NCBI RefSeq assembly: GCF_937859865.1
Contig: NZ_CALMAT010000130.1
Location: forward strand, 1-64,000
Direction: 5' to 3'
DNA length: 64,000 nucleotides
DNA from: an uncultured Mucilaginibacter sp.
GTDB taxonomy: Bacteria; Bacteroidota; Bacteroidia; Sphingobacteriales; Sphingobacteriaceae
Below are positions 1 through 64,000 of the stretch, in pieces; position 1 is the stretch's first letter; the number at the start of each line of letters is the position of its first letter. Under the pieces are notes generated by a model. The model had not been told where the DNA came from, ran no database searches, and saw only the letters and a program-made list of their open reading frames with translations. The position numbers and the translations under genes were made by a program.

Positions 1-758
1 ACGTTGTTTACGTTTTTGATGATGATATTTTGGATCTCGCTGATGTTGTTGATCACCCCAATCCCTCTGACTACGTAGGCCTGGTTGTTTTTTTCGATCA
101 CATCGCCGCCCACATTGATATTGCTGCGGTTGATGGCAGTGTAAACATCTAATGAGGTTAGGCCATATTTTTGAAGTAGGGAAGGGTTTACGCTTATCTC
201 AAAATCCTTTTCTTCCCCGCCAAAACTGTTTACATCAGCAACGCCGGGAATGGCCTTAAACTGGCGGTCTAAAACCCAATCTTGTATCTCGGTCAGGTCG
301 TGAATACTTCTAATCTTGCTTCTCAGCGTGTAACGGAAAATTTCACCGGTTGGGCCGTACGGCGGTTCTACTTCCGGTTTTACGCCATCAGGCAAATCGG
401 CATTCAGCAACCGGCTTAAAACCTGCTGGCGGGCAAAGGCATCATCCACATCGTCATCAAAAATTATGCGGACGTAAGACAAGCCGAAAGAAGATGTGGT
501 GCGCAGGTTGGATTTTTTTTGGACCGAATTCAGCACCGTTTCCATCGGGATGGTGATCATCCTTTCCACCTCTTCTGCACTACGGCCGGGCCATTGCGCA
601 ATAATGATGATCTGGGTATTGGTTACATCCGGGAAAGTTTCGATCGGTGTATTCAGATAGCTCCAAACGCCAAGCAGGGCAAGTACCCCCGTTAAAAAGA
701 ACACTAAAAAACGGTGCCTTAACGAGAAGTAAATTATATTTTTAATGAAACTGTTCAT
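1..758 (-). CDS. CzcA/CusA-family heavy-metal efflux RND transporter, N-terminal part (truncated by window edge)
   Basis: Minus-strand reading from CAT at 756-758 gives MNSFIKNIIYFSLRHRFLVFFLTGVLALLGVWSYLNTPIETFPDVTNTQIIIIAQWPGRSAEEVERMITIPMETVLN..., typical of CzcA/CusA; absent from the ORF track because it runs off the edge. Confidence 0.93.
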   Translation of the reverse strand, partial: MNSFIKNIIYFSLRHRFLVFFLTGVLALLGVWSYLNTPIETFPDVTNTQIIIIAQWPGRSAEEVERMITIPMETVLNSVQKKSNLRTTSSFGLSYVRIIFDDDVDDAFARQQVLSRLLNADLPDGVKPEVEPPYGPTGEIFRYTLRSKIRSIHDLTEIQDWVLDRQFKAIPGVADVNSFGGEEKDFEISVNPSLLQKYGLTSLDVYTAINRSNINVGGDVIEKNNQAYVVRGIGVINNISEIQNIIIKNVNN

Positions 759-861
759 TGTTGGTTATGAGTTAAAATCGTTCTCTTTTTTGAAAATGGT
801 TTCATTGCAACTTGTCTTGCAATTACTTAAGCCTGGTTAAATTTTGTCTTGTTTGTTTCCG

Positions 862-954
862 ATGCTTCTTTTAGCACCTAAATTTTGAAATCCCGGTGCT
901 TTGTTCTACCTGTGCCATTTATGGAAACCAATTTTATAGGCATAAAAGAAGCAT
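862..954. repeat. Paired TAAAAGAAGCAT element, inverted, 93 bp
   Basis: ATGCTTCTTTTAGCACCTAAATTTT ... CCAATTTTATAGGCATAAAAGAAGCAT. Confidence 0.85.
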
Positions 955-998
955 GTTGGTTTTAGGGCAGAAATTTAAACAGGCCCTTGCTAAAGCTT

Positions 999-2093
999 TT
1001 ATTCTTCGGTCAGCGCGTCGTACAACAACAATTGGTTTTTGGAAACCAGCATTTCGCCGGCTTTCAATCCTGATGACAGGTAGCTCACGTTATCTACTGT
1101 TTTTATCACATTAACTTCGCGCACCTCTAATTCGCACTTGCTTTTGTACACCACCACAAAGTTTTTGCTGTCGTTAAAAATAATGGCAGAAGCAGGCACG
1201 GTTACCGATCGCGTTTGCTCGCTGTTGGTGATGATAACTGAAGTAAACATTTCCGGTTTCAGCAGCATATTGGGGTTAGGCAAAGTGATTTTTACTTTCA
1301 TCACTTTGTTGTCCGGGTCCAGCACTGAACTTACTTCGTTTACTTTGCCCGGAAAAATTTTGCCCGGATAAGCAAGCGTAGATACTTTGGCTGCATAACC
1401 TTGTTTTACTTTAGAAATATCGCTCTCAAAAACGTTGGCCCAGATCCAAACATCTTTCATATCCGAAATGGTGAACATGCTGGCTGCATTGTCCTGCCGG
1501 ATAAAACTTCCAGGCGTAACAGTTTTTTCTACAATATAACCGCCTTCTGATGCTTTGATTACATATTGGCCGCTTGCGCTCGTGTTGCCACGGCCGTTAA
1601 TAGAAAGCTGTTCCTGGATTTTCGTGCTGGCGGCTTGCGCTTTGTTGTAGTTTTCTTTGGCTTCGGTATAATCGCGCTCGCTGGAAATACCGTTTTTATA
1701 CAAGTATTCTGTTTGCGCTAACTGGCGTTTGGCAATAGCCAGGTCAGAATTTGTGGCCGATAAATCGGTATAGCTGCCTGCCACGTCCGCACTTCGCAGC
1801 ACGGCCAAAACCTGGCCTTTGCTTACTTTATCGCCCAAAGAAACCCTCACATCGGTAACTTGCCCGCTGGAAAAAGGATAAACTTTGACCACGCGGTTTT
1901 CATCAAAAGAAACCTCTCCAGACAGTGTCAGCTCATCTTGCATATTGGTTGTTTTAACCGTATCAATACTGATGATCTTGGCCAAAGAATCGGTGATGCA
2001 AACCGCTTTTTTTTGTGCCACTTCTTCTTTTTTATGTTCGCAGGAAGTTAAAAACACCAATACGGAAAAACCGGCTATTAATTCTCTTTTCAT
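999..2093 (-). CDS. Efflux RND transporter periplasmic adaptor subunit (CzcB/CusB-like lipoprotein)
   Basis: Lipobox-like LTSCEHK, adaptor motifs (VTDVRVSLGDKVSKGQVLAVL); upstream partner of CzcA. Confidence 0.9.
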   Translation of the reverse strand: MKRELIAGFSVLVFLTSCEHKKEEVAQKKAVCITDSLAKIISIDTVKTTNMQDELTLSGEVSFDENRVVKVYPFSSGQVTDVRVSLGDKVSKGQVLAVLRSADVAGSYTDLSATNSDLAIAKRQLAQTEYLYKNGISSERDYTEAKENYNKAQAASTKIQEQLSINGRGNTSASGQYVIKASEGGYIVEKTVTPGSFIRQDNAASMFTISDMKDVWIWANVFESDISKVKQGYAAKVSTLAYPGKIFPGKVNEVSSVLDPDNKVMKVKITLPNPNMLLKPEMFTSVIITNSEQTRSVTVPASAIIFNDSKNFVVVYKSKCELEVREVNVIKTVDNVSYLSSGLKAGEMLVSKNQLLLYDALTEE

Positions 2094-2117
2094 TTTTTAT
2101 AGAGTAGGGTTATTTTT

Positions 2118-3389
2118 TTAAGGGTTGATTACGGTAGAGCCAACATTAAAGTTAAGGTCGGCGATGGCTTTTTGCAGGTTGTATTCCTGCTGGATCACTT
2201 TCAGTTTGGTGTCTTTGTACGATTCAAAAAAATCAACAAATTCAACCAAACCCATTTGTCTCGAACGGTAAGCCTGAACCACGTTTCCAAACAACTTATC
2301 GTAAGTGTTATAAAACTCTAAATTGTTTTTTGAGAACAATTGCAAGCTTAAATTATATTGTTCTACAGCCGTTACCACATCATTGCGTACTTGCAGATCG
2401 CTGTTTTTAAGCACGTTTTCCTGGTTTTGGATATTAAATTTTGCCGATTTGATGTTGCCCTGGTTGCGGTTGAAAAACGGCAGCGGCAGGCTAATGGCCA
2501 AACCATAATAATTGGGCACGTAGTTACTGGCGCGGTCATAATCCACACCAACAGAAATATCAGGCACGGCAAGTGCTTTTTGGTACGATAAATTATGGCC
2601 GGCCTGTGCCAAAGCAAATTTGCTGGCCTGGTAATCGCCGCGGTTTGCCCTGGCCGTATCAATCAAAGCATTGATGTTTAACGAAACAGGGTTGGTGGTT
2701 GGCGTGCTGATATCCGGTACAATAAACGTGGTTTCCTTAACCACCAGCAAGGTTTTCAAGTCGTTCTCCAGTTCGTTGATTTGGCGTACATTCTCCACCA
2801 AATCATTTTCCAAACCAAAAGCAACAGCTTGAAGGCGAACCACATCCCGCAAAGAGGAATTACCAACGCTGTATTGTGTACTGATAGCTTTGACCAAATT
2901 ATTGGAAGAAGCGATCTCGTACTGAAAGATACGGTTTTGTTCGATCAGGTTATGCAATTGTGCAAAATCAACCTGCATGTTGTAGCGCAGGTTGCGCAGC
3001 AAATCATTAAACTGGGCTTGCTGGATACTGGCATCGTCTTGCGCAACTTTTATTTGCTTGCCCCTTTTGCCTGCCGTTAAAAATACCTGGCTGATTTGTG
3101 CAAAAAGCTGTCCGTTGCCGTTAGAGTGGTTAAAAAAACCCAAGTCTCTTGAGTAAAGGTTCTGGTCGGTGCTTAAAGCCGGATTGTCCCAAAGCCGGGC
3201 CTGCTGGATCAGTGCTTTGCTGGCATCAACATTGTACCGCTGCGCAATCAGGCTGAAGTTGTTTACCAGGAACCTTTTTTCGGCATCCTGAAATTTTAGG
3301 GTTAAAGTGTCAGTTTGGTTTTGGGCATAAAGTGCTGCAGATAATGCCATAGCGGCAACTAAACTAACAGCATATTTTAGTTTGAACAT
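2118..3389 (-). CDS. TolC-family outer membrane efflux protein (CzcC-like)
   Basis: Signal peptide and OEP-type coiled-coil sequence; operon with adaptor and RND pump. Confidence 0.88.
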   Translation of the reverse strand: MFKLKYAVSLVAAMALSAALYAQNQTDTLTLKFQDAEKRFLVNNFSLIAQRYNVDASKALIQQARLWDNPALSTDQNLYSRDLGFFNHSNGNGQLFAQISQVFLTAGKRGKQIKVAQDDASIQQAQFNDLLRNLRYNMQVDFAQLHNLIEQNRIFQYEIASSNNLVKAISTQYSVGNSSLRDVVRLQAVAFGLENDLVENVRQINELENDLKTLLVVKETTFIVPDISTPTTNPVSLNINALIDTARANRGDYQASKFALAQAGHNLSYQKALAVPDISVGVDYDRASNYVPNYYGLAISLPLPFFNRNQGNIKSAKFNIQNQENVLKNSDLQVRNDVVTAVEQYNLSLQLFSKNNLEFYNTYDKLFGNVVQAYRSRQMGLVEFVDFFESYKDTKLKVIQQEYNLQKAIADLNFNVGSTVINP

Positions 3390-3507
3390 ATTATGTAACT
3401 CAGCGTGTTTTTAGTTAAAGTTTCGATTGATTTTCTTTCTACGTAAAAAGAATACGGCCAGTCTTGATATTACTGTAAAATATCAGTTAGCATGGCATCT
3501 TGCCCGA

Positions 3508-3519
3508 ATGCTTCTTTTA
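3508..3519 (-). repeat. Solo TAAAAGAAGCAT element
   Basis: Reverse complement CTAATTTTATGCTGCTAAAAGAAGCATT. Confidence 0.75.
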
Positions 3520-3703
3520 GCAGCATAAAATTAGCATTCACAATTTTGTGTATTATTACGGCGAAAGTAGATATTATTCTAATTTTCAATTGCAACTTTA
3601 TTGTTATTTACCTGTTAAAAACATCATGTTATTGTAAGCAAACGGTAAATTACGTTTACAATTGGTTTAAATATCTGTATTATATCAATAACCCAAAAAT
3701 ATT

Positions 3704-5794
3704 ATGGCAAAAAAAGCAGTTTCCGCAACAGATAAAGCAATAACCAAGGATGCTTCCACCAGACAAAAAAAAGTACCGGCTACTAAAAAAGATGTGGTAA
3801 AAGAAGCATCGGCAGAAAGTAAAAAACCAGAAATTGTGGTTTCGGAAACCGGGTTTGCCAAAACAGAAACCAGCCAAACCATCAGCTTAAACCCGGTTGA
3901 AGTTTACAGCCGTTTTACCGATTTTGATATTAGTTTGTTTAAAGGCGGCAAGCATTACCGTTTGTACGAACTGTTTGGTTCGCACACGATGGAATATAAA
4001 GGTGTAACCGGAACATATTTTGCCGTTTGGGCGCCCAATGCAGAAAAAGTTGCCGTTATGGGCGATTTTAACGGTTGGGATAAACACAGCCATCCGCTTT
4101 TTGTGCGCTGGGATGGTTCCGGTATTTGGGAAGGTTTTATCCCGCACGTAGGCGATGGCGCAATTTATAAATATGCCATCCGCTCTTTTTATGGCGAAGA
4201 ACTGGAAAAAGGCGATCCGTTTGCGTTGCGCTGGGAAGAACCGCCGCGCACCGCTTCCATTGTAACGCACACTTATTTTGAATGGCAGGATGCCGCTTGG
4301 ATGAAAACGCGCCATCAGCATAACGCTTTAACTAGCCCATACTCCGTTTACGAGGTGCATTTTGGTTCCTGGGCGCGCAGCCCGGAAAACCCTGAACAAT
4401 TTTTAGGTTACCGGGAAATGGCCGATGTGCTAGTGAAATATGTAAAAGACATGGGTTTTACCCATGTAGAGTTTATGCCGCTGGCCGAGCATCCGTATTA
4501 TCCAAGCTGGGGCTATCAAATTACCGGTTATTTTGCGGCCAGTACGCGTTATGGTTCCCCGCAGGATTTGATGTTTTTGGTTGATCAATTTCACGAAGCC
4601 GGGATTGGTGTGATAATGGATTGGGTGCCTTCGCATTTTCCGGGCGATGCACACGGCCTTTTCCGTTTTGATGGCACCAGTTTGTACGAGCATGAGGATC
4701 CGCGTAAAGGATTCCATCCCGACTGGAAATCCTACATTTTTAATTACGGCCGCAATGAGGTTAAATCTTTTTTAATCAGCAACGCCTTGTTTTGGCTGGA
4801 TCGTTATCATATTGATGGCTTGCGGGTTGATGCCGTAGCTTCCATGTTGTACTTAGATTATTCGCGCGAGGCAGGAGAGTGGGAGCCAAACATTTACGGC
4901 GGCAACGAAAACCTGGAAGCCATCCAGTTTTTGCGCGAATTTAACGAAGCTGTTTACGGTAATTATGCCGATGTGCAGACCATTGCCGAAGAATCTACTT
5001 CTTTCCCCGGTGTTAGCAAACCAACTTATTTGGGCGGCTTGGGTTTTGGTATGAAGTGGATGATGGGCTGGATGCACGATACCATCAAATATTTTCAGGA
5101 AGACCCGATCAACCGGAAATACCATCACCAGCAAATCACTTTCAGCTTGCTGTATGCTTTTACCGAAAACTTTATGCTGCCGCTTTCGCACGATGAAATT
5201 GTGTACGGTAAGCATTCCATGATCAATAAAATGCCGGGCGACGAATGGCAGAAATATGCCAATTTACGCGCTTTGTACAGCTACATGTTCACGCATCCGG
5301 GAGCAAAACTGCTCTTTATGGGCGATGAGTTTGCGCAATCAGCAGAATGGGCTTTTGGCAAATCGTTGGACTGGCATTTGCTGCAATACCGGCCGCACAA
5401 AGGCATGCAGGATTTGGTGAAAGCGTTGAACCAACTGTACAAAACCGAACCGGCTTTGTACGAAAAAGCTTTTACGGACGAAGGTTTTGAGTGGATTGAT
5501 GACGGCAACGCTACGGACTCTGTGCTGCTTTACATTCGAAAAGGGAACGACCAAAAAGATGATTTGGTTGTGGCTTTAAATTTAACGCCGGTTGTACGCA
5601 CCGGTTTTCGTATCGGCGTGCCTACCGCCGGAACGTGGAAAGAAATTTTTAATTCCGACGATTTGGATTTTTGGGGAAGCGGGATCATCAACCCGGAACC
5701 TTTAAGATCGGAAGACGTTGCCTGGAATTATCGAAACCAATCGGTGCAATTAACCTTGCCGCCTTTAAGCGTTTCGGTACTTAAAAAGGTGTGA
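3704..5794 (+). CDS. glgB: 1,4-alpha-glucan branching enzyme with Lys/Ala-rich N-terminal extension
   Basis: YSVYEVHFGSW, DWVPSHFPGDAHGL, DGLRVDAVASMLYLDYSR, LPLSHDEIVYGKHSM GH13 signatures. Confidence 0.95.
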   Translation: MAKKAVSATDKAITKDASTRQKKVPATKKDVVKEASAESKKPEIVVSETGFAKTETSQTISLNPVEVYSRFTDFDISLFKGGKHYRLYELFGSHTMEYKGVTGTYFAVWAPNAEKVAVMGDFNGWDKHSHPLFVRWDGSGIWEGFIPHVGDGAIYKYAIRSFYGEELEKGDPFALRWEEPPRTASIVTHTYFEWQDAAWMKTRHQHNALTSPYSVYEVHFGSWARSPENPEQFLGYREMADVLVKYVKDMGFTHVEFMPLAEHPYYPSWGYQITGYFAASTRYGSPQDLMFLVDQFHEAGIGVIMDWVPSHFPGDAHGLFRFDGTSLYEHEDPRKGFHPDWKSYIFNYGRNEVKSFLISNALFWLDRYHIDGLRVDAVASMLYLDYSREAGEWEPNIYGGNENLEAIQFLREFNEAVYGNYADVQTIAEESTSFPGVSKPTYLGGLGFGMKWMMGWMHDTIKYFQEDPINRKYHHQQITFSLLYAFTENFMLPLSHDEIVYGKHSMINKMPGDEWQKYANLRALYSYMFTHPGAKLLFMGDEFAQSAEWAFGKSLDWHLLQYRPHKGMQDLVKALNQLYKTEPALYEKAFTDEGFEWIDDGNATDSVLLYIRKGNDQKDDLVVALNLTPVVRTGFRIGVPTAGTWKEIFNSDDLDFWGSGIINPEPLRSEDVAWNYRNQSVQLTLPPLSVSVLKKV

Positions 5795-5863
5795 TAAAAA
5801 CAGCATGGTTAAAATTGCAAAAAGCCGGCTTAGCAAGCCGGCTTTTTGTTAATACTTCTTTTA
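5795..5863. repeat. Convergent pair flanking the glgB terminator
   Basis: TAAAAACAGCAT (5795-5806) and ATACTTCTTTTA (5852-5863) bracket the hairpin. Confidence 0.7.
5819..5848. terminator. Rho-independent terminator downstream of glgB
   Basis: AAAGCCGGCTT-AGC-AAGCCGGCTTT hairpin with T tract. Confidence 0.85.
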
Positions 5864-6030
5864 TCTGGTAAAAAAGTTGGAAAGGTAAAAGGTATCAAAT
5901 TATAATTCCCCTTTTGATGGGATCAGACTTGTTTTTTGTTAAACACAAAACCTTAAACTTCCATAATGCTTTTTTTATCGTATAAATTACCAGGTTAACA
6001 ATATTTTTTTAACCTGTTTTTTCAAAAGCG

Positions 6031-6042
6031 ATGCTTCTTTTA
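6031..6042 (-). repeat. Solo element 3' of gap
   Basis: ATGCTTCTTTTAACACCTAAAAATTAG; degenerate copy ATGCTTTTTTTA at 5965-5976. Confidence 0.75.
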
Positions 6043-6063
6043 ACACCTAAAAATTAGTGTAGG

Positions 6064-7909
<1,846 letters not shown>

Positions 7910-7915
7910 ACGGGA

Positions 7916-8896
7916 TCAGATAGATAAAATATCAACCATGTCCAGCAAGTCCTGCTCCAGCTTAAACTCATGGTGCGAAATTGCTTCGTCCAGTTCGGCC
8001 AGTTGTATCGTGTTGCCTTTTAAACCAACCATTTTGCGCGTTTCGCCATCAATTAAAGCCCTTACCGCTGCATAGCCTAAACGACTGCCCAGCACACGGT
8101 CAAAACTGCTTGGGCTGCCGCCACGTTGCAAATGGCCCAAAATAGTTACTTTCACATCATAAGAAGGCACATGCTCTTTCACCCTTTTTGCAATGTCATA
8201 AGCGCCGCCGTTTTTATCGCCTTCGGCAACAATTACAATGCTGGACGTTTTTTTGTTACTGCCCGATTTCAGGTTTTCGATCAGTTCTTCAATCGCGGTT
8301 TCTTTTTCGGGCAACAAAATTGCTTCGGCACCACCCGCAATACCGGCACGCAAGGCAATACAGCCCGAATCGCGGCCCATCACTTCGATAAAAAACAAAC
8401 GGTCGTGTGCATCGGCGGTATCGCGGATTTTATCCAATGCTTCAACAACGGTATTGGTAGCGGTATCAAAGCCTAATGTAAAATCAGAGCCGTACAAATC
8501 GTTGTCAATCGTTCCGGGAATGCCGATCACCGGGATATCGTAAATCCGCGAAAAACGTTCGGCCCCGGTAAAAGTACCGTCGCCCCCAATTACGATCAAC
8601 CCGTCAACATCGCGGTTTTTTAAATTTTTGTATGCTTTTTCTAAGCCGCTTTCTTCTTTAAATTCCATACAACGGGCTGTTTTCAGGATCGTGCCACCCA
8701 AATGCAGAATATTGCTCACCGAACGCTCGTTCATATCATACATATTGTTGTTGATCAAACCCTGATAGCCTTGCTTCACGCCCACCACCTGCAGGCCGAA
8801 GTAGATACCTGTTCGTACAACCGCACGGATGCAGGGGTTCATCCCCGGTGCGTCCCCACCCGAAGTCAGTACGGCAATTTTGTTTACTTTAGACAT
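7916..8896 (-). CDS. pfkA: 6-phosphofructokinase (start MSKVNKIAVLTSGGDAPG preferred over the track start at 8998)
   Basis: TSGGDAPGMNPCIRAVVR, GGDGTFTGA, PGTIDNDLYGSDFTLGFDTA. Confidence 0.96.
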   Translation of the reverse strand: MSKVNKIAVLTSGGDAPGMNPCIRAVVRTGIYFGLQVVGVKQGYQGLINNNMYDMNERSVSNILHLGGTILKTARCMEFKEESGLEKAYKNLKNRDVDGLIVIGGDGTFTGAERFSRIYDIPVIGIPGTIDNDLYGSDFTLGFDTATNTVVEALDKIRDTADAHDRLFFIEVMGRDSGCIALRAGIAGGAEAILLPEKETAIEELIENLKSGSNKKTSSIVIVAEGDKNGGAYDIAKRVKEHVPSYDVKVTILGHLQRGGSPSSFDRVLGSRLGYAAVRALIDGETRKMVGLKGNTIQLAELDEAISHHEFKLEQDLLDMVDILSI

Positions 8897-9003
8897 TTTA
8901 AACCAACTCCTTGTAGCGCGAAGATAAGGTGTAATCTTTACACTAAGTAATATATTATTTATTAAATTTGAAAACACATTCGTAAGCCTGTAAAACAATT
9001 AAT

Positions 9004-9699
9004 TTGGAAACATTACTGCCAAAATTTGATTCGGTATTCTCGGTGGATTGTGTCATCTTCGGGTTTCAGGCAAATGAACTAAAAATTTTGCTCATCGAAC
9101 GCAACCAGGAACCTTACAAAGGCCGAAACGCGCTGCCTGGCTACATTGTTAAAGATGACGAAAGCATTGACGATGCTGCCGAACGTATTTTGTACGAACT
9201 GACTGGCCTGCGCGGCCTGCATATGGAACAGTTCCATACTTTTGGCGATGTGGACAGGCACCCGCAAGGCCGCGTAATTACGGTTGCTTATTATGCCTTG
9301 ATTCGGATTGACGGGCACAACGAAGTAAAACCGGTTACCAATTTTGCCCGCAGCGCGTTTTGGCACCCGGTAAATAAGTTGGACAAACTGCCTTACGACC
9401 ACAGTAAAATATTTGAAACCGGTTTCCAAAAGATACGCCGCCGGTTAAGTTACCAGCCCATCGCTTTTGAGCTGCTGCCCGAAAAATTTACCTTAACCCA
9501 ACTGCAAACGCTTTACGAAGCAATCCTGAACAAGAAGCTGGACAAGCGCAACTTCCGCAAAAAAATGCTGAGCTACGGGTTTTTGAAAGAACTGGACGAA
9601 AAGCAAAAAGGCGTTTCGTATCGCGCCGCAACTTTGTACCGTTTTGACCGGCGGAAATACAACAAGATTTTTCAGAACGAATTGAACATTAATGGCTGA
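9004..9699 (+). CDS. Nudix domain + C-terminal winged-helix protein (NrtR/AraR-like regulator)
   Basis: Nudix-like N-terminus (LLIERNQEPYKGRNALPGYIVKDDESIDDAAERILYELTG) plus C-terminal KRNFRKKMLSYGFLKEL...YRAATLYRFDRRKY; putative TTG start. Confidence 0.82.
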   Translation: METLLPKFDSVFSVDCVIFGFQANELKILLIERNQEPYKGRNALPGYIVKDDESIDDAAERILYELTGLRGLHMEQFHTFGDVDRHPQGRVITVAYYALIRIDGHNEVKPVTNFARSAFWHPVNKLDKLPYDHSKIFETGFQKIRRRLSYQPIAFELLPEKFTLTQLQTLYEAILNKKLDKRNFRKKMLSYGFLKELDEKQKGVSYRAATLYRFDRRKYNKIFQNELNING

Positions 9700-9742
9700 T
9701 GCTTCTTTTACCGGCATAAATTTAGTGTGCTAAAAGAAGCAT
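9699..9742. repeat. Paired element, 44 bp, starting at the stop codon of the Nudix-HTH gene
   Basis: ATGCTTCTTTTACCGGCATAAATTTAGTGTGCTAAAAGAAGCAT; outer 12 bp perfectly complementary. Confidence 0.85.
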
Positions 9743-9757
9743 CAGGCTGAAATATAA

Positions 9758-9788
9758 AAACCTGCTTTAATTTATTTAAAGCAGGTTT
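9758..9788. terminator. Bidirectional terminator hairpin between convergent genes
   Basis: AAACCTGCTTTAA-TTTA-TTTAAAGCAGGTTT. Confidence 0.75.
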
Positions 9789-9807
9789 CTTGTTTTGAAG
9801 GAAAATC

Positions 9808-10671
9808 TTATTTTGCTGATAAAGGCGAAAGTTCCAAATGGTATTTCACCAAATCATCTATTGGCGAACGGATGATACGGCCAAAAGGCATCCCGTATTC
9901 TTTAGCGGTTTCTTCCAAAACATTGCGAAAATTATAACCGACAGAACCAATACAGTTAAAAGAGTAATTTTTATAATCCGGGTAATGGCTTACCAGGTTG
10001 CGGAAAAAATCATCAAACGAAGTTTTGACCAAATTGCGCGAGTAGGCAATGTTGGCCGTATTGTCGTACACAAACTTGCTGAAGCTGGCGCAAAAACGGT
10101 TGGGCAAAGGCTTGGTATAAACAGTGTCAATAATATCATCGGGCGTTAACTGGAAAGTTTCCCAAAAAACGTCTTTCACTTCCTGCGGCATATAGCCACG
10201 CACATAATCCGAAAGCAGTTTTTTGCCGATATAGCAACCACTGCCTTCATCGCCCAAAATATAAGCCAAAGAATTGATTTTGAAAGTGATGTCTTTCCCG
10301 TCGTACAAACAGGAGTTGGTTCCGGTGCCTAAAATAGCCGCAAAGCCAGAATTAACGCCCAGCAAAGCGCGGGCAGCAGCCATCAAATCATGGCCAACAA
10401 ATACTTTTGAAGACTTAAAAACCACCTTTATCGCATCTTCCACAATCTTAACCTTGTCTGCTACATCGCAACCGGCACCGTAGTAGTACAATTCGGTAAT
10501 GTCGTCCTTTTTTAAATCGGAGGGAAGGTTCTCATTCAGCGAATTAATAATGTAGGCCGTATCAGAAAAAAAAGGATTATAACCTTCGGTGTTGAAATAT
10601 ACTTTTTTTCCGAATTCATTGATCAGGCACCAATTGGTTTTTGTGGAACCGCCATCCGCTATAATAATCAT
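9808..10671 (-). CDS. BadF/BadG-type ATPase (N-acetylglucosamine kinase-like), second paralog
   Basis: MIIIADGGSTKTNWCLI; ILGTGTNSCLYDGKDI; YILGDEGSGCYIGKKLL. Confidence 0.87.
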   Translation of the reverse strand: MIIIADGGSTKTNWCLINEFGKKVYFNTEGYNPFFSDTAYIINSLNENLPSDLKKDDITELYYYGAGCDVADKVKIVEDAIKVVFKSSKVFVGHDLMAAARALLGVNSGFAAILGTGTNSCLYDGKDITFKINSLAYILGDEGSGCYIGKKLLSDYVRGYMPQEVKDVFWETFQLTPDDIIDTVYTKPLPNRFCASFSKFVYDNTANIAYSRNLVKTSFDDFFRNLVSHYPDYKNYSFNCIGSVGYNFRNVLEETAKEYGMPFGRIIRSPIDDLVKYHLELSPLSAK

Positions 10672-10740
10672 ATCAATTAAACTTTTGTGTTAGGGTTTAA
10701 AAGTACAATAATAAATAATAAAGCTTATTTGGCTAAATAA

Positions 10741-10775
10741 AAAAATCCTGTTGTTTTATCAGCAACAGGATTTTT
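10741..10775. terminator. Rho-independent terminator
   Basis: AAAAATCCTGTTG...CAACAGGATTTTT. Confidence 0.8.
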
Positions 10776-10801
10776 CAGGAAGGAATAAACCGGTAACAAA
10801 T

Positions 10802-11533
10802 TTAGCCTGCCGTTTGTGGTTTTGGCGATGCTTCTTTTGCCCTATAAAAATCAAGCACCAACTGGTCTATGTTGCCGTAGCGGTATTTTTTATTCTTTAT
10901 TTTTTCTACAATTTCGGGCTGGCTGGCCATAATTTCGCTCATAATTTCCACAAAATTATCTTTGCGCAGTTCGGTCAAACTGTTCGGGTCATCGCCGTAA
11001 TAATAAACGGGTTTGCTTTTTCCGCCGCCACCGCCCAGGTTAATGCCCAAACCGCCACCAATGCCGCTGCCAAAACTGCCGCCGCCAATACCCAAACTTG
11101 GCCTGATGCCGGGCGACATGCCACGGCCTCCAGGTGCGCCGCCGGTTGTGGCGTACAGTTTCGTCGGTTCGTTTACCAAAACTTTTACAAAATCAATGCT
11201 TCTGCCAGTCCAAACACCTGTCCGTGGCGCATGTGCAACCGTAAAACTGTCTCTTCCGGCAACAAAAGAGTGCACCATCGAAGCGGTTAACTTCTCTTTT
11301 TCTTCGCCTTTGTCTTTTCTAAACAAAATAAAACCTTCGCTGTCTTGCGGGCTTCTTCCCGACGGGCTAACAACAATTTGTCCGGGTACTTTTTTGCCGT
11401 TGGCATCATAAAAATAACCGTCGTCCCATTGGTTCAAACCCAATTGTGCCGAAGCTGAAAGGGCAGTCAGCAAAAACAAGCCTGTTAAAAAAGGTAAGCG
11501 CATTGTGTGTAATTTAATTTCAGGAATAACCAT
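10802..11533 (-). CDS. Secreted Gly-rich hypothetical protein
   Basis: Signal peptide (FLTGLFLLTALSASAQ) and Gly-rich segment; actual start probably the internal MRLPFLTGL. Confidence 0.6.
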   Translation of the reverse strand: MVIPEIKLHTMRLPFLTGLFLLTALSASAQLGLNQWDDGYFYDANGKKVPGQIVVSPSGRSPQDSEGFILFRKDKGEEKEKLTASMVHSFVAGRDSFTVAHAPRTGVWTGRSIDFVKVLVNEPTKLYATTGGAPGGRGMSPGIRPSLGIGGGSFGSGIGGGLGINLGGGGGKSKPVYYYGDDPNSLTELRKDNFVEIMSEIMASQPEIVEKIKNKKYRYGNIDQLVLDFYRAKEASPKPQTAG

Positions 11534-11664
11534 GATTTTTTGCTTTTATTATGCTTGCTCAGACTGTTGTTTTTGTAAAACGTTTATGGCAGTTTAAAAT
11601 TTTTGTTTTTTGGGGAAAGGATTGCTTTGAATTGCCTTTATTTTGCACCAAAATTAAAATCAGG

Positions 11665-12684
11665 ATGACTGTTGATTTAAGAAGCGATACCGTAACCAAA
11701 CCCACGCCAGGAATGTTGGAAGCGATGTGGAGCGCCAAAGTAGGCGACGATGTTTACGGCGAAGACGAAACCGTGAACGCACTGGAAGCCAAAGCTGCGG
11801 CGATGTTTGGGATGGAAGCCGCCATTTTTTGCCCTTCGGGAACGATGACGAACCAGATTGCCATCAAATGTTTTACACAACCTATGGACGAACTGATTGC
11901 CGACCAAACCGCGCACGTTTACCGGTACGAAGGCGGCGGGATTGCCTTTAATTCGGCTGTTTCTACACGTTTGTTAAACGGCGAACGCGGTATTTTAACG
12001 CCGGAAATGATCGAACCGGAAATTAACGACCCAAACAATATTCATTTCCCGCACACAACTTTAGTCGTTTTAGAAAACACGGTAAACAAAGGCGGCGGCA
12101 ATTGTTATCGCTTAGAACAAATCAAACCAATTGCAAATTTATGTGCTAAAAGAAGCATTAAATTACATTTAGACGGCGCACGGATTTTTAACGCTTTAAC
12201 TTTCACCAAAAACAAAGCCGCGGATTACGGACAGTATTTTGACGGGATTTCCGTTTGCCTTTCCAAAGGTTTGGGCGCGCCGGTTGGTTCTGTTTTGTTG
12301 GCCGATAAAAAAAGCATTGCGCAGGCCCGCCGCATCCGCAAAGTTTTAGGCGGAGGGATGCGTCAGGCCGGTTTTTTGGCTGCCGCCGGGATTTATGCTT
12401 TGGATAATCATGTTGAACGTTTGCAGCAAGACCATGACCACGCTAAATTATTGGAAGAAACTTTATTAAACTGCAAATGGGTTACCGGTGTTTTGAAAGT
12501 AGAAACCAATCTTGTCATTTTTGATACGGTAAAAGAAGCATCCTATTATCTGCAAAAATTAGCTGAAAAAGGGATCAAAGCTTCTGCCAATGATGTGCGC
12601 CGCATCCGTTTTGTAACGCATTTGGATGTTAGTCCGGATCAAATTCAATATACAATTGAAGCTTTAAAAAGTCTAAACGAATAA
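11665..12684 (+). CDS. Threonine aldolase family PLP-dependent enzyme
   Basis: MTVDLRSDTVTKPTPGMLEAM; AAIFCPSGTMTNQIAI; KLHLDGARIFNA. Confidence 0.92.
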   Translation: MTVDLRSDTVTKPTPGMLEAMWSAKVGDDVYGEDETVNALEAKAAAMFGMEAAIFCPSGTMTNQIAIKCFTQPMDELIADQTAHVYRYEGGGIAFNSAVSTRLLNGERGILTPEMIEPEINDPNNIHFPHTTLVVLENTVNKGGGNCYRLEQIKPIANLCAKRSIKLHLDGARIFNALTFTKNKAADYGQYFDGISVCLSKGLGAPVGSVLLADKKSIAQARRIRKVLGGGMRQAGFLAAAGIYALDNHVERLQQDHDHAKLLEETLLNCKWVTGVLKVETNLVIFDTVKEASYYLQKLAEKGIKASANDVRRIRFVTHLDVSPDQIQYTIEALKSLNE

Positions 12685-12695
12685 GCGAAGAAAAA

Positions 12696-13589
12696 ATGGA
12701 ATATTCCAAGTTGGGAAAATCAGATTTGTTGGTCAGCAAAATTGGTTTCGGTTGCATGTCGCTTCGCGGAAATACTGATGACAATAAAACTTTGCTAAAC
12801 AAAGCATTGCAATTGGGCATCAATTATTTTGATACGGCCGATTTGTATGAAGACGGCGAAAACGAATCCAAAATTGGAACTTTGCTTAAACCCAACCGAA
12901 AAGATATTGTATTGGCCACCAAAGTTGGAAACCAAAAACAAGCCGATGGCAGCACAACTTGGAACGCAAGTAAAGCTTACATTTTGCAAGCTGCGAATAA
13001 AAGTTTAAAGCGTTTGCAAACCGACTACATTGATTTATACCAATTGCACGGTGGAACAATTGAAGATAATATTGACGAAACGATTGAAGCTTTTGAATTG
13101 TTGAAACAGCAAGGCAAAATAAGATATTATGGTAATTCTTCCATCCGGCCAAATGTAATCCGCGAAATTGTTGGCAAATCAAATATTACAAGTGTGATGA
13201 TGCAATACAGTTTGTTGGACAGACGGCCGGAAGAAACTTGTTTTGAGCTGCTCGAAAAAAACCAAATCAGCGTGGTAACCCGCGGCAGCGTTGCGCAAGG
13301 TTTATTGGTTGATAAACCTGCAAAACCGTATTTAAACTTCACTGAAAAAGAGGTGGTAAAAACAGTATTGGCCATTCAACAAATTGCTGGCAAAACCAAA
13401 AGTAAAGCACAAGTTGCGTTGCAATTTGCTTTGGCACCAAAAGTTGTTGCCAGTGCGGTAATTGGAATCAGGACGGTTGCACAATTGGAAGATGTGGTTG
13501 CAACTTTGAATGTTCCGCAACTTAAACCAGGTGAATTGGATTATTTAAAAAATGCAATTGAACCAAATAAATATGAACAGCATCGGTAG
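12696..13589 (+). CDS. Aldo/keto reductase
   Basis: KIGFGCMSLRGN, NYFDTADLYEDGENE, TDYIDLYQLHG. Confidence 0.93.
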   Translation: MEYSKLGKSDLLVSKIGFGCMSLRGNTDDNKTLLNKALQLGINYFDTADLYEDGENESKIGTLLKPNRKDIVLATKVGNQKQADGSTTWNASKAYILQAANKSLKRLQTDYIDLYQLHGGTIEDNIDETIEAFELLKQQGKIRYYGNSSIRPNVIREIVGKSNITSVMMQYSLLDRRPEETCFELLEKNQISVVTRGSVAQGLLVDKPAKPYLNFTEKEVVKTVLAIQQIAGKTKSKAQVALQFALAPKVVASAVIGIRTVAQLEDVVATLNVPQLKPGELDYLKNAIEPNKYEQHR

Positions 13590-13593
13590 CTTG

Positions 13594-13605
13594 ATACTGT
13601 TTTTA
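13594..13605 (-). repeat. Solo ACAG-variant element
   Basis: GATACTGTTTTTACCGGCATAATTTTG. Confidence 0.7.
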
Positions 13606-13671
13606 CCGGCATAATTTTGATATTCAAATTTTCTGTTCTTGCAATTGTCCAATGGTGATTAAAGTAATTGT

Positions 13672-14577
13672 ATGAAATTTAACCAGCAAACAACTTTAGA
13701 TACTTTTTTAAATATTTTGTTTGAACGTTATCAGTCAAAAGTTCCGGCGGTAAACCAAATTACGGAAGCTTTGATTAAACGGGGCGTGGTTAATTCTCAG
13801 CAGGAAATTGTAAACGATCATATCGCTTTTCGCACGTTGCGTGTCCCACATTTGGGCATTGCTTCTTTCGAAAAAATATTTTTGCACCACGGTTACCAAA
13901 AGCGCGATTATTATTATTTTGAAGGAAAGAAACTGAATGCTTATTGGTATGCGCCGCCTTCTCCAACTTATCCGCGCATTTTTATTAGTGAATTAATTGT
14001 TGATGAACTTTCCACTCATGCACAAGAAACAATTTATCGTTACACCAATGAAATAAATTTTGATCCTGCCGATCAGTTGGATTTAAATAACGGGCAAGAA
14101 ATTGGCGAGTTTTTCCACCAATCTTTGTGGACATTGCCAACTAAGCAGGATTATTTAACCTTGTTGGAAGAAAGCGAATATGCGGCCTGGGTAATTTACA
14201 ACCGCTATTATCTAAACCATTACACCATCAGCGTACATGCTTTAAAAACAGGCTACAATACAATTTTGGAATTTGATAATTTTGTGGAAGGCTTAGGCAT
14301 CAAACTCAATACTGCGGGCGGAAAAATAAAAACAAGTGCCGATGGATTGTTGCTGCAAAGCAGTACGGTAGCCGAAATGCAGGAAGCAACTTTTGCCGCC
14401 GGCGAAACTTTAAACATTGCAGGAAGTTATGTAGAATTTGCAGAGCGCAAGGTTTTGCCAGAGTTTAAAAATTTGCCGATAAAAGAAGTACAAGCTTGGC
14501 ACCGCCGTGATGGTTTTGAAACCAATAATGCCGATAAGATTTTTGAGAGCACTTATATTGGGCAGGTTAAAGGTTGA
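13672..14577 (+). CDS. DUF1338-family protein (2-oxoadipate dioxygenase/decarboxylase-like)
   Basis: DHIAFRTLRVPHLGI, RIFISELIVDELS, HYTISVHALK; recognised family. Confidence 0.8.
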   Translation: MKFNQQTTLDTFLNILFERYQSKVPAVNQITEALIKRGVVNSQQEIVNDHIAFRTLRVPHLGIASFEKIFLHHGYQKRDYYYFEGKKLNAYWYAPPSPTYPRIFISELIVDELSTHAQETIYRYTNEINFDPADQLDLNNGQEIGEFFHQSLWTLPTKQDYLTLLEESEYAAWVIYNRYYLNHYTISVHALKTGYNTILEFDNFVEGLGIKLNTAGGKIKTSADGLLLQSSTVAEMQEATFAAGETLNIAGSYVEFAERKVLPEFKNLPIKEVQAWHRRDGFETNNADKIFESTYIGQVKG

Positions 14578-14603
14578 TGGAAAATTAACTGTTAATTGTT
14601 TCT

Positions 14604-15107
14604 TTATTCGTTATCAAGTTCTTTTAAAAAATCTTCCAGTGAAGTTGAATTGTTTTTTCCTTCTTCCGGTGTCATATTTTCATATTCTTCTGCCGTTTTT
14701 TTAATTTCTGAAAGTTGCTTTTGGATTTCATTTTCGTCAAAACCCATAAAAGTCATTTCGTACAAACAATGGCTGATAATTTCTAATTCGTTAAATTGAT
14801 TTAAAGCGTTGCTGCTAACGGTCATTCCCAACCATTCTGTCCAGGGTACAAATTCAATAGCCAAACCTTCTGTTGGATTGTCTTTTTTTAATCCCGAAAC
14901 AGCAACATAACTTTCTTCATTGGTTTCATCGTCATAACATTGCTGCAATACAATTTCAATAGCACTATCAGATGGTTCCATTTGTAGAAGAATGTCATAT
15001 ACTTTTTCGTATGCTGTTAAACTTTCTTTTTGGTTTGGATAAAGGCTCGTTAAAGTTATGGAAATACTTAACCAATTATTGGTTTCTATCAATTCATTAA
15101 ATTGCAT
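14604..15107 (-). CDS. Hypothetical acidic protein
   Basis: Uninterrupted 167-codon ORF in an otherwise empty gap. Confidence 0.6.
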   Translation of the reverse strand: MQFNELIETNNWLSISITLTSLYPNQKESLTAYEKVYDILLQMEPSDSAIEIVLQQCYDDETNEESYVAVSGLKKDNPTEGLAIEFVPWTEWLGMTVSSNALNQFNELEIISHCLYEMTFMGFDENEIQKQLSEIKKTAEEYENMTPEEGKNNSTSLEDFLKELDNE

Positions 15108-15370
15108 ATAGTTTGGTTTAAATCAATGCCAAGAAATAAAAGGAGTTATTTTGTACAATTCAAAAAATATTCATCTTAATTTATTAAACGCTATCAAATA
15201 AAAAACTATACAATTTTTAACAAAAAGTCGATTGAAATATCTTCATCCATCAATAGCTAGTGTATTCCGTAGCCTAATGGAGAAATTTCAAATAGGTTTC
15301 TTTGAATTTCAGTTGCAGATTTTGTAAAAAGAAAAACAAGTATCTACTTCTCAAATCGTTTAATAAAAAA

Positions 15371-15398
15371 AAGCTGAAACTCTCGTTCCAGCTTTTTT
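15371..15398. terminator. Terminator hairpin
   Basis: AAAAAAGCTGAAACTCTCGTTCCAGCTTTTTTT. Confidence 0.7.
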
Positions 15399-15408
15399 TA
15401 AAAACTCA

Positions 15409-15438
15409 ATACTCTTTTTATCCCCCTAAAAACAGTAT
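15409..15438. repeat. Paired variant element, 30 bp
   Basis: ATACTCTTTTTATCCCCCTAAAAACAGTAT. Confidence 0.65.
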
Positions 15439-16460
15439 CATCCAATCTTCCGGTCACTTCCTTGCCGTTCTACCATCCAGCCCGGATATTCTTGTGGCAA
15501 AGCACTTACTTCATCAATCTTTTTCAATTCATCTGAAGTTAAAGTAAGTTCGGTGGAATGCAAGTTGGATTTCAATTGTTCCGGGTTTTTTGCACCGATA
15601 ATGGTACTGGTAACGCCCGATTGTTGCCGAACCCAAGCCAGCGCAATTTCGGCTGCTTTAACATCGTATTGCTGGCCTACTTCGTTTAGCACATCAATAA
15701 TAGCGTAACCTTTTTCTTTATTTACCGGCGGGAAATCAAAACTGTCGCGACGTGAGTTGCCTGCCTTTTCAGTTTCCCTTGTATATTTTCCGGAAAGGAA
15801 ACCACCAGCCAGCGGACTCCAAGGCATCACGCCAATATTTTCGGCTTTGGCTAAAGGCAAAATTTCGCGTTCAATATCTCGGCCAGAAAGCGAATAGAAG
15901 TATTGCATGCCCACAAACTTGTTCCAACCGTGTTTTTCGGCAATTCCTAAACCTTTCATCACCATCCATGCCGGCCAATTGCATACGGCTACATAACGCA
16001 CTTTTCCGGAGAGTACGATGTCGTTTAGCGAACGCATAATTTCTTCAATCGGCGTTAAAGGGTCAACGCCGTGAACGTACAAAATGTCAATATGCTCCAC
16101 CTGCAAACGCTGCAAACTTTCATCCACAGAAGCAAAAATATGGTAGCGCGACAAGCCCACCTGGTTTTTGCCTTCGCCCATTTTGCCACGCACTTTGGTC
16201 GCGATTACCAAATCGTTTCGGTTCAAACCTAAATCTTTAATGGCTTGGCCCAGCATTTTTTCTGATTGGCCGAACGAATAAACATTGGCGGTATCAATAA
16301 AATTGATGCCTGCATCCACCACTTGTTTCATCATATCGTTTGCCCCGGCCTGTTCCACGCCACCGATAGCCGCCCACATTCCGCCTGAACCGAAAGTCAT
16401 GGTTCCAAAACAAATCTCGGAAACTAACAAACCTGTATTACTTAAAACGTTGTATTTCAT
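15438..16460 (-). CDS. Aldo/keto reductase
   Basis: SEICFGTMTFGSGGMW; INFIDTANVYSFGQSE; IGVMPWSPLAGGFLSGKY. Confidence 0.93.
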   Translation of the reverse strand: MKYNVLSNTGLLVSEICFGTMTFGSGGMWAAIGGVEQAGANDMMKQVVDAGINFIDTANVYSFGQSEKMLGQAIKDLGLNRNDLVIATKVRGKMGEGKNQVGLSRYHIFASVDESLQRLQVEHIDILYVHGVDPLTPIEEIMRSLNDIVLSGKVRYVAVCNWPAWMVMKGLGIAEKHGWNKFVGMQYFYSLSGRDIEREILPLAKAENIGVMPWSPLAGGFLSGKYTRETEKAGNSRRDSFDFPPVNKEKGYAIIDVLNEVGQQYDVKAAEIALAWVRQQSGVTSTIIGAKNPEQLKSNLHSTELTLTSDELKKIDEVSALPQEYPGWMVERQGSDRKIG

Positions 16461-16461
16461 A

Positions 16462-16473
16462 ATGCTGTTTTTA
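16462..16473 (-). repeat. ACAG-variant element in the leader of the aldo/keto reductase
   Basis: Reverse complement ACGATAAAAACAGCATTATG(start). Confidence 0.7.
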
Positions 16474-16636
16474 TCGTATAAAAGTTTAACCTGTCAATGC
16501 TTGGTTTTGTTCTGAAAAAGCTTTCGGCGGTCAGCTATCAGCTTTCGGCCATCAACGATTAACCATAATCCATTAACAATCAACTATGAACCACTAACGT
16601 TAAAACCTATCAGCAAATATTCCGTTTATTAGCATC

Positions 16637-17722
16637 ATGCAGCAACTCCGTAAACAGTTAGATAAAATTGGCCGCGACCCGCAAATTACCGCCAAAGCCG
16701 TAGGTTTAAGATATGTAAACGATTCTTCGCCAGGTTATACCCGCGAAAAAGTAGGCGAGGAATACATTTTTAAGGATGCAAAAGGGGCAGTGGTAGAAGA
16801 TGAAGAGCTGTTGGAACGTTTCCGCAAACTCATTATTCCGCCAGCTTATACCGATGTCTGGATTTGCCCTTATGAAAACGGGCATTTGCAGTTTACGGGC
16901 GTGGATGCGGCGGGGCGGAAGCAATACCGTTACCATGCCGATTGGAACAAGATCCGCAACCAATCCAAATACCACCGCATGGAAGTTTTTGCCAACCATA
17001 TCCCAAAAATCCGGGAAGTGATTGACCGGGATTTGGCACGAAAAAAATTAGACAAGCAAAAAGTGTTGGCTTTGGTGGTGAGGGTGATGGAACTGACGCA
17101 CATCCGCATCGGCAACGAAAACTACCGCGAATTGTACGGCTCTTATGGTTTAACTACCCTGAACGATGAACACGTAGAAATTGAAGGCGGAACCGTAAAG
17201 TTTGGTTTTAAAGGGAAAAAAGGCGTTTATCACGATTTAAAATTAGAAAGTAAAAAGTTGGCCAAGCTGATTAAACAATGCCAGGATATTCCCGGCCAAG
17301 AGTTGTTTCAGTATTATGATGAAGACGGCAACCCGCAGGATATTAAAAGCGACGATGTAAACGCCTATTTAAAAGAAATTACGGGCGAGGATTTTACGGC
17401 GAAAGATTTTAGGACCTGGAGCGGAAGCGTACATGCTTTGTATGCGTTTAAAGCAGCAGGCGGGTTTGAAACGACCACGCAATGCAAAAAAAATATCAAA
17501 AGTGTTTTGGATGACGTGGCTTTTCATTTAGGCAACACGCGTACGGTCTGTAAAAAATATTACGTGCACCCAACCTTAATTAAGAGTTATGAAGAAGGCC
17601 GGATCGAGCGTTACTTAGAACAGATCACCGAAGACAAACCACTTTCTGAACCAGGTTTGAACCAGGCCGAAAAGGTTTTGCTGGAACTGATCGGCAAAGA
17701 AAAAATTGCAGAAGCTTTGTAA
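16637..17722 (+). CDS. DNA topoisomerase IB (poxvirus type)
   Basis: IPPAYTDVWICP, GRKQYRYHADWNKIRNQSKYHRM, RIGNENYRELYGSYGLTTL, KDFRTWSGS. Confidence 0.94.
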   Translation: MQQLRKQLDKIGRDPQITAKAVGLRYVNDSSPGYTREKVGEEYIFKDAKGAVVEDEELLERFRKLIIPPAYTDVWICPYENGHLQFTGVDAAGRKQYRYHADWNKIRNQSKYHRMEVFANHIPKIREVIDRDLARKKLDKQKVLALVVRVMELTHIRIGNENYRELYGSYGLTTLNDEHVEIEGGTVKFGFKGKKGVYHDLKLESKKLAKLIKQCQDIPGQELFQYYDEDGNPQDIKSDDVNAYLKEITGEDFTAKDFRTWSGSVHALYAFKAAGGFETTTQCKKNIKSVLDDVAFHLGNTRTVCKKYYVHPTLIKSYEEGRIERYLEQITEDKPLSEPGLNQAEKVLLELIGKEKIAEAL

Positions 17723-17735
17723 GAATTTATAGGGG

Positions 17736-17747
17736 TAAAAACAGTAT
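17736..17747 (+). repeat. ACAG-variant element 3' of topoisomerase IB
   Basis: GAATTTATAGGGGTAAAAACAGTATC. Confidence 0.7.
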
Positions 17748-17749
17748 CT

Positions 17750-17783
17750 GTATTATTTAAGCTGAAAATAGCTTAAATAATAC
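17750..17783. terminator. AT-rich perfect 14-bp hairpin downstream of topoisomerase IB (possible terminator)
   Basis: GTATTATTTAAGCT-GAAAAT-AGCTTAAATAATAC; weak T tract. Confidence 0.5.
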
Positions 17784-17932
17784 TTGCTGTTCTTTTGATC
17801 TTTGGCCATAAAGGGTAATTCTGTGCTTTATTTCTGCCAAACACTTTCAAAATTTAACTACTGTTGCTAATAATAAAACAATAAATGCTTTTAAGCATAG
17901 ATTTTTCTTTTTTATTAAAAAAATTGTAAAAA

Positions 17933-17965
17933 TTTGATGGCAAATTCAATTTAAACATAACTTTG
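17933..17965 (+). promoter_or_regulatory. Bacteroidota-type promoter for susC
   Basis: TTTG (17933-17936), 21 nt spacer, TAACTTTG (17958-17965) fits -33 TTTG / -7 TAnnTTTG. Confidence 0.6.
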
Positions 17966-18009
17966 TTTTAGTTTTAACAAATTTTTAACATTTGTATTCT
18001 AAAACAAGT

Positions 18010-21000
18010 ATGAAAAAACTTCTATTTTTTCTTTTATCGTTTACGGCTTCGCTAACTGTTTTTGCCCAAAACCGAACGATTACAGGTGTAATAACCGATG
18101 CAAAAGACGGTTCAGGTTTGCCTGGGGTTAGTGTTACCGTAAAAGAAATCCCAACGATAGGGACACAAACAGATGCAACTGGGAAGTACAGCATTTCTGT
18201 TCCTGCCAATGCCAAAACCCTCATTATAAATTATATTGGGTTTGGTACGCAACAATTACCCATTACCGGAAGTGTGCTTAATACAGCCATTCGCGAAAAT
18301 GCACAGCAATTATCAGAAGTGGTGGTGGTGGGTTATGGCACGCAAACCCGGCAATCGGTAACCGGTTCGATAGCTGGCGTTACGGCAAAAGACATCGCCG
18401 AAACACCCGTGCCAAGTGTTGAACAGGCTATCCAGGGCAAAATCCCGGGTGTGGCCATCCAATCCAACAATGGTAAATTAGGGCAGGGGATACAAATACG
18501 GGTAAGGGGCACTTCCTCTTTATCTGCCAGCAACCAGCCTTTGTATGTTGTTGATGGTATCCCGATTACTTCTTCCAGCCAATCAGGCACAGATGCGCCA
18601 ACCAACCCGATAGCCGACATTAATTTTAACGATGTTGAATCATTGGAAGTGTTAAAAGATGCTTCGGCATCTGCTATTTATGGTGCAAGGGCTTCCAACG
18701 GTGTTGTTTTGATCACCACAAAAAAAGGCAGGGCAGGCACGCCGCGCATCAATTTTACCGCACAATTTGGCGACAGCCAGCCTTCCAGACACCGCGATTT
18801 TTTAAACGCTTCGCAGTATGTGCAATTGGAAGAAAGGGCTGGGCTGGGGGCTGCTACACAGGATTTTAACGCCGGTTATTTTTCAACCTTGGCAGATGCA
18901 CAAAGCTATTACAAATCCTACGTAGATCGTCGCCTTACGCGTTACGCCGCCGGAAGCACCAACTGGCAAACGTCAGCCGTAAACACAGATTGGGAAAAAC
19001 TTGCTTTTCAAAAAGCGCCGCAATCGCAATATGATTTAAACCTGTCTGGCGGAACCGATAAAACAACTTATTACATCGGCGGCCAGTATTTGAACCAGGA
19101 CGGTATTTTAATCGGCAATAATTTTAAAAGATATTCCGGCAGGATCAACCTGGACAGCAAGATGTACAAAAATTTTACGGTGGGCATGAACCTGAGCTTT
19201 ACCAGGACGATCAACAACCGCGTATCTAACGATGATGCTTTTTCTACCCCGTTGCAAGATGTGGCTTTGTCGCCCATTACTCCGCAATTTGACCCGAGAA
19301 CAGGCTTGTTAAGCGGTACTTTGCCAAACGGTGTTTCCAGTACTTCAACTTTGGGCGGCACGCTGGCCAGTACCTACCCGGTTTATTATAACCCATTGTT
19401 AAGCCTTGGCAATGCTTCTTTTATCACCAATGTTTATCACACTTTAGGCAATGTTTACGGCGATCTTAAAATTGCCAAAGGTTTTTCTTTCCGTACCGAG
19501 TTTGGGATTGATCAGATCAACCAAAACGAAGACAGCTATTACAACAGTTTGACTTTCAGGAATACCGGTACGGCCAATGGTTCCGGCTCAGATGGTTATA
19601 ACCAGGTTTTAAACTATACCACCAACAATTACTTTACCTATAAAAACACTTTTGGCGATAACCACATTGTTGATTTTACAGGCGGCATGAGCTACCAGCT
19701 TTCGCAAACCAACTATAACCTGGCAACGGGCACACAGTTTCCTTCCGATGCTTACCGCACTATATCTTCGGCTGCGGTAACAACAGGCTCTTCCGGAAGT
19801 ACAAATTATAGTTTTGTGGGCTACTTTTTGAGGGGAAATTATGCTTATAAAAACAAATATTTAGTTTCTGCAAGTATCCGCGAAGACGGTTCTTCCCGTT
19901 TTGGCAAAGGCAATAAATATGGTGTTTATCCGGCTGGGTCTATCGGCTGGGTTTTAACAGAAGAAGATTTTTTGAAACCGGTAACTGCTTTAAGCAATTT
20001 AAAAATCAGGTTGAGTTACGGGCTGACCGGCAATGCAGAAATTTCCAACTATGCAGCTTTAGGGTTGTTTACCGGTACGGCCAGTTACAACGGTGTTGCT
20101 GGCCAGGCAATCACACAAATAGCCAATCCGAATTTGAAATGGGAATCTACCGCACAGTTTGATGCCGGTTTAGATTTTGGTTTGTTCAATAACCGTTTGT
20201 CCGGTTCGTTTGATTTTTATCGCAAAAACACCTATGACCTTTTGTTTAATGTGAATGTTCCGGGTACTTCCGGTTTTTCTACCCAATATCAAAATGCAGG
20301 CAAATTGTACAACCAGGGTTTAGAGTTTGGCTTATCCACACAAAACTTAGTGGGCAAGTTTAAGTGGTCAACTTCTGCCAATATCGCTTACAACAAAAAC
20401 GTGGTTACCGATGTAGGCGGGCAAATTTTGGGCACGAATGACCTGAACCGTGTACTTGAAGGGCAGCCAATCGGCGTTTTTTATGGAAGGGAATATGCCG
20501 GTGTTGACCCTGCAAACGGCGACGCGATTTATTATTTAAATACCACTAACCCCGACGGAACCCGTAACCGCAGCACAACCAACAATTATAATGCTGCCCA
20601 AAACGTAGTGTTAGGAAACCCAACGCCAAAGATTAATTACGGTTTTACCAATAATTTTGCTTTTGCAGGTTTTGACCTGGCCGTTACTTTTCAGGGTGTT
20701 TATGGCAACAAAATTTACAACAGCGGCGGCCAGTATATGAGCGCCAATGCCAGCAACGGTTTTGACAACCAGACAACTGACCAGATGAACTACTGGAACA
20801 AACCAGGCGATATCACCGATGTGCCTGAGCCGCGTCTGTTTCAGGGAAATGGGATTGCAGCTTCCAGCCGTTATTTGTCCAACGGATCTTATTTAAGGTG
20901 TAAAATTGTTTCTTTCGGTTATAACCTGCCTAAAGAATGGCTTAGCAAAATCAATGTGGCCAGGGCAAGGGTTTTTATGAATGCTTATAACCTGTTTTTA

Positions 21001-21132
21001 GTAACCAAGTATAAAGGCTGGGACCCGGAAGTTAATGCTGATTACCAGGCTTCAAACATCAACCTCGGTGTTGATTTTTATTCGGCACCACAACCGCGCA
21101 CCATTACTTTCGGTTTAAATATTGGTTTGTAA
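18010..21132 (+). CDS. SusC/RagA-family TonB-linked outer membrane protein
   Basis: MKKLLFFLLSF signal; VVVGYGTQTRQSVTGSIAGV; LYVVDGIPI; SASAIYGARASNGVVLITTKKG. Confidence 0.97.
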   Translation: MKKLLFFLLSFTASLTVFAQNRTITGVITDAKDGSGLPGVSVTVKEIPTIGTQTDATGKYSISVPANAKTLIINYIGFGTQQLPITGSVLNTAIRENAQQLSEVVVVGYGTQTRQSVTGSIAGVTAKDIAETPVPSVEQAIQGKIPGVAIQSNNGKLGQGIQIRVRGTSSLSASNQPLYVVDGIPITSSSQSGTDAPTNPIADINFNDVESLEVLKDASASAIYGARASNGVVLITTKKGRAGTPRINFTAQFGDSQPSRHRDFLNASQYVQLEERAGLGAATQDFNAGYFSTLADAQSYYKSYVDRRLTRYAAGSTNWQTSAVNTDWEKLAFQKAPQSQYDLNLSGGTDKTTYYIGGQYLNQDGILIGNNFKRYSGRINLDSKMYKNFTVGMNLSFTRTINNRVSNDDAFSTPLQDVALSPITPQFDPRTGLLSGTLPNGVSSTSTLGGTLASTYPVYYNPLLSLGNASFITNVYHTLGNVYGDLKIAKGFSFRTEFGIDQINQNEDSYYNSLTFRNTGTANGSGSDGYNQVLNYTTNNYFTYKNTFGDNHIVDFTGGMSYQLSQTNYNLATGTQFPSDAYRTISSAAVTTGSSGSTNYSFVGYFLRGNYAYKNKYLVSASIREDGSSRFGKGNKYGVYPAGSIGWVLTEEDFLKPVTALSNLKIRLSYGLTGNAEISNYAALGLFTGTASYNGVAGQAITQIANPNLKWESTAQFDAGLDFGLFNNRLSGSFDFYRKNTYDLLFNVNVPGTSGFSTQYQNAGKLYNQGLEFGLSTQNLVGKFKWSTSANIAYNKNVVTDVGGQILGTNDLNRVLEGQPIGVFYGREYAGVDPANGDAIYYLNTTNPDGTRNRSTTNNYNAAQNVVLGNPTPKINYGFTNNFAFAGFDLAVTFQGVYGNKIYNSGGQYMSANASNGFDNQTTDQMNYWNKPGDITDVPEPRLFQGNGIAASSRYLSNGSYLRCKIVSFGYNLPKEWLSKINVARARVFMNAYNLFLVTKYKGWDPEVNADYQASNINLGVDFYSAPQPRTITFGLNIGL

Positions 21133-21148
21133 TCCCTCAACATAAACA

Positions 21149-22543
21149 ATGATGAAAAAATTGAACATAAAATATACGGTTTGTGCAGGTTTAATGCTTC
21201 TTTTATCGGCTTGTAATAAGCAATTAGATTTAAAACCAACGCAAAGCATCGAGACTAGCCAGGCTTTGTTAACGGCGAAAGATGTACAAATTACATTGAT
21301 TGGCGCTTACAGTAACTTGGCTACGCTTGATGCAAACGGTGTAGAACATTTGTATAGCGGCTCTGTATTTTTAATGCCAGACCTGTTAGGAACTGCCGGG
21401 CAAAACATCATAGAATGGGCAGGAACGTACCAACAATTAACGGAGATGGCCAACCAATCAATTACGGTTACCAATAGTTATGTAGCCAATACCTGGCTTA
21501 CGGCTTATAACGATATCAACCAGCTAAACAATGTACTTTCCGCATTGAATAAAGTAACGGTTCAAGCCGATAAAGACCGGATAGAAGGGGAAGCCAAGTT
21601 TTTGCGTGGCATGATTTATTTTGATTTGGTAAGGCTGTATGGAAAAGCTTGGAACGATGGTGACCCGAATACCAACCTCGGCGTTCCGATAATTTTAACG
21701 CCGACTGCACAAATTGACGCTTCTTCTTATGTTGCCCGTTCTACCGTTGGCCAGGTTTATACACAAATACTTTCTGATTTGACAACGGCACAAACCAAAT
21801 TACCGGCTTCTAACAGTTTTTATGCCAATAAATATTCGGCGGCAGCTTTACTTTCAAGGGTTTATATGCAGAAACTAGATTATGCCAATGCTGCAACCGC
21901 TGCAAATGTGGTTATCAGTTCGGGTGCTTTCGGTTTAATGCCGACTTACGCTGCCGAGTTTCCGTACAGTACAACCGGCCCGGCACATGCTGACAACACT
22001 TCCGAAGATATTTTTGCTGTCCAAATTACTTCGCAACAAGGTGTTAACGCTTTAAACGAATTTTATGGCGGACCAACTTATGGCGGCCGCGGCGATGCTG
22101 TCGTTTCACCTTCTTTTCCTGCCGAATTTGAGCCGGGAGATGCACGCGGTGCTTTCTTTTATAACGATGGCGGTTCTCTTTATTCCTCCAAATTTCAAAA
22201 CCAATATGGCAACGTTAGGATAGTGCGTTTGGCCGAAATGTATTTAAACCGTGCCGAAGCCAATCTGCGTTCAAATACTGCCACCGGAGACACGCCTTTA
22301 AACGATGTCAACAAAATCCGTACACGTGCTGGTTTAGCCCCGCTTGCTTCCGTTTCTTTGGCACAGGTTTTAACAGAACGTAGGCACGAGTTAGCTTTTG
22401 AAGGCGGTTTCTTTTTGCACGATGCCAAACGGACGATGCAAAGTGTAGGCGCGCTTGAATGGAACTCGCCTAAACTGGTTTTCCCAATCCCGCAACGCGA
22501 AACCATTGCCAACCCCAATTTAAAACAAAACGCCGGTTATTGA
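21149..22543 (+). CDS. SusD/RagB-family nutrient-binding outer membrane lipoprotein
   Basis: LLLSACNKQLDLKPTQSI; EGEAKFLRGMIYFDLVRLYG; RLAEMYLNRAEA; ERRHELAFEGGFFLHD. Confidence 0.96.
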   Translation: MMKKLNIKYTVCAGLMLLLSACNKQLDLKPTQSIETSQALLTAKDVQITLIGAYSNLATLDANGVEHLYSGSVFLMPDLLGTAGQNIIEWAGTYQQLTEMANQSITVTNSYVANTWLTAYNDINQLNNVLSALNKVTVQADKDRIEGEAKFLRGMIYFDLVRLYGKAWNDGDPNTNLGVPIILTPTAQIDASSYVARSTVGQVYTQILSDLTTAQTKLPASNSFYANKYSAAALLSRVYMQKLDYANAATAANVVISSGAFGLMPTYAAEFPYSTTGPAHADNTSEDIFAVQITSQQGVNALNEFYGGPTYGGRGDAVVSPSFPAEFEPGDARGAFFYNDGGSLYSSKFQNQYGNVRIVRLAEMYLNRAEANLRSNTATGDTPLNDVNKIRTRAGLAPLASVSLAQVLTERRHELAFEGGFFLHDAKRTMQSVGALEWNSPKLVFPIPQRETIANPNLKQNAGY

Positions 22544-22549
22544 TTTCTG

Positions 22550-22605
22550 ATGCTTCTTTTAGCAGGTAAAAATTGGCATCAAATTTATACCGATAAAAAC
22601 AGTAT
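22550..22605. repeat. Hybrid paired element, 56 bp (one GAAG arm, one ACAG arm)
   Basis: ATGCTTCTTTTAGCAGGTAAAAATTGG...AAATTTATACCGATAAAAACAGTAT. Confidence 0.75.
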
Positions 22606-22673
22606 GGCCGGAAAAATAGTTACCGGCCGTGCTTTTTTACCGGTAGAAAAACTTTTAAACCAAAGCATCGGTC

Positions 22674-23348
22674 TCAAAATTTAAACAGAATTTTTAAGCC
22701 GGTAAACGCAATTTGTAAGCCTACACAAAATATTAAAAAAGCAGAAATACGGTTTACAATATTTTCGCCGTTTTCGCCAAGAAAATTAATCAGCGTTTTG
22801 GTGTTGAAGTAGAAAATGTAAATCAGCGTACACATCACCAATACCGAAACCAGCAAAGCCAAGGTATTGATGAGATAACCGTTCGTGTTATTGGCCGCAC
22901 TGTGCGCGCTCAAGGTAAAAAGTACCGAAATGGTACCTGGGCCGGTGGTAATCGGGAAAGCTATCGGGTAAAAAAGCTTGCTGGCCACTTGCTCATATCC
23001 GTCGTCGGTATTGTTCAATGCTGCATCCCTTGGCTGCACTTGTGTTGTTTTATCGGAAGACAAAAACCCCCAGCCAATTTTGCAGATCATAATGCCGCCA
23101 GCGAGTTGTATAATGGGTATGGAAATGCCGAAAAGCTTTAAAATCCATTGCCCGGCAAACAACGAAACCATGCAAATCAAAAAAGCATACAGACTTACAT
23201 TTTGCACCACTTTGCGCTTGTCTTTTTTATTGAGGTTGAGAAAATACGGACTGACGATAAACGCTGAACCAATTGGGTTGATAACCGGGAACAGCGCAAT
23301 GATACCGATAAAAACAAGGTTAATAAATGAATGGTAAAATTCGTCCAT
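22674..23348 (-). CDS. MarC family integral membrane protein
   Basis: LFPVINPIGSAFIVSPYF; GGIMICKIGWGFL; FPITTGPGTISVLFTLS. Confidence 0.9.
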   Translation of the reverse strand: MDEFYHSFINLVFIGIIALFPVINPIGSAFIVSPYFLNLNKKDKRKVVQNVSLYAFLICMVSLFAGQWILKLFGISIPIIQLAGGIMICKIGWGFLSSDKTTQVQPRDAALNNTDDGYEQVASKLFYPIAFPITTGPGTISVLFTLSAHSAANNTNGYLINTLALLVSVLVMCTLIYIFYFNTKTLINFLGENGENIVNRISAFLIFCVGLQIAFTGLKILFKF

Positions 23349-23510
23349 AAAAGAAGTACCGTTTTAACGTCAGGATGGATAAAGCTAATAGAACATTTTG
23401 GTTTTTAAACCTCTAATTATTTTTTCGTTATAAACCCAACTGGTCGGGATTTGCAAATCCCAGCTTTTAAGCTCAGGGTTTCCTAATCCTTTCTTGTGAA
23501 TTGCCTAAAA

Positions 23511-23556
23511 AAAAAGAAGCATAACCAGGAGAAACTTCCCGGCCATGCTTCTTTTA
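23511..23556. repeat. Convergent paired element, 46 bp
   Basis: AAAAAGAAGCATAACCAGGAGAAACTTCCCGGCCATGCTTCTTTTA. Confidence 0.75.
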
Positions 23557-23570
23557 TGCCTATAATTTCA

Positions 23571-24905
23571 TCAGCTTTCTTTTGGCGGCGTGCCCCGGAA
23601 AGCATCCAGTTTGTCAATGCGTTCTAATTGTACAGGTTTGCCGGTGCGGGCAGATTCATAAATGGCTTCCATAATTTTTTGGTCCTGCAAACCTTCTTCG
23701 CCGGGCGTATAAGGCGTTTTGTTTTCGATCACACATTCCGAAAAATGGTCAATCTCTAAAGCAAACTGGTTTTCTTCCGGCAACTTCGGGTTCGATTTGT
23801 TTTGAACTTTACCTTCTACATGTCCAACTTCTGGCATCAAACCTTTATAATCAAACGCCGGATCCATGCCAAACCAGCCGCCGTTATCAGCATAACAACG
23901 GTAATGTTTGGAGTTGTGCGCACCGTAACTGCAAGTATTATTGGCAATGGCGCCACTTGGAAAATACATCTGAAACATCACCGCTTCTTCCACTTCTTTA
24001 AAACGCGGGTCGTTGGGCGTGGTATAAGTGGTTGCGTTCACCATATAAGGTTCTTCGCCAAGCAAATAGCGGTTGGTGTTGATGTCGTACAAGCCAATAT
24101 CAGGCAAAGAGCCGCCGCCCGATAGTGCTTTTTTCAAACGCCATTGGTTTGGGTCGCCGATGTTTTGCACATTAACGGAAGTAATCACTTTTACTTTTCC
24201 ATATTTTTGCTGGCGGGTAAAATCCTTGATCTGCCGGTTGTTCGGTTCGTACTGGATGCGATAAGCAACCATCAGCTTTTTACCAGCTTTTTTGCAGGCA
24301 TCAATCATCCTTTCTGCGGATTTGGAAGAAGTAGTCATCGGCTTTTCGCACAGCACATGTTTGCCTGCTTTGGCTGCCCGAACCACAAATTCTTCGTGCA
24401 TCGCATTCGGCAAAACAATGTAAACGGCATCAATTTCCGGGTTGTTTTTGATGTTGTCGTAATTTTGGTAGTTGTAAATGTTTTTTGGGGAGATACCGTA
24501 TTGTTGGGCCACTTTTTGCGCTTTTGCCGCATCGCCGCTTACCAAAGCTACCGGTTTCGAGTTTTTGCATGCACCAAAGGCTTCCATAATCTGGCCTAAA
24601 GTCAGTTCGCCCAAACCTACAATGGCATAGCCAACACGTTTTTCTTTTGGTAAGATCGAAGGCGCAGCGGGTTGCTCGCCTTCGCTTTTGGCGTGCTGGC
24701 TCGGCACTTCTACTTTTACCGCTGCCGACATTGGCCCCGGCCCACTGCCGATGTTTGTGCTTTGTGCGCTTGCCGTTCCGCTTGCTAGTAATTCGCCTGC
24801 AACGGTAGCGGCAATAATCCCTTTGCCTGCACTTTCTATAAATTGCCTTCTGTCATATGCTTTTTGGGTTGATGTTTCCGGCTTATGGTCTTTAAAATCT
24901 GTCAT
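23571..24905 (-). CDS. Gfo/Idh/MocA family oxidoreductase with Tat-like leader
   Basis: YDRRQFIESAGKGIIAATVAGELLASG; VGYAIVGLGELTLGQIMEAF; HVLCEKPM. Confidence 0.92.
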   Translation of the reverse strand: MTDFKDHKPETSTQKAYDRRQFIESAGKGIIAATVAGELLASGTASAQSTNIGSGPGPMSAAVKVEVPSQHAKSEGEQPAAPSILPKEKRVGYAIVGLGELTLGQIMEAFGACKNSKPVALVSGDAAKAQKVAQQYGISPKNIYNYQNYDNIKNNPEIDAVYIVLPNAMHEEFVVRAAKAGKHVLCEKPMTTSSKSAERMIDACKKAGKKLMVAYRIQYEPNNRQIKDFTRQQKYGKVKVITSVNVQNIGDPNQWRLKKALSGGGSLPDIGLYDINTNRYLLGEEPYMVNATTYTTPNDPRFKEVEEAVMFQMYFPSGAIANNTCSYGAHNSKHYRCYADNGGWFGMDPAFDYKGLMPEVGHVEGKVQNKSNPKLPEENQFALEIDHFSECVIENKTPYTPGEEGLQDQKIMEAIYESARTGKPVQLERIDKLDAFRGTPPKES

Positions 24906-25001
24906 TTGTTTTGCTTTAGTTTTGATCAGTGTTGATTTCTGTTTCTCCATAAAAAACTCCCGGCCAATACTTTAGTTTACAATTAATTAAATTTTTACCG
25001 G

Positions 25002-25065
25002 TAAAAGAAGTATTGTTCTGTCGCTACAGGTTTTCGCACTAATTTTTTGCCGGTAAAAGAAGCAT
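25002..25065 (+). repeat. Two direct copies in the cdaA upstream region
   Basis: AATTTTTACCGGTAAAAGAAGTAT and AATTTTTTGCCGGTAAAAGAAGCAT. Confidence 0.8.
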
Positions 25066-25110
25066 CAGTTAATTATTCGTGTACAAATCTTCAGCACAAC
25101 TATTAACTTC

Positions 25111-25902
25111 GTGCAAATGGATTTGAGCTTTCTGCGTTTTTCTTTTTTTGATGTGCTGGATGTTATCCTCGTGGCTATTATTATTTACCAAATCTATAAT
25201 TTGATCCGCGGCACCATTGCGGCCAATATTTTTATCGGTTTGGCCATTTTGTGTGCTTTGTATTTTGTGGTGAAAGCTTTGAACATGCGCTTGCTTACCG
25301 GCATTTTGGGCAATTTTATGAACGTTGGCATTTTAGCGCTCATCGTGGTTTTTCAGCAAGAAATCCGGCGGTTTTTGTTGCTGGTTGGCCGCAATGCTTC
25401 CCTTCAAAGAAATAAAGCCTGGTGGAAATATTTTTTTGGGCGGAAAGAGGAAGATAAAAACAACCTGGCACGTATCAAGCCGATTATTGACGCCTGCAAA
25501 ACCATGAAAGACAGCCGAACCGGCGCATTGATTGTTTTTGCCAAATATTACGACGAAGAGTTTTTTCACAACAGTTGCGAATATTTGGACGCTAAAATTA
25601 CCAAACGTTTGCTCGAAAGTATCTTTCAGAAAAACGGTCCGCTGCATGATGGCGCCGTCATTATCTCCGGAAACAAGATCAAATCGGCCAGTTGTATTTT
25701 GCCTCTGACCGATAATACAAACCTGCCGCCACAGTTTGGTTTGCGCCACCGCGCCGGCATTGGGATTTCGGAAGCAAGCGATGCTACGGCTTTGATCGTT
25801 TCTGAAGAAACCGGCGAAATTGCCTACGCCAAACAAGGAAAAGTGAAGATGGACATCAGTTTTAACGAACTGGAAAAACTGCTGAACAAAGATTTTGACT
25901 GA
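25111..25902 (+). CDS. cdaA: Diadenylate cyclase, CdaA-type (c-di-AMP synthesis)
   Basis: N-terminal TM helices; DAC domain LHDGAVIISGNKI, LPPQFGLRHRAGIGISEASDATALIVSEETG. Confidence 0.95.
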   Translation: MQMDLSFLRFSFFDVLDVILVAIIIYQIYNLIRGTIAANIFIGLAILCALYFVVKALNMRLLTGILGNFMNVGILALIVVFQQEIRRFLLLVGRNASLQRNKAWWKYFFGRKEEDKNNLARIKPIIDACKTMKDSRTGALIVFAKYYDEEFFHNSCEYLDAKITKRLLESIFQKNGPLHDGAVIISGNKIKSASCILPLTDNTNLPPQFGLRHRAGIGISEASDATALIVSEETGEIAYAKQGKVKMDISFNELEKLLNKDFD

Positions 25903-25941
25903 TAAAAGAAGCATTTTTGTTTTTTGGTGATGCTTCTTTTA
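25903..25941. repeat. Convergent paired element between convergent cdaA and the histidine kinase
   Basis: TAAAAGAAGCATTTTTGTTTTTTGGTGATGCTTCTTTTA. Confidence 0.8.
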
Positions 25942-25986
25942 CCGGCTTAAAATTGGTTTTTTACAACCGTGTTTTTTAAGTAATGC

Positions 25987-27714
25987 TTATTCTAAAATAG
26001 CTTGCGGCAGCGGTGCCAATGCATATTTTTTGATCAAAGCCAGCATTTGGTAAGGCTCAAATGGTTTTGAAATGAAATCTGTAAAACCGATCAGCATCAG
26101 TTCGGCCAGCATTTCCTGATCCATTAAAGATGCCGTAAATGCAATTACCGGTAAGTTCGGATATATTTTTTTCACCTCTTTGATGGCCGTAAAACCGTTC
26201 ATCACCGGCATTTCCAAATCCATCAAAACCAAAGAATAATCTGCGTTTTGTTCTAAAATATCCAAAGCTTCCTGTCCGTTATAAGCACAAGTAACGGCAG
26301 CTTTGTAACCGGTTAAAATTTTCCTGGCAATCATCATGTTGATCTTGTTGTCTTCTGTAACCAGGATATTTAAGCCCAATAGGTCGTCTGTGTCCGGTTT
26401 GGCACTTAACAAAGGCGACTCCTTTTTATCGGCAAGTTTAAAATTGATGGTAAAGCTAAACTTGCTTCCCTGGCCTTTTTCGCTTTCTAATTTCAATGCG
26501 CTGTTCATCAATTCCAACAAACGGAGGCAAATAGAAAGCCCTAAGCCGGTGCCGGTGTATTTGCGGGTGCTTTCGTCATAAACCTGCCAAAAACTTTCAA
26601 ATATTTTGCTTTGGTCTTCTTTTGCAATGCCTAAGCCTGTGTCTTGTACTATAAATTCTACCGAAAGCCCTGCACCCTCTTTTTGCCGGCAAAGCAAACT
26701 CAGCTTTACAAAACCTTTCTCGGTAAACTTTAATGCGTTTGACAGCAAATTGTTGAGGATTTGAATGATGCGTACATCATCGCCCCAAATCAGCACATCG
26801 GCCTCAGGCGCAATCTCCACCATCAGTTGCAGGTTTTTTTCTTCAAAACTGTTGTAAAACGGCAGGATTGCGTTGGTGATCAACTGCTTCAAATTGAACT
26901 CGACCAGGTGGACTTCCAGCTTGCCGGCCTCTATTTTGTTAAAGTCGAGTATATCGTTTACTAGGTTGAGCATGTGTTTAGAACAATACTTTAAAATTCG
27001 GTAATATTCGTTGTCTTCCGAAAGGTATTTTTCATCTTTTAACAAATTAACTGCGCCTAAAACACCATTGAGCGGCGTCCTCAGTTCGTGGCCCATGGTA
27101 GAAAGGAACCTGGTGCGGGAAGAAATGGTATTGTTTTTTTCTTCAATTAATTCTTCAAAGTTTAATTTTTGAGAACGGATGAACGCATAGGCAAGGCCAA
27201 CCGTCATCACTACGGAGGAGAGGGCATTGCACATAAATATTACCGCGCCAATCCTGTGCGAGACTGGTTCTAACGGCTTAATATACAGCCCCAAAAAAAT
27301 GCAGGTTAAAAAGGAAACCACGGTAATGGTAAAATTAAACAGCAAGGTGTTGTAGTTTGACTTTTCAAAATCTATCAGCACCGGCAAACAGATCAGCAGT
27401 GGGAAATAATAGAAGCATTGGCCAGACTGCGCCCCTTCTACCAATGTGCTGATTATCAAATGTGTGCTTACAATAAATAGAAATACGTATTCTGTTTTAT
27501 TTAGAATGCCTGCCTTTTTTAAAAGCATTACAGATCCAAGGCAAAAGCAAAACAAGCTTGTTGATACACAGGAAAAGTTGAGGTGTAAACAAAAATAAAC
27601 GATTGATAAAACGAAGCCGGAAATAAATGCCACAGAATAAACCAGGAAAAGCCTTTTAGAAAGATCCCTTAAATCAAATATTGACAGGAAAGAGTCTTTT
27701 GTGATGAAAGGCAT
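25987..27714 (-). CDS. Hybrid sensor histidine kinase/response regulator
   Basis: STMGHELRTPLNGVLGAV H-box; GTGLGLSICLRLLEL; receiver VLMDLEMPVMNGF. Confidence 0.94.
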   Translation of the reverse strand: MPFITKDSFLSIFDLRDLSKRLFLVYSVAFISGFVLSIVYFCLHLNFSCVSTSLFCFCLGSVMLLKKAGILNKTEYVFLFIVSTHLIISTLVEGAQSGQCFYYFPLLICLPVLIDFEKSNYNTLLFNFTITVVSFLTCIFLGLYIKPLEPVSHRIGAVIFMCNALSSVVMTVGLAYAFIRSQKLNFEELIEEKNNTISSRTRFLSTMGHELRTPLNGVLGAVNLLKDEKYLSEDNEYYRILKYCSKHMLNLVNDILDFNKIEAGKLEVHLVEFNLKQLITNAILPFYNSFEEKNLQLMVEIAPEADVLIWGDDVRIIQILNNLLSNALKFTEKGFVKLSLLCRQKEGAGLSVEFIVQDTGLGIAKEDQSKIFESFWQVYDESTRKYTGTGLGLSICLRLLELMNSALKLESEKGQGSKFSFTINFKLADKKESPLLSAKPDTDDLLGLNILVTEDNKINMMIARKILTGYKAAVTCAYNGQEALDILEQNADYSLVLMDLEMPVMNGFTAIKEVKKIYPNLPVIAFTASLMDQEMLAELMLIGFTDFISKPFEPYQMLALIKKYALAPLPQAILE

Positions 27715-27820
27715 ACTTAATTTTTACGAACCGCTAATATTAATGTTTCAAAATCCCCTGCTATATTGCTGTCATTTAGGCAATTGCTTTTTGCTTTCGC
27801 ATACACCAATTTTATAGGCA

Positions 27821-27832
27821 TAAAAACAGTAT
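27821..27832 (+). repeat. Solo ACAG-variant element
   Basis: CAATTTTATAGGCATAAAAACAGTATG, same 19-nt upstream part as the GAAG element at 943. Confidence 0.75.
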
Positions 27833-27851
27833 GCGGGCTTTTAATTGATTT

Positions 27852-28235
27852 TTAAGGATTAAGTTTTGGCGCTTCCGTTTTTGGTTGAACAACCGGCGGC
27901 AAACGTTTAATTGGCATCGTGTAAATTACGGTTCCATCAGGTTTTACAATTGGCATATTCCAGTTGCCTTGGGGCGTGGCAATCGGCATGTTATCCAACG
28001 AAGCCGTTAAATTTTGGTTTGTTGAAGTGGATTTTTTTGGTTGAACACGAGGCGAAAACAATAAGTTCAAATCGTTTTGTTGCTGTTTAGAAAGCTTGTT
28101 TGATGGAACCGTATCGGAAAAACGATAAAGGCCAAGTACATCTTGAGGCGTACGGTTTGGCGTAATTGTATTTTGCTGGGCCTTCAGTGTAAGAACCGTT
28201 CCTGAAAACAAGATGAAGAAAATAGCTTTTTTCAT
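27852..28235 (-). CDS. Small secreted hypothetical protein
   Basis: Signal peptide MKKAIFFILFSGTVLTLKAQ; Pro-rich tail. Confidence 0.6.
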   Translation of the reverse strand: MKKAIFFILFSGTVLTLKAQQNTITPNRTPQDVLGLYRFSDTVPSNKLSKQQQNDLNLLFSPRVQPKKSTSTNQNLTASLDNMPIATPQGNWNMPIVKPDGTVIYTMPIKRLPPVVQPKTEAPKLNP

Positions 28236-28299
28236 AACCTCGGGATTTGATGTGTAATTTACAAATGTTTATCCAAAAACTTTGCAAATTAAATGCAAA

Positions 28300-28355
28300 T
28301 AAAAAGAGCATCCAGATTTTTCCGAATGCTCTTTTTATGCCGGTAAAAACAGTAT
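28300..28355. repeat. Three-arm element including AGAG variants
   Basis: TAAAAAGAGCAT ... ATGCTCTTTTTATGCCGGTAAAAACAGTAT. Confidence 0.65.
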
Positions 28356-30869
28356 CTACTTAGCTGCTTTTATTTCATCAATGGCTTTGGCAATATAATC
28401 GGCCTGTGCATTTAACTGGCTTTTTAAATTTGCATCAGCGTTTTTGGCCTGGTTTTGTTTTTGGGTTTTCAGGTCGCCCAGCATGCCCATTACGTATTGG
28501 TCAACGCCGTATTGTTTGTATTGGATAGCCAGTTTTTTAAACGCATCAACCCGTGGGTTTACTTTTTGCGTGTCGTTCACTTTTCCCAGCATGGCAACAT
28601 AACCTTGCATCACGTTGAATTTTGCCTGTACGCCAGCCTGGTCAAATGCTTTGCTCACAAAAGGCAATTCGGCTTCCGTTCCTTTTGTGGTGTAAAGCAG
28701 CACCATCGCTTGTGTAAGCGCGCCTTTGTTGTCTTTTTCAAAACCTTTTGCAATTTTTAAAGCTTCGTCCGGGTTTTGCGCTGCCAAAGCATTCAAAGCC
28801 GCACCTTGCACCGCGTACGACTGGCTGTTTAAAGCCGTCCTGAACAAAGGCAAATCAGTAGCGTTTTTAAGTTTGCCCAAAGCAATGATCGCTGCTGCTT
28901 TTACCGTATTGTTTTTATCGTTTTGGGCGATGTTGGTCAGTTCGGGCATGGCCGCTTGTTTAACTTCATCGCTGCTCAGGTTTACATTTCGGATAGCCAA
29001 AGTGCGCAGCCCGTAATAATTATCTTTTAATGCCGCCAATATTACTTTGCGCGCCCCGGCATCGCCTTGTTTGCCCGTTACGGCGTTCATCGCTTCCCAG
29101 CGGTCTAAATACAAAGGCGCGTTAAAGTACTGGAACACATATTCATCCGTAGTTTTATTGTCGGTTTTTTGGGCGAGCAAGGTTTTATCGCCATCCACAT
29201 TTACCAAATTTGGTTTGGATGCAACTTTAAAACTCAGCGTGTCTGCTTTATCACGCATCCAAATCTGATGGCGTTCTTTCTTGCCACCAACATACAAATC
29301 AATGGCCATTGGCAAGGTAAAAGTCTGGCCTTCCTGCGTTTGCGTTAAATAAACAAACTGCGTTTTGCTGCCTTCGTCCCATTTATAATCAATCTTTAAA
29401 TCCGGGTTGCCCGCGCCATAATACCATTGGTTAAAAAACCAGTTTAAATCCTGGCCGCTCACTTTTTCCAATGCCAAACGCAATTGTTGCGCTTCGCCGT
29501 TGCCCAAAGCATTTTGGCGGAGGTATAAATTTAGGCCGGCAAAAAAAGCATCCTCGCCTAAATAGTTGCGCAGCATATTTAAAATGCAGCCGCCTTTTTG
29601 GTACGTAACTACATCAAACATATCTTCTTTATCGGCATAATAAAAACGAACCAGGTTTTTTGTCCGCGCATCTTTAGAATTCAGGTAAGCCAGCATATTT
29701 TCGTTGATGTGCGCGCCGCCTTCGTCTTTTCCATAGCGGTGTTCGGCCCAAAGTGTTTCGCTGAAATCAGCAAAAGATTCGTTCACCGTCAAATTGCTCC
29801 AGCTTTCGCAGGTTACATAATCGCCAAACCATTGGTGGAAAAGTTCGTGCGCGATGGTGCTTTCGCCCTGGCTGTAGTTATCGTCCAGCATTTCGCGCGG
29901 CGTTTTTTGCACATATTCTCCATGTAAAGTTGCCGTAGTGTTTTCCATCGCGCCGCTTACATAATCGCGCACCACAATCTGGCTGTATTTGTTCCACGGA
30001 AAATCAACACCTAATTTCTGCGAATAAAAAGCGATCAGTTCCGGCGTAAAACCAAAAATTTGTTTGGCAAAAGGGGCAAAGGCAGGTTCTAAATAATAGC
30101 TTACTTCTTTGTCTTTCCATTTGTCTTTGTAGATTTTAAAATCGCCAACGGCCATCATAAACAGATATGGCGCATTGGGCTTGTCCATTTTCCAAGTGTC
30201 AGTCCGCAAACCAGTTCCGGCAGGTTTTTGGGAGATGAGTTTTCCGTTAGAAAGCGTAACGTATTTAGCAGGGACCGTCATGCTGATTTCTTCCAGCGTT
30301 TTCTGATCGGGCTTGTCAATCGTTGGAAACCAGGCGGAAGAACTTTCCGTTTCGCCCTGCGTCCAAATCTGGATCGGTTTGGTTTTGTCGGCGCCATCCG
30401 AATTGATAAAATACAAACCTTTGGCATCGCTGATGGCTGCGCTGCCTTTTACTTTTAATTCGTCAGGCTTTGCTGTATAACTTAAATACAGCGTGTAGTT
30501 TTCTGCGGAAGTATATTTTTTATCGAGTTTGATCTTCAATTGCAAACTATCATAAGTGTATTTCAACGGCATGTTTTTACCGTTTTTAACCACAGAAATA
30601 TTGCTGATGTCCATTCCTTTGGCATCCAAAACCAAAGAATCGGTTGGGTAAAAATGCGGTTTCAGCGTAACCCATTCTTTGCCGTATAAATAGTGTTTGG
30701 CGTAATCAAAACGAACATCCAGTTTGGTGTTGACCAAATCGTTGATTTTTACCGGCGTGGCGCGGTAAATTTTTAAAGCCGGGTTATCATTGGTTGTTTG
30801 GGCAGATAAGGCTGAGGAAACCAAACAGGCTGCGCCGATTGCGACAAAGCGTTTAAAAAGGTTGATCAT
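28356..30869 (-). CDS. M1 family metallopeptidase (aminopeptidase N-like)
   Basis: GAMENTTATLHGEY; HELFHQWFGDYVTCESWSNLTVNESFADF; start at MINLFKRFVAIG preferred. Confidence 0.95.
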   Translation of the reverse strand: MINLFKRFVAIGAACLVSSALSAQTTNDNPALKIYRATPVKINDLVNTKLDVRFDYAKHYLYGKEWVTLKPHFYPTDSLVLDAKGMDISNISVVKNGKNMPLKYTYDSLQLKIKLDKKYTSAENYTLYLSYTAKPDELKVKGSAAISDAKGLYFINSDGADKTKPIQIWTQGETESSSAWFPTIDKPDQKTLEEISMTVPAKYVTLSNGKLISQKPAGTGLRTDTWKMDKPNAPYLFMMAVGDFKIYKDKWKDKEVSYYLEPAFAPFAKQIFGFTPELIAFYSQKLGVDFPWNKYSQIVVRDYVSGAMENTTATLHGEYVQKTPREMLDDNYSQGESTIAHELFHQWFGDYVTCESWSNLTVNESFADFSETLWAEHRYGKDEGGAHINENMLAYLNSKDARTKNLVRFYYADKEDMFDVVTYQKGGCILNMLRNYLGEDAFFAGLNLYLRQNALGNGEAQQLRLALEKVSGQDLNWFFNQWYYGAGNPDLKIDYKWDEGSKTQFVYLTQTQEGQTFTLPMAIDLYVGGKKERHQIWMRDKADTLSFKVASKPNLVNVDGDKTLLAQKTDNKTTDEYVFQYFNAPLYLDRWEAMNAVTGKQGDAGARKVILAALKDNYYGLRTLAIRNVNLSSDEVKQAAMPELTNIAQNDKNNTVKAAAIIALGKLKNATDLPLFRTALNSQSYAVQGAALNALAAQNPDEALKIAKGFEKDNKGALTQAMVLLYTTKGTEAELPFVSKAFDQAGVQAKFNVMQGYVAMLGKVNDTQKVNPRVDAFKKLAIQYKQYGVDQYVMGMLGDLKTQKQNQAKNADANLKSQLNAQADYIAKAIDEIKAAK

Positions 30870-30962
30870 ATTTTCAATAAAAATTACACAGGTTAAGAAA
30901 CGTAAATTTACATTCATCCGGCTAATAACGCACAATTAGTTAATTTTGGATAAAACCAAACC

Positions 30963-31205
30963 ATGGAAACTTCAGAAATCAAAAAAAAGCTGCACGATTA
31001 CATTGAGTTTGTAGCAGAAGAAAAACTAAAAGCAATTTATATAGTTTTGGAAAGCGATATTGAAAGCGTTTACAACCATCAGAACGATCCAAGATTTGTT
31101 GCCGAAACGGAAAGCCGGACGAAAAAACCGGAAGCCGGAACTGAAAAGGAAAACACTTGGCAGGAAGCAAAAGCAAAGGCTATGAAAAGGATTGTTGAGG
31201 GTTGA
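30963..31205 (+). CDS. Small hypothetical protein, possible addiction-module-like
   Basis: 80-aa ORF METSEIKKKLHDYIEFVAEEKLKAIYIVLE... Confidence 0.55.
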   Translation: METSEIKKKLHDYIEFVAEEKLKAIYIVLESDIESVYNHQNDPRFVAETESRTKKPEAGTEKENTWQEAKAKAMKRIVEG

Positions 31206-31215
31206 TAATTTCAGA

Positions 31216-31227
31216 ATGCTTCTTTTA
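31216..31227 (-). repeat. Solo element
   Basis: ATGCTTCTTTTACCGGCATAAATTA; shares 26 nt with a copy inside recJ. Confidence 0.8.
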
Positions 31228-31359
31228 CCGGCATAAATTAGGTGGAGTGGAAAGCAACTTCTTGTTTTTTAGAAACTTGCAGGGCCGCTTGTAAGGTATG
31301 CGCCCAGGAGCGTGGGGCTGAATGCCGCCCGGAGGCGATCCGGCATGCTTGATTTTTTG

Positions 31360-31385
31360 GTTCTTTTTTATCAAGAAAAAAGAAC
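31360..31385. repeat. 10-bp perfect hairpin within a GC-rich intergenic element (about 31245-31385)
   Basis: GTTCTTTTTT-ATCAAG-AAAAAAGAAC. Confidence 0.55.
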
Positions 31386-31413
31386 GGACAAAGAGAAAAC
31401 AAATTTATACCGA

Positions 31414-31519
31414 TAAAAACAGCATGTAAATAAACTTCCTGCACAAAAATTCAGGAAATAAAAAAATCCGGCAAAATCAAATTCGCCGGATTTTAATTTT
31501 ATACCGATAAAAACAGTAT
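31414..31519 (+). repeat. Two direct ACAG-variant copies flanking a terminator
   Basis: TTTATACCGATAAAAACAGCAT (core 31414-31425) and TTTATACCGATAAAAACAGTAT (core 31508-31519). Confidence 0.75.
31462..31498. terminator. Rho-independent terminator
   Basis: AATCCGGC...GCCGGATTTTAATTTT. Confidence 0.75.
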
Positions 31520-31929
31520 TAGCAATATTGGTCGAAAGCACCAGCCAAATTATCGGCAATCATTTGTGCCGGGCGGCCTTCAATCTGGCGTCGTTCGATA
31601 ATGTGCACCAATTTTCCGTCTTTAAACAAAGCCATCGCCGGCGATGACGGCGGATAAGGCAGCATATAATCACGCGCTGTATCTACGGCATCTGTTTCCA
31701 TTCCCGCAAAAACAGTTACAAAACGGTCTGGCACTTTGCCGTTTTGCGTAGCCATTTTTGCAGCCGGGCGCGCATTGGCAGCCGCACAACCGCAAACCGA
31801 ATTCACCATTACAAAAGTAGTTCCCGGCGATTCGATGGCACTTTTTACATCATCGGCCGTTTTTAATTCCTGAAAACCAACTCTGGTCAAATCTTCCCGC
31901 ATCGGGGCAACTAAATATTCTGGGTACAT
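31519..31929 (-). CDS. BrxA/BrxB family bacilliredoxin
   Basis: MYPEYLVAPMREDLTRVGFQEL; FVMVNSVCGCAAANARPA (CGC motif). Confidence 0.92.
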   Translation of the reverse strand: MYPEYLVAPMREDLTRVGFQELKTADDVKSAIESPGTTFVMVNSVCGCAAANARPAAKMATQNGKVPDRFVTVFAGMETDAVDTARDYMLPYPPSSPAMALFKDGKLVHIIERRQIEGRPAQMIADNLAGAFDQYC

Positions 31930-32069
31930 TTTTTCTTTTCTTTTAATCTTCAACAAAGCTAATCAATCCAAATTGTTCGTGCCAAATGAAGTAAAATATT
32001 AACAAAACACTGACAACGATCATCATCCAAATTTCAAAATAAAACTTTTTTATACTTATTTTTGCACGA

Positions 32070-32081
32070 TAAAAGAAGCAT
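32070..32081 (+). repeat. Element immediately upstream of ahcY ATG
   Basis: ATTTTTGCACGATAAAAGAAGCATTATG. Confidence 0.8.
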
Positions 32082-32082
32082 T

Positions 32083-33396
32083 ATGGCATTAGTAGAAACC
32101 TACGTACCGTTTAAAGTAAAAGACATTAATTTGGCCGAGTGGGGCCGCAAAGAAATTGGCCTTGCCGAAGCAGAAATGCCTGGTTTGATGGCTTTACGTG
32201 CTGAATACGGCGCATCGAAACCGCTGAAAGGCGCGCGGATTGCAGGCTGTTTGCACATGACGATCCAAACCGCCGTTTTAATTGAAACGCTGATTGAACT
32301 GGGTGCCGAAGTTACCTGGTCGTCCTGCAATATTTTCTCCACTCAAGACCATGCCGCTGCGGCCATTGCTGCTGCCGGAATTTCGGTTTATGCCTGGAAA
32401 GGGATGAACGAAGAAGAATTTGAATGGTGCATTGAGCAAACTTTACATTTTGGCGAAAACCAGGAGCCGTTGAACATGATTTTGGATGATGGCGGCGATT
32501 TAACCAACCTGGTTTTTGATAAATATCCGGAACTGGTTGCCGGTATCAAAGGTTTATCCGAAGAAACAACCACTGGCGTGCACCGTTTGTACGAGCGCAT
32601 GAAAAACGGTTCGTTGCCGATTCCTGCCATCAACGTAAATGATTCGGTTACCAAATCCAAGTTTGATAACAAATACGGTTGCCGCGAGTCTTTGGTTGAT
32701 GCGATCCGCAGAGCAACTGATGTAATGATGGCCGGAAAAGTAGCCGTAGTTTGCGGTTATGGCGATGTTGGTAAAGGTTCTGCAGATTCTTTGCGCAACG
32801 CCGGTGTGCGTGTAATTGTAACCGAAATTGACCCGATTTGTGCGTTACAAGCTGCGATGGAAGGTTTTGAAGTAAAGAAACTTTCGACTGCCATTACCGA
32901 AGCCGACATTGTAGTTACCGCAACCGGAAATTGTGATATTGTAAAAGAACAACATTTCCGTGCTTTAAAAGATAAAGCCATTGTTTGCAACATTGGCCAC
33001 TTTGACAATGAAATTGACATGGCTTGGCTGAACGAAAATTATGGCAATACCAAAATTGAAATCAAGCCACAAGTTGATAAATATACCATCAACGGTAAAG
33101 ATGTAATTGTATTGGCAGAAGGCCGTTTGGTAAACTTGGGTTGTGCAACCGGACATCCAAGTTTCGTGATGAGTGCTTCTTTTACCAACCAAACTTTGGC
33201 ACAATTGGAACTTTGGATGAATACCGACAAGTACGAAAACAAAGTTTATACTTTGCCAAAAACCTTGGATGAAAAAGTTGCAAGGTTGCATTTATCAAAA
33301 ATTGGTGTGGAGTTGGAAGAATTAGAAAATTACCAGGCCGATTACATTGGTGTAAAAGTTGAAGGTCCGTTTAAACCGGATTATTATAGATATTAA
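32083..33396 (+). CDS. ahcY: Adenosylhomocysteinase (true ATG at 32083; track starts at an upstream TTG)
   Basis: [40 protein letters not shown]-terminus. Confidence 0.97.
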
Positions 33397-33468
33397 GCTT
33401 TTAGGTGTGAGCAATCAGGTATCAGCTTTTGGGTATCGGAGAGCAAAACTTAAATAACAAGTATCGAG

Positions 33469-33502
33469 AAAATGGCTTCTAAATTTTGGAAGCCATTTTT
33501 GT
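33469..33502. terminator. Rho-independent terminator downstream of ahcY
   Basis: AAATGGCTTC-TAAATTTTG-GAAGCCATTTTT. Confidence 0.7.
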
Positions 33503-33529
33503 TTTGCTATAAAAATTGTAACTTCAATT

Positions 33530-33706
33530 ATGCAAAGAACATATCGTGTTTTATTAACGCCAGAAGCGGAAGGTGGATTTTCTGTTTCTGTTCCGGCTTT
33601 GCCTGGTTGTTTTACGCAAGGCGAAACTATTGAAGAAGCGATGGAAATGGCGAAAGAAGCTATTAGTTTGTATGTAGAAAGTTTGGAATTGGATGGTAAG
33701 TGTTAA
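33530..33706 (+). CDS. HicB-like antitoxin (single domain, 58 aa; missing from ORF track)
   Basis: Translation MQRTYRVLLTPEAEGGFSVSVPALPGCFTQGETIEEAMEMAKEAISLYVESLELDGKC*. Confidence 0.82.
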   Translation: MQRTYRVLLTPEAEGGFSVSVPALPGCFTQGETIEEAMEMAKEAISLYVESLELDGKC

Positions 33707-33748
33707 CCTTAAGCTAAAATAGCAACTACTGTTTTAAGAAAACAAAAA

Positions 33749-34738
33749 TTACTTCTCAAATTCCTCATTCAAACTTTCGCGCAAATCATACAGCAACCAC
33801 TGTTTTTGTGTTACATTTTTTTGTTCCAATTTCAGCAAACTGATAAAATCATTTACGCCAATTGGTTCATTGCCGTTGCCATGGATCAGCACGATACTTC
33901 CCGGCAAAGCTTTTTGTCCTTTTGCCAGCCAGGCATCGCTGCCGATCGGGATCAAACCAAAACCGGTAATCTCGTACAATAATTTCGCATCCGAAACCAA
34001 TCCCGGGAACCGAAAAAACACCGACGGCAGCAACCCATTGCGCAACATCGCCTGCTCGGTTTCCAGCACTTCGTAGTTGATGTTGGTGCCAGGTTCCAGT
34101 AAAAAGTTCTCTTTCAGCGGCTTTTTCGGGTCAACGCGGTGGTTATAAGTATGGTTGATCCAGGTGATAAAAATATGGCCGTCCAGTTCCTGCTGTTTCA
34201 GCCAGTTCAAATCCGCTTCATGGTCCTTCATCCACAAACCCGAAACCGAAATGGCAACCGGCGGGTGCGGCTCCACTTTGTTAAATTCCGCAAAAACATC
34301 GTTAAAAATACGGCGGTCGAGTGTTTTATGAGACGGGCAAAGGTCAATCGTTAAACTAATCCCGGTTTCTTTCGGCATTCCCTGTACAATCCCTGCATCC
34401 TGGATGGTAGAAGACTGCTTCTCGGCAGCCGTTAAAGCATTGGTATAAGCCGTATTTTTGAAAGTTTGCCGCGCTGCTGCAAGCGTAGTTGGTTTCAGTT
34501 CATACAAATTGGCTTCGGCAACTTTGGTAGCCATTGTCCGCGGTTCTGCCATCAAAAGCCAGGTTTTCCCCGAACCCTCAAAACGGCGGATGGCCAGCCA
34601 GTTTTCGGTATTTCTTCTGGCCTCGGCATAATAAGTTTCATAATTGCGAATGTCTTTAAAAGCTGAAATTTGGGCGGATGCTTCTTTTACCGGTATAAAA
34701 ATGGTGAGGAAAACGAGGAGTTTGAGTTTGAACGGCAT
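33749..34738 (-). CDS. Secreted polysaccharide deacetylase-like protein
   Basis: GISLTIDLCPSHKTLDRRIF; FITWINHTYNHRVDPKKP; PGSIVLIHGNG. Confidence 0.75.
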   Translation of the reverse strand: MPFKLKLLVFLTIFIPVKEASAQISAFKDIRNYETYYAEARRNTENWLAIRRFEGSGKTWLLMAEPRTMATKVAEANLYELKPTTLAAARQTFKNTAYTNALTAAEKQSSTIQDAGIVQGMPKETGISLTIDLCPSHKTLDRRIFNDVFAEFNKVEPHPPVAISVSGLWMKDHEADLNWLKQQELDGHIFITWINHTYNHRVDPKKPLKENFLLEPGTNINYEVLETEQAMLRNGLLPSVFFRFPGLVSDAKLLYEITGFGLIPIGSDAWLAKGQKALPGSIVLIHGNGNEPIGVNDFISLLKLEQKNVTQKQWLLYDLRESLNEEFEK

Positions 34739-34854
34739 TCGGTTTTTTAGCTAAAATGTTTTTAACGCAAGAGCAGGAGAAGTGGTTTTGGGATAATGAA
34801 CGTCTTCTCTCTTTTTCTAATACAAGACAAATTTTATACCGGTAAAAGAAGCAT
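34678..34854. repeat. Inverted pair bracketing the 5' end of the deacetylase-like gene (one arm in its signal peptide)
   Basis: ATGCTTCTTTTACCGGTATAAAAAT (34678) and ATTTTATACCGGTAAAAGAAGCAT (34831-34854). Confidence 0.75.
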
Positions 34855-34945
34855 TGGCATTATATCAGGAAAAATTTAAACAAGCCCGATGTGTTTGATT
34901 ATTAAAAGATATTAAGTAACTTACGTACCTCCATTTACCTAAAAA

Positions 34946-35692
34946 ATGAGCAGTCAAATTTTAAAATTCATAGCCGTATCTTTTATAAGTATGGTTTATG
35001 TTGAAACTTTAAAAGGGCAAAACCTGGTTCCGGATACTTCTTCCGGGCAACAAAAGATCAACAGCGTTATTCAAAATTTTACTACGGCCATCGGCGAAAA
35101 TTCCAGGTTGTACAACGGGCCGGAATATGATCAGTATAATTTTTTTATTAAAGGAAATGCTTATTACGATGATGTAAATGTTTGGAAGTTTGGATCAGTA
35201 AAATACGATGATGTTACCTACAACAACGTGCCGATGATGTACGATGTTTACAAAGATTGCGTGGTGGTACTACATTACAATAAAGCTTTCAGTTACATTT
35301 TATTGAACGATAAATTGCATTATTTTAATTTAGCCGACCATCATTTTGTAGCTGTTAATGTGGATAGTTTGAACAATCCTGGCATCCGCAATGGTATTTA
35401 CAACCAATTGTACAAAGGGAAAACAGAAGTTTTAACAAAAACATCAAAAACAATCCAGACCGGTACAACAGGAAATTTAGAAAGTTACTTTAGCCCAGGG
35501 AAAAAAGGAATTTACCTGAAAAAAGGGACGGAATATTATAACATCAACGGCCTATCTTCTATTTTGAAAGCTTTGCAAGATAAGAAAAAGCAAGTCCAGC
35601 TTTTTATCAGCGATAACCGTATTAAATATAAAGCAGACCCGGAACAGGCATTGGTAAAAATTGCTTCTTATTACGACCAATTATCAAACTAA
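34946..35692 (+). CDS. Secreted hypothetical protein upstream of TonB receptor
   Basis: Signal-like N-terminus; 2-nt gap to the downstream receptor ATG. Confidence 0.7.
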   Translation: MSSQILKFIAVSFISMVYVETLKGQNLVPDTSSGQQKINSVIQNFTTAIGENSRLYNGPEYDQYNFFIKGNAYYDDVNVWKFGSVKYDDVTYNNVPMMYDVYKDCVVVLHYNKAFSYILLNDKLHYFNLADHHFVAVNVDSLNNPGIRNGIYNQLYKGKTEVLTKTSKTIQTGTTGNLESYFSPGKKGIYLKKGTEYYNINGLSSILKALQDKKKQVQLFISDNRIKYKADPEQALVKIASYYDQLSN

Positions 35693-35693
35693 T

Positions 35694-38453
35694 ATGAAAA
35701 AATGTTACTTGGTTTTTTTCCTGCTGATCCTTATAAAAGTTGCGTTTGCACAACAACCGCCAAAAACTTTTAGCGTCAATTTTCATGGAGCCAACATTGA
35801 ACAGTTTGTTGCTGAATTGGAATTAAAAAGCGGCTATCATTTTTATTACAATCCAGTGCAATTTGACAGTTTGAAAATTACTTTGGAAGTTGTAAATGTG
35901 CCTTTGCAAACTATTTTAGATCGGTCTTTTCGCAATACAAATTTTCATTATGCCATCGTTGAGCAGCAAGTTTTCCTTACGAAAGGAAGGGAAATACAGA
36001 CAACGCTTGCAGCCGGTTTTTTTAAAGGAAAGGCAGGAGATGTGCCGCATGAAACAATTCCAATAACAGATTATACCAACGATCAGGATAAAAAAATACC
36101 GGAAGCAACGACAGAAAACAAGCTTTACGAAATCGGGATAAAAACAAACGAAATCAAATCGGGAACGGCCACGCTTGCCGGTTATGTAAAAGACATTAAA
36201 TCCGGCGAGGCGGTTATTGGTGCAAGTATCCGTGTGGTTGATTCTAAAATTGGAATTGCGACGGACCAGTTTGGTTACTATTCCCTCACTTTGCCGCGCG
36301 GCAGGCAAACATTAAGTATCCGGGGTTTGGGCATGCGTGATACCCGGCGGCAAATTATGTTGTACAGCAACGGGAAGTTGAATATTGAAATGCAGGAACA
36401 AATTACCTCGTTAAAAGAAGTACGGATTTCTGCGGAAAAAGTAGCCAATGTACGGAGCGGGGAATTGGGCGTAAACCGGCTGGATATAAAAGCGATCAAA
36501 CAAGTGCCGGCAGTTTTTGGGGAAGCCGATGTGTTGCGGGTGATTTTGACACTGCCAGGCGTGCAATCTGTTGGGGAAGCGACTACGGGGTTTAATGTCC
36601 GTGGCGGCGCTGCCGATCAAAACCTGATCTTGTTGAACGATGCGACCATTTACAACCCGGCGCATTTTTTTGGTTTTTTCTCTGCTTTCAATCCTGATAT
36701 TGTGAAGGATGTTCAGTTGTATAAAAGCAGTATCCCGGAGAAATACGGCGGCCGTTTGTCTTCTGTTTTGGATGTAACCGACCGCGAAGGAAACAAGAAG
36801 AAGTTTACCGGTTCGGCAGGTATTGGTTTGCTTACCAGCAGATTAAATATTGAAGGGCCGATTATCAAGGATAAAACTTCTTTTATTTTTGGCGGCCGCA
36901 CCACTTATTCTGATTGGTTGCTGAAGTTGTTGCCCGAAGACTACAAACACAGCCAGGCTTCTTTTTATGATTTGAACCTGGATATCAGCCACCAAATCAA
37001 CGACCGGAATAATATTTACATCACCAGTTACCTCAGCAACGATAAATTTAAGTTAAACAGCGATACGGCTTATGCTTACAGCAACAGCAATGTCAACATC
37101 AAATGGAAGCATAATTTTAGCAATAAGTTTTATAGTGTTTTTACGGCAGGAAATGATCATTACCAATACAATACTTCGAGTTCCGATAATCCTGTAAATG
37201 CTTATAAGCTGGGTTTTGATATCAACCAAACTAATTTTAAAGCAGATTTTACTTATTACGTCAACCCAAAAAATACGATTGATTTTGGGCTGGGCTCTAT
37301 TTTGTACAAACTCAATCCCGGTGATTTTGAACCAAACGGAAGCAAATCTTTAGTAGTGCCAAATGTTGTACCGGCAGAACGGGCTTTAGAAAGCGCTTTG
37401 TATTTGGGCGATAAGTATGACATTACGCCTGATTTGTTAGTGAGTTTCGGCTTGCGTTATTCTTTGTATAATTATCTTGGCCCGCAAACGGTTAATTATT
37501 ACGCGCCCAATTTGCCGAGGGAAAGTGTGAACCTGATTGACAGCACGACTTATAAAAAGAACCAGGTGATCAATACTTATCATGGCCCGGAGATCAGGGC
37601 TTCGGTAAGGTATAATCTGGGCGATAATTCTTCCATCAAAGCAGGTTACAATACGTTGAGGCAATACATTCATTTGCTTTCCAACACCACAGCTATTTCG
37701 CCTACCGATGTTTGGAAGTTAAGCGATCCGAACATCAAACCACAATACGGCGACCAGGTTTCTTTAGGTTTATACCACAATGCAAAAGCAAATACCATTG
37801 AGCTTTCTGTGGAAGTGTATTATAAAAGGTTGAAGGATTACTTGGATTATAAAAGCGGCGCAACCTTGGTATTGAACCATCATGTGGAAACAGATGTGGT
37901 CAACACACAAGGAAAGGCTTACGGCGCAGAATTTTTACTGCGCAAAACGGCAGGGAAACTTAATGGTTGGATGAGCTATACTTACTCACGTACTTTTTTA
38001 AAACAGGACGACCCGAATGCGGGAGATTTGATCAACAAAGGCAATTATTATCCGGCAAATTTTGATAAACCACACGATTTTAACTTTACCGGCAATTACC
38101 GTTTGTCGCACCGCTTCAGTTTTTCTTTAAATGCCACTTACAGTACCGGCCGGCCGATTACTTTGCCGATTGCCAAGTATAATTATGCAGGAGCTGAAAG
38201 GGTTTATTATTCGGACCGGAACCAATACCGTATCCCGGATTATTTCCGAATGGATTTTTCGATGAACATCGAAGGCAACCATAAAGTGCATCAGCGCACG
38301 CATAATTCCTGGACAATTGGCGTTTATAATTTAACAGGCCGGCAAAATGCCTATTCAACTTATTTTACCGAGCAGGGCGGCGCGATCAATGGCTACCAGC
38401 TGTCCATTTTTGCAAAGCCAATTCCTTTTGTAAACTATAACATCAGATTTTAA
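35694..38453 (+). CDS. TonB-dependent receptor with N-terminal STN-like and carboxypeptidase-regulatory-like domains
   Basis: FSVNFHGANIEQFVAELELKSGYHFYYNP (STN), LAGYVKDIKSGEAVIGASIRV, LPGVQSVGEATTGFNVRGGAADQNLILLNDATIYNPAHFFGFFSAFNPD (plug). Confidence 0.93.
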   Translation: MKKCYLVFFLLILIKVAFAQQPPKTFSVNFHGANIEQFVAELELKSGYHFYYNPVQFDSLKITLEVVNVPLQTILDRSFRNTNFHYAIVEQQVFLTKGREIQTTLAAGFFKGKAGDVPHETIPITDYTNDQDKKIPEATTENKLYEIGIKTNEIKSGTATLAGYVKDIKSGEAVIGASIRVVDSKIGIATDQFGYYSLTLPRGRQTLSIRGLGMRDTRRQIMLYSNGKLNIEMQEQITSLKEVRISAEKVANVRSGELGVNRLDIKAIKQVPAVFGEADVLRVILTLPGVQSVGEATTGFNVRGGAADQNLILLNDATIYNPAHFFGFFSAFNPDIVKDVQLYKSSIPEKYGGRLSSVLDVTDREGNKKKFTGSAGIGLLTSRLNIEGPIIKDKTSFIFGGRTTYSDWLLKLLPEDYKHSQASFYDLNLDISHQINDRNNIYITSYLSNDKFKLNSDTAYAYSNSNVNIKWKHNFSNKFYSVFTAGNDHYQYNTSSSDNPVNAYKLGFDINQTNFKADFTYYVNPKNTIDFGLGSILYKLNPGDFEPNGSKSLVVPNVVPAERALESALYLGDKYDITPDLLVSFGLRYSLYNYLGPQTVNYYAPNLPRESVNLIDSTTYKKNQVINTYHGPEIRASVRYNLGDNSSIKAGYNTLRQYIHLLSNTTAISPTDVWKLSDPNIKPQYGDQVSLGLYHNAKANTIELSVEVYYKRLKDYLDYKSGATLVLNHHVETDVVNTQGKAYGAEFLLRKTAGKLNGWMSYTYSRTFLKQDDPNAGDLINKGNYYPANFDKPHDFNFTGNYRLSHRFSFSLNATYSTGRPITLPIAKYNYAGAERVYYSDRNQYRIPDYFRMDFSMNIEGNHKVHQRTHNSWTIGVYNLTGRQNAYSTYFTEQGGAINGYQLSIFAKPIPFVNYNIRF

Positions 38454-38457
38454 ATTT

Positions 38458-39606
38458 ATGAAAAGTAAGATGCTTCTTTTATGGCTGTTTATTCTAAGTT
38501 TAAATCTTAGTTGTAAAAAGCCTTATAATCCTCCTGCAGTAAATGCGCCCAATAGTTATCTGGTGGTAGAAGGTGTAATTAACGGCAATTCCGACTCCAC
38601 CATTATCAAGCTTAGCCGCACGGTAAATCTCTCTCAAAATACAAAATCTTCTGCTGAAACCAAGGCAAAATTGAATGTTGAAGATATGTCGGGCAATAGT
38701 TATCCCTTAAATGAAGCAAGCAGCGGAAAGTACACTTGCGCCCCGTTAAACCTCGACAGCACGAAAAAATACCGGTTGCATATCCAAACTAATAATGGGA
38801 AAACTTACTTTTCGGACTACGTACAATTTACGTCCACACCTGCAATAGATAGTGTTGGTTATCATGTAACCTCAAACGGGTTGCAGATTTATGCCAACAC
38901 CCACAATCCTAAAAACAATACCCGATATTACCGCTGGGATTTTGCAGAAACCTGGAAGTTTCATTCCAAGTATTATTCGGGCTACGTTACCAATGGTACT
39001 GCTATTGTTCAAAGAAGGGCAGACCAAATGTTTTATTATTGTTTCGGCAGCGATATATCAAGCAACATCATTTTAGGTTCTTCGGAGAAACTGCAACAGG
39101 ATGTGATCTATCAAAACCCAATCACAACTATTCTTTCCACATCCGAAAAAATTGAAATGAAATACAGCATTTTGCTTAAACAATATGGCTTAACAAAAGA
39201 CGCCTATTTGTATTGGCAAAACCTGCAAAAAAACACCGAACAGCTTGGAAGTATATTTGATGCACAACCTTCTACCAGTTCCGGAAATATCCACAATACT
39301 GCCGACCCTACGGAACCTGTTATCGGGTTTATCAGCGCTACAAATGTTAAAAGCAAAAGGGTGTTTATATCGAACGATGCTTTGCCACCGAGCTGGCAAC
39401 CTGCATATCCTTATAATTGCGGCATGGATTCTATTAAAGTCAAAGATGTGGCAGCACTTCTTATTCCTATAGGCTCTACTTTTATCCCGATGAATCCATT
39501 CTCCTATCCTAAAAGTACTATGATAGATGGTTACATCAGTTCTAGCATTGAATGTACCGATTGTACAATTCGCGGAACAGTTAAACAGCCTGTATTCTGG
39601 AAATAA
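38458..39606 (+). CDS. DUF4249-family lipoprotein
   Basis: Lipobox LSLNLSCKKPYNPP; APNSYLVVEGVINGNSDSTIIKLSRTVNL; position after TonB receptor. Confidence 0.82.
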   Translation: MKSKMLLLWLFILSLNLSCKKPYNPPAVNAPNSYLVVEGVINGNSDSTIIKLSRTVNLSQNTKSSAETKAKLNVEDMSGNSYPLNEASSGKYTCAPLNLDSTKKYRLHIQTNNGKTYFSDYVQFTSTPAIDSVGYHVTSNGLQIYANTHNPKNNTRYYRWDFAETWKFHSKYYSGYVTNGTAIVQRRADQMFYYCFGSDISSNIILGSSEKLQQDVIYQNPITTILSTSEKIEMKYSILLKQYGLTKDAYLYWQNLQKNTEQLGSIFDAQPSTSSGNIHNTADPTEPVIGFISATNVKSKRVFISNDALPPSWQPAYPYNCGMDSIKVKDVAALLIPIGSTFIPMNPFSYPKSTMIDGYISSSIECTDCTIRGTVKQPVFWK

Positions 39607-39618
39607 AGATAAGTAACA

Positions 39619-39696
39619 ATGCTTCTTTTACCCATCAAATTTTGGTGTTTAAAAGTGATAAAAGTTTTAATGTTTTTTAGGTGATAAAAGAAGCAT
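39619..39696. repeat. Paired element, 78 bp
   Basis: ATGCTTCTTTTACCCATCAAATTTTGG ... AGGTGATAAAAGAAGCAT. Confidence 0.8.
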
Positions 39697-39742
39697 CAGC
39701 AACCAACTGAACAAAAGGAATTAGCGATAATAATTGAAAGAT

Positions 39743-42136
39743 ATGTTAAAAAATATTTTAGTCAGTTTTGTAATTGTGCTTTTGCTTTCGTTTGAAAGTA
39801 ATGCACAAACCGCCACTACAATTCAAAACCGTTTTGAGGCTTATCAGCAAAACACTTTCCAGGAAAAGCTCTTTGTGCATACCGATAAAAGCACTTATTT
39901 AACCGGCGAAATATTGTGGTTTAAAATTTACAATGTTGATGCTGGGAACAATAAACCGATCAATATCAGCAAAGTAGCTTATGTAGAAGTGCTGGACGAT
40001 AACCAAATCCCGGTGATACAAGCCAAAATTGCTTTAAAAGAAACCGGCAGCGGAAATGGTTCAGTTTACATTCCGGTTTCTGTAAACAGCGGCAATTATA
40101 AGTTGCGGGCTTACACCAATTGGATGAAAAATTTTAGCGCCGATAGTTATTTTGAAAAAAATATAACCATCATCAATCCTTTAAAATCTCCTGAAATAAC
40201 TTTAAACAAAGCAAAGCCAACTTATGACATTCAGTTTTTCCCGGAAGGCGGAAATTTAGTTAACGGTTTAACCAGCAAAATTGCATTTAAAGTTTTGGGC
40301 GAGGATGGAAAAGGTGTAAACTTTAGAGGTGCAATTATAAACCAACACAACGATACCATTGCAAAATTTCGGCCTTTAAAGTTTGGTATCGGCAACTTTA
40401 GTTTCAAGCCCAATTTAAAAGATGTTTATAAAGCAGTTATTTATGTTGATGCAGAAAACAAACCAATTGTAAAAGAACTGCCTGCAATATTTGATCAGGG
40501 TTATGTGATGCAATTGGCAGACAATGCAAACCAATTAGCCGTAACGGTAAACAGCAATACCGAACATGGCGATGTGTATTTGTTTGCGCATACCAAAAGT
40601 ACTTCTAAATCAATACAAAGTGCAGCTTTGGTAAACGGAACGGCCAAATTTTTAATTGACAAAGCTTTGTTGGGCGAAGGCATATCTCACTTAACGGTAT
40701 TTAACAGCGACAGAAAACCAGTTTGCGAAAGGCTTTATTTTAAACGGCCAGCACAAAAAGTTGTAATCGCTTCTAACCCAAATCAGGAACAATATGGCGT
40801 AAGAAAAAAGGTTAACGTTGCTATTTCGGTTAAAGATTTGCGAGGCCAGCCTTTGGTTTCTGATTTGTCTATGTCGGTTTATCAAATAGATTCGCTTCAA
40901 ACTACAGAACCAGGCGATCTAATTAATTATTTATGGCTCACTTCGGATTTAAAAGGCAACATCGAATCGCCGGATTATTATTTCAAAAATAAAGATGCAG
41001 AAGCAGACCAAGCCATTGATAATTTAATGCTTTCGCAAGGTTGGAGCAGGTTTAAATGGGAAGAAATATTAAAAAGTCTCCAGCCTTCATTTTCATTTCT
41101 TCCCGAATATACCGGGCATTTGGTTACGGCAAAATTAACCGGTATTTCCAACAACCAACCTGAAAAAAATATTACTGCTTATTTTGCCGTGCCGGGAAAA
41201 CGTGTACAACTATATACTGCAAAAAGCGATTCGACAGGGAAATTGATCTTCAATACAAAAGATTTTTACGGTCCGGGAGAGATTGTGGTGCAAACCAATA
41301 CAGAAAAAGACAGCACTTACCGCATTGATATTTTAAGCCCTTTTTCCGAAAAATATTCCAAAAGTACTTTGCCGGTTTTTACTTTAACCGGCCAAATGCA
41401 AAATGCACTTAAAGCGCGGAGTTTGGATATGCAAGTCCAAAACCTATATGCCGGGAATCAGTTGAAGCAGTTTTACAATCCGAAAATTGACAGCAGCTCT
41501 TTTTACGGCAAATCATTTTTCCCCTACAAATTGGATGACTATACCAGGTTTACCACAATGGAAGAAGTTTTGCGCGAATATATAAGATCATTGATTGTGG
41601 TAAAACAGCAAAAGCGGTTCCATATCAGGATTATCAGCGAAAAGGCAATGTTAAGCGGAGACCCGCTGGTGATGCTGGATGGCGTTCCGGTTTTTAACAT
41701 GGATAAAGTAATGGCGATAGACCCGCTGAAAATACGAAAGCTGGAACTGGTTAAAAGCCCATATTTTTGGCAGTCAACGGAGTTTCAAGGAATAGTAAAC
41801 CTAACGACTTACAAAGGCGATTTGGGCGGGTACGAATTTGACCCTCATGCGGTTATTGTGGATTACGAAGGCATGCAACTGGAGCGCGAATTTTATTCGC
41901 CCGTGTACGAAAGCAGCCAGCAAATGGCCAGCCGGCTTCCCGATTTTAGAAACGTGCTTTACTGGTCGCCATCCGTTTTTACCAATGCAAACGGAAAAAC
42001 ACAGATAAACTTTTATACTTCGGATAGAACCGGAAATTACATTGGCGTATTACAAGGCATCACCGCAGCAGGCGAAGCAGGAAGCCAGTATTTTAAATTT
42101 AGTGTGAAGCAGGATTACACGGCGGGGCTGAAATAA
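39743..42136 (+). CDS. Large secreted MG2/alpha-2-macroglobulin-like protein
   Basis: QEKLFVHTDKSTYLTGEILWFKIYNVDA (MG2-like) plus C-terminal plug-like segment. Confidence 0.78.
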   Translation: MLKNILVSFVIVLLLSFESNAQTATTIQNRFEAYQQNTFQEKLFVHTDKSTYLTGEILWFKIYNVDAGNNKPINISKVAYVEVLDDNQIPVIQAKIALKETGSGNGSVYIPVSVNSGNYKLRAYTNWMKNFSADSYFEKNITIINPLKSPEITLNKAKPTYDIQFFPEGGNLVNGLTSKIAFKVLGEDGKGVNFRGAIINQHNDTIAKFRPLKFGIGNFSFKPNLKDVYKAVIYVDAENKPIVKELPAIFDQGYVMQLADNANQLAVTVNSNTEHGDVYLFAHTKSTSKSIQSAALVNGTAKFLIDKALLGEGISHLTVFNSDRKPVCERLYFKRPAQKVVIASNPNQEQYGVRKKVNVAISVKDLRGQPLVSDLSMSVYQIDSLQTTEPGDLINYLWLTSDLKGNIESPDYYFKNKDAEADQAIDNLMLSQGWSRFKWEEILKSLQPSFSFLPEYTGHLVTAKLTGISNNQPEKNITAYFAVPGKRVQLYTAKSDSTGKLIFNTKDFYGPGEIVVQTNTEKDSTYRIDILSPFSEKYSKSTLPVFTLTGQMQNALKARSLDMQVQNLYAGNQLKQFYNPKIDSSSFYGKSFFPYKLDDYTRFTTMEEVLREYIRSLIVVKQQKRFHIRIISEKAMLSGDPLVMLDGVPVFNMDKVMAIDPLKIRKLELVKSPYFWQSTEFQGIVNLTTYKGDLGGYEFDPHAVIVDYEGMQLEREFYSPVYESSQQMASRLPDFRNVLYWSPSVFTNANGKTQINFYTSDRTGNYIGVLQGITAAGEAGSQYFKFSVKQDYTAGLK

Positions 42137-42186
42137 ATTATAACTTGTCGTGATATTAGCAATATATATTGTATTTTATTTGATTT

Positions 42187-42369
42187 ATGTTAAACAAAGA
42201 GCAGTTAATTCAAACTATTAAAGAATTGCCAGAAAGCTTTTCGTTTGATGATTTGTTAGATAGCCTTCTTCTGATTCAAAAAATAAAAACAGGACTTGAG
42301 CAGTCAGCAGCAGGCGAAACTTTAACAACGGAAGAAGCTAAACAAAAATTGAATAAGTGGTTGAAATAA
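42187..42369 (+). CDS. Small antitoxin-like protein
   Basis: MLNKEQLIQTIKELPESFSFDDLLDSLLLIQKIKTGLEQSAAGETLTTEEAKQKLNKWLK; no adjacent toxin ORF. Confidence 0.65.
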   Translation: MLNKEQLIQTIKELPESFSFDDLLDSLLLIQKIKTGLEQSAAGETLTTEEAKQKLNKWLK

Positions 42370-42395
42370 GCTAAATCATACAAATTTTTACCCGA

Positions 42396-42407
42396 TAAAA
42401 ACAGCAT
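42396..42407 (+). repeat. Solo ACAG-variant element
   Basis: CAAATTTTTACCCGATAAAAACAGCATTG. Confidence 0.7.
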
Positions 42408-42446
42408 TGCCCCAAACATCTTCCCCAATTCCCTACTTTTACCAGC

Positions 42447-43163
42447 ATGACGCATCTTTCCGTAAACATCAATAAAATCGCAACCCTGCGCAATTCGCGC
42501 GGCGGCAATAACCCAGATTTGGTAAAAGTAGCTTTGGATTGCGAACGTTTTGGTGCCGAAGGAATTACCGTTCATCCCCGGCCTGATGAAAGGCATATCC
42601 GTTACCAGGATGTTTTCGATTTAAAAAAAGTTATTGCGACTGAATTTAACATCGAAGGCAACTGCCAGGAACAGAAATTTGTGGATTTGGTGCTGGCCAA
42701 TAAACCGGCACAAGTTACTTTGGTTCCCGATGTTTTAGGGCAGATCACTTCCAACCACGGTTGGGACACGATCAAAAACCAGGATTATCTAAAACAAATT
42801 ATTGCTGTTTTTAAGGCAGAAAATATCCGTGTTTCTATTTTTGTTGATCCTGTTGTAGAAATGGTAGAAGCGGCCGCAACCACCGGAACAGACAGAATCG
42901 AATTGTACACTGAAAGTTATGCTGCTAATTATCATCAAAACAAAGAACAAGCGATTGCACCTTACATAAAAGCTGCCGAAAAAGCAGTTGAATTAGGTTT
43001 AGGTTTAAACGCTGGCCACGATTTGGATTTGCACAATTTAAAATACTTCGCCCAAAATATTCCCGGTTTGCTGGAAGTTAGTATTGGCCATGCTTTAATT
43101 GCGGATGCTTTGTATTTGGGTTTGGAAAACACGATACAGATGTACAAGCGGTGTTTGGCGTAA
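42447..43163 (+). CDS. pdxJ: Pyridoxine 5'-phosphate synthase
   Basis: [48 protein letters not shown]. Confidence 0.96.
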
Positions 43164-43180
43164 AGCAATTTCCGTTGTTG

Positions 43181-43262
43181 ATGCTTCTTTTATCGTGCAA
43201 AAATCACTGCAGCAGGTTTTCGCTTTTTTACCAATCTGAAAAAACAGTGCTAAAAGAAGCAT
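43181..43262. repeat. Paired element, 82 bp, between pdxJ and gcvP
   Basis: ATGCTTCTTTTATCGTGCAAAAATCACTG ... CAGTGCTAAAAGAAGCAT. Confidence 0.8.
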
Positions 43263-43305
43263 TCCAAAACTTTATGTAAATCTCCTGTAACGATTGCACA
43301 AAACA

Positions 43306-43336
43306 TTGACCGTCAAAACCCAAAGCCTTACCTTTG
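43306..43336 (+). promoter_or_regulatory. Bacteroidota-type promoter for gcvP
   Basis: TTG at 43306-43308, 20 nt spacer, TACCTTTG at 43329-43336, 26 nt before ATG. Confidence 0.55.
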
Positions 43337-43362
43337 CGCCTTAAATTCATCCAGCAAACTAC

Positions 43363-46254
43363 ATGAAGTTAAATATCAATTACCAGGAAAAATTTCAACA
43401 TCGTCATATCGCCCCGGATCAGCCAGAAACCGACGCAATGCTACATCAAATTGGTGTAGTATCGGTTGATGAACTGATCGATCAAACCGTTCCAGCCGCA
43501 ATCAGACTTAAAAATCCGCTCAATTTGCCTCCTGCCAAAAGCGAATTTGATTATCTAAACAGCTTAAAAATTACGGCCTCAAAAAATAAAGTCTTTAAAA
43601 GTTTTATCGGAAAAGGTTATTACGATGTGATCGTTCCGGGCGTTATCCAACGTAACATTTTGGAAAACCCGGGCTGGTACACGCAATACACACCTTACCA
43701 GGCCGAGATTGCGCAAGGCCGTTTGCAGGCTTTGCTCAATTTCCAAACGATGGTGATTGATTTGACCGGAATGGAAATTGCCAATGCTTCTTTGTTGGAT
43801 GAAGGCACGGCCGCTGCCGAAGCGATGTTTATGCAATACAGTTTGCGTAAAAATGCCAAAGCCAAAAAGTTTTTTGTTTCTGCGGAAGTTTTCCCGCAAA
43901 CGATTGATATTTTAAAAACCCGTTCTCAACCTTTGGATTTGGAATTGGTGATCGGTAATCATGAAACTGCTGAGTTGGATGATAGCTTTTTTGGTGCGAT
44001 CATTCAATATCCGGCCTCAAACGGTGAGGTTTACGATTACCGCAACTTTGCCGATTCCCTTCACCAAAAAAATATAAAACTAACTGTTGTTGCTGATTTG
44101 ATGAGCTTGGTTTTGCTCACGCCTCCGGGCGAGTGGGGCGCAGATGTAGTGGTTGGCACAACGCAGCGTTTTGGTGTGCCGATGGGTTTTGGTGGCCCGC
44201 ACGCTGCTTTTTTTGCCACAAAAGATGCCTATAAAAGAAGCATTCCCGGCCGTATCATCGGCGTAACGATTGATAATGCTGGCAATTATGCTTTGCGTAT
44301 GGCTTTGCAAACCCGCGAGCAGCACATTCGTAGGGACAAAGCAACTTCCAATATTTGTACGGCGCAGGCTTTGTTAGCGATAATGGCCGGAATGTATGCC
44401 GCTTATCATGGTGCCGAAGGTTTAAAATTGATTGCAGAACGCATTCATGGTTTAACCGTTTTGCTGTCCGAATCGTTAAAAGCTTTAGGTTACCAACACC
44501 AAAATGAAGTTTATTTTGATACACTGACTTTTGAAACCGGGCAAATTGTTGATACAATTCATTCCGAAGCCTTGAACCAGGAAATGAACTTTTATTATCA
44601 AGGTTCGCTGGTTTCGATTGCTTTGGATGAAACGACTGCTGCGGAAGATATCCAAACCATCGTTAAAATCTTTGCCAAAGCCAAAGGAAAAACTTTGGCC
44701 GATACCAATTTTGATGCGATAAAAGAAGCATTGCAAACGCCGGTTCCAACGGAATTGCAGCGCACTTCTGAATTTTTAAACCATCCGGTTTTTAACACGC
44801 ATCATTCTGAACACGAAATGCTGCGTTATATCAAATCGCTGGAAGCAAAAGATCTTTCTTTATGCAATTCGATGATTCCGTTGGGTTCGTGTACTATGAA
44901 GTTGAATGCAACTACAGAAATGGTTCCGGTTACTTGGCCGGAATTTAGCAAAATGCATCCGTTTGCACCAACTGACCAAGTGGGCGGTTACATGCAGATT
45001 TTTGATGAACTGAACCAATGGCTGAATGAAATCACCGGGTTTGCGGCGATGAGTTTGCAGCCAAATGCCGGTGCACAAGGCGAATATGCTGGTTTACTGG
45101 TGATTCGCGCCTACCATCATGCCAATGGCGACCACCATCGAAATATTGCATTGATCCCTTCTTCGGCACATGGAACCAATCCGGCTTCGGCAGCCATGGC
45201 CGGCATGAAAATCATCGTGGTAAAATGTGATGACAACGGAAACATTGACGTTGCAGATTTGAAAGCGAAAGCCGAACAATACCGCAATGAACTTTCTTGT
45301 TTGATGGTTACGTATCCTTCAACCCACGGCGTTTTTGAAGAATCTATCATCGAAATTTGCGATATTATCCATCAGCACGGCGGCCAGGTTTACATGGATG
45401 GTGCCAACATGAATGCACAAGTTGGTTTAACCAGTCCGGCCAATATTGGTGCCGATGTTTGCCACCTCAACCTGCATAAAACTTTTTGCATTCCGCATGG
45501 CGGCGGCGGCCCGGGCATGGGCCCGATTGGCGTAGCTAAACACTTGGTTCAGTTTTTACCGGGACATGCCATGGTTGATATCGAACAGGGAAAATCTATT
45601 CCGGCAGTTTCGGCAGCTCCTTGGGGTTCGGCTTCTATCTTGCTGATTTCTCATGCTTATATTGCCATGATGGGCAGCGAAGGTTTAACCAATGCTACCC
45701 GTTATGCTATTTTAAACGCCAATTATATTAAATCCCGTTTAGAAAAATATTATCCGGTTTTGTATGCCGGGGCAAACGGAAGATGCGCGCACGAAATGAT
45801 TCTGGATTGTCGCGCTTTCAAAAATTTTGGTATCGAAGTAACGGATATTGCCAAACGGTTGATAGATTACGGTTTCCATGCGCCAACGGTTTCTTTCCCG
45901 GTTGCCGGAACGGTGATGGTGGAGCCGACAGAATCAGAACCTAAACACGAACTTGACCGGTTTTGTGATGCGATGGTTTCTATCCGGAACGAAATTGAAG
46001 ATGTGGCAAACGGTATTTCTGATAAAGCAAATAACCCGCTAAAAAATGCCCCGCATACAGCTGCCGTTGTTACAGATAACGAGTGGGAGCATCCATACAC
46101 ACGGCAAAAAGCAGCTTTCCCGCTGCCTTATGTTGCTGCTTTTAAATTTTGGCCTTCTGTAGGTCGTGTAAACGATACACACGGCGACCGTACTTTAATT
46201 TGTGCATGCCCTCCTTTGGAAAGTTATGCTTTTGAAGAAAGTTTGACCGAATAA
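43363..46254 (+). CDS. gcvP: Glycine dehydrogenase (aminomethyl-transferring)
   Basis: [57 protein letters not shown]. Confidence 0.97.
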
Positions 46255-46480
46255 ATGTATAATTGTAGTGTAAAAGTCATTTAGAATTACAAAAAAATCT
46301 GCTTTTCTAATTTCAGCGTAACAGTATTAATGTCTTTTATAGGATATTAAGCGCACGTTATTTCTCTATAGTCTAAAGAAAATCGTTTTGTGCCGCTTGA
46401 GATTGTAATTTTATTAAGGTGCTAAAAAATTTATTATGCATGTACCGAACTTTCATGCTTTTACTTTCGTACAAACTTAT

Positions 46481-46906
46481 ATGAATGTGAATCAGAAGCC
46501 TGTCAATATTATGCTGGTTGACGATGATGAGATAAATAATTTCATTACCGTTAAACTGATCAGGAAGGGATTTGCCGATGCAGAGATTTCAACTTACTTG
46601 AATGGCCGTCTGGCAATAAACCGGTTAAAGGATATATTTAATAACCATCCGGAGCAAGTTCCTGATTATATTTTGCTGGACATTAATATGCCGATTATGA
46701 ATGGCTGGGAATTTCTGGAGGAATATAAATCCTCAAATTTAGACCCCGATAAAAGGATTACGATTTACATCTTGTCCTCGTCTGTTTTTAGTAATGATAT
46801 TGAAAAAGCCAGGTCATTTAGTTCTGTAGCCAACTTTATATCCAAACCGCTCAACATAGAGTCTATAAAAGAAGTATTTGGTGGCGTAAAAGTACACGCC
46901 GGCTAA
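46481..46906 (+). CDS. Stand-alone response regulator receiver protein
   Basis: NIMLVDDDEINNFI; YILLDINMPIMNGWEFLEEYK; track start 46436 also possible. Confidence 0.92.
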   Translation: MNVNQKPVNIMLVDDDEINNFITVKLIRKGFADAEISTYLNGRLAINRLKDIFNNHPEQVPDYILLDINMPIMNGWEFLEEYKSSNLDPDKRITIYILSSSVFSNDIEKARSFSSVANFISKPLNIESIKEVFGGVKVHAG

Positions 46907-47676
46907 CTGTCCAGCGTTTTTACCGAAAACCCGTTATTGTCTGTAACCTTGCCAATGGCAAGGTTTTTTGCATGGTAAAAACAGCATATCCAATTTTCTT
47001 CGGCGGCTTGTTTTCCAAAACGTTCGCGCAGTTCCATTGATTTTTTTCCGTCAAAATCATATTTTGCAGCAAACTTTCTGATCAATTGTTCTGGTTCCGG
47101 CAAAACATCGCCGCCAAAAAAATAAATTTCTCCCGCTGACTCGATTTTAAAAACCTGGTGAAACGGGCAATGGCCACCAGTCAGTTCGTAAGTAATTCCG
47201 TTCCTGAAATTGCCGCTACCTTCCACCAAAGTTACGTTAACTGATTGTTGCAGCACTTCAAAGATCGGTTGCCGGTAAGAAGATGATTTTCCGGAAAAAG
47301 CAAACTCCCATTCGCCGCGCTGGATGATGTGTTCGGCATCCGGAAAAGACGGCTCCATTCTTCCGTTTCGTTCTACCACCAGGCCACCGGTATGGTCGTA
47401 ATGCAGGTGCGACATTAAAATCAGCGTAACATCTTCCGGTTCAAAACCAGCGTTTCTGATGTTATCATGTAGCATCAGTTCGCCGTTCGGGTTTTTGAAA
47501 CCTAAACCGGCATCCATCAAAATTAAATCGTGTTCGGTTTTGAGTAAAAACGGCTGAACGTGGATGAAAATAGAGCCTTTTCGGTCTGTAGGGCTATCGG
47601 TAAGCGGGTTAAAAGGGACAAACTTTTTGGTAGAATCAACAGAAAAAGAACCTTCGCCCAACGCATAAATATTCAT
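46903..47676 (-). CDS. MBL-fold metallo-hydrolase
   Basis: LILMSHLHYDHTGGLV; ELTGGHCPFHQVF. Confidence 0.92.
   Translation of the reverse strand: MNIYALGEGSFSVDSTKKFVPFNPLTDSPTDRKGSIFIHVQPFLLKTEHDLILMDAGLGFKNPNGELMLHDNIRNAGFEPEDVTLILMSHLHYDHTGGLVVERNGRMEPSFPDAEHIIQRGEWEFAFSGKSSSYRQPIFEVLQQSVNVTLVEGSGNFRNGITYELTGGHCPFHQVFKIESAGEIYFFGGDVLPEPEQLIRKFAAKYDFDGKKSMELRERFGKQAAEENWICCFYHAKNLAIGKVTDNNGFSVKTLDS
46945..46971 (+). terminator. Terminator for the response regulator, embedded in the 3' end of the convergent MBL gene
   Basis: AACCTTGCC-AAT-GGCAAGGTTTTTTG: 9-bp stem plus T tract, 39 nt after the RR stop. Confidence 0.75.
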
Positions 47677-47753
47677 AGCAATGCTAAAATCAGTTTAAAC
47701 TTATTTAATGATAAGTCAATAACTATCTTTACTGTTTAAACTTTTTTAAAGAT

Positions 47754-49469
47754 ATGCAAAAGCGATGGGTTTTGGAGCAGGAGGGAAACCGCGAACAGGT
47801 TTTGGCTTTGGCAGAGGCTTTGCAAATTGACGAAGTGCTGAGCAACCTGCTGGTGCAGCGCGGCGTTACTACTTTTGAAGAAGCCAGATACTTTTTCAGG
47901 CCGGATTTAGGCCATTTGCACGATCCGTTTTTAATGCAGGATATGGAAAAAGCCGTGCTTCGGATTGAAAAAGCTATCAGCAACAACGAAAAAATATTGA
48001 TTTATGGTGATTACGATGTGGACGGAACCACGGCCGTTTCTGTTGTGTATCAGTTTTTTAAGAAGCGTTACAAAAACATTTTCTTTTATATTCCGAACCG
48101 ATACACGGAAGGTTACGGCATTTCTACCGCCGGGATTGATTTTGCTGCCGAGCATAATTTCAGTTTGATTATTGCTTTGGATTGCGGTATCAAATCCGTA
48201 GAAAAAGTAATTTATGCCGGTAAAAGAAGCATTGACTTTATCATCTGCGACCACCATTTGCCAGGCGAAGAACTGCCGCAAGCCGTTGCCGTTTTAGATC
48301 CGAAAAGAAGCGATTGCGGTTATCCTTACAAAGAGCTTTCTGGCTGCGGTATTGGTTTTAAACTGATTCAGGCTTATGCCGAAAAAAATGATACTCCGTT
48401 TGAAGAAGTCAATTGTTACTTGGATTTGGTTGCCGTCAGTATTGCTTGTGATCTCGTCCACATTAACGGCGAAAACCGCACGCTTACGGCTTTTGGCCTC
48501 GAAAAAATCAACACCAATCCTTCCATTGGTTTAAAAGCTTTGATGAATGTTGCCGGAAAAGCGGAAAATTATACTGTTTCTGATCTCGTTTTTACCATCG
48601 GCCCGCGCATCAATGCCGCCGGGCGGATTGATGATGCCAAACACGCGGTTAACTTGTTGATTGCGGATTGTTCGGTTTCGGCTTCTGATTTCGGCGAATC
48701 CATCAACCTGAAAAATACCGAACGAAAAGAGCATGACCTGAGCATTACCGGCCAGGCTTTGAATATGATTGATCAAAACCCGCTGCTCATCAACCGCCGT
48801 TCTACCGTGGTTTTTCAGGAAAACTGGCACAAAGGCGTGATTGGAATTGTGGCTTCGCGCTTAACCGAAAAATATTACCGGCCAACCGTTGTATTGACCA
48901 AAAGCAATGGCCACGTTACCGGTTCTGCGCGTTCTGTTTACGGTTTTGATTTGTACGAAGCTTTGTGCGGCTGCAGCGATTTACTGTTGCAGTTTGGCGG
49001 ACATAAATATGCCGCCGGTTTAACTTTGCTGCCCGAAAACGTAACAGCGTTTAGCGAACGTTTTGAGGAAATTGTAGCTTCGGTAATTACAGAAGAACAA
49101 TTGGTGCAACGGATCAGGATTGATGCTGAAATCAAATTAAACCACATTACACCGCGTTTTCTACGGATTTTAAAGCAGTTTGCGCCTTTCGGCCCGGAAA
49201 ATATGACGCCTGTTTTCGTAACTAAAAATGTGTATGTTAGCGGCAATATAAACCTGGTGGGCGAAAAACACCTTAAACTTTGCGTAGTGCAGGAGGGTTC
49301 TGCAATTTTTAACTGTATTGGTTTTGGTATGGGCGACTATATTTATGCCATTAAAAACAGTATGCCGTTTGATATTTGTTATACCATCGAAGAAAACGTT
49401 TGGCGCGAACAGAAAACTTTGCAATTGAATGTAAAAGGGATTCGGTTTGAAGATACAACATCAGCATAA
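47754..49469 (+). CDS. recJ: Single-stranded-DNA-specific exonuclease RecJ
   Basis: ILIYGDYDVDGTTAVSVVYQFF; DFIICDHHLPGEELP; GPRINAAGRIDDAKHAV. Confidence 0.96.
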   Translation: MQKRWVLEQEGNREQVLALAEALQIDEVLSNLLVQRGVTTFEEARYFFRPDLGHLHDPFLMQDMEKAVLRIEKAISNNEKILIYGDYDVDGTTAVSVVYQFFKKRYKNIFFYIPNRYTEGYGISTAGIDFAAEHNFSLIIALDCGIKSVEKVIYAGKRSIDFIICDHHLPGEELPQAVAVLDPKRSDCGYPYKELSGCGIGFKLIQAYAEKNDTPFEEVNCYLDLVAVSIACDLVHINGENRTLTAFGLEKINTNPSIGLKALMNVAGKAENYTVSDLVFTIGPRINAAGRIDDAKHAVNLLIADCSVSASDFGESINLKNTERKEHDLSITGQALNMIDQNPLLINRRSTVVFQENWHKGVIGIVASRLTEKYYRPTVVLTKSNGHVTGSARSVYGFDLYEALCGCSDLLLQFGGHKYAAGLTLLPENVTAFSERFEEIVASVITEEQLVQRIRIDAEIKLNHITPRFLRILKQFAPFGPENMTPVFVTKNVYVSGNINLVGEKHLKLCVVQEGSAIFNCIGFGMGDYIYAIKNSMPFDICYTIEENVWREQKTLQLNVKGIRFEDTTSA

Positions 49470-49472
49470 AAA

Positions 49473-50210
49473 ATGATTTTAAGGGCAGAAAATTTAATTA
49501 AAAAATACAAGCAGCGCACCGTTGTAAACGATGTTACTTTTGATGTGCAGCAAGGCGAAATTGTAGGTTTGCTTGGCCCAAACGGTGCCGGAAAAACCAC
49601 TTCTTTTTATATGATTGTTGGTTTGATCAAACCAAACGAAGGAAAGATTTTTCTGGAAGACGAAGACATAACCGATGCGCCGATGTACCGACGCGCACAA
49701 AAAGGCATTGGTTATCTGGCGCAGGAAGCTTCTGTTTTTCGCAAACTTTCGGTAGAAGACAACATCAAAGCCGTGTTGGAAATGGGCAAAATGAACCAAG
49801 CCGAACAAAAAGACAAGCTGGAAGAACTGATTGACGAATTTAGTTTGCAAAAAGTGCGTAAAAACCGCGGCGATTTGCTTTCGGGCGGAGAACGCCGCCG
49901 GACTGAGATTGCCCGCGCTTTGGCTGCCGAACCTAAGTTTATTTTGCTGGACGAACCTTTTGCCGGCGTTGATCCGATTGCGGTGGAAGAAATTCAATTT
50001 ATGGTAGCCAAATTACGAACGCGCAACATCGGGATTTTGATTACCGACCACAACGTGCAGGAAACTTTATCCATTACAGACCGCGCTTACCTGCTTTTTG
50101 AAGGCAAGATTTTGCGTTATGGCGAACCGGAAGTGTTGGCAGAAGACCCGATTGTACGCAAATTATATCTGGGTTCTAACTTCGTTTTAAAAAGAAAAAC
50201 TTTCGCCTAA
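49473..50210 (+). CDS. lptB: LPS export ABC transporter ATP-binding protein
   Basis: [61 protein letters not shown]. Confidence 0.96.
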
Positions 50211-50216
50211 AGCCCT

Positions 50217-51743
50217 ATGACTTTCATCAATTCATTAGTTACCTGGATCATGAAAAAGCGGATGCACCAGATCGAGCTTTTTATCAAATATCCAAATGAG
50301 GTGCAGGAAGAATGGTTTGAAAACTTAATTACCAGCGCAGAAAATACCGAATGGGGCAAAAAGTACGGTTATAAAAGTATCGAAAATGCAAATGATTTCC
50401 GGCAGCGTTTCCCGATTCAAACTTATGATACTTTAAAACCTTACATCGAGCGGATGATGAAAGGCGAGCAAAATGTGCTTTGGCCTTCGGAAATTAAATG
50501 GTTTGCCAAGTCATCCGGCACCACAAGTGATCGCAGCAAATTTATTCCGGTAAGTGAAGAAGCGATGGAAGAATGCCATTTTAAAGGTGGCAAAGACATG
50601 ATCACGCTGTATTGCAACAACCGCCCGGAAGCCAAATTATTTACTGGTAAAACATTAGTTTTAGGCGGAAGCCATCAAATTAACCAATTAAATACGGACT
50701 CTTTTTATGGCGATCTTTCTGCCGTTCTCCTAAAAAATTTACCGCTTTGGGCTGAGTTTTACCGAACGCCGGAATTGGCCATTACGCTGATTGAGAACTA
50801 TGAAGAGAAGATTGAAAAGATTGCTAACATCACCAAATTGGTTAATGTTACAGCAATCAGCGGCGTGCCAACTTGGAACATTGTGCTGGCAAAACGTTTG
50901 TTGGAACTGACCGGGAAAGACAACTTGTTGGAAATCTGGCCAAACCTTGAACTATACGTTCATGGTGCCGTTTCTTTTACGCCTTACCGCGATCATTTTA
51001 AAAAGCTGGTTCCAAGCGATGCAATGTATTACATGGAAACGTACAACGCTTCGGAAGGGTTTTTTGGGATTCAGGACCAGTCGGATTCGGAAGAAATGCT
51101 GCTGATGCTGGATTATGGCGTGTTTTACGAATTTTTGCCAATTGAAAATTTGTTTGATGATGACCCGAAAACGCTGCTGTTGCATGAGGTTGAAACCGGT
51201 AAAAACTATGCTTTGATCATTTCTACCAATTCCGGTTTGTGGCGGTACATGATTGGCGATACGGTTCAGTTTACGTCGCTTTCGCCTTTTCGCATCCGCA
51301 TCACCGGCCGCACCAAACACTTTATCAATGCTTTTGGCGAAGAAGTGATTATTGATAACAGCGAAAGGGCTTTAAAAGAAGCATGTACGCAAACCGGTGC
51401 CATCATCCGCGAGTACACCGCAGCACCACTTTATTTTGACGGAAACAAGGCCGGCGGGCACGAATGGATCATCGAGTTTGAAAAGCAGCCGGACGAATTT
51501 GAGCGTTTTGTGGATCTGCTGGACGAAACCCTGCGCAAAGTAAACTCGGATTATGACGCCAAACGGTTTAAAGATATGGCTTTAAAAAGGCCGCTTGTCC
51601 ATATTGCTGCCGACGGTACATTTTACAAATGGCTCAAACAAAAAGGCAAACTGGGCGGCCAGCACAAAGTGCCGCGCCTGGCCAATAACCGCGAATATGT
51701 AGATTCTATTTTATCAATTATGAATATTCAGGTAACAATTTGA
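50217..51743 (+). CDS. GH3 auxin-responsive promoter family protein
   Basis: IKWFAKSSGTTSDRSKFIPVS; FINAFGEEVIIDNSERALKEAC. Confidence 0.93.
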   Translation: MTFINSLVTWIMKKRMHQIELFIKYPNEVQEEWFENLITSAENTEWGKKYGYKSIENANDFRQRFPIQTYDTLKPYIERMMKGEQNVLWPSEIKWFAKSSGTTSDRSKFIPVSEEAMEECHFKGGKDMITLYCNNRPEAKLFTGKTLVLGGSHQINQLNTDSFYGDLSAVLLKNLPLWAEFYRTPELAITLIENYEEKIEKIANITKLVNVTAISGVPTWNIVLAKRLLELTGKDNLLEIWPNLELYVHGAVSFTPYRDHFKKLVPSDAMYYMETYNASEGFFGIQDQSDSEEMLLMLDYGVFYEFLPIENLFDDDPKTLLLHEVETGKNYALIISTNSGLWRYMIGDTVQFTSLSPFRIRITGRTKHFINAFGEEVIIDNSERALKEACTQTGAIIREYTAAPLYFDGNKAGGHEWIIEFEKQPDEFERFVDLLDETLRKVNSDYDAKRFKDMALKRPLVHIAADGTFYKWLKQKGKLGGQHKVPRLANNREYVDSILSIMNIQVTI

Positions 51744-51797
51744 TTTCTGTTACCGTAAGAAAGGAGGTAGAAGACACTAAGCTTAACAAATTTATTA

Positions 51798-52946
51798 ATG
51801 AAGTATATCAAGGAGTTGGACAGTCTGAGAGCACTGGCTATATCCACTGTTATTGTAACGCATTGGTTCCCTAAAAATTCTTTATTGCAATCTGTTGCTT
51901 CAGGCTTTGATGCACCTACTATATTCTTTGTTATCAGCGGCTTTTTAATCACAAGTATTTTATTAAAGGATAGGAAACGTGCAGAAGTTCTTAACATTAA
52001 TAAGATTACACTTTTCAAGAACTTCTTTTTTAAGCGCGCTATTCGGGTTTTTCCAGGTTATTTTTTAGTAATTGCAATTTGGTATTTTACTCAACCCTCT
52101 AACGATCCTATTAATTACAACTATTTCTTAATGTTTATTTCTAATATTTACATCTATAAAATAAAGGAATGGCCTGCACTTACACATTTATGGACTATGT
52201 CTGTAGAAGAGCAGTTTTATTTTTTATGGCCGTTGCTTGTATTATATATTAACAAGAAATTTTTGCCGCATTTAATTTTGCTGTGTGTGGGTATTAGCAT
52301 TATTAGCCAATGTATTACTGCACCGTTGAACGAGTTTTCTATGGTTTTAACGACCAATTGCTTTGGCTTCCTTGCAATAGGTGCCCTGCTTTCCTGGATA
52401 ACCATTATAAAGCCAAAAAAGCTTCCTGCTTTTTATAAAATTGTTTGTTATGTTGCTATTTTAAGCTTTACGATCATCTTAGCTCAGATTATCTTTCACC
52501 TGTCAAATTATATTAAAAGTCCAATTGTAAGGGCATTAATGACAATGTGTAAAAGCAGAATTTTAATTTCCTTTATAACTGTGTGGGTTATTACCTTCTT
52601 TGTTGTAAGAAAAGATGAAAAATGGTATTTATTTGCGTTTTTGCTGGAGAACAAAATTCTGATGCGTGTTGGTAAAATTAGTTACGGAATTTACCTTTAC
52701 CATTTGATCATTCCTTATTACACCTATCATCCTACTAACATTATCTTATACAAGTTTTTACATATATCGCTAAGTGCCGGAGTTTATAACTATGTAATGA
52801 TTGCTGAAAATTTTATTTCATTAATGCTTATTTCAATATTTTCTTACAAGTTTTTTGAATTGCCGCTTTTACAACTTAAAAAGCATTTTAATACATCAAA
52901 ATTAAAAGTGGCACCCGGAACAATAGATATTGTTTTAGACGCATAA
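51798..52946 (+). CDS. Acyltransferase 3 family protein (OafA/YrhL-like)
   Basis: ELDSLRALAISTVIVTHWF; THLWTMSVEEQFYFLWPL; ISYGIYLYHLIIPYY. Confidence 0.93.
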   Translation: MKYIKELDSLRALAISTVIVTHWFPKNSLLQSVASGFDAPTIFFVISGFLITSILLKDRKRAEVLNINKITLFKNFFFKRAIRVFPGYFLVIAIWYFTQPSNDPINYNYFLMFISNIYIYKIKEWPALTHLWTMSVEEQFYFLWPLLVLYINKKFLPHLILLCVGISIISQCITAPLNEFSMVLTTNCFGFLAIGALLSWITIIKPKKLPAFYKIVCYVAILSFTIILAQIIFHLSNYIKSPIVRALMTMCKSRILISFITVWVITFFVVRKDEKWYLFAFLLENKILMRVGKISYGIYLYHLIIPYYTYHPTNIILYKFLHISLSAGVYNYVMIAENFISLMLISIFSYKFFELPLLQLKKHFNTSKLKVAPGTIDIVLDA

Positions 52947-53030
52947 GACAACCCGTATTTTAATTTATTGGAATACTTGATAAAAGTTCGTACCTTTTAA
53001 ATAATTCAAATACTATATGTAAAACTTGCC

Positions 53031-53042
53031 ATACTTCTTTTA
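53031..53042 (-). repeat. Solo GAAGTAT-variant element 3' of polyprenyl synthetase
   Basis: ATACTTCTTTTACCACCTATTTTTT. Confidence 0.65.
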
Positions 53043-53046
53043 CCAC

Positions 53047-54018
53047 CTATTTTTTACGCTCGGTCGTGAAACGTACCAGTTGCTCCAAACCAGTCCGAAA
53101 TTCATTTGGAGGGAAAGTGTTTAAAATCGCAAAAGCTTCTTCCTGGTATTTTGCCATTTGGGTTGAAGCATAAGCCAAACCGCCGGAACCTTTTACAAAA
53201 TCAATAATTTCGGCTACTTTTTTGGGTTCTTCGTTGTGGTTTTTAACAAGGTTGATGATGTTTCGCCGATCGGTTTTTGATGCTTTGTTTAAGGCATAAA
53301 TCAACGGAAGCGTAATCTTTTTCTCCTTGATATCAATGCCCAAAGGTTTGCCTACATCGTCCAAACCGAAATCAAACATATCGTCCTTGATCTGGAAAGC
53401 AATGCCAATCTTCTCCCCAAAAAGCCGCATCCGTTCAACCGTTTCTGCATCTGCACCGGCCGAAGCTGCGCCGCAGGCACAGCACGAAGCAATTAAAGAA
53501 GCTGTTTTCTGGCGGATCACTTCGTAATAAATCGGTTCGCCCACATCCATTTTCCGCACTTTCTCGATCTGCAACAGTTCGCCTTCGCTCATTTGTTTTA
53601 CCGCTTCGGATACTATTTTTAGCAGTGAAAAATCATTGTTGTCCAGCGAAAGCAGCAAGCCTTTTGATAACAGATAATCGCCAACCAAAACCGCAATTTT
53701 GTTTTTCCACAAAGCATTGATGGAAAAGAAACCGCGCCGCTGATAGGAATTGTCAACCACATCATCATGCACCAGAGTGGCCGTGTGCAGCAGTTCAACC
53801 AAGGCTGCACCGCGATGCGTGGATTCATTGATCCCGCCGCACAAACCGGCACTAAAAAACACAAACATCGGCCTGATTTGCTTGCCTTTTCTTTTGACAA
53901 TATAATGGGTGATGCGGTCGAGCAGCGGAACCGAACTGTGCATTGAAGCTTTGAACTTGTCTTCAAAAACATCAATTTCGGCAGCTATCGGTTTTTTAAT
54001 CTCGTCTATGCTTGGCAT
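53047..54018 (-). CDS. Polyprenyl synthetase family protein
   Basis: LLHTATLVHDDVVDNSYQRRG; GIAFQIKDDMFDFGLD. Confidence 0.95.
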   Translation of the reverse strand: MPSIDEIKKPIAAEIDVFEDKFKASMHSSVPLLDRITHYIVKRKGKQIRPMFVFFSAGLCGGINESTHRGAALVELLHTATLVHDDVVDNSYQRRGFFSINALWKNKIAVLVGDYLLSKGLLLSLDNNDFSLLKIVSEAVKQMSEGELLQIEKVRKMDVGEPIYYEVIRQKTASLIASCCACGAASAGADAETVERMRLFGEKIGIAFQIKDDMFDFGLDDVGKPLGIDIKEKKITLPLIYALNKASKTDRRNIINLVKNHNEEPKKVAEIIDFVKGSGGLAYASTQMAKYQEEAFAILNTFPPNEFRTGLEQLVRFTTERKK

Positions 54019-54112
54019 TTACCGGTTTGGTGGGGTTAATATCGAAATAAGTAAAACCAGCATAGCAAGGTAAATTCTGTTCGGGTTTGTGCTCAAAGAT
54101 ACAAATCGGAAA

Positions 54113-54156
54113 CAAAAAAACGCAACAAGCCACATTGTGGCCAATTGCGTTTTTAG
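54113..54156. terminator. Bidirectional terminator-like hairpin
   Basis: AAAAACGCAACAAGCCACATTGTGGCCAATTGCGTTTTTA. Confidence 0.7.
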
Positions 54157-54195
54157 CTAAAACCTGTTTAAACTTATTCTTTTGTATTTTGCACA

Positions 54196-54289
54196 ATGCT
54201 TCTTTTACCCTACAAAAATTGGTATGCCCTGGTTTCTGGTTTGTTCAGGCTGAATGTATGCACCAATTTTTATAGGGTAAAAGAAGCAT
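54196..54289. repeat. Paired element, 94 bp with about 28-bp near-perfect inverted arms
   Basis: ATGCTTCTTTTACCCTACAAAAATTGGT ... ACCAATTTTTATAGGGTAAAAGAAGCAT. Confidence 0.9.
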
Positions 54290-54337
54290 CAACTTAAAAA
54301 AAGTTTAAACATCTTTTGAATCAGAAAAAAAACGGGT

Positions 54338-54703
54338 TTATTCTTCTCCGCCTACTTTTGCCTGGTCTGGCTCTTCGCGGTAACCGGCGCCTTCCGTTTC
54401 AGGTTGTAAAGTTGCAGCGTCTTCTTCTGGTGTATTGGTTGATGGCGAAGGCACTTCTTCCAGTTGTTCTTCGGTTAGGTTTGTGCTTCCGCTAATGTTT
54501 TCCCAAGGCTTTTCGCCTTCTTGTTCTATCGTCATGGCTTTTGGTATTTGGTGTCCTTCTTCATGTTCAACAACTACATTGCCGCTTTCTGTGTCCTGCT
54601 CTTCGTCGCCCAAAAAACCGGCGTCAAAATGGCTGCGGTTGTTATCATCTTCCCTGCCCTGGTCGTCCAGGTCGCGGAAAACTTCGTCTTTAGGATCTAT
54701 CAT
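54338..54703 (-). CDS. Acidic hypothetical protein
   Basis: 121-aa ORF with Glu/Asp-rich composition. Confidence 0.65.
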   Translation of the reverse strand: MIDPKDEVFRDLDDQGREDDNNRSHFDAGFLGDEEQDTESGNVVVEHEEGHQIPKAMTIEQEGEKPWENISGSTNLTEEQLEEVPSPSTNTPEEDAATLQPETEGAGYREEPDQAKVGGEE

Positions 54704-54736
54704 TTTTTGCTGGTTTAAGTTTAAAATTTATTGCCA

Positions 54737-54748
54737 TAAAAGAAGCAT
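54737..54748 (+). repeat. Solo element
   Basis: AAAATTTATTGCCATAAAAGAAGCATC. Confidence 0.75.
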
Positions 54749-54855
54749 CGAAACCGCAGATTGTTTGCGTTGAGGTTATAAAATGGGTTTTTTGAAAACC
54801 ACCTCTGCCATACCGATAAACAACATGCCTTTGCCTCCTTTCAGTATCTTTGTTG

Positions 54856-56118
54856 ATGGATTCATTTGTGGTGATAACAATACTGGTTGTTGTAAGCGCT
54901 GTTTTTTCGTTTGTTAACGCCCGCTTTTTTAAATTGCCCGGCGCAATCGGTGTCATCAGTATTGCCGTTGCGGTTTCTGTGATTGCTATTTTTATCGGCA
55001 AAGTTTTTCCGGGTATGTTCAAAACCATCACCGGGTTTAACAACAAAATTAATTTTTCGCAAACGCTTTTATACACCATGCTCGGCTTTCTGCTTTTTGC
55101 CGGTTCGCTCCGTTTTAACTGGAACGACCTGAAAAAGCAAATGCGGCCAGTGTTTATTTTAAGCACTTTGGGCGTGGTGCTTTCTACTTTTGTTTTCGGG
55201 ATATTGTTTAACTGGTTTACAATTTTGATTAAAGTTGAAATCCCTTTAAGCTATTGCCTGCTTTTTGGCGCGCTCATTTCGCCAACAGACCCGGTGGCCG
55301 TTTCTGCGATATTGAGGACATCTAAAATACCGAAAAATTTAGAAACAATCATCACCGGCGAATCCTTGTTTAACGATGGCATCGGCCCGATACTTTTTAT
55401 CAGTATTTTAGAATATATTACGCAGTCTGGCCAAGTCCACTCCACCGGAATTGCAGTTTTATTTGTCAGGGAAGTTTTTGGCGGGATTTTATTGGGCGGT
55501 TCCCTGGCTTTTATTGCCTATAAATTAATGCGCAAAGTGGATGATTTTCAAACGCTGGTGATTGTTTCGCTTGCTTTGGTGATGGGCATTTCTGTTCTGG
55601 CCAACAAATTTCATTTTTCTATTCCCCTGGCCGAAATAGCGGCTGGTTTGCTGGTGGGCAATTTAAGTTTTGGCAAAGACCCTTCGGGGAGGATGAACGA
55701 ATTTTTAGAAAGGTTTTGGACGCTGATAGACGAGTTGTTGAACACAGTTTTATTTGTGATGATTGGTTTACAAATCGTGATGATGCCGTTTTTAAGTGCT
55801 TACTGGCTGGTTTGTATGGCCGCGATCCTGGTTATTACCATCGCCAGAATCCTGAGTGTTTTTGTGCCGATCGTTTTTCTGCGGAGAACTTTGGACATCA
55901 ATTACAACAACATCGGAATATTGACTTGGGCTGGCGTTCGTGGCGGAATATCAATTGCATTGGCACTTTCCATCCCAAACAATAAATGCAAAGAAATCGT
56001 CGTGGCAAGCTGCTACTTTATCGTTATTTTTTCGATTGTAGTTCAAGGGCTTACTTTAAATAAAGTCGCCAATTATTTTGTAAAAGAAGCACCGTTGCCT
56101 ATGCCAAACCCAGCTTAG
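54856..56118 (+). CDS. Cation/proton antiporter (NhaP/CPA1-type sodium:proton antiporter)
   Basis: LLFGALISPTDPVAVSAILR; ITGESLFNDGIGPILF; WAGVRGGISIALALSIP. Confidence 0.92.
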   Translation: MDSFVVITILVVVSAVFSFVNARFFKLPGAIGVISIAVAVSVIAIFIGKVFPGMFKTITGFNNKINFSQTLLYTMLGFLLFAGSLRFNWNDLKKQMRPVFILSTLGVVLSTFVFGILFNWFTILIKVEIPLSYCLLFGALISPTDPVAVSAILRTSKIPKNLETIITGESLFNDGIGPILFISILEYITQSGQVHSTGIAVLFVREVFGGILLGGSLAFIAYKLMRKVDDFQTLVIVSLALVMGISVLANKFHFSIPLAEIAAGLLVGNLSFGKDPSGRMNEFLERFWTLIDELLNTVLFVMIGLQIVMMPFLSAYWLVCMAAILVITIARILSVFVPIVFLRRTLDINYNNIGILTWAGVRGGISIALALSIPNNKCKEIVVASCYFIVIFSIVVQGLTLNKVANYFVKEAPLPMPNPA

Positions 56119-57066
56119 TTACATCGTTTCCAGCATCCGTTTTAAAACCGCTTGTGCCGCCCATTCGCGGTTGGCTGCTTCTTTTATCACGATAGAATTT
56201 GGCCCGTTCAGTATTTCTGCAGACAGTTCCAGGTCGCGGCGGACGGGCAAACAGTGCATCACTTTGGCGTTATTGGTGTTTTTGAGCTTTTCATTCGTCA
56301 TCATCCAATCTTCATTTCCCGGGATCACTTTGCCATAAGGCTCAAAAGCCGACCAGTTTTTGACGTAGATAAAATCCGCATCCTGCAAAGCCTCGTTTTG
56401 GTTGTGGGTGATCGTTGCGCCTTTTGTAAATTCCGCAGAAAGCTCTAAACCAGCCGGATGCGTGATGGTAAAATCAACATCTGCTTTGCACATCCATTCC
56501 GAAAACGAATTCGGAACAGCTTGCGGCAATGCTTTTACGTGCGGTGCCCAGGTTAAAACTACTTTTGGGCGAGGCTTGGTTTTCAGTTCTTCAATCGTAA
56601 CTAAATCAGCCAGGCTTTGCAACGGATGCCGCGTTGCCGATTCCAAACTCACTACCGGGACTCCGCATAATTCTACAAACTTGTTAAAAATAACCTCGCT
56701 GTAATCTTCTTCCCGGTCTTTCAATCCTGGGAAAGAACGCAAACCGAGAATATCAACATATTGTCCCATCACCGCTGCCGCTTCACGAATATGTTCTACC
56801 GTTGTGCCGTCCATTTTTACGCCATCGCGCAACTCCAAGGCCCAGCCTTCTTTATCAATGTTCAAAACCATTACGTTCATGCCCAAATTCATGGCCGCTT
56901 TTTGCGTGCTCATGCGTGTGCGCAAACTTGGGTTGAGGAAAACCAAACCCAGCGTTTTGTTCTTCCCCAAATGCTGCAAAGCGAACGGATCTTTTTTCAA
57001 ATCCAATGCTTCTTTTACCAGTGCATTTATATTGGCAACATCGTTTACAGAGGAGAAGAGTTTCAT
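56119..57066 (-). CDS. argF: N-acetyl/N-succinylornithine carbamoyltransferase
   Basis: LVFLNPSLRTRMSTQKAAMNLGMNV; VHALP-region HVKALPQAVPN; MHCLPVRRDLELS (Bacteroidota argF' type). Confidence 0.9.
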   Translation of the reverse strand: MKLFSSVNDVANINALVKEALDLKKDPFALQHLGKNKTLGLVFLNPSLRTRMSTQKAAMNLGMNVMVLNIDKEGWALELRDGVKMDGTTVEHIREAAAVMGQYVDILGLRSFPGLKDREEDYSEVIFNKFVELCGVPVVSLESATRHPLQSLADLVTIEELKTKPRPKVVLTWAPHVKALPQAVPNSFSEWMCKADVDFTITHPAGLELSAEFTKGATITHNQNEALQDADFIYVKNWSAFEPYGKVIPGNEDWMMTNEKLKNTNNAKVMHCLPVRRDLELSAEILNGPNSIVIKEAANREWAAQAVLKRMLETM

Positions 57067-57167
57067 GGAAGTTGTATTGAAAGGCTTTTTATTTGGGTTG
57101 AATTATGCGTTCTGTCATTCCGACGATAGGAGGAATCTTCTTTGAAGCGTTAGTTATTTTAAGGTGA

Positions 57168-57237
57168 TAAAAGAAGCATACTTTCTGCTTTGAAGAAGAT
57201 TTCTCCCGTTGGTCGAAATGACAAGATGCTTCTTTTA
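57168..57237. repeat. Convergent paired element, 70 bp, between argD and argF
   Basis: TAAAAGAAGCAT ... ATGCTTCTTTTACCGGTG. Confidence 0.8.
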
Positions 57238-57258
57238 CCGGTGTTTTTTTAGAATTTT

Positions 57259-58416
57259 TTACATGGAAGGATTAAAAACCGCAACCGGTGCATTTTTCAT
57301 TGCCAAACTAAAAGCTTCCAAAAAACGGTCAGCATGAGCTTTAGTCAAATTTAAAGCAGGCAGCAAACGGATCACGTTTGGTTTGGCTTCTCCTGTAAAA
57401 ATATGGTATTTAAATAAAAGTTCCGCTTTAACATGTGCCAACGTATCCGGCAAATCAATCCCGATCATCAAACCACGGCCGCGTACTTCTTTTACCTGCT
57501 CAAATTTGCGGAGTTCTTCGATTAAATAACTGCCAACTTCGGCTGCATTTTGCATCAGGTTATCCTGTTCCATTACTTCTAAAACCGCTAAACCGGCAGC
57601 GCAAGCCAAATGGTTTCCGCCAAAAGTTGTTCCGAGCATGTAATAAACCGGTTTTATTTTGGGCGAAATCGAAATGCCGCCAATCGGGAAACCATTGCCC
57701 ATGCCTTTGGCCATCGTATAAATATCGGCATCAACGCCAGCAAAATCATGCGAGTAAAATTTACCGGTACGGCCGTAACCGCACTGTACAGAATCGGCAA
57801 TAAAAACAGCACTATAATGATTGCAAAGCGAACGGATTTTTTGCAGAAAACTTTCCGCAGCAACTTGGATTCCACCAACGCCTTGGATGCCTTCAATAAT
57901 CACCGAAGAAATTTCATTTTCTGCAAAAGCCTGTTCTAAAGCAGCTTCATCATTCCAAGGCAAAAAAATAACGTTATCCGTTTCATTTACCGGCGCAACA
58001 ATTTTAGGATTATCGGTAACCGAAACCGCCAGAGAAGTACGGCCATGAAAGGCTTTCCTAAATGCAATTACTTTCTTCCTGCCATTGTAAAAGGAAGCCA
58101 GTTTCAACGCGTTTTCGTTTGCTTCTGCACCAGAATTGCATAGAAACAATTGGTAATCTTCCCGACCGGAAACTTTTCCTAATTTTTCTGCAAACTCTTT
58201 TTGGATAGGAATTTCGATGGAATTACTATAAAAACCCAACTGGTGCAACTGGTTTTCCAATCGCTCCACATAATGCGGATGCGTGTGGCCGATAGAAATT
58301 ACCGCGTGGCCGCCGTATAAATCCAAGTATTCCTGGCCTTGATCGTCCCAAACTAAACTGCCTTGTCCGCGAACAATATTTATGTGGTTGATTGGGTAAA
58401 CGTCAAATGGTTTCAT
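57259..58416 (-). CDS. argD: Aspartate aminotransferase family protein (acetyl/succinylornithine aminotransferase)
   Basis: YLDLYGGHAVISIGHTHPHYVE; FLCNSGAEANENALKLA; AKGMGNGFPIGG. Confidence 0.92.
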   Translation of the reverse strand: MKPFDVYPINHINIVRGQGSLVWDDQGQEYLDLYGGHAVISIGHTHPHYVERLENQLHQLGFYSNSIEIPIQKEFAEKLGKVSGREDYQLFLCNSGAEANENALKLASFYNGRKKVIAFRKAFHGRTSLAVSVTDNPKIVAPVNETDNVIFLPWNDEAALEQAFAENEISSVIIEGIQGVGGIQVAAESFLQKIRSLCNHYSAVFIADSVQCGYGRTGKFYSHDFAGVDADIYTMAKGMGNGFPIGGISISPKIKPVYYMLGTTFGGNHLACAAGLAVLEVMEQDNLMQNAAEVGSYLIEELRKFEQVKEVRGRGLMIGIDLPDTLAHVKAELLFKYHIFTGEAKPNVIRLLPALNLTKAHADRFLEAFSLAMKNAPVAVFNPSM

Positions 58417-58470
58417 GTTTTAAAGGTAAAAGGTATTGAGGTAAAAGGATAAAGGTGAAAAGCAAATTTG

Positions 58471-58830
58471 CTAATTGGCGCGTAAATATTTGATAAAAGA
58501 AATCAGCATTGCTTTCACTTCATTTACTGATTTATTGATTGCATCATGAAGGGCAGGTAAAATATATGAAAGATCAAAGATTAACAGGCAAGTATATTCA
58601 ACTTCGTTTGCAGAACCTAAAGCAATATCTAAATAATGAACAAAATCTTTATTGGTATTTTTGCCGCAACCTTCAGCAATATTTAAAGGTATAGAATAAG
58701 TAGAACGGCGTAGTTGACTGGTCAAAGCAAACTTTTCTTCGACAGGCATTTTGGGCAAAACTTCTTTATAAATAAACAATGTAAGTTGATGGCCTTTCGA
58801 CCATACATCTAATTTTTTGTAATCTCTCAT
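58471..58830 (-). CDS. Four-helix bundle protein (23S rRNA-intervening-sequence protein family)
   Basis: YKKLDVWSKGHQLTLFIYKEV...FALTSQLRRSTYSIPLNIAEGCGK. Confidence 0.92.
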   Translation of the reverse strand: MRDYKKLDVWSKGHQLTLFIYKEVLPKMPVEEKFALTSQLRRSTYSIPLNIAEGCGKNTNKDFVHYLDIALGSANEVEYTCLLIFDLSYILPALHDAINKSVNEVKAMLISFIKYLRAN

Positions 58831-58840
58831 ACTGTTTTTA
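58829..58840 (-). repeat. ACAG-variant element overlapping the start codon of the four-helix bundle gene
   Basis: Reverse complement GGTGATAAAAACAGTATG, last ATG is the start codon. Confidence 0.7.
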
Positions 58841-58901
58841 TCACCTGTTTTTGTGTGAAGTTGATTTCTGCCTTTTACCTTTCAACCCTTCGCCTTTCAC
58901 C

Positions 58902-59963
58902 TTAAAACGCATTGGCCTTCAATTTTAGCCCTGCGGTTTCTTCCAAACCAAACATCAAATTCATGTTTTGTACTGCTTGTCCGGATGCGCCTTTTAGCAG
59001 GTTGTCCATAATGCTGATAACGAAAATTTTGTTGCCGTGTTTTTTGATTTGGATAAAGCATTTGTTGGTGTTTACCACCTGCTTTAAATCAATATCGCGA
59101 ATTGTAACATGCGTAAAAGGATGTTCGGCATAATAATCCGAGTATAACTTTAGTGCTTCCTCTTCGGTTAAATTACATTCGGTATAAATGGAAGCTAAAA
59201 TGCCGCGTGTAAAATCGCCGCGGTAAGGGATAAAATTAAGCCGGTTTTCATCGCCGGGATAAACCGGAAAATCGGATTGCAACTGGTTTAACGACTGGCT
59301 GATCTCTTTTAAATGCTGGTGGTTAAAAGCTTTGTAAACTGATAAATTATCATTGCGCCACGTAAAATGCGAAGTAGGTGAAAGGCTTTGCCCAGCTCCG
59401 GTTGAGCCGGTTGTTGCCGAAATATGTACTTCTTTTACCAGCATATTTTTTGCCGCTAAAGGAAGCAAGCCCAACTGGATGCAAGTTGCAAAACAACCGG
59501 GATTGGCAATGTTGAATGCTTCTTTTATGGCACTTTTATTGAGTTCGGGAAGACCGTAGACGAAGGAGCGGGGAGCGGAATTTGAGGTGTGCGTTTTTCC
59601 TTCCAACCTTTCACCTTTTACCTCAAAACCTTTCGCTTCCTTCAACCTAAAATCCTGACTTAAATCAATAACTTTTATATGTTCTGCAATTGGATTTGCT
59701 TCCAGAAATTTCTGTGCATCACCATGCCCAACGCATAAAAACAAAACATCTATTTCATCCGATAATTCGCTGCTAAATTTCAATTCTGTATCGCCAAAAA
59801 GATCCGTATGAACTTCGTACAAAAAGTTTCCGGCGTTACTTTTACTGTTTACAAAAGCGATTTCTACGTTTGGATGATTGAGTAAAATGCGCAACATTTC
59901 GCTGCCAGTATAACCTGCGCCGCCAATAATTCCGGCTTTGATTTTTTGTTCTGTCGAAGCCAT
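58902..59963 (-). CDS. argC: N-acetyl-gamma-glutamyl-phosphate reductase
   Basis: KAGIIGGAGYTGSEMLRILLNHPNVE; NPGCFATCIQLGLLPL; ISATTGSTGAGQSLS. Confidence 0.95.
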   Translation of the reverse strand: MASTEQKIKAGIIGGAGYTGSEMLRILLNHPNVEIAFVNSKSNAGNFLYEVHTDLFGDTELKFSSELSDEIDVLFLCVGHGDAQKFLEANPIAEHIKVIDLSQDFRLKEAKGFEVKGERLEGKTHTSNSAPRSFVYGLPELNKSAIKEAFNIANPGCFATCIQLGLLPLAAKNMLVKEVHISATTGSTGAGQSLSPTSHFTWRNDNLSVYKAFNHQHLKEISQSLNQLQSDFPVYPGDENRLNFIPYRGDFTRGILASIYTECNLTEEEALKLYSDYYAEHPFTHVTIRDIDLKQVVNTNKCFIQIKKHGNKIFVISIMDNLLKGASGQAVQNMNLMFGLEETAGLKLKANAF

Positions 59964-59967
59964 CTGC

Positions 59968-61167
59968 TTAGTTTTCTTTCGCTCCGTTTACTTTATGATA
60001 AATCACCGTTTGGTTGCCAAATATTTTGGAAAATCCTTTCACATCGTCGCCGGTCCAGGTGTTGTTCATTTCGCCGTAACTGCCAAACTTGTTTGACATT
60101 AAATCATATGCCGATTCAATTCCTAAAACCTGAAAACGGTAAGGATACAATTGTACAAACACTTTTCCCGAAACGTTTTGCTGTGTATCAGTCAGAAAAG
60201 ATTCAATATTGCGCATAACCGGATCGTGAAACTGGCCTTCGTGCAGCCAATTTCCGTAGAAAGACGAAAGCTGGTCTTTCCAGCTCAATTGCCATTTGGT
60301 AAGTGTATGTTTTTCTAAAGTATGATGCGCTTTGATGATAACCATCGGCGCAGCAGCTTCAAAACCAACGCGGCCTTTGATGCCAATAATGGTATCGCCA
60401 ACATGAATATCGCGGCCAATGGCATAAGGCGAAGCCAGCTCCTGCAAGTGTTGGATGGCTTTGGTTGGATGATCGAAAGTTTCATCGTTAATGGCAATTA
60501 GTTCACCTTGTTTAAATTCAAGCGTTACTTTTTCCGAGCCTTCTTTCGTGAGTTGTGTTGGCCAGGCATCGTCCGGCAAACCTTCGTGCGAAGTCAGCGT
60601 TTCTTTTCCGCCAACAGAAGTTCCCCAAATACCTTTGTTGATGGAGTATTTGGCTTTCTCGAAATTCATTTCCACACCGTGCTCTTTCAGGTATTTAATT
60701 TCTGCTTCACGGCTCAATTTTAAATCGCGGATTGGCGTGAGGATTTTTACTTCCGGGATCAGGATATTAAAAATCATATCAAACCGAACCTGGTCATTAC
60801 CCGCGCCGGTGCTTCCGTGGGCCACATAATCGGCACCTATTTTTTTTGCGTACAAAGCAATTGCCGTAGCCTGGCTCACACGTTCAGCACTTACAGAAAG
60901 CGGATAAGTATTGTTTTTCAACACGTTTCCGTAAATCAAATAGCGGACGCAGGTGTTGTAAAAGTTTTCTGTTTCATCAACAACCGCGTGCGAAACAACG
61001 CCCATTTTATAAGCACGGCGTTCAATATCGGCCAATTCTTCGGCACCAAAACCGCCGGTGTTTACAATCACGGAATGAACTTCCAAATTCAAATCCTGCG
61101 ACAAATAAATGCTGCAAAACGAAGTATCCAAACCTCCGCTAAAAGCTAAAACTACTTTTTCTTTCAT
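59968..61167 (-). CDS. argG: Argininosuccinate synthase
   Basis: KVVLAFSGGLDTSFCSIYLSQDL; AHGSTGAGNDQVRFD. Confidence 0.96.
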   Translation of the reverse strand: MKEKVVLAFSGGLDTSFCSIYLSQDLNLEVHSVIVNTGGFGAEELADIERRAYKMGVVSHAVVDETENFYNTCVRYLIYGNVLKNNTYPLSVSAERVSQATAIALYAKKIGADYVAHGSTGAGNDQVRFDMIFNILIPEVKILTPIRDLKLSREAEIKYLKEHGVEMNFEKAKYSINKGIWGTSVGGKETLTSHEGLPDDAWPTQLTKEGSEKVTLEFKQGELIAINDETFDHPTKAIQHLQELASPYAIGRDIHVGDTIIGIKGRVGFEAAAPMVIIKAHHTLEKHTLTKWQLSWKDQLSSFYGNWLHEGQFHDPVMRNIESFLTDTQQNVSGKVFVQLYPYRFQVLGIESAYDLMSNKFGSYGEMNNTWTGDDVKGFSKIFGNQTVIYHKVNGAKEN

Positions 61168-61169
61168 GG

Positions 61170-61850
61170 TTAAATATCAGTTAGTTTGGTAATGCCCAAA
61201 CCTAAAGTTTCAATTGTTTTGGTAGATTTTTTCAGCGCATTTTCGATACGTTCCAGCAGCGTTGCTTTGTGGCTTAGCTTTTTCATTTTATCTTCAATCT
61301 CTTTTGCCTTTTCTGCCGGATCAAAAAGCATGGCCGTACACATGCAGTTTTTGCGTTCTTTGCTCATCAAAATATCGTAGTTAACGCAGCTTTTGCAGCC
61401 TTGCCAAAACGCTTCATCTTGCGTTAATTCTGAGTAGGTAACGGGTTCGTAACCTAATTCAGAGTTGATTTTCATCACAGCTAAACCAGTAGTTAAACCG
61501 AAGATTTTGGCATCAGGATATTTTTTGCGGGACAATTTAAAAACTTCTTCTTTAATGGCTTTTGCCAACCCGACTTTCCTAAACATCGGATTCACAATCA
61601 AACCGGAATTGGCCACAAACTGCCCGTGGCTCCAGGTTTCGATGTAACAAAAACCTGCCCAGGTGCCGTCTTTGTGCAGCGCTATGACTGCTTTGCCTTC
61701 CAGCATTTTATTGGCTACATATTCAGGCGAACGTTTGGCAATGCCGGTTCCGCGTGCTTTGGCAGATTCGGCCATTTCATCACAAATCTGCGGGGCATAA
61801 TCTGCGTGTTCGCCTGTGGCTACCTGTATTTTAAAATCTTGAATGGTCAT
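61170..61850 (-). CDS. GNAT family N-acetyltransferase (possible arginine-pathway acetylase)
   Basis: Start MTIQDFKIQVATGEHADYAPQICDEMAESAKARGTGIAKRSPEYV; first gene of the arg cluster. Confidence 0.82.
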   Translation of the reverse strand: MTIQDFKIQVATGEHADYAPQICDEMAESAKARGTGIAKRSPEYVANKMLEGKAVIALHKDGTWAGFCYIETWSHGQFVANSGLIVNPMFRKVGLAKAIKEEVFKLSRKKYPDAKIFGLTTGLAVMKINSELGYEPVTYSELTQDEAFWQGCKSCVNYDILMSKERKNCMCTAMLFDPAEKAKEIEDKMKKLSHKATLLERIENALKKSTKTIETLGLGITKLTDI

Positions 61851-62234
61851 GGAGAAATACAAATATTTTCCGTTAAAATAAAAATGCTTTTAACGCCGGA
61901 AGTTAATTTTAAGGCAATTGCACAAGCCTTTTTTCCGACAGGTGAATGTGTATTTGCAGGAAACGGTTTAAATCCGGGAAATGTAAATCCGTCGTCGTTT
62001 TAACGAAAAGAGGCGGGTAGAAACCAAAACTAACGCAGTTGCAACCGGAGCAAAAACCGCTCTGACAGTAGGCAAAATATAGCGTTGTTGATTCATTATT
62101 TGTCTAATTTAAAATGCTGCAATTATCGCGTTAATTTTTTGATTATACTACGTGCATTTTCAAAAGTTACATTAAAGACAAATTCTTTGCCGCGAAGTTT
62201 AAAACCTGTTTAAAATTTACTTATTCAGGTTTAC

Positions 62235-62325
62235 ATACTTCTTTTACCCTATAAAAATTGGTGTAATTGGTTTGTGCTTTGTTAAGTTGGCGCAGGCACC
62301 AATTTTTATAGGGTAAAAGAAGCAT
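62235..62325. repeat. Paired element, 91 bp with about 28-bp inverted arms
   Basis: ATACTTCTTTTACCCTATAAAAATTGGTG ... CACCAATTTTTATAGGGTAAAAGAAGCAT. Confidence 0.9.
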
Positions 62326-62443
62326 CGCCGTTTTTACTTGGATCTGTTTAAACAGTTTCCTTAACTGCAAATGTTGATAAGTTTGTTGATAAAATGTGGA
62401 AAAGTAGCAATATTAAAAGCTAAAATTATTGGTAATTATGTGA

Positions 62444-63022
62444 ATGGAAACATTCAAACTAAACCCATTTGCCAAGTTAGTTAGCCAGGACTACCTGCTT
62501 GTTATCACACCAAGCGAAGAAGTTGTTTCGGAAGTGCGAAAATTGAAAGACTTCGCGAAAAAGCTGATCGGCTATTATCACTCCTTTAATAGTAAAGCGC
62601 ATATCACGGTTAACCATTATTACGACGGTAAAGCTTTGTTTTTTGATGAACGCGTGCCAACTTGCAAAAGCATGACGGGCCGGATAGATGTTTTCGAGAT
62701 CAAAATTTGCGGTTTTGATTTTTTTGAACACCAAGGCAATTACACCATTTATGCCAAAGTGGAATTAAGCCAAAACATCAAAGCAGCTTTTTCCAGGTTT
62801 AAAAAAGTTTTTGGTGCTGATGTTCCGCAAACGCCGCACATTACCATTGCCAGGTCTTTGTCTTACAATCAATATAAATTATTGTGGTATTATTTTAAAA
62901 AGCAAAGCTTTGAATGCTCTTTTTATGCCGATGAAATTGTGGTGCTGAAAACACCAACACGCAGGTTTTACAAGTTGCCGATGGAAGTTGAAACAGGGTT
63001 TAAGCTGAGAAACGTAGTTTAG
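62444..63022 (+). CDS. 2'-5' RNA ligase/2H phosphoesterase-like protein
   Basis: SKAHITVNHYY and PQTPHITIARSLS paired H-x-T motifs. Confidence 0.78.
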   Translation: METFKLNPFAKLVSQDYLLVITPSEEVVSEVRKLKDFAKKLIGYYHSFNSKAHITVNHYYDGKALFFDERVPTCKSMTGRIDVFEIKICGFDFFEHQGNYTIYAKVELSQNIKAAFSRFKKVFGADVPQTPHITIARSLSYNQYKLLWYYFKKQSFECSFYADEIVVLKTPTRRFYKLPMEVETGFKLRNVV

Positions 63023-63038
63023 TTAAATGTGTTAGGTA

Positions 63039-63233
63039 ATGCCGCCGCACATTACAATTGCAAAAAATATTTCTAAAGAAAAAGCCGATTGGTTATGGCA
63101 GTATTTTGCAGGCCTGAAATTTGAATACTCTTTTTATGCCGATAAAATCAGTGTGCTGGAAACACCCACGCGCAAGTTTTTCAACCTGCCGATGCGTGTA
63201 AAAGCAGAGATCGGATTGGCGGCCGCATCATAA
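63039..63233 (+). pseudogene. Truncated tandem copy of the C-terminal half of the preceding 2H phosphoesterase-like gene
   Basis: MPPHITIAKNISKEKADWLWQYFAGLKFEYSFYADKISVLETPTRKFFNLPM aligns with PQTPHITIARSLSYNQYKLLWYYFKKQSFECSFYADEIVVLKTPTRRFYKLPM. Confidence 0.75.
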
Positions 63234-63262
63234 AAAAAATAAGGATTGTTATTTTGATGCGC

Positions 63263-63288
63263 TTGTTTTAATAATTTTTCTACTTTTG
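63263..63288 (+). promoter_or_regulatory. Putative Bacteroidota promoter for SRP RNA
   Basis: TTG near 63264 and TACTTTTG (TAnnTTTG) at 63281-63288 just upstream of the RNA. Confidence 0.55.
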
Positions 63289-63292
63289 TGGC

Positions 63293-63390
63293 GGGTAAGT
63301 CTTCTACGACCAGCTCCTCTTGAACTCCCTCAGGGTGGGAACGCAGCAAGGGTAGAGAGTTGTAGCGGTGCGATAGGAGTAGCTTACCCA
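63293..63390 (+). ncRNA. ffs: Bacterial small signal recognition particle RNA
   Basis: GGGTAAGT...GAACTCCCTCAGGGTGGGAACGCAGCAAGGGTA...AGCTTACCC: conserved SRP domain IV with closing GGGTAAG/CTTACCC helix. Confidence 0.93.
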
Positions 63391-63435
63391 TTTTTTATTT
63401 TTCAAACAACCTTTCCCTTTTTTAAATTATATCGT

Positions 63436-63465
63436 AGCCGGAGTTTTTTCCGGCTTTTGTTTTTT
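63436..63465 (+). terminator. Terminator downstream of SRP RNA
   Basis: AGCCGGAGTTTTTTCCGGCTTTTGTTTTTT. Confidence 0.7.
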
Positions 63466-63481
63466 AATGATTTTTTACCGG

Positions 63482-63527
63482 TAAAAGAAGCATCAGGAAT
63501 TTGTTAAAACCGATGATGCTTTTTTTA
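63482..63527. repeat. Convergent paired element, 46 bp, upstream of ypdA
   Basis: TAAAAGAAGCATCAGG...CGATGATGCTTTTTTTA. Confidence 0.75.
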
Positions 63528-63541
63528 TCACACTAAAATTT

Positions 63542-64000
63542 ATGTTGGATTTATTGATTATCGGCGGCGGGCCAATTGGTTTGGCCTGCGCACTCGAAGC
63601 AAAAACTAAAGGTTTAACTTACCTGATTGTAGAAAAAGGCACGCTGGTTAACTCCTTATATAATTACCCTGCGGGGATGACTTTTTTTTCCACTTCGGAT
63701 AAATTGGAGATTGGCGGCGTTCCGTTTGTTTCCAACAGCATCAAACCAACGCGTGCCGAATCGCTGGAATATTACCGGCGCGTAACCACTTCCAATCAAT
63801 TAAATATCCATTTGTTTGAAGCCGTTTTAAGCAATCAACTTAAAAACAATCATTACGAAATCACCACAACCAAAGCAGTTTATCAGGCTAAAAACATCAT
63901 TATTGCCACCGGTTTTTACGATGTCCCGGTGAAGATGAATATTCCGGGAGAGGATTTGCCAAAGGTTAGGCACTATTATAAAGACCCGAACTTTTACACC
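63542..64000 (+). CDS. ypdA: YpdA-family putative bacillithiol disulfide reductase, N-terminal part (truncated by window edge)
   Basis: MLDLLIIGGGPIGLACALEAKTKGLTYLIVEKGTLVNSLYNYPAGMTFFSTSDKLEIGGVPFVS... Confidence 0.88.
   Translation, partial: MLDLLIIGGGPIGLACALEAKTKGLTYLIVEKGTLVNSLYNYPAGMTFFSTSDKLEIGGVPFVSNSIKPTRAESLEYYRRVTTSNQLNIHLFEAVLSNQLKNNHYEITTTKAVYQAKNIIIATGFYDVPVKMNIPGEDLPKVRHYYKDPNFYT

Follow-up and report, generated by a model that had tools for sequence, protein, structure and literature searches.

Introduction

Three palindromes of nearly equal size are located in the 64,000-nucleotide stretch of DNA from an uncultured Mucilaginibacter sp. that has been analysed here (the window), and they raise the question of whether they are copies of a mobile element, or inverted pairs of a DNA uptake sequence. 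The first-pass annotation of the window had treated these two explanations as competitors: it described the palindromes as elements of about 91-94 bp with 28-bp arms, which would descend from a common ancestor and would be mobilised in trans as a REP/MITE family, for example by a RAYT/Tnp1-like enzyme.

To our knowledge, the Neisseriaceae and Pasteurellaceae are the only families with established uptake sequences, and the way in which an uptake sequence first spreads is an open question. Our literature search has found no report of an uptake sequence in Bacteroidota, and nothing relevant on the 12-mer ATGCTTCTTTTA that forms the tips of the arms, on uptake sequences in connection with Mucilaginibacter, or on uptake sequences in connection with MITEs; a study of Riemerella describes a preference for the organism's own DNA, and the 10-mers that it lists, AAAAATAAAA among them, are of putative function and no more than weakly over-represented (PMC7965970). 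Here, we have compared the draft genome to which the window belongs (3.98 Mb) with two congeners, Mucilaginibacter arboris HMF7410 (G001) and a second Mucilaginibacter genome (G002).

The palindromes are parts of longer elements

All three palindromes have been found with the sizes that had been described for them, i.e. 93 bp (862-954), 94 bp (54196-54289) and 91 bp (62235-62325); the arms are complementary at 18 of 28 positions in the first palindrome and at 27 of 28 in each of the other two. A search of the whole genome with the 94-bp unit has returned about 41 near-full-length copies, at 75-85% identity, and such palindromes occur far above chance: there are 233 convergent pairs of the exact 12-mer, 74-104 bp apart, genome-wide, and none of the reversed pattern. 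Most pairs of 92-96 bp have a common centre related to CCTGTATCAATTTAAACAAATCAAAAACCAAATGCT, in either orientation, which confirms that the centre fragments shared by the three palindromes reflect real homology; at least one additional centre subfamily occurs at 96 bp.

The 28-bp arms, on the other hand, are not the boundaries of the element. When the convergent pairs are lined up with 60-bp flanks, the homology extends for about 30 bp outside each arm, up to terminal inverted repeats (TIRs) of the sequence GAGCCTGTTTAAATTT (at the left end, with its complement at the right end), and the three copies of the window are thus 157-158 bp long (Table 1). Every pair of GAGCCTGTTTAAATTT repeats that are 150-180 bp apart encloses two motifs, and in most of these pairs the 3-bp flanks are identical. 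A profile of 161 positions, built from 12 elements of this type, has full-length matches to 34 copies in about 656 kb (27 in 500 kb of the own genome and seven in 156 kb of G001), which measure 148-207 bp, usually 153-168 bp, and contain no transposase; since the 500-kb sample consists of stretches that were partly picked around element matches, its MITE density is biased upward, while the counts of the 12-mer, of the convergent pairs and of the motif with its AT tract refer to the whole genome. Identical 3-bp flanks are seen in 12 of the 34 full-length copies (TAA in seven, TTA in four, another triplet in one), where 0.6 would be expected, and intact copies thus carry 3-bp TAA/TTA target duplications.

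Table 1. Coordinates of the MITE copies and of the motif copies discussed in the text (positions in the window).
Feature	Coordinates	Strand	Details
MITE copy 1, 158 bp, around 862-954	829..986	-	left end AAGCCTGGTTAAATTT, right end AAATTTAAACAGGCCC; profile match E 3e-30, whole 161-position model
MITE copy 2, 157 bp, around 54196-54289	54160..54316	-	decayed ends AAACCTGTTTAAACTT / AAGTTTAAACATCTTT; full-length profile match E 5e-19
MITE copy 3, 158 bp, around 62235-62325	62202..62359	-	left end AAACCTGTTTAAAATT, right end TGTTTAAACAGTTTC; full-length profile match E 7e-24
Left arm of copy 1, core motif	862..873	+	
Right arm of copy 1, core motif	943..954	-	
Left arm of copy 2, uptake-like motif	54196..54224	+	core ATGCTTCTTTTA + CCCTACAAAAATTGGTA
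Right arm of copy 2, motif on the opposite strand	54261..54289	-	ATGCTTCTTTTACCCTATAAAAATTGGTG
Left arm of copy 3, core with one change	62235..62246	+	ATACTTCTTTTA
Right arm of copy 3, core motif	62314..62325	-	
Short 44-bp convergent motif pair, no MITE ends	9699..9742	.	
Solitary motif in ORF 11551-12684	12530..12541	-	conserved in G001 and G002, no indels
Solitary motif in 963-aa ORF (43363-46254)	44232..44243	-	AYKRSIPG encoded by other codons in motif-less relatives
Second solitary motif in 963-aa ORF (43363-46254)	44720..44731	-	
Solitary motif in ORF 47754-49469	48221..48232	-	conserved in G001 and G002, no indels

The change G3A, as it occurs in ATACTTCTTTTA, is the commonest variant of the core in the sampled sequence. 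The short 44-bp pair of Table 1 has a near-identical repeat at G000:C130:125622-125665 and a diverged form in G001; it may be a terminator or a member of a second small family. The second half of that contig (G000:C130, about 68200-137100) is not collinear with the fetched segments of G001 and G002, and contains many MITE-like pairs, nearly all of them intergenic.

Insertion sites and the probable source of mobility

Comparison with the congeners has revealed empty sites, read at about 80% DNA identity, with the exact join being approximate: the gap that is orthologous to the surroundings of copy 1 lacks the element in both G001 and G002, and the site of copy 2 is empty in G002 and occupied by a diverged copy in G001. 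A MITE from another contig, searched as part of a longer query, has detected dozens of copies in each of the two congeners, all bounded by these ends. The common ancestry and mobility that had been proposed from the palindromes alone are thus borne out by many further copies, by empty sites and by target duplications.

IS5-family transposase genes are present in all three genomes; three of them are framed by MITE-like ends, one with a TTA duplication, and two of the transposases score above the cut-off of the NCBIfam IS5 model NF033580. One IS5-family element of G001 is 855 bp long, with the TIR GAAACTGTTTAAATTT and the duplication TTA, and others, in the own genome and in G002, are 930-933 bp long, with the ends GAGGTTGTTTAAACTT. 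These ends are similar, but not identical, to those of the MITE; no IS that ends exactly in GAGCCTGTTTAAATTT has been seen, and the parent IS is therefore a putative one. The elements share their type of TIR with an IS, generate a duplication of a fixed type, are short, multicopy and devoid of a transposase, and have empty sites, as is characteristic of IS5-type MITEs; we are highly confident that the palindromes are the inner parts of such non-autonomous elements. An IS5-family transposase, acting on the outer GAGCCTGTTTAAATTT repeats, would have inserted them.

Similar MITEs are found in P. gingivalis, where they are likewise short and non-coding, carry IS5-type TIRs and occur in many copies in a Bacteroidota genome; their ends resemble those of ISPg1, ISPg3 and ISPg9 (PMC4596501). 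The elements described here differ from them in the sequence of the TIRs, in their TAA/TTA duplications, and in the inverted pair of a genome-wide motif that they enclose.

One of the IS5-family elements of the own genome (L109, G000:C174:1-2441, at 56-988) is 933 bp long, and its inverted ends, GAGGTTGTTTAAACTT, match perfectly over 16 bp; the open frame covers 284 aa, but only 140 aa remain from the first ATG, and it may therefore be frameshifted or use another start codon. A 969-bp pair of TIRs (C22:4709-5677), considered as an autonomous IS, has been rejected, as it encodes no transposase and as the repeat on its right is the end of a MITE.

A genome-wide motif with a core and an AT tract

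The 12-mer ATGCTTCTTTTA occurs 2,114 times in the own genome, 1,055 times on the forward and 1,059 times on the reverse strand, compared to about one copy that is expected from base composition and to two copies of the reversed word. It is the core of a motif of about 29 bp, ATGCTTCTTTTA-YCRSN-(T)AAAAATTGGTG, in which a few preferred bases follow the core, and positions 19-25, downstream of it by about one helical turn, form an A/T tract; the tract is located at the right distance in 1,887 of the 2,114 own copies, and in 1,716 copies in G001. Elsewhere in the order, 299 genomes have 0-4 copies each of the form that combines the core and the AT tract; no copy of the extended motif has been found in viral contigs, and no other dialects of the motif in 20-kb samples of other genera.

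Convergent 12-mer pairs with the spacing of the MITE number 233 in the own genome, 141 in G001 and 31 in G002; therefore, at most 22%, 14% and 6% of the motif copies, respectively, belong to MITE-like pairs, and at least 78% of the own arm-tip 12-mers are located outside such pairs, genes included. The density of the motif is strongly intergenic (3.27 per kb, versus 0.13 per kb in genes), more so than is known of USS and DUS. The spacing of the motif is slightly more even than random in the own sequence (CV 0.73 versus 0.92), and no such evenness is seen in G001 or G002. In a 20-kb sample of G002 (L088, G002:C3:204001-224000), the palindromes TCCGGCCGGA and TTTACCGGTAAA are also over-represented, and the latter may consist of two fused motif cores.

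Motif copies inside genes

In the 500-kb sample, 55 of 286 motif copies are located in ORFs, i.e. 55 copies in 430 kb of coding sequence, where 0.12 would be expected, and the AT tract is retained in them (88% A/T at positions 19-24, versus about 59% in the genome). Most of the in-gene copies on contig C130 align to the congeners without indels, differing by substitutions; in the 963-aa ORF, which has also been aligned to other genera in a comparison of orthologs that was restricted to rows with aligned residues, the same residues are encoded by other codons. Because the alignments are free of indels, and motif-less relatives encode the same residues differently, the in-gene copies have arisen by substitution. 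The in-gene density is also alike in the three species (0.128, 0.136 and 0.097 per kb), although their MITE-like pairs differ sevenfold in number, and the motif is therefore independent of the MITE. The opposition of a MITE to an uptake sequence, from which the analysis of this locus had started, does not hold: with about 2,100 12-mers, most of them outside MITE-like pairs, and with the in-gene copies originating from substitution, both explanations are probably needed.

The region 17992-22543 contains a large and a small ORF, putatively SusC/SusD-like from their size and order, with motifs inside both; it has no match in the collinear segments of G001 and G002.

Preservation of the core within the MITEs

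Across the MITE copies, the 12-mers have a mean pairwise identity of 98%, whereas the TIRs reach 76% and the centres 59%. The same contrast is seen between the two occupants of a single site: the copy at 54196 and its counterpart in G001 have both cores identical at 12 of 12 positions, with centres that are only 47% identical. Something therefore keeps the core intact after insertion, while the centre decays; biased uptake together with recombination would explain this upkeep, and the binding of a chromosomal protein might explain it as well.

Alternative explanations

Regarding the palindromes, a REP/REPIN family that is mobilised in trans by a RAYT (a Tnp1/IS200-like tyrosine transposase), as the first-pass annotation had suggested, would account for intergenic, inverted pairs of a repeated word with constant spacing, and each genome has one or two Y1_Tnp genes; of that suggestion, the MITE has been retained and the RAYT abandoned. 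The ends of the elements are IS5-type TIRs that lie outside the arms and are flanked by TAA/TTA duplications, IS5 transposases are present in the genus, and the single Y1_Tnp gene of the own genome (L170) is not bracketed by motif pairs, and no RAYT gene with REP flanks has been found; furthermore, the sequence of a single motif is not a palindrome, and a single motif is not the short extragenic hairpin that forms a REP unit, and most motifs occur outside such pairs, many of them in genes. We consider this explanation highly improbable, and we judge just as sceptically the proposal that the palindromes are immobile, i.e. chance or selected inverted pairs of an uptake sequence that terminate transcription, as is the case in Neisseria and Haemophilus. 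The hairpin formed by the inverted pair is indeed very stable (MFE -50 kcal/mol, z -6.65), and short pairs of 44-45 bp, such as 9699-9742, lack MITE ends, so that termination may hold for these short pairs; for the palindromes themselves, it is contradicted by the conserved centres and outer ends, by the target duplications and empty sites, and by the position of copy 3 between divergent ORFs, which is not that of a terminator.

Regarding the motif, it is built into the MITE itself, and its intergenic density follows the number of MITE pairs (1.08 per kb with the 31 pairs of G002, 3.27 per kb with the 233 pairs of the own genome), as would be seen if the motifs were what remains of a MITE that was massively amplified long ago, with no function of their own. 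This is very unlikely, as motif-less relatives can be aligned to the in-gene copies codon by codon and without indels, as these copies occur at a density that does not depend on the number of MITEs, and as neutral remains would not hold the 12-mer nearly invariant while the centre diverges. An alternative that is unlikely, but deserves more weight, is that a chromosomal protein (involved in nucleoid organisation, in a recombination hot spot or in repair) binds to the motif, which would be spread by the MITE and unrelated to uptake: the high density, extreme conservation and genus restriction of the motif are consistent with such a site, as is the lack of a recognisable pilus ATPase (see below), whereas the nearly equal counts on the two strands argue against a polar signal of the Chi or KOPS kind, and the layout of a core with an AT tract, together with the substitution origin of the in-gene copies, fits uptake sequences.

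The motif as a candidate uptake sequence

The motif is extremely over-represented across the whole genome and on both strands, its architecture is conserved, its in-gene copies derive from substitution, and it is restricted to the genus; on these grounds, we find it most likely, with moderate confidence, that its role is that of a DNA uptake sequence. Kin would preferentially take up fragments that bear the motif, and recombination with the incoming DNA would recreate and repair the motif wherever it arises; this upkeep would act by substitution in genes, and also inside the MITEs, where the motif would outlive the rest of the element. The MITE, with its two facing motifs, would have a double part: as a vehicle, it would bring new motifs into intergenic regions, and as a passenger, it would itself be favoured by uptake. 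The reading as a whole, of an IS5-type MITE family whose members enclose two inverted copies of an uptake-like sequence, appears to us reasonably probable.

No PilB/PilT-type (T2SSE) ATPase (PF00437) scores above the cut-off in the three congeners, and the known pilus-based DUS/USS receptors therefore have no visible counterpart; the motif would work like an uptake sequence, and is better described by analogy than as a formal member of a class that is defined by type IV pilus uptake machinery with a specific receptor. ComEC is present in the genus, but also in nearly all of the tested relatives, which are motif-less, and therefore does not discriminate. The strongly intergenic distribution of the motif and its barely regular spacing likewise count against an uptake role. 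There is, in our estimate, an even chance that DNA uptake with self-recognition has arisen independently once more, this time in Bacteroidota, with no type IV pilus ATPase and with a MITE that carries facing uptake sequences, where transposition would seed the signal and biased uptake would preserve it. A genus that combines about 2,100 USS-shaped motifs, a motif-carrying MITE and no pilus ATPase would make the problems of the receptor and of the origin testable in a new place.

Among the known systems, the receptor of the Neisseriaceae DUS is a type IV pilin; the DUS resembles the motif in being a clade-restricted and very abundant word that occurs in inverted pairs. The DUS is uninterrupted and at most about 13 nt long (PMC12616744), unlike the motif described here, with its core and AT tract. 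The latter layout has been described for the Pasteurellaceae USS (PMC12616744), which shares with our motif a near-invariant short core followed by an AT-rich segment, a total length of about 30 bp, a density of about 0.5 per kb, strand symmetry, genic and intergenic copies, and occurrence in related species; our motif differs from the USS in its ATGCTTCTTTTA core, in its Bacteroidota host, in having a single clear AT tract, where the USS has two, in its much more intergenic distribution and in being embedded in a MITE, with no recognisable pilus ATPase.
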